From positions 79,320 to 116,948 of the forward strand of contig NZ_AUPM01000003.1 of assembly GCF_003265365.1 (NCBI RefSeq): DNA of 37,629 nt. Reading direction: 5' to 3'. Origin of the DNA: Petrotoga sp. 9PW.55.5.1. GTDB lineage: Bacteria; Thermotogota; Thermotogae; Petrotogales; Petrotogaceae. The notes beneath the pieces were generated by a model. That model saw only the letters and a list, made by a program, of their open reading frames with translations. It ran no database searches and was not told where the DNA came from. Made by a program: the position numbers and the translations under genes. This document shows, in pieces, positions 1 to 37,629 of the stretch (the stretch's first letter is position 1; every line of letters starts with the position of its first letter).

Positions 1-38
1 CACAAAACGCTGCATCCACCCCTTCAGGGAAGGGGAAT
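1..38. repeat. palindromic repeat, partial copy 1
   Basis: Partial copy of a 54-base repeat, cut by the window edge. It carries the loop and right side of an inner hairpin (ACAAAACG, TGCA) and the outer hairpin CCCCTTC/GAAGGGG-like end closing with GGGGAAT. It lies in the same orientation as the next copy, 61 bases on, and as the right arm of the inverted-repeat element near the end of the window. Confidence 0.8.
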
Positions 39-45
39 AGAACCG

Positions 46-99
46 ACTACCCCGTCTGCAACACAAAACGCTGCATCCACCCCTTCAAGGAAGGGGAAT
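46..99. repeat. palindromic repeat, full copy 2
   Basis: Complete 54-base copy running from ACTACCCCGTC to GGAAGGGGAAT. It contains an inner TGCA...TGCA hairpin and an outer CCCCTTC-AA-GGAAGGGG hairpin. It is nearly identical to 37465-37518. It directly abuts, and probably truncated, the transposase remnant that follows, since the transposase-like reading frame runs into it. Confidence 0.85.
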
Positions 100-305
100 T
101 AAACCGCTAAAACATACATATAATGATGAATCTTGTTTGATTTTTCCTTCTTTAAACAAATATTTCTTCTTACGTCTTTCAAACCTCTTAACAGCAGTAG
201 CTCTTTTACATGAGTTAATTCACAATACTGAATTATCTTCTGACTCTTTTGTTTCTTACTTGATTTTAAATACTTCTCAATCATTCTATTAGTTAGTTTC
301 TCCAT
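100..305 (-). pseudogene. frameshifted, truncated transposase N-terminus
   Basis: The open frame starts at 305 with MEKLTNRMIEKYLK and continues SSKKQKSQKIIQYCELTHV, which resembles the N-terminal helix region of a family of integrase-type (rve/DDE) transposases that carry a KASKKEKSKILDE-like segment. After the A4 run (plus 204-207) the frame yields a dull sequence, but the -1 frame reads KRATAVKRFERRKKKYLFK, which continues the same lysine/arginine-rich domain. The simplest reading is loss of one A from the run; a programmed -1 slip is a weaker alternative because the run is only AAAAG. Everything downstream of about 60 residues is missing, replaced by the palindromic repeat. Family assignment rests on pattern memory and is moderate. 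Confidence 0.6.
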
Positions 306-369
306 ATCAAATGCCTCTGATTTTCCTTGTCCCCTTTAAAAAGAGTCAAGGATATGATATTGTTTCAAA

Positions 370-426
370 GACATCTAATTATGATCTAGCCAATTTTTTT
401 CACGGACATTTAATATGATCTAATCC
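370..426. repeat. pair of 22-base direct repeats, likely IS end
   Basis: Two imperfect direct repeats at 370-391 and 405-426 share GACAT-TAAT-ATGATCTA-CC, spaced 35 bases apart. They lie just upstream of the transposase remnant start. Tandem short repeats at an end are typical of transposase-binding ends of insertion sequences, so this is probably the surviving left end. The clpC promoter starts seven bases beyond the second repeat. Confidence 0.5.
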
Positions 427-432
427 ATCTTC

Positions 433-461
433 TTGACATTTATAATAAAAAGTATTATAAT
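433..461 (+). promoter_or_regulatory. clpC promoter, sigma-70 type
   Basis: TTGACA (433-438), 17-base spacer, TATAAT (456-461): a perfect housekeeping consensus. Transcription would start near 468, immediately before the CIRCE operator. Confidence 0.85.
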
Positions 462-471
462 AAAAGCGAAG

Positions 472-498
472 TTAGCAATTAATAGTTAAGAGTGATAA
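472..498 (+). promoter_or_regulatory. CIRCE operator (HrcA site)
   Basis: Left arm TTAGCAATT (472-480), 9-base spacer, right arm GAGTGATAA (490-498). The CIRCE consensus is TTAGCACTC-N9-GAGTGCTAA, so arms match 7/9 and 8/9 with the exact 9-base spacing. It sits at the expected transcript start of clpC, where bound HrcA would block RNA polymerase. The degenerate left arm suggests weaker binding than at groE or dnaK operons. Confidence 0.75.
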
Positions 499-535
499 AA
501 TAAAATATTACGTAAAGATATACGGAGGTGAAATA

Positions 536-2998
536 ATGAGATTTAATCCAAATGATTTTACTGAAAAATCTTTAAAGAGTTTCCAAGAAGCTCAAAATGT
601 ATTAGGATACTTTGGCGGAAATATATTAAAACCAGAACATTTATTGTTGGCAATTTTAAATATTAAAGACGAGAATATTGAACAATTGTTTGAAAGTTCA
701 AACATTATTACTTTAAAAAACAAATTAGAGGAAGCTTTATCTCAAGAAATGGGAGTTTATTATTCTATGCCATATAGTGGTCAGCAAGGCATCTATTTAT
801 CAAATAGTATGGCAAATTGTTTACAAATAGCTAAATCTGAATCAAAAAAGATGGGTTTTAAAAAAGTTCCTTTACTTGCTCTGTTGCTAGGAATTTTGTT
901 AGAAGGAAGTTCTCCAGCATCAAAATTACTGGCTACCTTTACTTCTGAAGCTTTAATAAGAGAACAACTTCAGGAATTAACTGAACAAGGTGATGAAGAA
1001 GTCGAAGGAGAAATGGGGAATCCTTTGAAAAAATTCACTATTGATTTAACTAAAGAAGCAAAGAAAGGAAAACTGACTCCAGTCATTGGCAGGGAAAAAG
1101 AGATTAATAGAATTATAGAAATATTATCAAGAAAATCAAAAAATAATCCTGTTTTAGTAGGAGATGCAGGCGTGGGTAAAACGGCTGTTGTTGAAGGTTT
1201 AGCTCAATTGATAGTTGAAGAAAATCCTCCCGAACATTTAAAAAATAAAACTATTCTTCAATTAGATATGGCTGGACTTTTAGCGGGTTCAAAGTTTAGA
1301 GGAGAGTTTGAAGAAAGATTAAAATCTGTGATTGATACTGTAAAGAAAAAAAACGAAGAGATTATTCTATTTATTGATGAATTGCACAACATTATTGGAG
1401 CTGGTGTTTCAGAAGGGAACGCAATGGATGCAGCAAACATTTTAAAACCAGCATTAGCCAGAGGAGAAATCAAGGTCATAGGTGCAACAACTTACGAAGA
1501 GTTTAAAAAATATATAGAAAAAGACAAGGCATTAGCAAGAAGGTTTCAACCAGTTTACGTTCAAGAGCCTTCAGTTAATGATGCAATAGAGATATTAAAA
1601 GGTATAAAAGCTACTTATGAAAAACATCATGGTGTTGAAATACTCGATGAAGCAATAGTGGGTGCTGTTAAACTTTCTCATAGATACATTAACGACAGGT
1701 ATTTACCAGATAAAGCTATTGATTTAATAGATGAAGCGTGTGCTAGAGTCAAGTTAAGAAATTCTGCTAAACCTGAGAAAATTAGAGAAATAGAAGCAAA
1801 AATGGGAATTCTTGAAGAAGAGATTAATAAGCTCACATTAGAAGAAAAATACGAGGAAGCTTCCAAAAAAAAGGCAGAGTATTTTGACCTACAAAAAGAA
1901 TTAGAAAAAACTCAAAAAGCTGTGCAAAGAGTTCAAAGTGAGATTGGTAATGTTGTTGATGAAGATATTATAGCTTCTTTAATTCAAGAATGGACTGGTA
2001 TTCCTGTTACAAGAATGGTTGAAGATGAGAAAAAGAAACTTGCTAATCTCGAAAATGAGATACATCAGCGACTTATTGATCAGGAAGAAGCAGTAAAAAC
2101 TGTTACAGAACACATTAAAAAAGCAAGAGCTGGGTTAAAAGACCCAAAAAAACCTGTAGGTTCTTTCTTATTCTTAGGTCCAACAGGTGTGGGAAAAACA
2201 GAATTAGCAAGAACTTTGGCAGAAATCTTATTTGGTACAGAAGATGCTCTTGTTAGGATAGATATGAGTGAATATATGGAAAAGTTCAATGTTTCAAGAT
2301 TAATTGGTTCGGCACCTGGATACGTTGGTTACGAAGAAGGAGGACAATTAACAGAAATTATTAGAAGAAGACCTTATTCTGTTGTACTTTTCGATGAAAT
2401 TGAGAAAGCTCATCCAGATGTTTTTAATATTTTACTTCAGATTTTAGATGATGGAAGATTAACAGATTCTCAAGGCAGAACAGTTAATTTTAGTAATACA
2501 ATAATTATATTAACATCTAACTTAGGTTCTGAATTTATCAACAAGTCCAAAAAAAGTATGGGCTTTGTAGAAGAGAGTGAAGAAGAAACATTTAGAGATA
2601 TAAAAGAAGAAGTGCTTGGACAAGTAAAAACCCTATTTAGGCCAGAATTTATTAATAGGTTAGATGATATTATTGTATTCAAACCATTAAGCCTTGCTCA
2701 TGTAAAAGAAATTGTTAATATAATGGTTTCTAGGTTAGAAGAAAGATTAAAAGAAAAAGAAATAAAAATTGAAATTACAGAATCTGCGAAAGAAATTTTA
2801 GCCAAAGAAGGATTTGATCCAGTATATGGGGCAAGGCCTTTAAGAAGAGTTATAGAAAGAAAGATTGAATCACCTTTAGCAAACATGATTATAGAAGATA
2901 CAATTAAAGAAGGAGATACTGTTATAGTAGATTCAAAAGATGGCGAAAATTTAGACATAAGAAAAGCTGCTGGGGAAATAGCAAAAAAGCGGGATTAA
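536..2998 (+). CDS. clpC: ClpC-type AAA+ protease ATPase
   Basis: ATP-driven unfoldase of 820 residues that feeds proteins to ClpP in the cytoplasm. The Clp N-terminal repeat domain covers about 1-145. The first AAA+ module has Walker A GDAGVGKT (209-216) and Walker B LFIDELHN. A short coiled middle domain (about 420-480) is of ClpC rather than ClpB size. The second AAA+ module has GPTGVGKT (about 548-555) and VVLFDEIEKAH. A KKSMGF segment before the C-terminal subdomain may be the ClpP-docking loop (IGF-like), favouring a protease partner over ClpB-like disaggregation. The ATG follows GGAGG with good spacing. It is monocistronic: own promoter, CIRCE site and terminator. Regulation by HrcA rather than CtsR is inferred from the operator. 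Confidence 0.93.
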   Translation: MRFNPNDFTEKSLKSFQEAQNVLGYFGGNILKPEHLLLAILNIKDENIEQLFESSNIITLKNKLEEALSQEMGVYYSMPYSGQQGIYLSNSMANCLQIAKSESKKMGFKKVPLLALLLGILLEGSSPASKLLATFTSEALIREQLQELTEQGDEEVEGEMGNPLKKFTIDLTKEAKKGKLTPVIGREKEINRIIEILSRKSKNNPVLVGDAGVGKTAVVEGLAQLIVEENPPEHLKNKTILQLDMAGLLAGSKFRGEFEERLKSVIDTVKKKNEEIILFIDELHNIIGAGVSEGNAMDAANILKPALARGEIKVIGATTYEEFKKYIEKDKALARRFQPVYVQEPSVNDAIEILKGIKATYEKHHGVEILDEAIVGAVKLSHRYINDRYLPDKAIDLIDEACARVKLRNSAKPEKIREIEAKMGILEEEINKLTLEEKYEEASKKKAEYFDLQKELEKTQKAVQRVQSEIGNVVDEDIIASLIQEWTGIPVTRMVEDEKKKLANLENEIHQRLIDQEEAVKTVTEHIKKARAGLKDPKKPVGSFLFLGPTGVGKTELARTLAEILFGTEDALVRIDMSEYMEKFNVSRLIGSAPGYVGYEEGGQLTEIIRRRPYSVVLFDEIEKAHPDVFNILLQILDDGRLTDSQGRTVNFSNTIIILTSNLGSEFINKSKKSMGFVEESEEETFRDIKEEVLGQVKTLFRPEFINRLDDIIVFKPLSLAHVKEIVNIMVSRLEERLKEKEIKIEITESAKEILAKEGFDPVYGARPLRRVIERKIESPLANMIIEDTIKEGDTVIVDSKDGENLDIRKAAGEIAKKRD

Positions 2999-3013
2999 GT
3001 CCCGCTTTTTTTT
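2989..3013. terminator. bidirectional terminator, clpC / rubredoxin
   Basis: Hairpin GCGGGA-TTAAG-TCCCGC (2989-3005) followed by eight T on the plus strand and preceded by six A, so it also reads as a terminator for the rubredoxin operon coming from the right. The clpC stop codon lies inside the loop. Confidence 0.9.
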
Positions 3014-3025
3014 AAATTATGTTTC

Positions 3026-3190
3026 TTAATCATCAAGAAGTTCAAAATCTTCCTTGCCTGCTCCACAAACAGGGCAAGTCCAATCTTCTGGCAAATCTTC
3101 AAAAGATGTTCCAGGTTCTATTCCGTTATCTGGATCTCCAGCTTCTGGATCGTAAATATAACCACAAATAGTGCATCTGTATTTTTTCAT
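3026..3190 (-). CDS. rubredoxin
   Basis: Small 54-residue one-iron electron carrier: [18 protein letters not shown] at the start and [14 protein letters not shown] near the end. The two CxxCG knuckles that bind Fe(SCys)4 are both present, and the length matches classical rubredoxins. AGGAG lies 8 bases before the ATG. It is the last gene of a rubrerythrin - superoxide reductase - rubredoxin operon, where it probably supplies electrons to both upstream enzymes. It shares the clpC terminator. Confidence 0.95.
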
Positions 3191-3227
3191 TTTCTATCAG
3201 CTCCTATAATTAATTTGAATTACCTAT

Positions 3228-3581
3228 TTACTCAACTACAATTTTTTTAGTATTTTCCCATAATCCATGAATATTACAGTGAGAAAGAGCTATTAAAGTA
3301 CCACTTTTTGATAAATTTAACTTTGATTTTATATGAGGCTCACTAACAACTGCCCCAAAGATATATCTTCCAAGATGAACAGTATTTGGATCATCATCAT
3401 ATTGAATAAATAGATCGATCCATTCAATATGGTGTTCTACGGTATTAGGATGTTTTATCTCTTTTCCTACTTGAATATCTACTTCAAATTCTTCATTTGC
3501 CTTAACCTTATCTACGCAATCAATAGTAGGAACATGTTTTTCTTCTTTAAAATCCTTAATTTTTATTACATCACCTAGCAA
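3228..3581 (-). CDS. sor: superoxide reductase (neelaredoxin type)
   Basis: 117-residue mononuclear iron enzyme that reduces superoxide to hydrogen peroxide without making oxygen. EKHVP near residue 14, KHPNTVEHHIEWI and the C-terminal SHCNIHGLW give the four histidines, one cysteine and the Glu/Lys pair expected of the Fe(His)4Cys centre. The N-terminal desulforedoxin domain is absent, so this is the one-iron class. The only in-frame start is TTG at 3581, behind GGGGTG. It sits between rubrerythrin (55 bases upstream) and rubredoxin (37 bases downstream) on the same strand; the peroxide it makes would be removed by rubrerythrin. Confidence 0.93.
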   Translation of the reverse strand: MLGDVIKIKDFKEEKHVPTIDCVDKVKANEEFEVDIQVGKEIKHPNTVEHHIEWIDLFIQYDDDPNTVHLGRYIFGAVVSEPHIKSKLNLSKSGTLIALSHCNIHGLWENTKKIVVE

Positions 3582-3636
3582 AATAACACCCCCCAGTTGT
3601 TTAAAATTTGAACCTTAAAAGATTTAAACACGGTTA

Positions 3637-4146
3637 CTAAAATTCTATAAATTTACTTTTTGGGGCTCCACAAACTGGACATTTTTCTGGAGCTTCTCCC
3701 TCTACTGTGTAACCACAAACATCGCATATAAATATCTTACCAACCTCTACATCCTTACCTTGTTCAACAACTTTTTTAGCGTTTTTATACCATTCTGCGT
3801 GGATTTTTTCCGCTTCTAATGCGAAGTAAGTTGTTCTTACTGCTTCATTTTCTTCTTGGAAGTTAGCTGCGTTATTATATACCGGATACATCTCTTCTAC
3901 TTCAAAATTCTCTCCATCAATACATTGTTGCAAATTATCATCTGTTGAGCCAATGTATCCCAATGCTCTATAATGGTTTCTTGCATGTACAAACTCAGCA
4001 TGGGCTATAGCTTTCCACATTCTAGAAAGATTCTTTAAGCCTTTTTCTTCAGCTTCAGCAGAAAAGATAAGATATTTCATATGAGCTTTTGATTCTCCAC
4101 AAAATGCATCTTCTAAGAATTGCCTTGTCATCTCTCTTTCAACCAC
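3637..4146 (-). CDS. rbr: rubrerythrin
   Basis: 169-residue NAD(P)H-linked peroxide reductase. The N-terminal ferritin-like four-helix bundle carries the di-iron ligands in [21 protein letters not shown] and [12 protein letters not shown]. The C-terminal rubredoxin-like domain has [20 protein letters not shown] (about residues 141-160). The start is GTG at 4146, eight bases after GGAGG. It heads the operon with superoxide reductase and rubredoxin, a standard anaerobe set for surviving oxygen exposure. The H-NOX chemoreceptor gene ends 123 bases upstream on the same strand. Confidence 0.95.
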
Positions 4147-4215
4147 TTTATCTACCTCCTTTTTTAAATTTTGATAATCTTTTTTACGTTTGGATTATTA
4201 TATAGTCCGATGTAA

Positions 4216-4224
4216 ATTATAGCA
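4216..4224 (-). promoter_or_regulatory. possible rbr operon promoter, extended -10
   Basis: On the minus strand TGCTATAAT lies about 70 bases before the rubrerythrin start. A good -35 is not visible. A second TATAAT at 4197-4202 lies downstream. This gap of 123 bases is the only space for a promoter of the oxygen-defence operon if it is not read from the chemoreceptor gene. Confidence 0.35.
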
Positions 4225-4269
4225 TAGAAATTTAAAGATAAAATAAAAAACAAATAAATTAAATTTTAC

Positions 4270-6087
4270 TTACTGATTCCTTTGTGAAAATGTGCCCTTT
4301 AGATCTGCAATGAAATTTTCAATTTCTACTAAATCTTCAAGTATATCTCTGATATTGTTTACAAAAGTTTTAACTGATGAGGAAATTTCCTCTGCGGTTG
4401 CAGAACCTTCTTCGGAAATTGCTAGTAAGTTTTGAGTGTTTTTTGTTAAGTCCTCTAGTTTTGTTCCTTCAGCACTAAGAGCGTTCAAGATGTGTCTAAT
4501 ATCGTTTGTTATTTTTTCAATATTATCAGCGGATTCTCTGTTGTCTTTTGAGCTAACTCTTAAATTGTTTGCTCCTTCTTTCATGGAAGTATATTCTTTT
4601 TCTACTGTTTGCGTGAATAAAGTTATTCCTGATGAAATTCTATTTAGTATTTTGTCTATCTGTGAAGCCGCTGTTTTACTTTCTTCAGCTAACGATCTTA
4701 TTTCATCAGCAACAACAGCAAATCCTCTTCCTGCTTCTCCGGCTCTTGAAGCTTCTATTGCTGCATTAAGAGCCAAAAGATTTGTTTGTTCTGCTATACC
4801 TTTTACTGTATCTACTACTTTTAATATTTCCTTGGTATCTTCTTCCAATTTGTCGCTTTCCTTTACTAAACTGCTAAACCGTTCACTCATCTCTTCTATT
4901 TCATTTGAAGAGTTTTCAACTTTTATAGAAGAATTGTTAATTTTCTTAACAGCATCTTCTAAGGATTCTACCATGTGAGTTTCTTGATTAATAATATCTT
5001 GAATTGTATTAACATTTGTATCTATTACGTTAGAAATAGACTCTGCATCGGTAGCAATTTGCTCTGAACTTATGGCTACTTGTTCTACTAACTCACTAAT
5101 AGAATCGCTAACATCTCGCATTTCTTTGGCTCTTTCCCCTACTCTTGAAGTGAATGTTTCTATCTCCTCTATATCTCCTGATAATTCAATAAATAAACCG
5201 TTTAATTCATTTCTAATTTTATCTATTTCTCTGGTATGTTTTTCCAATAATGATTCTCCTTTAAGTAAAAATGGTTCGTCATAATTCTGATTGGATAGAC
5301 TTTTTAAACCCTCATTTGAATAATTGAAAATTCTCTTAAAATAGCCGCCCATAAAGAATATGAATAAACCCGACAAGACTCCGGTTAATAAAGAACTGTA
5401 CCAATTAGTTCCTAAAAGAAAATTAAAAAGCCAAGACAAAACAAAAATTACAACTATAGAATAAAAGGTTAATGAAGTAAAGAAAGACTTTATTACACTA
5501 AAACCAATTGCTAAAAGAAAAGTAGTTTTCTTTACTTTAGCGTATGGTTTTTCACTTTTGAGTTTTATTTTTATAAAACTACCTTTTTCAGTGGTTCCTT
5601 GATCTAGAATTTCATATTCTATTTTTTCGTCAAAAACTTCAGCGCTACCCTCTAATAGTCCTAAAAAATAATATCTCATATCCCTAAAGGATCGATAAGT
5701 TAAAAAAGCAGAATTGCTATCGATAATTTCGAATTCTATTGCTGGAGGTCTAGCCCCTTGAATCCTTCTTGTTAGAGATTTATGAACGTCATTCATAGAA
5801 GATAAAAAAGATAAAAGCCCTTTCTTTTTAAAAAAATTAGGATAATATTTTTTAAAAGTATATATATTTTTGTTTCCAAGTTCTTTCATTATCTCATCTT
5901 TAGATTTTTTTGATTTTTTTGTCATTAGATCCAATAAACTATTTACTTTTTCTTCTTCTAGATCTTCAAAAGGAGAAAAGTGTTTGTTCCTTGGAATTCC
6001 TACATTATCCATCATTTCGTTAACAAAATCATTTCCATAAGTATTTCTCCATGTTTCAAGCCATGTTTCAATTAGCATACCTTTCAT
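4270..6087 (-). CDS. H-NOX haem gas-sensing chemoreceptor (MCP)
   Basis: 605-residue methyl-accepting chemotaxis protein. Residues 1-185 are an H-NOX (HNOB) haem domain collinear with the Caldanaerobacter (Tte) domain: proximal haem ligand His102 in NDVHKSLT, Pro115 in GARPP, and the haem-propionate motif Tyr131-Ser133-Arg135 fall at identical numbers. The distal-pocket residues Trp9, Asn74 and Tyr140 that stabilise bound O2 in Tte are also kept, so O2 binding is predicted as well as NO. Two membrane helices follow (about 206-250) with hardly any outside loop, so sensing is cytoplasmic. The signalling domain occupies the rest, with the conserved hairpin tip [19 protein letters not shown] at 433-451. 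No clear HAMP. It lies directly upstream of the rubrerythrin operon, suggesting an oxygen-avoidance role. Confidence 0.93.
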
Positions 6088-6141
6088 AAGAAGTTTCCCC
6101 CTTTTAACTAAGACTTTTTCTTAATATTTAATTGTATTGAA

Positions 6142-6150
6142 ATTATACCA
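6142..6150 (-). promoter_or_regulatory. extended -10 promoter of the chemoreceptor
   Basis: Minus-strand TGGTATAAT about 55 bases before the chemoreceptor ATG, with no good -35. The same 9-mer stands before glk, proS and the last gene of the window. Confidence 0.5.
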
Positions 6151-6163
6151 CAAACATTGCTCT

Positions 6164-6190
6164 TTGAAATTATATTATAAATGTTATAAT
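6164..6190 (+). promoter_or_regulatory. possible promoter for 6233-7114 genes
   Basis: TTGAAA (6164-6169) and TATAAT (6185-6190), but with a 15-base spacer, two short of ideal. It lies 43 bases before the ATG at 6233, in the divergent gap shared with the chemoreceptor. Confidence 0.4.
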
Positions 6191-6232
6191 ATAAGGGATA
6201 GTTCAATATTTCAAAAAGGGGAGTGAGATTAA

Positions 6233-6553
6233 ATGTCCCAAAACGAAAAAATTAAAGACGTTAAAGAGTTAGAAATTAGGATTGAGAAATTAGAAGCTGA
6301 GAATAGTGAAAATAAAGCAGCCATAAGTGATTTAGAATATCAAAATGCTCAAATGAAAAAAAAGTTAAATAATTTGTGGCATAAATTAAAAGTTTTGTTT
6401 TTTTTAAGCTTAGCTTTATTGGTTATGATTGTATTAATGTTTACTACTACTCCCCCAATTGTTGTGGGACTGTGGATAATATTTGGCACGGTGTTTTTAA
6501 CTATTGCTTTGTTTGTTTTCTTTGCTAGATTTACTTTCACAAAATTTGATTGA
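6233..6553 (+). CDS. small coiled-coil membrane protein, unknown function
   Basis: 106 residues that I do not assign to a family. Residues about 5-52 are a charged heptad-like coiled coil (EIRIEKLEAENSENKAAIS), followed by two hydrophobic segments (about 53-71 and 74-97) that would form a membrane hairpin, leaving the coiled coil in the cytoplasm. GGGGAG precedes the ATG. The HD-hydrolase gene starts 12 bases after its stop, so the two are probably co-transcribed. The gene diverges from the H-NOX chemoreceptor. Confidence 0.75.
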   Translation: MSQNEKIKDVKELEIRIEKLEAENSENKAAISDLEYQNAQMKKKLNNLWHKLKVLFFLSLALLVMIVLMFTTTPPIVVGLWIIFGTVFLTIALFVFFARFTFTKFD

Positions 6554-6565
6554 GGAGTGATTTTT

Positions 6566-7114
6566 TTGAATAGGGAAGAAGCTTTAGAACTGTTGAATGA
6601 AAATTTAAAAACCGAGAATCTTGTTACACATAGTTTAGCTGTAGGGGCAATAATGAAAGAACTGGCAATTAGATTGAATCAAGATAAAGAAAAATGGGAA
6701 ATAACAGGGTTGCTCCATGATTTAGATTATGAAATAACAAAAAACGATCCTGAGAATCATGCAGTGAAAACAGTGGAAATGCTTAATGATAAAGTTGATG
6801 ATGAAACTAAAAACGCAATATTGGCTCACAATGAAAAAAAGGAGCTAGAAACTAATATAGAAATAGCTTTATACGCTGCGGACCAACTTTCTGGGCTTAT
6901 AGTAGCTGCCGTATTAGTTAGACCAACAAAAGATATAAACGAATTAACTGTAAAATCTTTAAAGAAAAAATTCAAGGACAAGGCTTTTGCAAGGGGAGCA
7001 GACAGGGATAAGATAAAAGAAATTTCAAAGTTAAATATAGAGTTGAACGAATTCTTTGAGATAGGCATTAGAGGAATGGCGAATATTAAAGATGAACTTA
7101 GATTGGATGGATAA
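6566..7114 (+). CDS. HD-domain phosphohydrolase
   Basis: About 182 residues with the HD-superfamily metal-binding pattern: THSLAVGAI (first His), GLLHDLDYE (the HD pair), ENHAVKTVEML and AILAHN. This resembles small stand-alone HD proteins thought to act on nucleotides or phosphate esters; the substrate cannot be told. I start it at TTG 6566, eight bases after GGAG. The longer GTG start at 6557 would put the start codon inside that ribosome binding site. It follows the coiled-coil membrane protein closely, and a small convergent membrane protein gene begins six bases past its stop. Confidence 0.85.
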   Translation: MNREEALELLNENLKTENLVTHSLAVGAIMKELAIRLNQDKEKWEITGLLHDLDYEITKNDPENHAVKTVEMLNDKVDDETKNAILAHNEKKELETNIEIALYAADQLSGLIVAAVLVRPTKDINELTVKSLKKKFKDKAFARGADRDKIKEISKLNIELNEFFEIGIRGMANIKDELRLDG

Positions 7115-7119
7115 CCTAA

Positions 7120-7359
7120 CTAATCCCTATCATCATTATCATCATTATTTTCTTTAGATTTTTTTTCTAATTCTTGTATTCTTAGGTTAGTAAATGTAAA
7201 GAAGGAAACTGCTACAACTCCAAAAGTGGCTAAAATCCATATAAATAATAAAAACCAAAAAAACTTAGGAAGGAAAAAATAAAAAATAAGAAGTATAGCT
7301 ATAGAAATAACAAAATAATACATTAAAAAAAAGACTATTCTTTTTTTATCTTGATCCAT
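7120..7359 (-). CDS. small two-helix membrane protein, unknown
   Basis: 79 residues: short basic start (MDQDKKR), two long hydrophobic helices (about 8-30 and 33-56), then a charged, acidic tail ending KENNDDNDDRD. No family recognised. AGGAGG stands 7 bases before the ATG, which supports a real gene. It is convergent with the HD gene and divergent from the 2H-ligase gene with only 33 bases between, so promoters must lie inside neighbours. Confidence 0.6.
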   Translation of the reverse strand: MDQDKKRIVFFLMYYFVISIAILLIFYFFLPKFFWFLLFIWILATFGVVAVSFFTFTNLRIQELEKKSKENNDDNDDRD

Positions 7360-7392
7360 AATTTATCCTCCTAGAAAAAAGGTGATTAAAAA

Positions 7393-7965
7393 ATGCAAGC
7401 CCTCTTAAGTATTTTACCTCAGCCATTTTACGATAGAATAACAAAATTGTGGGAAGAGTTAGAAAATGAATTTAATATAAAATGGGTAAAAGATAACATA
7501 CCCTTTCCACATATAACATGGAGTGTGGCAGAGCAATATAAAAATATAGATATAAAAGGTGCGATAAAAAAAGCCACAAAAGAATTAGATTCAATTGCTA
7601 TAAAAACTGAAGGACTTGCCTTATTTACTGGTAAAAAAATGACTTTATATATTCCAATAAAACCAACCAAGGAACTGCTCGATTTTCACGGGCACCTATG
7701 GGATATCGTAAATGTTAACGAAACGAAACTTAATGTATACTATTCTCCAAAAAATTGGTTCCCCCATATTACTTTAGCAGTTGAAGATATTAACAAACAA
7801 AACATCGGTAACGTAATAAGTTATCTTTCTGAAAGAAAATTTAAGTACCAGATAAAATTAGAGTCTATCTCAATGGTATATAGAGAAGTCGGTAAAGATG
7901 TAAAAATCGATGAAACTTTTGGAATTCCTAAAAAACCGAAAAAGAAAAGAAAAAATTCTAGGTAG
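7393..7965 (+). CDS. 2H phosphoesterase / 2'-5' RNA ligase-like protein
   Basis: 190 residues with the two hallmark motifs of the 2H superfamily: PHITW (about residue 37) and FPHITLAV (about residue 123), each supplying a catalytic His and Thr. Members include ThpR/LigT RNA cyclic phosphodiesterases and other 2',3'-cyclic-phosphate or ADP-ribose phosphoesterases; the true substrate is unknown. The C-terminus is very basic (PKKPKKKRKNSR), consistent with nucleic-acid binding. AAAGGTG precedes the ATG. Its last eight bases overlap the end of the convergent DUF368 gene. Confidence 0.85.
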   Translation: MQALLSILPQPFYDRITKLWEELENEFNIKWVKDNIPFPHITWSVAEQYKNIDIKGAIKKATKELDSIAIKTEGLALFTGKKMTLYIPIKPTKELLDFHGHLWDIVNVNETKLNVYYSPKNWFPHITLAVEDINKQNIGNVISYLSERKFKYQIKLESISMVYREVGKDVKIDETFGIPKKPKKKRKNSR

Positions 7966-8794
7966 ATTTATGTCCCAACCGTTCAATAGAAACTATAGTA
8001 ACAATCCCGACAACACTGAATATAATAAATGGGATAAAACTATCTATTTTTAATAAAGGTGCCCTTAATCCTCCGATCATTAGGCCTATCATAAAAAACA
8101 TAGTAGGAAGGTAATATTTGTCAAGGACCCATTTTAAGAATCTGCTCATAACTCCTAAACCAACAATTGCTCCAATAATAAATATTAGAAGAACTTGTAA
8201 ATTCAGTTCATTTACTGCTTTTACTATATAGGAATACTGGTTTAAAATTAAAAGCACAAAAGCTCCAGATATTCCAGGAACTATCATGGCAGAAATTGCT
8301 AAAAAACCAGACAAAAAAGTTATTAAAGAAGAATTTTCTAAAAGAAGAAATTTAGCTCCCGAAACATAAAATGCAAGCATGAATCCTAAAATAGTAAAAA
8401 CAAGGGGAATTATGACATTTCTGCTTTTAGAATTTATAATGAATTTGTTTTTTAAAAGGTCAGAACCAACAAAAAATATACTCCCTATTATCAAACCAAA
8501 GAAAAAAGAAAAAACTGCGTTTTGATAATTATTGATAAGGAAATCTATAAATCCCAAAGAAGCGAATATACCAATTAAAACACCTATATAAAGTATTAGT
8601 AAAAAGCGTAGTTCTTTGCTTTTTACCAAAATTTTCAAATTAAAGAGATTAGAAAAAACATAAGACCAAGAAGAAATGAAAGTTTCATATATCCCTAATA
8701 TTAGAGCAATAGTGGCACCTGAAACTCCAGGAATAGAATCAGAAATTCCCATCAAAAAACCATAAACTGGTGTTAGAACTTTCTTATCCTTCAT
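7958..8794 (-). CDS. DUF368 polyprenyl-phosphate transporter
   Basis: 278 residues, strongly hydrophobic with about eight membrane helices. The N-terminal MGISDSIPGVSGATIALILG and the second, inverted copy IVPGISGAFVLLIL are the paired signature of DUF368. Proteins of this family (PopT) were shown to move undecaprenyl phosphate back across the membrane for cell-wall synthesis; that role here is by family. I place the start at ATG 8794, six bases after AAGGAGG. The longer ORF start at 8824 lies inside the terminator of the upstream gene and is not credible. It overlaps the 2H gene by eight bases at its 3' end. Confidence 0.9.
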   Translation of the reverse strand: MKDKKVLTPVYGFLMGISDSIPGVSGATIALILGIYETFISSWSYVFSNLFNLKILVKSKELRFLLILYIGVLIGIFASLGFIDFLINNYQNAVFSFFFGLIIGSIFFVGSDLLKNKFIINSKSRNVIIPLVFTILGFMLAFYVSGAKFLLLENSSLITFLSGFLAISAMIVPGISGAFVLLILNQYSYIVKAVNELNLQVLLIFIIGAIVGLGVMSRFLKWVLDKYYLPTMFFMIGLMIGGLRAPLLKIDSFIPFIIFSVVGIVTIVSIERLGHKST

Positions 8795-8807
8795 GAATAC
8801 CTCCTTA

Positions 8808-8832
8808 TTAAAAAAACCCCGCATAAAGCGGG
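8808..8832 (-). terminator. terminator after PHP gene
   Basis: Minus-strand hairpin CCCGC-TTTAT-GCGGG (8832-8818) followed by GTTTTTTTAATAA. It separates the PHP gene from the DUF368 gene, which must therefore start transcription in the short gap or depend on read-through. Confidence 0.85.
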
Positions 8833-8891
8833 ATAACTTGGGGATTTTATTGGGGGTTATTAATTTCTAAAACTATTATAGGTTAAAAAAC

Positions 8892-9719
8892 TTAAAACCG
8901 CCTTAAAATATCTAAAAATGGTCTAATTTCTTCTTCTTTTATCTCTATTCCCAATTTTATATCCTTTTTATTATCCCCATGGTAGTCTGATCCCGCTGTA
9001 GTCACCAAATCATATTTTTTAGCAAGCTTTTGGTACTTTTCAGTCATTTTTTGAGTATGTTTTGAATAATATGCTTCAATGCCATCTAAACCATAATTTT
9101 TTAGTTTTTTCACTAATTCTTCTAATTCTTTTTCGTCTAAGTTAGTTTGATATGGATGAGCTAAAACTACTACCCCACGTGCCTCTTTTATTAAAGAAAT
9201 TGCATCATTTGGATTAAGCCTTTTTTTATCTAAATAAAGTGGGGCACCTTTTTTTAAATACTTATCGAATGCTTCTTGTTTACTATTTACATAGCGTTTT
9301 TTTAACATCAAACTTGCAAAGTGTGGTCTACCTATAAGATCCCCTTTAGCTTCTTCATTTAACTCTTGCAAAGTTATTTGAAATCCTAATCTTTGCATAT
9401 TTTCAATCATTAGAAAGTTTCTTTTTTTTCGACATTCTTGTAATTGATTTAAAACCGAGTTTAATTTTTCATTCTGTAAGTCAAAACCGTATCCTAATAA
9501 ATGCAAGGTGCTTGGAAACTCAGCGCTTATTTCTACTCCCACAATAAAATTTATTTCGTTAAAACTTTTGCCTTCTTGGATCATTTTTACTCCGTCTAAA
9601 GTATCATGATCGGTTATAGAAAGAAATTTAATTCCTGCATTTAAAGCTAAATGAATTATTTCAAAAGGTGTATTTGTTCCGTCTGATCCTGTTGAGTGTA
9701 CATGAAAATCAACCTTCAA
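8892..9719 (-). CDS. PHP-domain phosphoesterase (YciV/TrpH type)
   Basis: 275-residue metal-dependent phosphoesterase. Motifs: DFHVHSTGSDG at the N-terminus, SITDHDTLDG (about 34-43), GVEISAEF, GRPHFA, LAHPYQTN and a final TTAGSDYHGD. These match the stand-alone PHP proteins such as nucleoside 3',5'-bisphosphate phosphatase / RNase AM, which trim short RNA or recycle pAp. The domain insertion between about 115 and 175 is usual for the subfamily. The start is TTG at 9719, five bases after GGAGG. It ends before a strong terminator. Confidence 0.9.
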   Translation of the reverse strand: MKVDFHVHSTGSDGTNTPFEIIHLALNAGIKFLSITDHDTLDGVKMIQEGKSFNEINFIVGVEISAEFPSTLHLLGYGFDLQNEKLNSVLNQLQECRKKRNFLMIENMQRLGFQITLQELNEEAKGDLIGRPHFASLMLKKRYVNSKQEAFDKYLKKGAPLYLDKKRLNPNDAISLIKEARGVVVLAHPYQTNLDEKELEELVKKLKNYGLDGIEAYYSKHTQKMTEKYQKLAKKYDLVTTAGSDYHGDNKKDIKLGIEIKEEEIRPFLDILRRF

Positions 9720-9760
9720 TTTGTCCTCCCTCGTATAATAGTAAATTGCAAAAAAACTAA

Positions 9761-10036
9761 TTAATTAGTTCTTTTCCAAATTGTTTTGTTTTTCCAATCA
9801 TCATAGATTTCATTAATATCTTCAGGTAAATCCAAATCCTCTGAATTTTTAGAAATAGATTCTTTTATCAAATCTATCGGAAGCGACGTAATAAACCAAA
9901 GATCGCTTAAGTAAATTCTATTATTATCTCGTAAAGGCGCTTTAAATATAGCCCCCTCAACAGCCTTTGCAAATATGGATATAGGCACTTCTTTAACAAA
10001 TCCCTTACCTGAATCTTCGCCATATATATTGTTCAT
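9761..10036 (-). CDS. conserved-looking hypothetical protein
   Basis: About 91 residues beginning MNNIYGEDSGKGFVKEVP; no family recognised. It is soluble, acidic toward the C-terminus (SEDLDLPEDINEIYDDW), with no signal or membrane segment. The GTG at 10048 would sit one base after AAGGAGG, too close, so ATG 10036 (13 bases away) is the better start though slightly far. It lies between glk (24 bases downstream of that stop) and the PHP gene on the same strand, so it may be in a glk-orf-PHP unit. Confidence 0.65.
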   Translation of the reverse strand: MNNIYGEDSGKGFVKEVPISIFAKAVEGAIFKAPLRDNNRIYLSDLWFITSLPIDLIKESISKNSEDLDLPEDINEIYDDWKNKTIWKRTN

Positions 10037-10072
10037 AAAATTAAACACACCTCCTTAAAAAGGTTTTAGGGG

Positions 10073-11023
10073 CTAAAAGTTTTTCTCTTCTGCATATAAC
10101 GCAGCAGATGCCGCCCCTAAAATGCCTGCATCTTCAACCAAAGAGGATTGTTCTATAGTGTATGTTCCAACGAAACTACTCATAACGTATTTTTTAGTCA
10201 TTTCCCTCAAAGGAATAAAAAGGGCGTCTCCCGCTCTACTAAGTCCCCCGCCAATTATGATTTTTTCAGGGTTAAAGGCATGGACATAAGCACCAATAGC
10301 TCTTGCGAGGGCATCGATAGAAAAATTAGCAACTATTGTAGCAAGAGGATCATTCTTTTCATAGGCTTGAAATACATGTTTGGATTCTATTTTTTCTTTA
10401 CTTCCAGCTAATTTTAAGACCAAACTATCAGGATACCTATCCAATAAATTTTGTGCTTCTTTTGCGATATATTTAGCTGAAGAAGTTGCCTCCACACATC
10501 CTCTATTACCACAGCCACAAATAGGGCCATTAGGTACTACAACAATATGGCCCAATTCTGGTGCTAATCCATCTTTTCCAGTTAAAAATGTGTTATTACA
10601 AACAACCCCTGATCCTATTCCAGTTCCCAAAGTAAGGGCAATAAAATCTTTTAATCCCTTTGCTTTTCCAAAATACCATTCTCCTAAGGCAAAGGCGTTG
10701 GCATCATTTTCGACAAAAACATCAAGCTTTGTTTTTTCTTTTATTAATCGAGTAAGTTCAAAATCGCGCCAGTTAGGGAAATTAGGAGAAAATCTAATTA
10801 TCCCTTTATCTCTATCAATTGACCCAGGAGAACCTATACCAATTGCATCAATTTTAGTATCATTGGATAAAGCTTTAATAACTTTAACGATATTTTCTAC
10901 TATTCTGTCATTACCTTTCTCAACTTCTGTAGGATTTGACATCTTTTTTATTATACCTTTTTCTTCGTCCACCAATCCCCCTTTTATCTGTGTCCCTCCT
11001 AAATCTATACCTACAACTACCAT
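10073..11023 (-). CDS. glk: ROK-family glucokinase
   Basis: 316-residue ATP-dependent sugar kinase, first step of glycolysis. Phosphate-1 motif GIDLGGTQIKGG at 5-16, sugar-binding/catalytic VENDANAFALGEW, phosphate-2 LTLGTGIGSGVV, ELGHI and the ROK zinc cluster CGCGNRGCVEA are all in place, followed by GGGLSRAGD near the C-terminus. No N-terminal helix-turn-helix, so it is an enzyme and not a ROK repressor. AAGGAG precedes the ATG. It diverges from ispD across a 157-base gap. Glucose is the likeliest substrate, but other hexoses are possible in this family. Confidence 0.92.
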   Translation of the reverse strand: MVVVGIDLGGTQIKGGLVDEEKGIIKKMSNPTEVEKGNDRIVENIVKVIKALSNDTKIDAIGIGSPGSIDRDKGIIRFSPNFPNWRDFELTRLIKEKTKLDVFVENDANAFALGEWYFGKAKGLKDFIALTLGTGIGSGVVCNNTFLTGKDGLAPELGHIVVVPNGPICGCGNRGCVEATSSAKYIAKEAQNLLDRYPDSLVLKLAGSKEKIESKHVFQAYEKNDPLATIVANFSIDALARAIGAYVHAFNPEKIIIGGGLSRAGDALFIPLREMTKKYVMSSFVGTYTIEQSSLVEDAGILGAASAALYAEEKNF

Positions 11024-11081
11024 TTTCTCACTCCTTGAACTAACTATTCTATTTATACTAGAAATATGATATTGCCAATAT

Positions 11082-11090
11082 ATTATACCA
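11082..11090 (-). promoter_or_regulatory. extended -10 promoter of glk
   Basis: Minus-strand TGGTATAAT about 60 bases before the glk ATG; no convincing -35. Same 9-mer as before three other genes in this window. Confidence 0.45.
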
Positions 11091-11180
11091 GATGGTACAA
11101 TTAATAAGATAATAAAAAGTAAAATTACATTTAGAACACATTAAAATCGAACAGTAAATAAAAATCCGGGAGGAAAAAAC

Positions 11181-11870
11181 GTGATTTATGCTATTATTGT
11201 TGCAGGTGGAGTGGGTAATAGAGCTGGGTTTAATCTTCCAAAACAATTTGTTAGGTTAAATGGAAAAACAATTTTGAAAATGACTGTTGAAAAATTTCAA
11301 AATTCAGAATTAATAGATAAATTTATAATTGTATCTCATAAAGATTTTTTTAAACAAACTGAAGAAGAAGTTAAAAGATTTTCTAAGTTTGAAAAAATTA
11401 TAGTTGGGGGAGAGAGTAGGCAAAAAAGTGTATTTAACGGCCTTTTGTATTTAGCTAAAAAGAATAAAAAACCTAAAATTGTTTGCATTCATGATGCAGT
11501 AAGACCATTCGTAGAAATAAGAAAAATCGATGAATGTATTAATAAGGCAAAAGAAACAGGAGGTGCTATCTTAGCAGAAAAAGCGGAAAACACTGTTTCT
11601 CAGGTTAGTAATCAAAATATAGAAAAAATATTTAAAAGGTCACAGATATTTCTACACCACACACCACAATCTTTTGATTTTGAAAAATTATTAGAATCTT
11701 ATGAAAAAGCAAAAACTCTATTATCAAGTTTCACAGATGATGCATCTATATTTTTATATGCAGGTTTTCAAGTGACAATTGTTGAGGATTATAAAAACAA
11801 CATAAAACTTACAACAAAAGGTGATTTTGAATGGGCTGAATCGTTTTTAAGACATAAAGGTCTCAAATAG
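11181..11870 (+). CDS. ispD: IspD cytidylyltransferase (MEP pathway)
   Basis: 229 residues. Transfers CMP from CTP to 2-C-methyl-D-erythritol 4-phosphate in isoprenoid synthesis. The nucleotide-binding N-terminus reads VAGGVGNRAGFNLPKQF; further motifs are GGESRQKSVFNGL, HDAVRPFV, HTPQSF, TDDASIF and the C-terminal NIKLTTKGD. A ribitol-5-phosphate cytidylyltransferase (TarI) has the same fold; the single copy and absence of teichoic-acid neighbours favour IspD. The start is GTG at 11181 after GGGAGG. It is convergent with the lysine operon, overlapping the deacetylase gene by 24 bases with no terminator between. Confidence 0.85.
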   Translation: MIYAIIVAGGVGNRAGFNLPKQFVRLNGKTILKMTVEKFQNSELIDKFIIVSHKDFFKQTEEEVKRFSKFEKIIVGGESRQKSVFNGLLYLAKKNKKPKIVCIHDAVRPFVEIRKIDECINKAKETGGAILAEKAENTVSQVSNQNIEKIFKRSQIFLHHTPQSFDFEKLLESYEKAKTLLSSFTDDASIFLYAGFQVTIVEDYKNNIKLTTKGDFEWAESFLRHKGLK

Positions 11871-12959
11871 CTCTATTCCTAAATCTATTACCTCATCAGA
11901 TGGTAGAAATTTGGGGTTATGTATCCCATAGTATTCACCTTTTGAGGTACCTAACCAGCACATTAATGAGGGATATTGTTTTGAAATAAATCCAAAGTCT
12001 TCTGCCGTCATTTTTAACCCACAATCAATGAAATTAAATTTACGGGAGATTTTGGGGATATATTTATCAAATAATTCACCGTTATTTATAACTTCCGGAT
12101 AAAATGACCCTTTATTCAGCAGGTAGTTCACTTCAGTAATAGTTTTAATACCTTGTAAGACATCTTCAATTTTTTGAAAAAACTCTATAACTTTATTTGA
12201 GTTATCGCTTCTTATACTTCCTTCCAAATGAGCGTGAGAAGGTAATATGTTTATAGCGTTTCCTGCCATTACTTTTCCGATTCCTATAACAAAGGGATCC
12301 ATAGGATTTCTAGGGATTTTATCTATAGAATCTAAGAATGTTCTAAGGGCATTTAACGCATTTTTTGATTTATGAGGGAAGGCAAGGTGGGCTGAAACTC
12401 CTTCAAAATCAATAAAAATCTCTAAAGAAGAAGCAAAAAGAATGCCTCTGGTAGTAGCTATAGACCCAAGTGGGTATTCATCAGTAACATGCAGGGCAAA
12501 AGCACTTTTAATATTATATCTATCAAGAACTTTGCTTTTTAAAATTCTTTCTGCCCCACCTTTAGATTCCTCTGCCGGTTGGAATAAAAAAATGATATTT
12601 TCTTTAACCTTATTTTTCACAACGTTAAGCAAAACCCCGTATAAAATAGCTGTATGAACATCATGTCCACAGGCATGCATATAATCGTTTTTTGAGGCAA
12701 ACTCAACATTTGTTTCTTCTTTTATATTTAATGCGTCTATATCAGCTCTAAAAAGCAAAAAATCTCTATTTAAATTGTTTCCGTTATATTCTACTATTAA
12801 TCCTGTTTCTAAAGGCTTGATAATCTTTAAATCAAGATCGTACTTTTTTGATATCTCGGATATATTATTTTCTAATAATTTTGTAGTTTCGTACTCTTTT
12901 AAAGATAATTCGGGATTTTGATGTATTTTATGTCTCAATTCATAGGGTTCAAGAATCAC
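11847..12959 (-). CDS. M20 amidohydrolase, likely N-acetyl-diaminopimelate deacetylase
   Basis: 370-residue zinc amidohydrolase of the M20D group. RHKIHQNPELSLKEYET opens the protein, HACGHDVHTAIL holds metal ligands, FQPAEESKGGAE carries the catalytic Glu, and TAEDFGFISKQYP lies near the end. The domain in the middle is the usual dimerisation lid. The family also includes hippurate and indole-acetyl amino-acid hydrolases; placement as last gene of the dap operon with dapH and an aminotransferase argues for deacetylation of N-acetyl-LL-diaminopimelate. GTG start at 12959, ten bases after GGAG, overlapping the aminotransferase end by 11 bases, so translation is coupled. Confidence 0.88.
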   Translation of the reverse strand: MILEPYELRHKIHQNPELSLKEYETTKLLENNISEISKKYDLDLKIIKPLETGLIVEYNGNNLNRDFLLFRADIDALNIKEETNVEFASKNDYMHACGHDVHTAILYGVLLNVVKNKVKENIIFLFQPAEESKGGAERILKSKVLDRYNIKSAFALHVTDEYPLGSIATTRGILFASSLEIFIDFEGVSAHLAFPHKSKNALNALRTFLDSIDKIPRNPMDPFVIGIGKVMAGNAINILPSHAHLEGSIRSDNSNKVIEFFQKIEDVLQGIKTITEVNYLLNKGSFYPEVINNGELFDKYIPKISRKFNFIDCGLKMTAEDFGFISKQYPSLMCWLGTSKGEYYGIHNPKFLPSDEVIDLGIELFETFMS

Positions 12960-14094
12960 TTAAAATCATCTCCAATTTCTCTAACATTACTTCAATATCA
13001 TCATATTTAATGTTTAAAGGAGGGAGTATTCTAATAATCTTGTTTTTTAGAACATTTAATAATATACCCTCATTGAACCCTTTTTCTTTAATAGAAGTAT
13101 CTTCATCTTTTAATTCAATTCCAATCATTAGACCTTTTCCTCTGATTTCTTTTACTTTGGATAACTTTTTACTACATAAAGATTTTACTATGTAATCGCC
13201 TTTTTCTTGAACGTCAGTTAGCAAATCAGGCATATTTTCCAAAACAAATTTTGCCCCAGCTAAAGAAACAGGATTAGGTGCAAAAGTAGACCCATGCTCT
13301 CCTTTTTCAAATGCTTGAGAAAGGTTCTCAAGAAATATTGTTGCCCCTAAAGGTAAACCACCGCCAATTGATTTACCTATTGTAATGATATTAGGAGTTA
13401 ATCCATAATGTTGGTAAGAAAATACTCTTCCTGTTCTTCCCAACCCAGCTTGAATTTCATCACAAACTAAGATGAAATTATATTTCTTTTTATAGTTTTC
13501 TAATTCTTTTGCAAAGTTCAAATCTATAGGAAGTACCCCGCCAGATCCAAGAATTGCTTCAACAAAAACAGCTAGAGTTTCCTCGCCGAATAACTCAAAA
13601 TATTTGTTTAAATCTTCAAAATCATTGAATTTTAATTGAACCGTGTTAGGTAATAACGGATCAAAAGGTTCTCTTAAGTTCTTAAATCCATTTATTGAAA
13701 GAGCTCCCAAAGTTCTTCCATGAAATGCATTTTCAAAATAAACAATCTTGTTTCGTTTAGAATTGGCTCTTTTTTTGATCGCTTTTAAAGCAGCCTCAGT
13801 TGCCTCTGTTCCTGAATTAGTAAAATAAACCGTTCCATTTTTTCCTGTAAAACTTTCCAATTTTTCAGCAACCCAAATAGCATCATTATCTAAAAAGAAA
13901 TTAGATAGATGTGTGTATTTTTCCATTTTTTCATGTAGGGTTTTCAATAACGGTTTATAAGAGTGTCCAAAAGACATTACACCAATTCCTGAAAAGGTAT
14001 CAAAAAATTTTCTCTCAGACTTATCATAAATATAACATCCTTCAGCATGATCAATAGTTATAGGAAATGTTTCGTACATTTTTAATAAACTCAT
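12949..14094 (-). CDS. class III aminotransferase, likely N-acetyl-diaminopimelate aminotransferase
   Basis: 381-residue PLP enzyme of the acetylornithine/4-aminobutyrate class. Visible: FTNSGTEATEAALKAI, FHGRTLGALS, VCDEIQAGLGRTGR and the PLP lysine in TIGKSIGGGLPLGA, then GEHGSTFAPNPVS. Sequence alone would suggest ArgD. Its position between aspartokinase and the acetyl-DAP deacetylase, and the absence of other arginine genes, suggest it makes N-acetyl-LL-diaminopimelate from the 6-oxo compound; it could serve both pathways. The ATG overlaps the aspartokinase stop as ATGA. Confidence 0.88.
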   Translation of the reverse strand: MSLLKMYETFPITIDHAEGCYIYDKSERKFFDTFSGIGVMSFGHSYKPLLKTLHEKMEKYTHLSNFFLDNDAIWVAEKLESFTGKNGTVYFTNSGTEATEAALKAIKKRANSKRNKIVYFENAFHGRTLGALSINGFKNLREPFDPLLPNTVQLKFNDFEDLNKYFELFGEETLAVFVEAILGSGGVLPIDLNFAKELENYKKKYNFILVCDEIQAGLGRTGRVFSYQHYGLTPNIITIGKSIGGGLPLGATIFLENLSQAFEKGEHGSTFAPNPVSLAGAKFVLENMPDLLTDVQEKGDYIVKSLCSKKLSKVKEIRGKGLMIGIELKDEDTSIKEKGFNEGILLNVLKNKIIRILPPLNIKYDDIEVMLEKLEMILSDS

Positions 14095-15290
14095 AATTCA
14101 AACTCCTTCATTAAGCTGTCAACAGCTATATTTTTGTATTGTGTGGGAACTAAACAGGATATTTTAATTTCAGAAGTAGTAACCAAAAATATAGGAATAT
14201 CTTTCATAGCTTTAAAAAAGCGTGAAGCTACTCCCCTAGCTTTTCGCATACCTATTCCAACAACGGAAATTTTCACAAGATTATTCCTATATTCTATATT
14301 TTTATTATTTTCAAAGATCAAGGTTTCTTTCAAATATTCTTGGAAATTATCAAGTTTACTTTCTATTATACTGAATGAAAGATCTATTTTATCACCTTTC
14401 TTTATAATCGAGATCATATCTACATTTAAGTGATTTATAGCGGCAACTTCGAATATTTTGTTTACTGTAAAGCTTGAATCGGGTAATTCTGTTATTGTTA
14501 CCTGCATCTGTTCTTCGTCCAAACTTAAGCCTGTTACTACAGGTTCTTCCAAATAGTTATTATATTCTCCCACTACGTAACTTCCCTCCTCATCTGAAAA
14601 AGATGATGCACAATATATTTGTACATTAAACTTTTTAGCTATTTCAACAGATCTTGAATGAAGAACTTTTGCTCCTAAGGCAGCCATTTCTAGAATTTCG
14701 TCATAGGTAACAAACTTCAATTTTTTGGCTTCAGGATAAATATTTGGATCAGTGGTATATATTCCTGCATAATTACTGTAAATCTCACAAGGAATCCTTA
14801 AAGATGCTGCTAACGCTACAGCTGAGGTATCGGAACCACCTCTACCCAATGTAGTTATCTCACCTTCTTCTGTAATACCTTGAAAACCTGTTATAACAAG
14901 TACTTCGTTGTTTATAAGGTTTTTGTAAATCAACTCTTTATTTATTTTTTTAATCTGTGCGTCATTATAATCGTTTGTGGTTAATAATTGAAGTTGAAAA
15001 GCGTTCAAAGATTTAGATTTTATTCCCTTTTCGTTTAAAATCATAGATAACAATGAAGCGCTTATTTGTTCGCCTGTTGATAAGAGCATATCCATCTCAC
15101 GAGGAGTAGGATCTTTCACAACTTCTTTGGCTAGTTTCAACAATCTGTTTGTTGTATCTCCCATGGCAGATACAACCGCTATTACTTTATACCCCTTTTT
15201 TATCTTGTTTTCGATTCTTTTTGCGACATTTCTTAGCCTTTCTGAATCAGATAAAGAACTTCCCCCATATTTTTGCACAACCAATTTCAT
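14091..15290 (-). CDS. aspartate kinase
   Basis: 399 residues. Phosphorylates aspartate as the committed step to lysine. VVQKYGGSSLSD at the N-terminus, STGEQISASLLS, GFQGITEEGEITTLGRGGSDTSAVALAA and TTDPNIYPEAKKL are standard kinase motifs; the last 130 residues hold two ACT domains (VTGLSLDEEQMQVTI, ISVVGIGMRKARG) that usually sense lysine or threonine. The longest ORF starts at GTG 15302, but that codon is part of the GGGGTGA ribosome binding site; ATG 15290 is the better start. Its single copy beside dap genes suggests lysine-specific supply, in addition to riboswitch control. Confidence 0.93.
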   Translation of the reverse strand: MKLVVQKYGGSSLSDSERLRNVAKRIENKIKKGYKVIAVVSAMGDTTNRLLKLAKEVVKDPTPREMDMLLSTGEQISASLLSMILNEKGIKSKSLNAFQLQLLTTNDYNDAQIKKINKELIYKNLINNEVLVITGFQGITEEGEITTLGRGGSDTSAVALAASLRIPCEIYSNYAGIYTTDPNIYPEAKKLKFVTYDEILEMAALGAKVLHSRSVEIAKKFNVQIYCASSFSDEEGSYVVGEYNNYLEEPVVTGLSLDEEQMQVTITELPDSSFTVNKIFEVAAINHLNVDMISIIKKGDKIDLSFSIIESKLDNFQEYLKETLIFENNKNIEYRNNLVKISVVGIGMRKARGVASRFFKAMKDIPIFLVTTSEIKISCLVPTQYKNIAVDSLMKEFEL

Positions 15291-15334
15291 TATACAGTTC
15301 ACCCCGGAATAATATTATTAGATAAATAAGAAAA

Positions 15335-16036
15335 TTATTTTAATTTTCTTAAACCTTCTATTAATTGAGTCTTTCCTTTGGTTTTTTCATCAACTTTTTT
15401 TATAAATTTACCTGGAACACCTGCAATTACAGAATAAGGTTCAACATCAGAAATTACAACTGATCCAGCTCCTATTATAGAACCTTTACCTATCTTTACA
15501 CCTTCTAAAATTACCGCATTAGCTCCAACTAAAACATCATCTTCGATTATTACAGGCTGTGCACTTGGTGGTTCTATTACTCCCGCTATAACAGCTCCAG
15601 CACCTATATGGCAATTTTTTCCGATTTGTGCCCTTCCTCCTATCACAGCGTTCATGTCAATCATAGTGTTTTCTTTTATACTAGCTCCTATATTTATAAC
15701 CGCTCCCATCATAATGACACAACCGTCTCCAATTTCAACCATATCTCTAATAGTAGCCCCCGGTTCAATTCTTGCGTTATATTTTGATAAATCAGCTAAG
15801 GCAATTGCTGAATTTCTTCTATCTCTTTCAATCCTATAATTTAAAATATTATCTTTATTTCTTTTATAAAATCGAACGAATTCTTCTTCTTCACAAAACA
15901 AAATACCAAATTTCTTATTTCCATAAAATTCAAGATTATTAAAATCTATATCTTTTAGTTTGCCTTTAATATAGACCTTTATTGGGTTCTTTTTCTTAGA
16001 GTTAGCAATCAAGTTTATTACATCTTGTGTATTCAC
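15335..16036 (-). CDS. dapH: tetrahydrodipicolinate N-acetyltransferase
   Basis: 233 residues. Acetylates tetrahydrodipicolinate using acetyl-CoA, which defines the acetylase branch of diaminopimelate synthesis. The first 85 residues are the DapH N-terminal domain (ending [19 protein letters not shown]). The rest is a left-handed beta helix of hexapeptide repeats, including [27 protein letters not shown] and [17 protein letters not shown], a segment typical of DapH rather than the succinylase DapD. GTG start at 16036 behind GGAGGA. Part of the lysine operon, 33 bases after dapB. Confidence 0.95.
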
Positions 16037-16069
16037 AAAATATCCTCCTCGTAGAATTTTGGATTTTTA

Positions 16070-16708
16070 TCAAATAATATCAGAAAAAGTATAAAAGCCA
16101 TTGTCTTTATTCATGACAAATTCTGCTGATTTTAAAACTCCTTCTGCAAAGGCTCTTCTTGATAAAGCCCTGTGAGATATACTTAAAACTTCCCCAAGAT
16201 TTGACAGGTATATAGTATGATCTCCTGGAACGTTTCCCAATCTTAGTGAACTGATTGGAACGTCTTTTCCGCATCTTTCTTTTAACATCTTAGCTGTTCC
16301 TGATGGTTTATCTTTTTTAAATCTATGATGGGTTTCTGTAATTTCAACATCCCAACCATTTGTGCTATCTTTCAAAACATCTATCATTTTAAGAAATAAT
16401 TGAATTCCTATGGAAAAATTATAACTTTGAACAACTGGAACATTTTTCGCTAAATTTTTTAATGTATATATTTGATTATCTGATAACCCAGTGGTTCCAA
16501 TGATCAAAGGAACGTTGAATTTTTTTACATAATTAACCGTTTTTTCAAACACCTCTGGTAAAGAGAAATCTATCAATATTTCGGGAACTTCTTTTGAGAA
16601 CTCTCCATCTTTATCGTATCCCCACACAAGTTGGTTCCCATTTTCTTCAAATAACTGACTAATCTCTTTTCCCATCCTCCCCTTGTAGCCAATTATTCCA
16701 TATTTCAT
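16070..16708 (-). CDS. dapB: 4-hydroxy-tetrahydrodipicolinate reductase
   Basis: 212 residues; shorter than the 240-270 of most bacterial DapB, but of the compact size seen in Thermotoga. N-terminal Rossmann motif GIIGYKGRMGKEI, the linker IIGTTGLS, the catalytic region TETHHRFKKDKPSGTA with the paired His and Lys, and a C-terminal SRRAFAEGVLKSAEFV. Uses NAD(P)H to make tetrahydrodipicolinate. The ATG overlaps the dapA stop as ATGA, so the two are translationally coupled, matching their consecutive reactions. Confidence 0.94.
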   Translation of the reverse strand: MKYGIIGYKGRMGKEISQLFEENGNQLVWGYDKDGEFSKEVPEILIDFSLPEVFEKTVNYVKKFNVPLIIGTTGLSDNQIYTLKNLAKNVPVVQSYNFSIGIQLFLKMIDVLKDSTNGWDVEITETHHRFKKDKPSGTAKMLKERCGKDVPISSLRLGNVPGDHTIYLSNLGEVLSISHRALSRRAFAEGVLKSAEFVMNKDNGFYTFSDII

Positions 16709-17583
16709 AATAATTCCAACCTTTCTAATTCTTCTTTTAGAAGATTTTCTGTTTCTTTTGTGGCTTTTACTAAAGGTAACCTTAAAACATTTTCACACAA
16801 ATTGAGTAAAGACGCCGCACATTTAACAGGAATAGGGTTGACTTCTTTGAATAATAGTTTGTTAAGTTTCATATATTTGTTATTCAGTTCTCTTGCCTTA
16901 TCATAGTTATTGTTTAGTATTGCATGAGTCATTTCTGAATAAGCTTTAGGTACAACATTAGATGCGACTGATATTACCCCGTTTCCACCCATAGCCATTA
17001 TTGGTAAAACTTGATCGTCATTTCCAGAAAAAACTTTTAGAGTATCAGGTTTTATAGAAAACAGTTCAGCTATTTGTTGTATATTACCGCTTGCTTCTTT
17101 TATTCCTATAACATTTTTACATTCTTCATGTATTTCTACAGCCGTTTCTGGAAGTATATTCATACCAGTTCTTGATGGAACATTGTACATAATTATTGGT
17201 AATTCTGTTCTTTCAGAAATATATTTAAAATATTCTACCAATCCTTTTTGAGTGCTTTTGTTATAATATGGAGTTACTATTAATAATCCATCAGCTCCAG
17301 ATTTTTCCGCCATTTTGTTGAATTTTAAAACATGATTAACGTTGTTGGTTCCAGTTCCAACTATTACCGGTACCCTTTTGTTGTTAACTTCTATTACTGT
17401 ATCAACAATTTTTTGTCTTTCCTCTTCTTCTATCGCTGGAGCTTCACCGGTAGTTCCTAAAACGACTAAACTATCAACACCGTTTTCAATTTGGTAATCA
17501 ACAAATGTTTTCAGACTGTTATAATTGACATTTTTATTCTGATCAAATGGTGTTATCATAGCTGTTCCTACACCTTTAAACAT
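16705..17583 (-). CDS. dapA: 4-hydroxy-tetrahydrodipicolinate synthase
   Basis: 292 residues, full length. Condenses pyruvate with aspartate semialdehyde. Catalytic elements of the TIM barrel: GTTGEAPA (Thr pair, about 44-51), MYNVPSRTGMN (Tyr), VIGIKEASGN (Schiff-base Lys) and FSGNDDQVLPIMAMGG. The ATG lies 6-7 bases after GGAGGA. Lies between lysA and dapB. The match to DapA is strong throughout; sialate or KDG aldolase relatives are unlikely in this context. Confidence 0.95.
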   Translation of the reverse strand: MFKGVGTAMITPFDQNKNVNYNSLKTFVDYQIENGVDSLVVLGTTGEAPAIEEEERQKIVDTVIEVNNKRVPVIVGTGTNNVNHVLKFNKMAEKSGADGLLIVTPYYNKSTQKGLVEYFKYISERTELPIIMYNVPSRTGMNILPETAVEIHEECKNVIGIKEASGNIQQIAELFSIKPDTLKVFSGNDDQVLPIMAMGGNGVISVASNVVPKAYSEMTHAILNNNYDKARELNNKYMKLNKLLFKEVNPIPVKCAASLLNLCENVLRLPLVKATKETENLLKEELERLELL

Positions 17584-17615
17584 ATATAGATCCTCCTTTG
17601 ACTTTATTTAATATT

Positions 17616-18848
17616 TTAAAAATTTAGAGTTGAAAAGTAATCATCAATTGTTTCAGCACGTCTAATCATCTTAAATTTTCTATCTGAAGTAAAAAGATAC
17701 TCAGCTGATCTTAATTTTCCATTATAATTAAATCCCATTGAATGTCCATGAGCACCGACATCATGAAAAACTAATATATCTCCTGATTCTAGTTTTGGTA
17801 GCGCTCTGTCAACAGCCAACTTATCGTTGTTTTCACACAAAGAACCTACAACATCGTAAGTCTCATTTTCATCTTCAAATTTCTTATTTAGAACGGTTAT
17901 ATGGTGATATGCTTTGTACATGGCAGGTCTTAATAGATTCGCTGAGTTAGCATCTATTCCTACATACTTTTTAAATGAATCCTTTATGTGGAAAACTTTT
18001 GTTACTAAATATCCATTAGGTCCACTAATATATCTTCCATGTTCCATATAAATTTTAGGAGGGTTTAAACCGTTATTTATCAATATCTCTTCGTATAGTT
18101 TCTTTATCTCTTGAGATATATAATATATATCCAATTCCTCTTCATCCGGCTTATATGGAATACCAAATCCTCCGCCAAGATCTATAAAATCAAGATCAAT
18201 CCCAAGTTCTTTTTTTATTTCAAAGGCTGTGTTAAAAAGAAATTTTGCTACCATAATAATGTTTCGAGGGTTCAATTCGTTAGAAACAAGCATTGCATGC
18301 AATCCAAACTTTTTTACACCATGTTTTTGAAGCAGCTTATATCCCTTTATTAAATCACTTTTTGGAACACCAAATTTTGATTCTTCTAAATTACCTATTA
18401 TTTCATTTCCAAAGTCTCCGCCGGGATTATATCTAATAGAAACTAATTCTGGAAGATAAAGTCTTTCTTTTAAAATGTTTATATGCCCTATATCGTCTAA
18501 ATTCAATACGGCGTTTAAAGATAAAGCTTTTTCATACTCGCTTAAAGGGGTGTCGTTTGAAGTAAATAAAATGTCTTCATTTTTAAATCCCGCTTTCTGT
18601 GCTAAAACTAACTCTGCCATGGAACTGCAATCAACCCCACAGCCTTCTTCTTTTGTTATTTGTAAGATAAAAGGATTAGGAGTTGCCTTTACAGCAAAGT
18701 ATTCCTTAAAATTCGCCCAAGAAAAAGCTTCTTTTAATTTTTTAATTCTATTTCTAATACCTGCTTCGTCGTATACATAAAAAGGAGTTCGAGTATTTTC
18801 TAAAAAATCAAGAATTTCTTGTTCTGTAAAAGGTAATTCTTTTTTCAA
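17616..18848 (-). CDS. lysA: diaminopimelate decarboxylase
   Basis: 410 residues. PLP enzyme that converts meso-diaminopimelate to lysine. TPFYVYDEAGIR and the PLP lysine in YFAVKATPNPF (Lys54) open the barrel; GCGVDCSSMAEL, DLGGGFGIPY, the GSLCENND motif with the active-site Cys from the partner subunit, and a C-terminal VGAHGHSMGFNYN follow. The longest ORF begins with GTG 18857, whose G belongs to the AGGGG ribosome binding site; TTG 18848, eight bases on, fits better and gives MKKELPF. Second gene of the lysine operon, directly after asd, whose stop codon overlaps this binding site. Confidence 0.93.
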   Translation of the reverse strand: MKKELPFTEQEILDFLENTRTPFYVYDEAGIRNRIKKLKEAFSWANFKEYFAVKATPNPFILQITKEEGCGVDCSSMAELVLAQKAGFKNEDILFTSNDTPLSEYEKALSLNAVLNLDDIGHINILKERLYLPELVSIRYNPGGDFGNEIIGNLEESKFGVPKSDLIKGYKLLQKHGVKKFGLHAMLVSNELNPRNIIMVAKFLFNTAFEIKKELGIDLDFIDLGGGFGIPYKPDEEELDIYYISQEIKKLYEEILINNGLNPPKIYMEHGRYISGPNGYLVTKVFHIKDSFKKYVGIDANSANLLRPAMYKAYHHITVLNKKFEDENETYDVVGSLCENNDKLAVDRALPKLESGDILVFHDVGAHGHSMGFNYNGKLRSAEYLFTSDRKFKMIRRAETIDDYFSTLNF

Positions 18849-18859
18849 AGTGAGCACCC

Positions 18860-19837
18860 CTATTTTTTATTTAGTTCTTTGTGTTTTTTTAGTATTCTAA
18901 TAGCGTTTGTTGCGGCCCCAACCCTTATATTATCAGCAACAACCCACATTAAAAATGTTTTTTCTTGAGGTTTTCTAACTCTTGAAACGAAAGTAGTATC
19001 CGTACCTGCAACCTCTAAAGGAGTAAGTTTCTCATCTGTATATTCAACATTAGGTGTAATCTTAATCAGGTTTATTATTTCATCTTTTTCGGCATCAATT
19101 TTAGTTTTTACCAATATCGATTCTGAATGCCCATAAAGAACAGGAACCCTCACTGTTGTAGGAAATATTCTTATCTCATTGTTTGAAAAGATCTTTCTGG
19201 TTTCTTTTATCATCTTTTCTTCTTCAAAGGTAAAACTATTGTCAAGATCTGATCCTATTATTGGAATTACATTATTTTTTATAACTTTCGGGAAATGATT
19301 TACTGAGTTTATTCCTTTTTCTTGATTTAACAGCTCTGTTATGCCTTTATTCCCTGCTCCTGATACTGCTTGATATGTTGAAACAACGATTTCTTCTATA
19401 CCTAATTTTTGATTTATACCGTTTAATGCCAAAACCATTTGTATAGTTGAACAATTTGGATTAGCGATTATCCCTTTGTAACCTTTCAAAAGGTCTCCAT
19501 TTATCTCAGGAACAACAAGTGGAACATTATTGTACATTCTAAATTGTGAAGAATTATCTATAACAGTATTGTCAGCATTTTGAGCAAGAGGGGCATATAT
19601 TTTTGATACATCTGAACCCGCAGAGAAAAACAAGTAATCAAATCTTTCTGTCATGTTTCTTTCTTTGAGCTCTTCAACGATAATTTCATCGCTGCCTACT
19701 TTGACCTTTTGACCTTTTGACCTTTCAGAGGCAAATAATCTTAATTCCGTTATTTCATTGAGCATTTTGTATTCTTCAAATAATTTTAAAAATGTTCGGC
19801 CAACTTCACCTGTAGCTCCTACAACACCTATTTTCAC
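18860..19837 (-). CDS. asd: aspartate-semialdehyde dehydrogenase
   Basis: 325 residues. Reduces aspartyl phosphate to the semialdehyde. KIGVVGATGEVGRTFL is the NADP-binding start, NSSQFRM and VPLVVPEIN follow, IANPNCSTIQ holds the nucleophile Cys129, and YQAVSGAG and the later VPVLYGHSESILVK complete the active site. The ORF extends to GTG 19846, but that lies directly on GGAGGT; the GTG at 19837, ten bases away, gives the canonical family start MKIGVVGATG. First gene after the lysine riboswitch, 17 bases past the terminator U-tract. Confidence 0.95.
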   Translation of the reverse strand: MKIGVVGATGEVGRTFLKLFEEYKMLNEITELRLFASERSKGQKVKVGSDEIIVEELKERNMTERFDYLFFSAGSDVSKIYAPLAQNADNTVIDNSSQFRMYNNVPLVVPEINGDLLKGYKGIIANPNCSTIQMVLALNGINQKLGIEEIVVSTYQAVSGAGNKGITELLNQEKGINSVNHFPKVIKNNVIPIIGSDLDNSFTFEEEKMIKETRKIFSNNEIRIFPTTVRVPVLYGHSESILVKTKIDAEKDEIINLIKITPNVEYTDEKLTPLEVAGTDTTFVSRVRKPQEKTFLMWVVADNIRVGAATNAIRILKKHKELNKK

Positions 19838-19853
19838 AAAAGTCACACCTCCA

Positions 19854-19885
19854 AAAATAAAAAACCTCTCTTAAGTGGAGAGGTT
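19854..19885 (-). terminator. riboswitch-controlled terminator
   Basis: Minus-strand hairpin ACCTCTC-CACTTAA-GAGAGGT (19884-19864) followed by TTTTTTATTTT. It ends the lysine riboswitch leader before the asd ribosome binding site. Its 5' arm (CTCTCC) can pair, with one G-U, with GGAGGG at the 3' side of the aptamer, a plausible antiterminator. Confidence 0.88.
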
Positions 19886-19916
19886 ATATAATGGTTGGTA
19901 TATTAAAATCCATTTT

Positions 19917-20088
19917 AGCGGCCCTCCACGTTAAGCTACGTGACAGTTATGTAGGTATTCCCCACATACCCAGGAGAAAAAAGTAGAGGGATTCTTTCTA
20001 TCTCCTTCGGCGACCTCACCTTTCACTCTTCTTTAAACCTCCCTCAGACTTTCAGCGAAGAGTTACTCTTCTTGGCCGCACCTCCGCC
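19917..20088 (-). promoter_or_regulatory. lysine riboswitch (L-box) aptamer
   Basis: 172-base aptamer on the minus strand, read from 20088 down. It contains the conserved L-box blocks in order: GGCGGAGGTGCGG, AAGAGTAA, GAAAGGTGAGGTCGCCGAAGG, CTGGGTATGTGGGGAATACC, ACTGTCACG and a closing GGAGGGCCGCT. P1 is formed by GGCGG (20088-20084) with CCGCT (19921-19917). Blocks and order match the Thermotoga maritima asd riboswitch of known structure. When lysine binds, P1 forms and the downstream terminator folds, shutting off all eight genes. The leader promoter is not clear; only AT-rich sequence lies upstream to 20180. Confidence 0.95.
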
Positions 20089-20180
20089 ATGTATATTATT
20101 TTTTATACAATAACATACTAAAATAACATAAAAATTAATTAATAATTAAATTTTAATTTACTAGATTCAGAAACCTTTTT

Positions 20181-20666
20181 TTAAATCAAATCTATCATAT
20201 AAGGTTTTAAAAAATGATGTACAATAGATAATATTATTATACTTAAAAAAACAGATAAAAAAGCATTTAAACTAAATCCAAATATACATAAACTCAACGC
20301 TGTTCCCGCAGCAGGTGGATGCTCAGTATCAATTACCACCATTATAAATATAGATAAGCCAACTGCTAAAGCGTAAGAAATATTAGAAAACAAAGGACCC
20401 GTGTTACTAAAAATTAAAGAAAATAACGAACCACAAATGAATCCAACTGCGTGACCACCGATAATATTCCTAGCTTTAGCAACCATGCTTTTTGGCATAG
20501 CAAAAACAATAAAAGTAGTTGCTCCCATCGAACTAACTATTATGGGACGTTCTTGTACATTTAAAATCGTAAAAATAAAAAACACTGTTATTGTGGCTAA
20601 AATACTTTGTAACACATAATTTTTCCAATTTGCCTTAAACTTTGAAAGGATCTCAAATATTCTCAA
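20181..20666 (-). CDS. HPP-family integral membrane protein
   Basis: 161 residues, mostly hydrophobic, with four to five membrane helices. The family signature TEHPPAAGTALSL (about residue 113) and the earlier VSSMGATTFIVFAMPKS are present. HPP proteins have been linked to nitrite transport in cyanobacteria and chloroplasts, but in other bacteria the substrate is unknown. The start is TTG 20666 with only a weak AAGG upstream. It is the last gene of the long metG-to-HPP run, 37 bases after the Omp85 gene, with no visible terminator between. Downstream of it lies the lysine leader. Confidence 0.82.
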   Translation of the reverse strand: MRIFEILSKFKANWKNYVLQSILATITVFFIFTILNVQERPIIVSSMGATTFIVFAMPKSMVAKARNIIGGHAVGFICGSLFSLIFSNTGPLFSNISYALAVGLSIFIMVVIDTEHPPAAGTALSLCIFGFSLNAFLSVFLSIIILSIVHHFLKPYMIDLI

Positions 20667-20703
20667 TTATCTTAAGCCTTCTTTTAAACAAAAATTAATT
20701 TTA

Positions 20704-22971
20704 TCAGAATGTCTGTCCAAAACCAAACCAGAAATGACCATCAAGATCTTTATCCCAACCGTAACCAAAACTAATCTGTCCGAACAATGGAATCGTTGTT
20801 CTCAACCCACCGCCAAAAGACAAAAGGCTATTGTCCAAAGTTAGATCAGAAATACTATCTTTAGCACTACCATAATCAAAGAAAGCTAAAGCATCAAGAG
20901 GTACATCCCCTCGAACTAATTCATAAGATACTTCAGTGTTGAATTGCAGAACAAAATTACCTATTTGTTTATTGAAATCATAAGTTCTAACAGTGTACAT
21001 TCCGCCTACCCCAAATTTATAATTGAGGTTAGAATCTTCATTAGAATTATAGACACTTCCAAATCTAAGTTTTACTGCAGGGGTAAACTTATAATAAGTT
21101 CTAAATAATTTACCTTGTGTGTCAAAACCAATATAGTAGTTACCTGTATTAGTTGTTTCAATACCACCTAGCCCTCTGAATTGAAAATACTGTCCGTTGT
21201 AAGGTCTGTAAGGGCTATCTAAATTGTTGTAAAGATATCCCACAGATCCTGAAAGAACATTCAGTTTATCCTCATTTACTAGAGAATAATTATTGTAAGA
21301 AATAGACCCAGTTAGATATGAAAAATCAAATAATTCGTATCTTGGCGATATTCCTAATGATAGGTAATTTTTAGCCGTATTATCAATATTGCTGAAATAT
21401 TGTCCGTCTGGGTTAATAACATAAGATATATTAGCACCTAAATCTAAGTTAGAACCACCTAATTTGATTACATTGTAATCAAAACCAATTACGTATTTAT
21501 TTCCGAGTGGATTAAGAGAAGTATTCACAGAAAAAGTCTGACCATACCCAAAAGGATTTAACCATTGTACTTCTAATTCACCACTAAATCCTTTATACCA
21601 TTCTTCTCCATCAGGCATTGTCCAAGTAACTCCACCCATTAATTTTCCAATTTTATCGCTTTCTATAGGAGTAATTCTGAATCCTATAACGTCTTCTTCT
21701 TCAGGAAAAGGTTGAATCCAAACATCTTTAAAGAAACCTGTACCAACAAAAGATACATAAGTATCTTGTAGTTTTTTCTGATTCACCGGTTCTCCAGAAT
21801 TAATTTTCACCAAAGAATCTAATATATATTTTTGGGTCTTTGCTGTGGCTTCTGGTGTTATTTCTACGCTACCAACTTTTGACTCTCTTATTTCGAATAT
21901 TAATTCTTCATTTTCATATTTTGGAATAATATTTGTGTAAATATAACCTTCTTTAAAATATGTTTGAAGAACGCTATCGTAAGCATACAAAAGATCTAAA
22001 TTGTACGCTTGTTCACTAGGAACTATATATGTTTGAACAGCATCATTTAATCTAAAATCTTCGATACTTTCATTACCAACAAAATTAATCTTGGATACTG
22101 TAACAGGTTCATCTTCAACAATTTTTCTTAAACTGCCTTCTAAAACTAAAATTAGCTCTCCACCTTTATTCTCCGGTATATCAATAATTTCAAAACGCAC
22201 ATTGGTATCAGCAGAGAAAAACGGTATCTGATTCAAAGAATTTAAAATGTTTTGAATCTTTTGAAAACTTGGATATGTCTCTTTTGCACTTGGTCTGAAT
22301 AAGAAAAACTTACTGTTCCAATCTTTTCTGAAATTAAAACCAAGCCTTTCTTTTATTTCATCAACGTTAAGTTGCGCTAACTCTCCTCTTAATTCCAAAT
22401 CCCAAAGTGTGTATTCTTTTACTATAAATAGAAGGGTATCGGAATCATATGTTTTATCGTTTATTTCTGTTGCTTCTATGCTTATGCCTTCTCCAGTTAT
22501 TTGTAGGTTAGTAGAAACATCGACAAACTGATAACCATTTTTTATATATAAATCTTGAATATTTTTCATTGAACTTTGTATTTTATTAAGATTCACTGGT
22601 ATATTACTTTCTAAGCTAATTACTGATTCGATATTTTTCTTTTCTATTAATTTGTCACCTAAAATGACTACCTCATATTTCGAAACAATGGGATTAGGTG
22701 TGAATACTAATTCTAAACTACCAGTTGCCTCATCTAGATTATATGAAACAGATGTAAAATAGCCGGTTTTAAGGATATCTTGTAAGGCCAACCTAACGTC
22801 AATATCTCCAACGTAAGATCCTTCTTCAATTCCAAAGTTTGTTAATGCTCTTTCTACATCCGTTGCTGCATAAGATATATCTGTATTGTAAGTAATATCT
22901 TTTAAAAGAGTAATAGCAAAAGAAAAACTTGTTATCAAGAATAATGTAACTAATAATGAGTACTTTTTCAC
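20704..22971 (-). CDS. bamA: Omp85/BamA-family outer-membrane assembly protein
   Basis: 755 residues. A signal peptide (MKKYSLLVTLFLITSFSFA) is followed by several POTRA-like repeats to about residue 370 (for example VSKINFVGNESIEDFRLN and VGSVEITPEATAKTQKYI) and a C-terminal beta-barrel of about 380 residues ending FWFGFGQTF, with the final Phe typical of outer-membrane proteins. In Thermotogae the outer sheath (toga) needs such an insertase. The usual barrel motif VRGY/F reads VRTY here. Start is GTG 22971, seven bases after AGGAGG; the longer start at 23001 would spoil the signal peptide. Upstream neighbour is thyX. Confidence 0.9.
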   Translation of the reverse strand: MKKYSLLVTLFLITSFSFAITLLKDITYNTDISYAATDVERALTNFGIEEGSYVGDIDVRLALQDILKTGYFTSVSYNLDEATGSLELVFTPNPIVSKYEVVILGDKLIEKKNIESVISLESNIPVNLNKIQSSMKNIQDLYIKNGYQFVDVSTNLQITGEGISIEATEINDKTYDSDTLLFIVKEYTLWDLELRGELAQLNVDEIKERLGFNFRKDWNSKFFLFRPSAKETYPSFQKIQNILNSLNQIPFFSADTNVRFEIIDIPENKGGELILVLEGSLRKIVEDEPVTVSKINFVGNESIEDFRLNDAVQTYIVPSEQAYNLDLLYAYDSVLQTYFKEGYIYTNIIPKYENEELIFEIRESKVGSVEITPEATAKTQKYILDSLVKINSGEPVNQKKLQDTYVSFVGTGFFKDVWIQPFPEEEDVIGFRITPIESDKIGKLMGGVTWTMPDGEEWYKGFSGELEVQWLNPFGYGQTFSVNTSLNPLGNKYVIGFDYNVIKLGGSNLDLGANISYVINPDGQYFSNIDNTAKNYLSLGISPRYELFDFSYLTGSISYNNYSLVNEDKLNVLSGSVGYLYNNLDSPYRPYNGQYFQFRGLGGIETTNTGNYYIGFDTQGKLFRTYYKFTPAVKLRFGSVYNSNEDSNLNYKFGVGGMYTVRTYDFNKQIGNFVLQFNTEVSYELVRGDVPLDALAFFDYGSAKDSISDLTLDNSLLSFGGGLRTTIPLFGQISFGYGWDKDLDGHFWFGFGQTF

Positions 22972-22990
22972 TTTAAAACCTCCTAAATTT

Positions 22991-23698
22991 TTAAAAATCA
23001 TTTTGTAAAAGGTCCCCCTTATACTGGTACTTTATGTATGCTTCATATGTCCAAGGACAAGTTTCTCTGAAAAAAAACATTAGTGCCTTTGCATATTCCT
23101 GTATTTCTAATTGTGCATGACTACTCAACCTTAAATCTATAAAATGCATCAAAGCCCTCAAATTTGTAGTCAAATAGAATTCGGTATACTCACCAACAGG
23201 TAAAATAATGCGAGCTAACTCTCGCGCGACTCCCATCTCTAATAACTCTTCGTAAGCTTCATAAATTCTATTATACGTTTCTTCAATAATTTTAAGGGAT
23301 TTTTCTTTTAGTAAAGGCTCATCAATTATTTTGCTACTTTGCTTATCTTTTTTATCTTGAACTCTAATTTCTGAAGGTAAATAAAACTCATCAGCTTTTT
23401 TTGAAGTGTATCTTCTACTCATTTCATTTGGAGACATACCAATCCTATGGCGGAACCACTGTCTTGTAACGAAAATAGGGGCTTTTACATGAAATGTGTA
23501 TGTAATATGTTCGAATGGAGATAAATGTCCATGTTCCATCAAATAATTTATTAATTTTTTATCTTTTTCATCAGTTGAAAGGTCTTTGCCATGAGAGACT
23601 CTTGCGGCTCTTACAGCGGCTCTATCGTCACCCATAACATCTATTAAAGTTACGAATCCTTTGTCCAGTACCTTAATCGTCTTGGTTTCTATTTCCAT
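22991..23698 (-). CDS. thyX: flavin-dependent thymidylate synthase
   Basis: 235 residues. Makes dTMP from dUMP using methylene-tetrahydrofolate, FAD and NADPH. HGHLSPFEHITYTF (58-71) and the ThyX signature RHR at 83-85 with Ser94 (spacing of eight) are clear; ELARIILPVGEYTEFYLTTNLRALMHFIDLR is the conserved C-terminal half, in which the Arg/His positions for dUMP are kept. ATG 23698 is chosen; the longer ORF would run through the ribosome binding site GGAGGGGAG. Its first 26 bases overlap the end of the TPR gene, so translation is probably coupled. Confidence 0.94.
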   Translation of the reverse strand: MEIETKTIKVLDKGFVTLIDVMGDDRAAVRAARVSHGKDLSTDEKDKKLINYLMEHGHLSPFEHITYTFHVKAPIFVTRQWFRHRIGMSPNEMSRRYTSKKADEFYLPSEIRVQDKKDKQSSKIIDEPLLKEKSLKIIEETYNRIYEAYEELLEMGVARELARIILPVGEYTEFYLTTNLRALMHFIDLRLSSHAQLEIQEYAKALMFFFRETCPWTYEAYIKYQYKGDLLQNDF

Positions 23699-24833
23699 TT
23701 TCTGATTTATTCTCCCCTCCAAATTTATATACAACAAAAAATATTCCTAAAAGTACGATGAAAAACGGCAAATGTATTGATAAAAAATAATTTCTTTTTA
23801 ATTTCCTATCGATAACTTTTAAAGCTTCTTGAATAGAATGATTATCAGGGTTGTTGACAAGAGCTCGAGCCAAATACATTCTAGAAATCTCCAAATTGTC
23901 TTTTTCATTTTCTTGATATAAAGATGTTGCAAGTTTTGCTAAAGCATCAGAATTTTCAGGATCTATTTCTGCGGACATTTTGTAATAATTATTTTTTTGA
24001 GTTAAAGTGTTAGAAATATCCCCTAAAAGTTCATAACTTTTAGAAAGCACTGTTTTTTTGGTAGAATTTTGAATTATCCATTCAATCTGACTACGTGCTT
24101 CTTTTATCTTATCCAAATGAAAATAAGATGAAGCAATTAAAAATATTATTCTTTCATCTTTGTTGGAAATACTAATATAGCTATTTGCTAATTGAGTAAC
24201 TTTTTCAAACTTTTCTAATTCAAAAGCCTGAACAATCAACAACTCTTGTATTTTTCTATTTGATGGATAATCCCAATACATATTTTCAAGGTTTTCTAAC
24301 AAAGCATCTTTTTTTTCAGAGTCAGATGCTTCCCATTCTAATATCGATTCGTAATAGACAGTAAAAGGTGTGTCTCCAATACTTTCTTTTATTATATCAA
24401 TTGAACTTAAAATTTTCTTAAATGATTGAGCATCTTTTGTTTTTTCCCATTTTATAAAATCAAAATAAATTCTAATAGCATTTGCAATTACAGAATCAGG
24501 ATAATTGCTTACAACAATATCCAGCTTTCTTATTGCCTCTTCTTCATTTCCAGGTGTATATTCAGATAAAACATTTAAAACCGCTGAATCATCTGGCTTT
24601 AATTGTGAATATAAATAAGATCTTGTTTGGTTAGCAGTGATTTTGTACTCCTCTTTGCCTTCTTCAATATATTTTAAATACAAACCTAAAACATTCAACT
24701 CAAGTTCAGAAGAATTCAATAATTCATCCGTATCAAATGTGTAAACAAAATTGTCCAAGATTCCTCCAAAACAGACAAAGTAGATTACGAAAAAGAAGAA
24801 AGAAAAAGAAAAAATTCTTTTAATCTGACTCAT
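23673..24833 (-). CDS. TPR-repeat membrane protein
   Basis: 386 residues. N-terminal hydrophobic segment (about 8-26: RIFSFSFFFFVIYFVCFGG) acts as signal or anchor; the middle is helical with tetratricopeptide-like pairs (EEAIRKLDIVVSNYPDSVIANAI, YKMSAEIDPENSDALAKLATSL); a second hydrophobic helix near the end (SIHLPFFIVLLGIFFVVY) precedes a short charged tail. The repeats would therefore lie outside the cytoplasm, held at both ends. ATG 24833 follows GAGGAG; the longer TTG start sits on that site. Likely a scaffold in the periplasm; neighbours DUF342 and Omp85 hint at envelope work but do not prove it. Confidence 0.78.
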   Translation of the reverse strand: MSQIKRIFSFSFFFFVIYFVCFGGILDNFVYTFDTDELLNSSELELNVLGLYLKYIEEGKEEYKITANQTRSYLYSQLKPDDSAVLNVLSEYTPGNEEEAIRKLDIVVSNYPDSVIANAIRIYFDFIKWEKTKDAQSFKKILSSIDIIKESIGDTPFTVYYESILEWEASDSEKKDALLENLENMYWDYPSNRKIQELLIVQAFELEKFEKVTQLANSYISISNKDERIIFLIASSYFHLDKIKEARSQIEWIIQNSTKKTVLSKSYELLGDISNTLTQKNNYYKMSAEIDPENSDALAKLATSLYQENEKDNLEISRMYLARALVNNPDNHSIQEALKVIDRKLKRNYFLSIHLPFFIVLLGIFFVVYKFGGENKSENGNRNQDD

Positions 24834-24868
24834 AAAAAATCTCCTCAATAATTTTAGTAAAAAATAAT

Positions 24869-26254
24869 TTAATTTTTAACATCTACGTTAGATTGATAGT
24901 TATGGGGCACTATTTCATTATTTTCCAATTTAAAAACAACTTTTGTAATAGGTTTAGTTGGAGCAAATTTTCTCTTGTGAATGATAATTTCAGTACCAGG
25001 ATAAACAATATTTCTTGAAATAATAAAAGCAGAACTCTGTGAGGCTTCAATTAATTTTTTTAGCTTTTCTAAAGATTCTTTATTATTTTTAAGTTCTGAA
25101 GTAAGGATCTTGAAAGTTTTTAGCGATTTTTTGAAATATTCTATCTGCTTACTATTGAGTTTATTCTTATCTTGTATGTTTTTTAAACCCTTTATGATTG
25201 TAGAAGTTTTTCTCAAATTTTCGCTATCTACTGCTATTTTATGTTCCAGCTCAATTAATTTCTCATTCAAATCTGGTAAAATACCAACTTCACATATTGT
25301 TTTAACTCCCATTTCACTGCCTAATATATCAGCTTCTATTAGGTTTGTTGCTAAAATACTTCCTCCAGATATTCTTCCCTTATTGCCTTCAACAATAACG
25401 TGTTTCCCTGCTTTAATATATGAGTTAACTATAGATGTTTTAACCACCAAACCTTCTGTAACTTCAACTGTTGCATTTTCTATATAATTACAAGTTAGAT
25501 TCTTAGATTTAACTAAGCTTTTACCAGATCCTTTAATACCGAATATTTTCGCATCCCCTTCGCAAATAGTAGTTGCGGATTCAACTATCCCTTTAATTTC
25601 TAAATAAAGAGTAGCTTCAACTACGAAGCCTGGTTTTACATCACCGTTAATTATTAATTTTCCTGGGAACCGGACGTTACCTGTAGAATAGTCTATGTTT
25701 CCTTCAATCTTATGTTCATCAGTTACATCAATAATAATTTCTCCGTTGGAATCTTTTTTGGTAATGAATTTTCCATCGATTTTAGATATTATTGTATTAT
25801 CTACTATCAATGTGTTTTCCCCAGTTTTTATTTTTGCTTCCTTTCCTTCCAAGCCTTCTATAACCTCTCCCGTTACAATCTTTCCAGGTTCACCTTTTGT
25901 TGGAGGTTCAATCCTTGCTAACTCAAACCCTCTTTTAACTATAATCAATTCGCTTCTTTCTTTCAAATCCATATAATTATTTGCGCTATTGGTATCTTTT
26001 TCCATAAATTTTTGAAAGATTATCTTTCCATCTTTTCCTGTTTTTGGAGGTATACCAGTTGCTATAACATATTCTTTATCATAATTTGGATTAGATATAA
26101 TCTCTTCTATTGTTTCAGCTTTTATCCCTACAGCAACGTTTTTTTCTTTTAAAATAGATTGAATACCCCCAATAGTTGGAGGTTTACCATCATCTACCAA
26201 TTTTATTGTTGCAAGCATCCCATCTTCGGAAAGTCTTACTTCATATTTGGCCAT
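24869..26254 (-). CDS. DUF342 / FapA-type polymer-binding-like protein
   Basis: 461 residues. Matches the DUF342 (FapA) layout: N-terminal domain with GIPPKTGKDGKI (about 68-79), then EPPTKGEPGKIVTGE, a right-handed beta-helix of short repeats (VRFPGKLIINGDVKPGF, KIFGIKGSGKSLV, AGKHVIVEGNKGRISGG), and a C-terminal coiled coil (about 335-405) followed by a short tail. No membrane segment. Family members are widespread in Firmicutes, Thermotogae and Vibrio, and their biochemical role is poorly known. GGAGGT precedes the ATG. Lies between queH and the TPR gene. Confidence 0.85.
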   Translation of the reverse strand: MAKYEVRLSEDGMLATIKLVDDGKPPTIGGIQSILKEKNVAVGIKAETIEEIISNPNYDKEYVIATGIPPKTGKDGKIIFQKFMEKDTNSANNYMDLKERSELIIVKRGFELARIEPPTKGEPGKIVTGEVIEGLEGKEAKIKTGENTLIVDNTIISKIDGKFITKKDSNGEIIIDVTDEHKIEGNIDYSTGNVRFPGKLIINGDVKPGFVVEATLYLEIKGIVESATTICEGDAKIFGIKGSGKSLVKSKNLTCNYIENATVEVTEGLVVKTSIVNSYIKAGKHVIVEGNKGRISGGSILATNLIEADILGSEMGVKTICEVGILPDLNEKLIELEHKIAVDSENLRKTSTIIKGLKNIQDKNKLNSKQIEYFKKSLKTFKILTSELKNNKESLEKLKKLIEASQSSAFIISRNIVYPGTEIIIHKRKFAPTKPITKVVFKLENNEIVPHNYQSNVDVKN

Positions 26255-26267
26255 TTTATAACCTCCG

Positions 26268-27074
26268 TTACCAAATTATAGCTTTTCCTTTCCATCTGCC
26301 TACTTTAAATCTTGAATTATTTAAAATACCAATATCTTTAGCAATATCTTTTTTTATCAAAACGATTTGGGGTTTCAGATATTGTAAAATTTTAAGATCA
26401 GTTTTTTCTATTAAGTAAGCTGGAATATCTTCTGGAATACGTAACAAATCTGTTTTATAAAACTTAAACCAAATTTTGGCTGTGCTTTCACCTAGCAAAT
26501 TACTTAAATTTTTCAAATTATTTTCTTTAGATATTTCTTCATATTTTTGAGATTCATTTAACGAGAAAGAACATCCACAATATTTTTGACGGTAAATATT
26601 GTATGTTTTACATATGTTGGCACCTATTTTTATTCCGTTATTTGAACGAAAGTTTATATATTTAAAAGTTAGGTCATTTTCTTCTAATTTTTTTGCTATA
26701 CTTTGTATATCATAATGAGATTTTCTGGGAGAAGATAAAAGGGTTGTTGAAAATATCTCGAAATTTCTTTTTTTGGCTTCAATTTTTGTCTTTTCTAATC
26801 TTAATTTCATACATTCATAACATCTTTTTGATTTCTCATTTTTCACCGCTTCGATCTTATCTAGAAAATCATTGGGATCATAATTTTCTTCAATCAACTC
26901 AAGTTGCCATATTTCACTTAACTTTTTAACCTCATTCAATCTTTTCACATATTCATCTGTAGGATAAATATTAGGGTTATAAAAGTATAAAACGGGATCC
27001 AACCCGTTGGCAATTAATTTTTCATATGATACGGCTAAATCAGGAGCACAACAAACATGTAAAAATACTCTCAA
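26268..27074 (-). CDS. queH: epoxyqueuosine reductase QueH
   Basis: 268 residues. Last step of queuosine tRNA modification, the non-cobalamin enzyme. Iron-sulfur and catalytic cysteines are visible in LHVCCAPDLAVS (7-18), CYECMKLRLEKT (about 95) and KYCGCSFSL (about 180). About 60 extra residues after the YCGC motif form a C-terminal extension (IPEDIPAYLIEK...FKVGRWKGKAIIW) seen in some QueH. The start is TTG, overlapping the comEA-like stop (TTGA), so the two are coupled. Confidence 0.92.
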   Translation of the reverse strand: MRVFLHVCCAPDLAVSYEKLIANGLDPVLYFYNPNIYPTDEYVKRLNEVKKLSEIWQLELIEENYDPNDFLDKIEAVKNEKSKRCYECMKLRLEKTKIEAKKRNFEIFSTTLLSSPRKSHYDIQSIAKKLEENDLTFKYINFRSNNGIKIGANICKTYNIYRQKYCGCSFSLNESQKYEEISKENNLKNLSNLLGESTAKIWFKFYKTDLLRIPEDIPAYLIEKTDLKILQYLKPQIVLIKKDIAKDIGILNNSRFKVGRWKGKAIIW

Positions 27075-27586
27075 AAGGTAATCATCCCTTCAATTTTCTT
27101 AATTGTAGAGGTGGGTATGCCTAACTTTTTTAAATCTTCTGTATCAGAAATTTTTTTTACTGATCTATAATCAATTATTTTCTGAGCAGATATTTTTCCA
27201 ATACCAGGAAGGGTTTTTAAATCTTCCAAACTAGCTGTATTCAAATTGATTTTTCCCTCATGAATTTTGTAAGTTACTTCAGAAATATAAATATAAGATT
27301 TGATATTTGAAAAAGTTTTTTCTCCAATACCAGAAACTTTCATTATATCTTCTATAGAATTGAAGCCTTTTTCCTCTCTAAATTTTATGATAGCTTGAGC
27401 TTTAGCAGGGCCTATACCTGGTAACACTAACAAGTCTTCGACATTGGCGGTTAATAGATCCACTTTGACAGGTTCTTCTTGAAATTCATAGTTCAGATTA
27501 TTCATAGCTTCATCATTTAAATTGATAAACCCTATTAAAAAAACCGTTAAAATTAATACCAGAACAACAATTAAATTTTTCTTCAT
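27071..27586 (-). CDS. ComEA-like helix-hairpin-helix protein, two HhH domains
   Basis: 171 residues. One N-terminal membrane helix (LIVVLVLILTVFLIGFI) and then two tandem helix-hairpin-helix modules: VDLLTANVEDLLVLPGIGPAKAQAI and KINLNTASLEDLKTLPGIGKISAQ. ComEA has one such double motif as the DNA receptor of natural transformation; two copies would place DNA-binding modules outside the membrane. No other competence genes are near, so the role is open. Overlaps the SPOR-like gene upstream by one base (TAATG). Confidence 0.85.
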   Translation of the reverse strand: MKKNLIVVLVLILTVFLIGFINLNDEAMNNLNYEFQEEPVKVDLLTANVEDLLVLPGIGPAKAQAIIKFREEKGFNSIEDIMKVSGIGEKTFSNIKSYIYISEVTYKIHEGKINLNTASLEDLKTLPGIGKISAQKIIDYRSVKKISDTEDLKKLGIPTSTIKKIEGMITF

Positions 27587-28347
27587 TATTTAGCTGTTCC
27601 TTGAAAATATAGCTCATCTTTGACGAACCTATCTTTTATATCAAAACCAGTTAAATCTGAAATCATCTTTACGTCCATACTTTGTAGATATCTTTGGGCC
27701 TCGTTTTTATCTTCAAAAAATCCTATGAGTATAGACCAATAATCTTCTTTACTCTGAGGATATTTCCCGTTATAGACAAAGGCAGGTATATTGGCTTGTC
27801 TTAATAATATAGTAGGAAAAACCACAGGAGCAGGGGAATTATATAGACGAATTTGAATAGATAACATATTTTGCAAATCTTGCCCAACTTGCAGATCATA
27901 ATCAGCACGATACAAATAATACTTATTTTCATTTTCAAATATGAAGTAAGGAATTTCATTTTCTAATGCAAACAACGCCTCTTCATAGGCTTGCCTTTGG
28001 TTGTAAAAAATTCTTACACTTCCAGGGTTGTATGGTTTTAATAAGGAAACTGAGTTATTTAATAGTATATGAAAATCAAGCTCTTGAATATTATAACTTA
28101 CTTCAGCTTTGGTACTTCCTATTTCAATTTCAGGCAATTTCAATTCTTCTATTGGATTGGTTGTAGGAGCTTGATTCTCTAGGCTTGAATAATTATTATA
28201 AAACTCTAACTCCTCGATCTTTAGGGTTAGTTGATTCATTTGGCTTTTTAAATAAATTGTATAGCCTGTAAGAATAAAAGTAACCATGGGTAATATAAAT
28301 GTAATTATTAAAATAAGTCTAAACCAAACAGCATTCTTATTTTGCAT
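27586..28347 (-). CDS. membrane-anchored SPOR-like protein
   Basis: 253 residues. One N-terminal membrane helix (RLILIITFILPMVTFILTG) with short coiled coil, a low-complexity linker (NQAPTTNPIEEL), and a C-terminal globular part with two SPOR-like blocks: one near RIFYNQRQAYEEALFALEN and one YWSILIGFFEDKNEAQRYL. SPOR domains bind denuded peptidoglycan at division sites; the match here is structural in style and modest. ATG overlaps the aroB-like stop (TAATG). No other family recognised. Confidence 0.6.
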   Translation of the reverse strand: MQNKNAVWFRLILIITFILPMVTFILTGYTIYLKSQMNQLTLKIEELEFYNNYSSLENQAPTTNPIEELKLPEIEIGSTKAEVSYNIQELDFHILLNNSVSLLKPYNPGSVRIFYNQRQAYEEALFALENEIPYFIFENENKYYLYRADYDLQVGQDLQNMLSIQIRLYNSPAPVVFPTILLRQANIPAFVYNGKYPQSKEDYWSILIGFFEDKNEAQRYLQSMDVKMISDLTGFDIKDRFVKDELYFQGTAK

Positions 28348-29336
28348 TACACACCTCTCAACAAACCATTGAATTCTGGTATATAATCTTTTATTTCACC
28401 AAAATTCAAAATAGCACTCTCGAATCCATCTTCAGTAATTAATACTTCCCTAATCGGTATATTTTTTATAGTTGACTTGATACTTTTTATTTTTACAGAC
28501 TTTAGATTATTAAATCCAGTAATATTCTCAAAAATATTTACAAAATTTTTTTCTTTAATATAATTGAATTTATAACTTAAAAACACAAGAAAAGCAAAAG
28601 ACAACGCCTCATTCTTAATGAAATCAGGACTATTAGTAGTATCTATAAGATATTTCATCAATTTTGTCCCTGGGAAAGGGAAATCATTAGAATACAATGA
28701 TAAAGCAAATTTTACAGATGAATAAAGGTATTCTTCAAGATCTAAACGAATAAAATTTTTTGAGTATTTCAACGATAAAGTTGCGAAGTTCTTATCGAAT
28801 AAAAGACCCAAAATATAACCTAAGAAAAAATGGTTTTTCATATCATGTTTTTCTAAAAACTTACAAAAATAAGGGTCAACATACACAAAATCAGGATATC
28901 CTGACACTTTTAAGAAATTTTTCGTGTAGTTTAAATCTAGGTAAAATTCGCCTGAAACTGGTAAATATATCATTGAAGACAACGTTGTTGGCACGATAGT
29001 AAATGTGCCTTTTGGAAAATCTAAAGTGTGAAAAACGTAACCAGCCAAATCAATTAAAGATCCTCCACCTACCACTATCAAGTTGTTGTAATTTTCAGAC
29101 ATCATTATTTTGCATAATTCTAAATACCTATCAAAATATTTTGCTTCACTTCCACCTTTTTCAAAGATGATGTTTGAACGGTCTTCAAAATATAAATTTC
29201 TTTTTAACTTTTCGTCAATAATAAGCAGTGTTCCATATTTTGAAGTATATTTTTTTAAAAAACTTTCATAGTAGCCGACATTTATGTTTATTGTAATGTC
29301 TTTTTCAATCCCTTTTGAAAAACTAAGGCTTTTCAT
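28347..29336 (-). CDS. degenerate 3-dehydroquinate synthase homologue
   Basis: 329 residues, close to AroB length. The NAD-binding core is clear: IVVGGGSLIDLAGYVFHTL (about 89-107) followed by IVPTTLSSM, and YPDFVYVDPYF corresponds to the AroB strand before the metal site. However, the DSSVGGK segment, the metal-ligand Glu region and both His blocks (GHTFGHAIE and HGEAVA in AroB) are replaced, by PGTKLMKYLI and IKNEALS. Loss of all metal ligands argues against the cyclisation reaction. It may be a pseudoenzyme with a new role or a decaying copy, though the frame is intact. Coupled to the SPOR-like gene; no other shikimate genes here. Confidence 0.75.
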   Translation of the reverse strand: MKSLSFSKGIEKDITININVGYYESFLKKYTSKYGTLLIIDEKLKRNLYFEDRSNIIFEKGGSEAKYFDRYLELCKIMMSENYNNLIVVGGGSLIDLAGYVFHTLDFPKGTFTIVPTTLSSMIYLPVSGEFYLDLNYTKNFLKVSGYPDFVYVDPYFCKFLEKHDMKNHFFLGYILGLLFDKNFATLSLKYSKNFIRLDLEEYLYSSVKFALSLYSNDFPFPGTKLMKYLIDTTNSPDFIKNEALSFAFLVFLSYKFNYIKEKNFVNIFENITGFNNLKSVKIKSIKSTIKNIPIREVLITEDGFESAILNFGEIKDYIPEFNGLLRGV

Positions 29337-29353
29337 TATATTTCATCCTTTTA

Positions 29354-29785
29354 TTAAATTCTCTCTATTTTTTCAACCCGGGTTTTGTGTCTCCCGCCTT
29401 CAAACTCCGTTGATAAAAACTTATCAACCGTCCAAATTGCTAAGTCTGGCCCCATAAGTCTTCCTGCTAAAACTAATACATTTGCATCGTTATGTTTACG
29501 CGCATATTCTGCCATAGAAGGATAAAGACACAATGCACCACGAATACCTTTAACTTTATTTACAGATATGGACATACCAATGCCAGTTCCACACAACCCA
29601 ATACCGAAATCAACTTCTTTTTTAGCAACTTTTTCTCCTAATATTTTTGCATAATCAGGATAATCTACGCTCTCTTCAGAATCAGTTCCTAAATCTATAA
29701 AATCTATATTTTTACTTTTCAAATACTTTTTAATAGCTTCCTTCATTTTATATGCTGCATGATCAGAAGCAATCGCTATTTTCAC
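29354..29785 (-). CDS. rpiB: ribose-5-phosphate isomerase B
   Basis: 143 residues. Interconverts ribose 5-phosphate and ribulose 5-phosphate. ASDHAAY (Asp8, His9), DLGTDSEESVDYPD, the base Cys65 in GLCGTGIGMSISVNK and the HNDANVLVLAGR block are all RpiB hallmarks. The GTG at 29785, ten bases after AAGGAG, gives the family start MKIAIASDHA; the longer start at 29815 does not. Located between lexA and the aroB homologue. Confidence 0.93.
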   Translation of the reverse strand: MKIAIASDHAAYKMKEAIKKYLKSKNIDFIDLGTDSEESVDYPDYAKILGEKVAKKEVDFGIGLCGTGIGMSISVNKVKGIRGALCLYPSMAEYARKHNDANVLVLAGRLMGPDLAIWTVDKFLSTEFEGGRHKTRVEKIERI

Positions 29786-29828
29786 ACTCAATTCACTCCT
29801 TATAAAAAGCAACAATAGTTATATAAAT

Positions 29829-30446
29829 TTACATGAATCTGATTAAACCAACCATTTTACCTTGTATCTTTAATCTGTTGGCTTTAATTTTTATCTCTTT
29901 CATTTGCTTGTTTTCCGGAATTAGCAGAATTTCTTCTTCATTCAATCTTTTAAATTTTTTTAAGGTGGCATTCCTGTCATCTATTAATGCCACTACTATA
30001 TCCCCATCATTAGCGTACTCTTGTCTTCTAATTATAACAAAATCTCCACTCCTAATCTGTGCATCTATCATAGAGTTTCCTTCAACTTTCAACGAAAAAT
30101 ACTCATAAGATTTTGGGAAGAAATTTGTTGGTATTGGTACATAATCTACTACCGATTGTATTGCTTCTATAGCATCACCAGCAGCTATCTTTCCTGAAAT
30201 AGGGGCTAAAGTTTCTGATGCGAAAATTTCACCAGACTTAGGAGTAATCCTGATTCCTCTTGAAACATTTTTTCTTTCAATGTAGCCTTTTTTTTCTAAA
30301 ATTATTAGGTGTTTGTGAGCAGCTCTCGGACTTTTGAATCCAAAATGCTTCATTATATCTCTTATACTTGGTGCAAATCCGTTTTTTCCCATATAAGATT
30401 TTAGGAATTCTAAGATTTGGGCTTGCCTTTTTGTTAAATCTTCCAT
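29829..30446 (-). CDS. lexA: LexA repressor
   Basis: 205 residues. SOS repressor with self-cleavage. N-terminal winged helix (TKRQAQILEFLKSYMGKNGFAPSIRDI, SPRAAHKHLIILEKKGYI), cleavage bond Ala89-Gly90 in GKIAAGDAI, catalytic Ser125 in GNSMID and Lys163 in ATLKKF. All needed residues are present. The gap to gyrA holds GTTTAAAC (30484-30491), which could be an operator but is not a known LexA box. Its ATG follows GGGGAT. Lies immediately downstream of gyrA. Confidence 0.93.
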   Translation of the reverse strand: MEDLTKRQAQILEFLKSYMGKNGFAPSIRDIMKHFGFKSPRAAHKHLIILEKKGYIERKNVSRGIRITPKSGEIFASETLAPISGKIAAGDAIEAIQSVVDYVPIPTNFFPKSYEYFSLKVEGNSMIDAQIRSGDFVIIRRQEYANDGDIVVALIDDRNATLKKFKRLNEEEILLIPENKQMKEIKIKANRLKIQGKMVGLIRFM

Positions 30447-30497
30447 TTTCGTATCCCCTTTCTTAATTTTTACAGGTATATTCGTTTAAACAAAATT

Positions 30498-32939
30498 TCA
30501 CTCGGTTTCTTGAACCTCTATTGTTCCCACTACTGAATCATTTTCATCTAACCTAACAACAATAACTCCTTGGGTAATTCTGCCTAAAACGTTTATATTA
30601 TCAACGTTAACTCTAATTGCTTTGCCTTTTTTAGTAAAAACAAGAATATCTTTTCCGTCTTGTACACTCATAGCGCATATAATAGAACCGATCTTCAAAA
30701 CATCTCTTACTGTTTTTAAACCTACGCCTCCACGATTCTGAACCCTGTAGGAATCAAATAAAGCTCTTTTTCCATAACCTTTTTCGGTTATTAATAGTAA
30801 TTTTTTATCTTTTTCCTCTCTTACGACATTCACCACTTCATCATCTTTCCTTAACTTAATAGAGTTAACTCCCATGGCGTTTCTCCCCATCTTTCTTACA
30901 TCGGATGAATGGAATTTAAGCGCCATACCTTTTTTTGTAATTACCAATATATTTTCATCTTTGCTATTTAATAGGATTGCATCCACTACCATATCGTTAT
31001 CTGATAAATTTATGGCCCTAATACCGTTGTTTCTTGCATTTCTAAATTCTCTTAGCGAAGTTCTTTTTACCTTTCCTAATTTTGTAAAGATCATAATATC
31101 TTTATCATAATCTCCGTCTAAGGAAATTGGAGCGATAGTTTTTATATCTTCTGCCTCACTCAAACTAATAAAATTAGCGATATGTTTACCTTTTGATCCT
31201 TTGAAACTTGTTTCTATCTCATAAGCGTTAATTTGATAAGCTTTTCCCGCAGAACTTATCAACATAAGCTTAGATAATCTGTTAGTATTGATTATTTCTT
31301 TAACGTTATCATCTTCAGATATTTTTAACCCTTTTACACCTTTTCCGCCTCTTCCCTGGACCTTATATTCATTTGAAGGAATGGCTTTTATATATCCCCA
31401 TTTTGTTAGTACAATAACGACATCTTCATCTTGAACCATTTCAACTTCTTCAGAAAAATTTGATTCGTTGTACAGAATTTCAGTTCTTCTATCATCACCG
31501 AATTTTTCACGTACTTCATCAAGTTCTTCCTTAATTACATTCATCAATTTATCTTTATTATTCAAAATTTCGATATCTTTTTCTATCTGGGTATATAAGC
31601 CTTTTAACTCTTCTTTTAGATTGTTGGATTCCAATCTTGAAAGACTTATTAATCGCATATCTGCTATAGCTTTTGCTTGTTCTTGGGTTACACCTATTGT
31701 TTCCTGCAAATTTTTTAAAGCCATTTCTGGATTCTCAGAATTTCTAATAATTTCCACAACCGTGTCTATTCCTTGAACAGCTTTTATTAACCCTTCCACG
31801 ATATGAGCTCTTTTTTTAGCCTTTTCTAATTCATATTTTACTCTTCGGGTTATTACTTCAACCCTGTGATCTAAAAAGCTTTGCAATAACATTTTTAAAT
31901 TCATCAAAGAAGGTTTATCTTTATCAATGACATTCATCTGAACGTAAAAATATGATTGAAGATTTGTGTGTTTAAACAATTCATTGATCAATCTTTTTAT
32001 ATTCGCATTTCTTTTTAATTCTATAACTAGCCTAATTCCCTCTTTATCGCTTTCGTCTCTTACATCTTTAATTCCAGAATCCTTTTTTTGTTCTTTTAAT
32101 CTGACTGCATATTTAACTATTTGTTGAATTATATCAGATTTAGAGACGTTGTAAGGAATTTCATCAAAAACAATGGAAGTTCCCTTATCATTCTCTTCAA
32201 TTCTATATTTCCCTCTAATAGTTATTTTGCCTCTTCCATTCTCATATAGCTCAGCTAGATTTTCTCCATCAACTACCAAACCACCTGTTGGAAAATCAGG
32301 GCCTTTAATATGTTTTAGTAAGTCTTTTACCTCACAATCGGGATTTTCAATCATTAATTTTAAGGCATTCACCAGTTCTTTTAAATTATGTGGTGGAATA
32401 TTTGTAGTCATTCCAACAGCAATTCCACTAGAACCATTCATTAAAAGATTAGGTAATCTCGTAGGTAAAACTATAGGTTCCTTTAAAGAGCCATCGAAGT
32501 TATCCCTGAAATCAACAGTGTCTTTATCTATATCTTTGAGCATATACTCGCCTAATTCAGGCATCCTTGCCTCAGTATACCTCATTGCGGCAGGCGGATC
32601 GCCATCTATCGAACCAAAGTTTCCTTGAGCTTCAACTAATGGGTATCTCAAAGTGAAAGATTGACCCATTCTAACCAGGGCATCATAAATAGCAGCATCC
32701 CCATGGGGATGATACTTACCCATAACTTCTCCAACAATACGGGCATTTTTTTTGAATGAAGAATTATGTTTTAACCCCAACTCACTCATAGAATATAATA
32801 TTCTTCTTTGAACGGGTTTCAATCCATCCCTTACATCTGGGATAGCTCTACTAACAATAACGCTCATAGAGTATAATAAATATGAAGTTCTAAGTTCATC
32901 GGTAAAATCTTTAATTATTATCTGGTTTTGATCTTCCAT
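30498..32939 (-). CDS. gyrA: DNA gyrase subunit A
   Basis: 813 residues. Breakage-reunion subunit of gyrase. The catalytic Tyr121 lies in [10 protein letters not shown]; the winged-helix region reads [18 protein letters not shown], so the position of E. coli Ser83 is Ala82, while Asp86 is kept. The C-terminal beta-pinwheel has the GyrA box QGRGGKG (about residue 530), which separates GyrA from ParC. GGAGGT stands 11-12 bases before the ATG. Sits 18 bases after metG and 51 before lexA, so the three may be co-transcribed. Confidence 0.94.
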
Positions 32940-32957
32940 TTTTTACATTTACCTCCA

Positions 32958-34898
32958 TTATGAAATCTTTGCGCCGGCTTCTACGTCTTTTTCTACTGTT
33001 AATACACTTAAATTTCCATTAGAATCTTTTGCTGCCAATAGCATTCCTTCTGATGTTTCACCCATCAATTTAGCGGGTTTTAAGTTTGAAATTATAATTA
33101 TTTTTTTATTCTCTAAATCTTCCGGTGAATAAAAATTCTTAATTCCTGCAATAATCTGTCTGGTTCCTAAGGGGCCAACATCTAGTTGTAAACGTAGTAA
33201 TTTGTTAGATTTTTCTATATTTTCTGCTTTGATTACTTGGGCAACTCTAAGATCAACTTTCTTGAAATCATCTATCTCAATAATATTTTGTATATTAGTA
33301 TTTTCTTCTGACATAACTTTTTCTGCCTCCTCTGTTTCTGTTGTTTTTATTATTCTTTTCCAGGTTTTGGTATCTATTCTTTCAAAAACCGGAGAGCCTT
33401 TATCTATTTTTATCCCGTATTCTAATACCCCTTTCCTAAAATTTTTAGGGCTTAAATGATTTAAATCGTAACCGAACTTTTGTAGTATTATTTTTGAGGT
33501 ATCTGGCATCACAGGGCTTATTAGAACTGCTATTATTCTAATACTATCAAGCAAATTATATATGACCGTTGCCAGTCTATCTTTTCTTTCGGGGTCTTTA
33601 CCTAAAATCCAAGGTTCCGTCAAATCGATATATTTATTAGAAAATCTTATTAATTCCCAAAGATTCTCTAAAGCCTGTGTAAATTGATAAGAATCCATAC
33701 ATTTTAAATACTCTTTTGTTTTGTTTTCAAGAATATCGTATAGTTCTTCATCTATTATATCTTTTTCTTGAGGTTTTGGGATAACCCCATTGAAATATTT
33801 CTCCGCCATAGTAAGTGTTCTGTATACTAAATTGCTCAAATCATTAACCAAATCCGCATTGTACCTTGTTATAAGATTTTCTTCTGAAAAATCCCCATCT
33901 CTTCCAAAATTTATATCTCTTAGCAAGTAATATCTAACAGCATCTTTGCCATATGCATCCATTAAAATTCTAGGATCAACCGCATTTCCCAGAGATTTAG
34001 ATATTTTTTGGCCATTTACAGTCAACCACCCATGAGCGAAAACTTTTTTAGGAAGAGGCAGATCAGCAGACATCAGCATTGCAGGCCATATAATTGAATG
34101 AAACCTGTTAATCTCTTTACCTATTAAATGAAGATCCGCGGGCCAGTATTTATCGAACTTCTCTTTATCATCAAAGTAACCAATAGAACTAACATAATTT
34201 ATTAAAGCATCCACCCAAACATAGACAACATGTTTTGGATCGGATTCTAAAGGTATACCCCAATCGAAAGTTGTTCGGGTAATACTTAAATCGTTCAAAC
34301 CACTCTTTAAAATTTGAAGCATCTCATTTTTTCTAAAAGACGGCTCAACAAAATCAGGATGTTTTTCATAATGGTCTAAAAGAGGTTGGGTATATTTTGA
34401 AAGTTTGAAAAAATAATTCTCTTCCTCTACCCATTTTAATTCTCTATTACACTCAGGACATAATTTTGTGTTCTCTTTTATTATTATCTCTTTTTCATCC
34501 CAAAACGATTCATCGTGTATACAATACCAACCGGTATATTTTCCCTTGTATATATCCCCTTTTTCGATCATTTTATTTATCATTATCTGAACGGTTTTCA
34601 TATGATAATCATCAGTTGTTCTTACAAAATGGTCGTAACTTATCCCAAGTTCGTCCCACAATTTTTTGAATTTTGATGAAAGATTATCCACATATTCTTG
34701 TGGAGACATATTTCTTTCTTTGGCAGCTTGTAAAACCTTTTGACCGTGTTCATCTGTCCCCGTTAAGAAGAAAACATCGTACCCCAACATCCTTTTAAAT
34801 CTAGCAATTATGTCAGCAACGATGGTAGTATATGCAGAACCTATATGAGGTTCACTATTGACATAATATATTGGGGTAGTCACATAAAACGTATCCAT
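32958..34898 (-). CDS. metG: methionyl-tRNA synthetase with C-terminal tRNA-binding domain
   Basis: 646 residues. Class I synthetase: HIGH equivalent PHIGSAYT near residue 17, a zinc-knuckle remnant CPEC in the CP domain, KISKSLGN as KMSKS, and an alpha-helical anticodon domain. The last 110 residues (FKKVDLRVAQVIKAENI...LKPAKLMGETSEGMLLAA) form an EMAP/Trbp111-type tRNA-binding domain that allows dimerisation. The ATG follows CCGGAGGTG. Divergent from proS across 209 bases; a weak TATAAT lies on the minus strand in that gap, no T-box or S-box seen. First gene of the long minus-strand run. Confidence 0.95.
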   Translation of the reverse strand: MDTFYVTTPIYYVNSEPHIGSAYTTIVADIIARFKRMLGYDVFFLTGTDEHGQKVLQAAKERNMSPQEYVDNLSSKFKKLWDELGISYDHFVRTTDDYHMKTVQIMINKMIEKGDIYKGKYTGWYCIHDESFWDEKEIIIKENTKLCPECNRELKWVEEENYFFKLSKYTQPLLDHYEKHPDFVEPSFRKNEMLQILKSGLNDLSITRTTFDWGIPLESDPKHVVYVWVDALINYVSSIGYFDDKEKFDKYWPADLHLIGKEINRFHSIIWPAMLMSADLPLPKKVFAHGWLTVNGQKISKSLGNAVDPRILMDAYGKDAVRYYLLRDINFGRDGDFSEENLITRYNADLVNDLSNLVYRTLTMAEKYFNGVIPKPQEKDIIDEELYDILENKTKEYLKCMDSYQFTQALENLWELIRFSNKYIDLTEPWILGKDPERKDRLATVIYNLLDSIRIIAVLISPVMPDTSKIILQKFGYDLNHLSPKNFRKGVLEYGIKIDKGSPVFERIDTKTWKRIIKTTETEEAEKVMSEENTNIQNIIEIDDFKKVDLRVAQVIKAENIEKSNKLLRLQLDVGPLGTRQIIAGIKNFYSPEDLENKKIIIISNLKPAKLMGETSEGMLLAAKDSNGNLSVLTVEKDVEAGAKIS

Positions 34899-35038
34899 GA
34901 AAGCACCTCCGGATTCATTGCAAAATTAATTTTTATTCCTTCTATTAACCTAAATTATTATATCATAAAAAATCATTTGGTATTCTTATTTATTCTGAAA
35001 ATTATTTTAAAGTTGAGTATTTTCAAAAAATAAAACTA

Positions 35039-35047
35039 TGGTATAAT
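35039..35047 (+). promoter_or_regulatory. extended -10 promoter of proS
   Basis: TGGTATAAT about 60 bases before the proS start. TTGAGT upstream is 23 bases away, too far for a classical -35. Confidence 0.5.
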
Positions 35048-35107
35048 TCAAAAGAATTGTTACGTTGAAAGAATATTAAAAATATTATAGAAACCGGAGG
35101 GATAGAG

Positions 35108-36862
35108 TTGAGGTTTTCTGATTTTTATGCTCCTACTTTAAAAGAAGCTCCATCAGATTCTGACATCAAAAGTTATGAATTATTGATAAGAGGTGGATTT
35201 ATAAGAAAGATATCTTCAGGTGTTTATAGTTATTTACCGCTTGGATGGAAAGTAATAAGAAAGATAGAAAGTATTGTAAGAGAAGAAATGGAAAATATAG
35301 GTTCTCAAGAAATTATGCTGCCGATAATTCATCCTGCGGAACTTTGGAAGATGACTGGAAGATGGGACGATTATGGTCCTGAACTTATGAAACTAAAGGA
35401 TAGGCACGACAGAGAGTTCACCTTAGGCCCAACTCACGAAGAAATAGTAACTTTCTTGATGAAAAACGAACTAAGATCATACAAACAATTGCCTCTCAAT
35501 GTCTTTCAAATAGCTACAAAATTCAGGGATGAAATAAGGCCTAGATTCGGAGTATTAAGAGCCAGAGAGTTCATAATGAAAGACGCCTATACATTCCACA
35601 CTAATTATGATTCTTTAAGAGATTATTATATGAAATTTTACCAAGCCTATGAGAACATTTTAAAAAGGATTGGAGCAAAATACGTCGTTGTTGAAGCCGA
35701 TACTGGAGCGATAGGTGGATCTTTTTCTCATGAATTTCACGTATTAGCCAAAAATGGTGAAGGAAGAATCTTTTACTGTGAAGAATGTGGTTATGCAGCT
35801 AGTGATGAAAAAGCAAAATCCAAAGAAAAGTTTATACCTGATGAATCAGAACCAATAAAAGAAATCCAGAAAGTAGATACCAAAGAAGCAAAAACAATAG
35901 AAGAAGTTTCTAAATTTCTAGAAATTTCTAAAGACAAACTTATAAAATCAATCTTATTGAAATCAAACAACGGATGGGTAATGGCTTTAATAAGGGGAGA
36001 TTATGAGATTAATGTGGCTAAACTACGAACTATTTTACAAGATCAAACTATAGATATTGCCGAAGCTGAGGAAGTCTATAAGAAATTCAAGTTGAATGTT
36101 GGAAACATTGGTCCCATAAACATTCCAGAAGATATAAAAATAGTTGCTGATTTAAGCATAAAATCCATTAAAAATGGTGTAATTGGAGCCATGGAAGAAA
36201 AGAAACACTATATAAACGCCACACCATATCAAGACTTTAGAATAGATCTGATGGAAGATATTAGATATATTAAAGAAGGTGAAAAATGTCCTAATGAAAG
36301 TTGCGATTCTATTTTAAAACTAACTAAAGGGATAGAAGTTGGTCAAATATTTGAACTCGGTAACAAGTACTCTTCAAAAATGGCCGCCCTTTTTACAGAC
36401 GAAGACGGTAAACAAAAACCATATATAATGGGCTGCTATGGTTGGGGTGTATCAAGAACATTGGGAGCGGTTGTAGAACAATTAAACGATGAAAATGGTA
36501 TTTTATGGCCCAAAAGTATCGCTCCATTTGAAGTTGCAATCATACCCGTTACTATGAACGATATGAACATTGTAGAAACATCAGAAAAGATATATAATTA
36601 CTTGCAACAAAGAGGAATGGATATAATAATAGATGATAGAGCCGTATCAGCTGGAATTAAATTCAAAGATATCGATTTAATTGGAATACCTTTGAAAATT
36701 ATTATAGGGAAATCTCTCAAAGAAGGGAAAATAGAATTAAAGTTAAGAAATGAAGAAAAAAGTTCCTTAATTGAATTCAACGAAAATAATATAGAAGAGT
36801 TTTACCATAAAGTAACAGAAAAACTAAAGGATTACGATCCAACTACAGTATCAAATGTTTAA
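35108..36862 (+). CDS. proS: prolyl-tRNA synthetase, bacterial type with editing domain
   Basis: 584 residues. Class II synthetase: motif 1 around [20 protein letters not shown], motif 2 [23 protein letters not shown], and motif 3 [13 protein letters not shown]. Between motifs 2 and 3 (about 225-400) is the INS editing insertion ([32 protein letters not shown]) that clears Ala-tRNA(Pro). C-terminal anticodon-binding domain ends the protein. The start is TTG 35108, seven bases after GGAGG. Promoter with extended -10 at 35039. A promoter-like sequence and a two-way terminator follow its stop. Confidence 0.95.
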
Positions 36863-36875
36863 AAGCCCTAAAAAG

Positions 36876-36904
36876 TTGACAAAATCTAAAAAAAATAGTA
36901 AAAT
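36876..36904 (+). promoter_or_regulatory. promoter-like sequence just after proS
   Basis: TTGACA (36876-36881), 17-base spacer, TAAAAT (36899-36904), which is near-consensus. Transcription would start near 36911 and meet the terminator at once, giving an RNA of about 35 bases, or read antisense into tRNA-Met if it runs through. Function unknown; see findings. Confidence 0.5.
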
Positions 36905-36921
36905 ATAGGTGTAAAAAATAA

Positions 36922-36945
36922 AAGCCAAGATAGCTTGGCTTTTAT
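36922..36945. terminator. bidirectional terminator, proS / tRNA-Met
   Basis: Hairpin AAGCCAAG-ATAG-CTTGGCTT with TTATT after it on plus and, on minus, TTTTATTTTTTAC. It ends proS from the left and the tRNA transcript from the right. Confidence 0.85.
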
Positions 36946-37022
36946 TGGTGGGCTCGGGTGGATTCGAACCACCGACCACCCGGTTATGAGCCGGAAGCTC
37001 TAACCAACTGAGCTACGAGCCC
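36946..37022 (-). tRNA. tRNA-Met (anticodon CAT), elongator
   Basis: 77-base tRNA. Acceptor GGGCTCG pairs with CGAGCCC, D-arm TAGCTCAGTTGGTTAGAGC, anticodon arm TCCGG-CTCATAA-CCGGG with CAT, T-arm with GGTTCGAATCC, and encoded ACCA end. The 1-72 pair is a normal G-C and the anticodon stem lacks the run of three G-C pairs of initiator tRNA, so it is an elongator Met tRNA and not initiator. A lysidine-modified Ile tRNA also has CAT, but the GGCTCATAACC loop region fits Met better. Confidence 0.93.
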
Positions 37023-37035
37023 AATCACGTTGATA

Positions 37036-37064
37036 ATTATAGCATTAATAAGAATATTTGTCAA
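37036..37064 (-). promoter_or_regulatory. tRNA-Met promoter
   Basis: Minus strand TTGACA (37064-37059), 17-base spacer, TATAAT (37041-37036): full consensus, 13 bases before the tRNA 5' end. Confidence 0.9.
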
Positions 37065-37132
37065 TACTTTTTTAAAAAAATCTTTTTAACAGGGGTGGGG
37101 AAAATATAATAATTAAGAAGGAGTAATATTAT

Positions 37133-37303
37133 ATGAGCATTAAAACTGAAAAGACAAGTAGTCAAGATGACCCTGTTAAAATACTAATAAAAAAGTACCC
37201 TAGAATCATTATACTAAGAGCTGTTTTTAACCTGCTAGAAAAAGAAGTGGAATTAGACTTAGAAAATTTGGAAAAAGAAGCTGTCAGATTATTGAAAGAA
37301 TAA
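37133..37303 (+). CDS. 56-residue small protein, unknown function
   Basis: Begins MSIKTEKTSSQDDPVK and ends LENLEKEAVRLLKE. The ATG follows AAGGAG by 8 bases and TATAAT lies 22 bases further up, so it is likely a real gene. Predicted to be mainly helical: a basic stretch KKYPRIIILRAVFNLL then an acidic, leucine-rich amphipathic helix. No membrane span. No family recognised. It lies between the tRNA-Met promoter region and the inverted-repeat element. Confidence 0.6.
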   Translation: MSIKTEKTSSQDDPVKILIKKYPRIIILRAVFNLLEKEVELDLENLEKEAVRLLKE

Positions 37304-37324
37304 AAGAGCTGATATCAGTTTTTA

Positions 37325-37344
37325 TTCCCCTCTTGAGAGGGGTA
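37325..37344. repeat. single CCCCTC/GAGGGG hairpin
   Basis: ATTCCCCTC-TTGA-GAGGGGT: the outer hairpin unit of the repeat family, alone, 29 bases before the full element. It may be a remnant of another copy and could also terminate the small ORF upstream. Confidence 0.65.
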
Positions 37345-37353
37345 TTGATTTTT

Positions 37354-37518
37354 ATTCCCCTTTTTGAAGGGGTGGCTGTGACGCTTTTTGTCACAGACGG
37401 GGTAGTTGCTTTTGATTTACCTTTGAATTGGATTTTCAATTTGCTGAAAGCAAATTTAAGAATGACTACCCCGTCTGCAGCACAAAACGCTGCATCCACC
37501 CCTTCGAGGAAGGGGAAT
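37354..37518. mobile_element. 165-base inverted-repeat element (MITE/REP-like)
   Basis: Left arm 37354-37406 and right arm 37465-37518 are inverted copies: ATTCCCC...GAAGGGGTGG, an inner hairpin, then ACGGGGTAGT, and the reverse. The inner hairpin stem differs between arms (CTGTGAC/GTCACAG on the left, TGCAGC/GCTGCA on the right) yet each stays self-complementary. The 58-base centre holds a further AATTTGC-TGAAA-GCAAATT hairpin. No transposase inside. The right arm is nearly identical to the copies at 1-99. Open frames across it on both strands are by-products of the repeat. Confidence 0.8.
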
Positions 37519-37547
37519 TTTACTTTCAACCAAAACCTTCACTTCTA

Positions 37548-37556
37548 TGGTATAAT
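37548..37556 (+). promoter_or_regulatory. extended -10 promoter before last gene
   Basis: TGGTATAAT, 54 bases before the ATG at 37611. Matches the motif before proS, glk and the chemoreceptor. Confidence 0.5.
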
Positions 37557-37610
37557 TTAAATAGAACAAAAGTATAATTCAACCAAACTACAAATAACAA
37601 GGGGGAAGAA

Positions 37611-37629
37611 ATGGGAGACTCTAACATAG
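37611..37629 (+). CDS. start of a gene cut by the window edge
   Basis: ATG at 37611 follows AAGGGGGAAG and encodes MGDSNI before the window ends. A promoter-like TGGTATAAT lies upstream. Too little sequence for any assignment. Confidence 0.5.

Follow-up and report, generated by a model that had tools for sequence, protein, structure and literature searches.

In a genome apparently unable to make haem, an O2-type haem chemoreceptor is encoded beside O2-detoxifying genes, a combination that was unexpected. The receptor gene, of the H-NOX-MCP type, lies at positions 4270..6087 on the minus strand of the window (the whole stretch of DNA that was analysed, 37,629 nucleotides), starts with ATG at 6087 and encodes 605 aa. 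Its product is probably an O2 chemoreceptor of the kind known as Tte Tar4/H-NOX-MCP, cytoplasmic and anchored to the membrane, which would run on external haem and drive escape from O2 via CheA. Haem b from outside, the host making none, would be seated on His102; its Fe(II) would bind O2, which a Tyr140-Trp9-Asn74 hydrogen-bond network would hold; a shift of the H-NOX fold would reach the MCP rod by way of a membrane hairpin of two helices, and the rod would make the single flagellar CheA more or less active, leading to escape from O2. Rubrerythrin, superoxide reductase and rubredoxin would be the chemical half of the response, by removal of peroxide and superoxide.

The host belongs to the Petrotogaceae (Thermotogota), a family in which the receptor is a new member of its kind; its genome (2.08 Mb) is 99.9% complete. 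From its group and from its rubrerythrin and superoxide reductase genes we infer that it is an obligate anaerobe. O2-type H-NOX domains fused to MCPs in anaerobes are an already described kind (PMC8738867), and the first-pass annotation overstated its case in this respect. According to the same 2022 review, the H-NOX proteins of obligate anaerobes require the distal Tyr for O2 binding, are fused to MCPs in the membrane and probably sense O2 for chemotaxis (PMC8738867). For the prototype receptor, O2 sensing is presumed and itself undemonstrated (PMC9814294).

Domains and haem pocket of the receptor

The H-NOX chemoreceptor described by the first-pass annotation, which left the strand unstated, is recovered by Pfam on the minus strand with both its parts: HNOB at residues 2-159 (E 1.8e-40, 138.9 bits vs a cut-off of 25.5) and MCPsignal at residues 391-552 (E 9e-35, 120.5 bits vs a cut-off of 34.6). 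Pfam, phmmer to PDB chains and the AlphaFold model delimit an H-NOX domain of residues 1-188 (5524..6087, minus strand). It is followed by the two-helix membrane hairpin, residues ~190-251 (5335..5520, minus strand), and by the MCP signalling domain (4432..4917, minus strand), which carries the conserved CheA/CheW-binding hairpin tip. Two hydrophobic segments, ~188-230 and 229-251, stand out in the hydropathy profile; the loop joining them is minimal, and none of any size lies outside. Thus the receptor has no outside sensor domain, in agreement with the short hairpin that had been proposed. A SEE adaptation motif is present in the receptor sequence; methylation of the receptor is putative.

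In phmmer, residues 1-187/190 align to the Tte H-NOX chains 1xbn/1u4h of the PDB without any gap (E down to 6.8e-38), so that residue numbers are identical in the receptor and in Tte. At this numbering the receptor has W9, N74, F78, H102, A112, P115, Y131, S133, R135, Y140 and L144, i.e. the proximal His102, the YxSxR motif at 131-135 and the distal Trp9/Asn74/Tyr140. The collinearity claimed for His102, Pro115, Tyr131, Ser133 and Arg135 is borne out, as is the retention of Trp9, Asn74 and Tyr140, which are moreover invariant in a 30-sequence alignment. Two pocket positions differ from Tte: Ile5 is changed to Leu, as also in PDB chain 3nvr, and Phe82 to Tyr. The distal Trp/Asn/Tyr triad has been described in the literature, and ligand choice depends on more than the distal pocket alone (PMC7356049).

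All eight named residues fall within the 17 invariant columns of 30 H-NOX domains from Thermotogota, Bacillota and Calditrichota (hypergeometric p 7e-10), and within the 24 invariant columns of 21 H-NOX domains of the same class (hypergeometric p 2e-8). No variation in the pocket is seen among the complete H-NOX-MCPs compared. In the 97 H-NOX reading frames that were inspected, Phe140 replaces Tyr140 only in L039, a stand-alone 173-aa protein without an MCP; the other apparent Tyr140 gaps are truncated or split frames. The frequency of this Tyr in the 66 loci given by an alignment query of genome contigs is biased, these loci having been found in part with a pattern that contains Tyr140 (YFLGL); no such bias affects the Thermotogota set, which came from a profile search. 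Between close species dN/dS over the H-NOX domain is 0.03-0.06, and the pocket is under strong purifying selection.

The AlphaFold model of the H-NOX domain, built from 30 sequences and containing no haem, has a mean pLDDT of 91.2. Its top Foldseek matches are all H-NOX, the best being Tte structures (TM 0.87-0.93), including the O2 complexes 1u4h and 1u55. The overlay on Tte H-NOX suggested beforehand thus gives, at the level of the fold, the Tte structures as best match with a TM of 0.92. The NO-selective H-NOX of Nostoc and Shewanella match the model less well (TM about 0.76-0.81). The reading of an O2-type pocket within a Tte-like architecture in a likely anaerobic host is supported.

HNOB was found in 46 of the 103 genomes of the class, and the open frame of the receptors is constant in length, typically 604-606 aa. 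A tree built on 77 full-length receptors groups those of the Thermotogota in one clade apart from the Bacillota, which points to mainly vertical descent; horizontal transfer was rejected on this ground. A single-sequence query of the genome contigs returned no matches, and no relative of the receptor was found in the viral contigs searched. PLSDB gave one full-length match, from Acetoanaerobium, with 30% identity. One genome (G009) bears two H-NOX-MCPs, one in an oxygen-defence cluster (L033, L057 being the two loci) and one divergent beside a glycoside hydrolase 65 gene. The gene immediately upstream of the H-NOX-MCP codes for a GGDEF protein in one genus that belongs to another family of the class (L038:4177-5751, plus strand).

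The oxygen-defence cluster and the signal output

The receptor gene heads a cluster in which three genes lie directly downstream on the same strand. The first encodes rubrerythrin (rbr, 3637..4146, minus strand; 169 aa, GTG start; Pfam Rubrerythrin 4e-21, RUBY_RBDX 3e-13), the second a superoxide reductase of the neelaredoxin type (sor, 3228..3581, minus strand; 117 aa, TTG start; Pfam Desulfoferrodox 2.6e-30, TIGR00332 above cut-off) and the third rubredoxin (rd, 3026..3190, minus strand; 54 aa), identified by its CxxC...CPVCG sequence and by homologues at the same place in relatives. The order receptor-rbr-sor-rd is found in 10 genomes of 5 genera (G000, G001, G002, G004, G005, G008, G009, G011, G012 and G015), even where the rest of the flanks is different (g4, g5) or lost beyond the end of the contig (g8).

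An extended -10-like element, TGGTATAAT, is read ~55 bases ahead of the receptor start codon (6142..6150, minus strand); it is weak on its own as a promoter candidate, and relatives carry a similar TATGGTATAAT upstream of the receptor. A second extended -10-like element, ATGCTATAATTTAC, stands upstream of rbr (4212..4225, minus strand) and is conserved between species: ATGYTATAATTTAC precedes rbr in all Petrotoga-like species, in one of them with a single change, and close variants occur in other genera. ATGCTATAATTTAC is likely an internal promoter of rbr-sor-rd. A strict four-gene operon is weakened by this conserved promoter-like site, and also by relatives which have the trio but no receptor. 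Three genomes are concerned, G003, a species of the host's own genus, and the two of genus g3, all with rbr-sor-rd at the same place. In G003 (L159:6364-6957) the leader, the promoter-like site of rbr and about 17 terminal receptor codons are still present, and the sequence on either side of the lost gene matches that of the sister species; the receptor gene was thus removed from G003 by a near-exact deletion.

The cluster is confined to part of the Petrotogaceae. No rbr, sor or rd neighbours were found beside the H-NOX-MCPs of Marinitoga, other Thermotogota or Bacillota (for the latter within ~6 kb), whose neighbours are unrelated. The link of the receptor to O2 defence is real and conserved, yet local and optional. 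We found no literature joining H-NOX with rubrerythrin, or H-NOX with superoxide reductase.

Two further observations concern the surrounding DNA. Sister species carry a short repeated element (TTTTAGAGTTTCTAAAGTCATTATA...) within their receptor leader (L030:6641-6665 and L159:6568-6592, both minus strand), and stretches resembling it occur elsewhere in L031, at about 9960-10382; it is absent from the window, where the receptor leader is much shorter. An ordinary lysine biosynthesis cluster occupies 11847-19846 of the window (minus strand), with genes for aspartate kinase, DapA, DapH, an aminotransferase, an M20 peptidase, a PLP decarboxylase and a semialdehyde dehydrogenase.

The clustering of the receptor with rbr, sor and rd supports O2 as the signal. 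It was overlooked by the first-pass annotation, and it is the best evidence for O2 over NO. That NO is the physiological ligand, the receptor being a NO alarm whose O2 binding has no role, deserves consideration because Tte H-NOX takes NO and CO besides O2 (PMC9814294) and the H-NOX of facultative anaerobes sense NO (PMC8738867). We nevertheless hold it to be unlikely: the distal Tyr is missing from NO-selective H-NOX while the triad is invariant here, the model is nearer to O2-binding than to NO-only structures, and the genes beside the receptor are those of O2 defence, not NO-handling genes.

The receptor had been expected to signal to the flagellar or another Che-controlled system. Only one of the three CheW-domain proteins of the genome is a CheA (669 aa); it is clustered with CheW, CheY and FliP, and the genome also encodes flagellin. 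The flagellar system is thus the only CheA-controlled output, so that the first half of this expectation stands and the second falls. The hairpin tip of the receptor is almost identical to the tips of the cell's other MCPs. The distance from the tip to the SEE motif is 112 residues in all 50 motif-matched H-NOX-MCPs and 91 in two of the cell's own MCPs; a profile alignment puts this gap in rod length at 14 residues, against 21 by the motif, so that any rod length class is provisional. The rod that differs from these own MCPs (L175, L177) is encoded at 4270-5247 of the window (minus strand). Rod length class varies among true MCPs and has no bearing on MCP membership.

Haem supply

Neither HemB (ALA dehydratase) nor ferrochelatase was found in the host genome or in 30 relatives, and HemC is absent from the host genome. 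More widely, HemB is absent from 40 of the 43 H-NOX-bearing Thermotogota genomes tested. The three positive hosts belong to one genus and give E about 1e-144, which indicates that the search is sensitive enough in the class. HemC follows the same pattern across hosts. Outside the Thermotogota 23 of 27 H-NOX hosts, in genomes whose completeness is not given, have both HemB and HemC. Those with neither are Caldanaerobacter subterraneus DSM 13054 (the result is for this strain, not for subsp. tengcongensis MB4), Caloramator quimbayensis, Halanaerobium kushneri and Alkalithermobacter thermoalcaliphilus. No classical ferrochelatase passed the cut-off in any of 50 H-NOX hosts (15 + 35).

Every known tetrapyrrole route needs HemB and HemC, and no route to uroporphyrinogen III is known except through porphobilinogen synthase (PMC7242693). 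The receptor must run on scavenged haem or on some unrecognised source, and haem scavenging is the simplest reading of the missing synthesis. Under haem scavenging, O2 chemotaxis would depend on environmental haem. This gap in the host was also overlooked by the first-pass annotation; since no haem synthesis is encoded, a holo-sensor in vivo cannot be assumed. Papers on H-NOX and ferrochelatase included none about H-NOX hosts, as judged by their titles and abstracts, and the missing haem synthesis of these hosts may, on weak evidence, not have been remarked on before.

The same gap, with HemB, HemC and ferrochelatase missing from the host, HemB missing from nearly all Thermotogota hosts and no bypass of porphobilinogen synthase known (PMC7242693), could also mean that the receptor reports haem or its availability by an apo/holo switch, or that it is normally apo and silent, O2 sensing being conditional. 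We regard this as improbable. The distal O2-type residues are themselves invariant and under purifying selection, which haem sensing alone does not call for, and haem scavenging would reconcile an O2-type pocket with a host that makes no haem. The invariant pocket and its low dN/dS also count against the domain having simply lost haem.

A decaying leftover without a role would account for the clean deletion in G003, where the trio is kept, and for the absence of the receptor from genus g3, but is very improbable given an open frame of constant length, a dN/dS of this order and an invariant pocket. Activation of an apo-protein by cysteine oxidation, described for the H-NOX of Vibrio cholerae (PMC7108781), would suit a host that makes no haem but has a negligible probability here: the mode is excluded by the lack of any cysteine in the 605 aa of the receptor, and residues 1-190 are likewise cysteine-free in 67 of 84 full-length relatives.

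Against these alternatives, an O2 receptor working on external haem is our preferred reading. For the Thermotogota and at least some Bacillota hosts, including Caldanaerobacter DSM 13054, we tentatively suggest, as a possibility somewhat short of even, that an O2-type H-NOX on environmental haem acts as a haem-AND-O2 gate of chemotaxis and not as a self-sufficient O2 sensor.

Relation to known H-NOX systems

The closest known system is Tte/Cs H-NOX (Tar4H) of Caldanaerobacter subterraneus subsp. tengcongensis (PDB 1u4h, 1u55 and 1xbn). The two proteins have in common their domain order, a near-equal length, the membrane hairpin, an H-NOX domain that aligns without gaps and the same proximal and distal residues, in keeping with the TM of 0.92 of the model. 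The Caldanaerobacter protein aligns with the receptor over its whole length, with small gaps only near the hairpin. They differ by an identity of ~35% in the H-NOX domain, by Leu5 for Ile5 and Tyr82 for Phe82, and by the oxygen-defence cluster, in which the receptor gene lies and the Caldanaerobacter gene does not.

The MCP-fused H-NOX of Bacillota (Caloramator, Alkaliphilus, Halanaerobium and others) have the architecture, the triad and the signalling-rod length of the receptor, but form a separate clade, have no rbr, sor or rd within ~6 kb, and most of their hosts have HemB and HemC. The NO-selective H-NOX of Shewanella, Vibrio and Nostoc belong to the same fold family (TM about 0.8); unlike the receptor they are without the distal Tyr, and they lie in operons with kinases or diguanylate cyclases and are not fused to MCPs (PMC9814294). 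In anaerobes the genes for rubrerythrin, superoxide reductase and rubredoxin also occur side by side; here a haem chemoreceptor precedes them.

The cluster is independent genomic evidence for O2, and not NO, as the signal. Most Thermotogota hosts, and the Caldanaerobacter strain, lack haem synthesis, which raises the question of where, or whether, these sensors get haem. Both findings bear on the role of O2-binding H-NOX in obligate anaerobes, and the missing haem pathway carries the greater weight.
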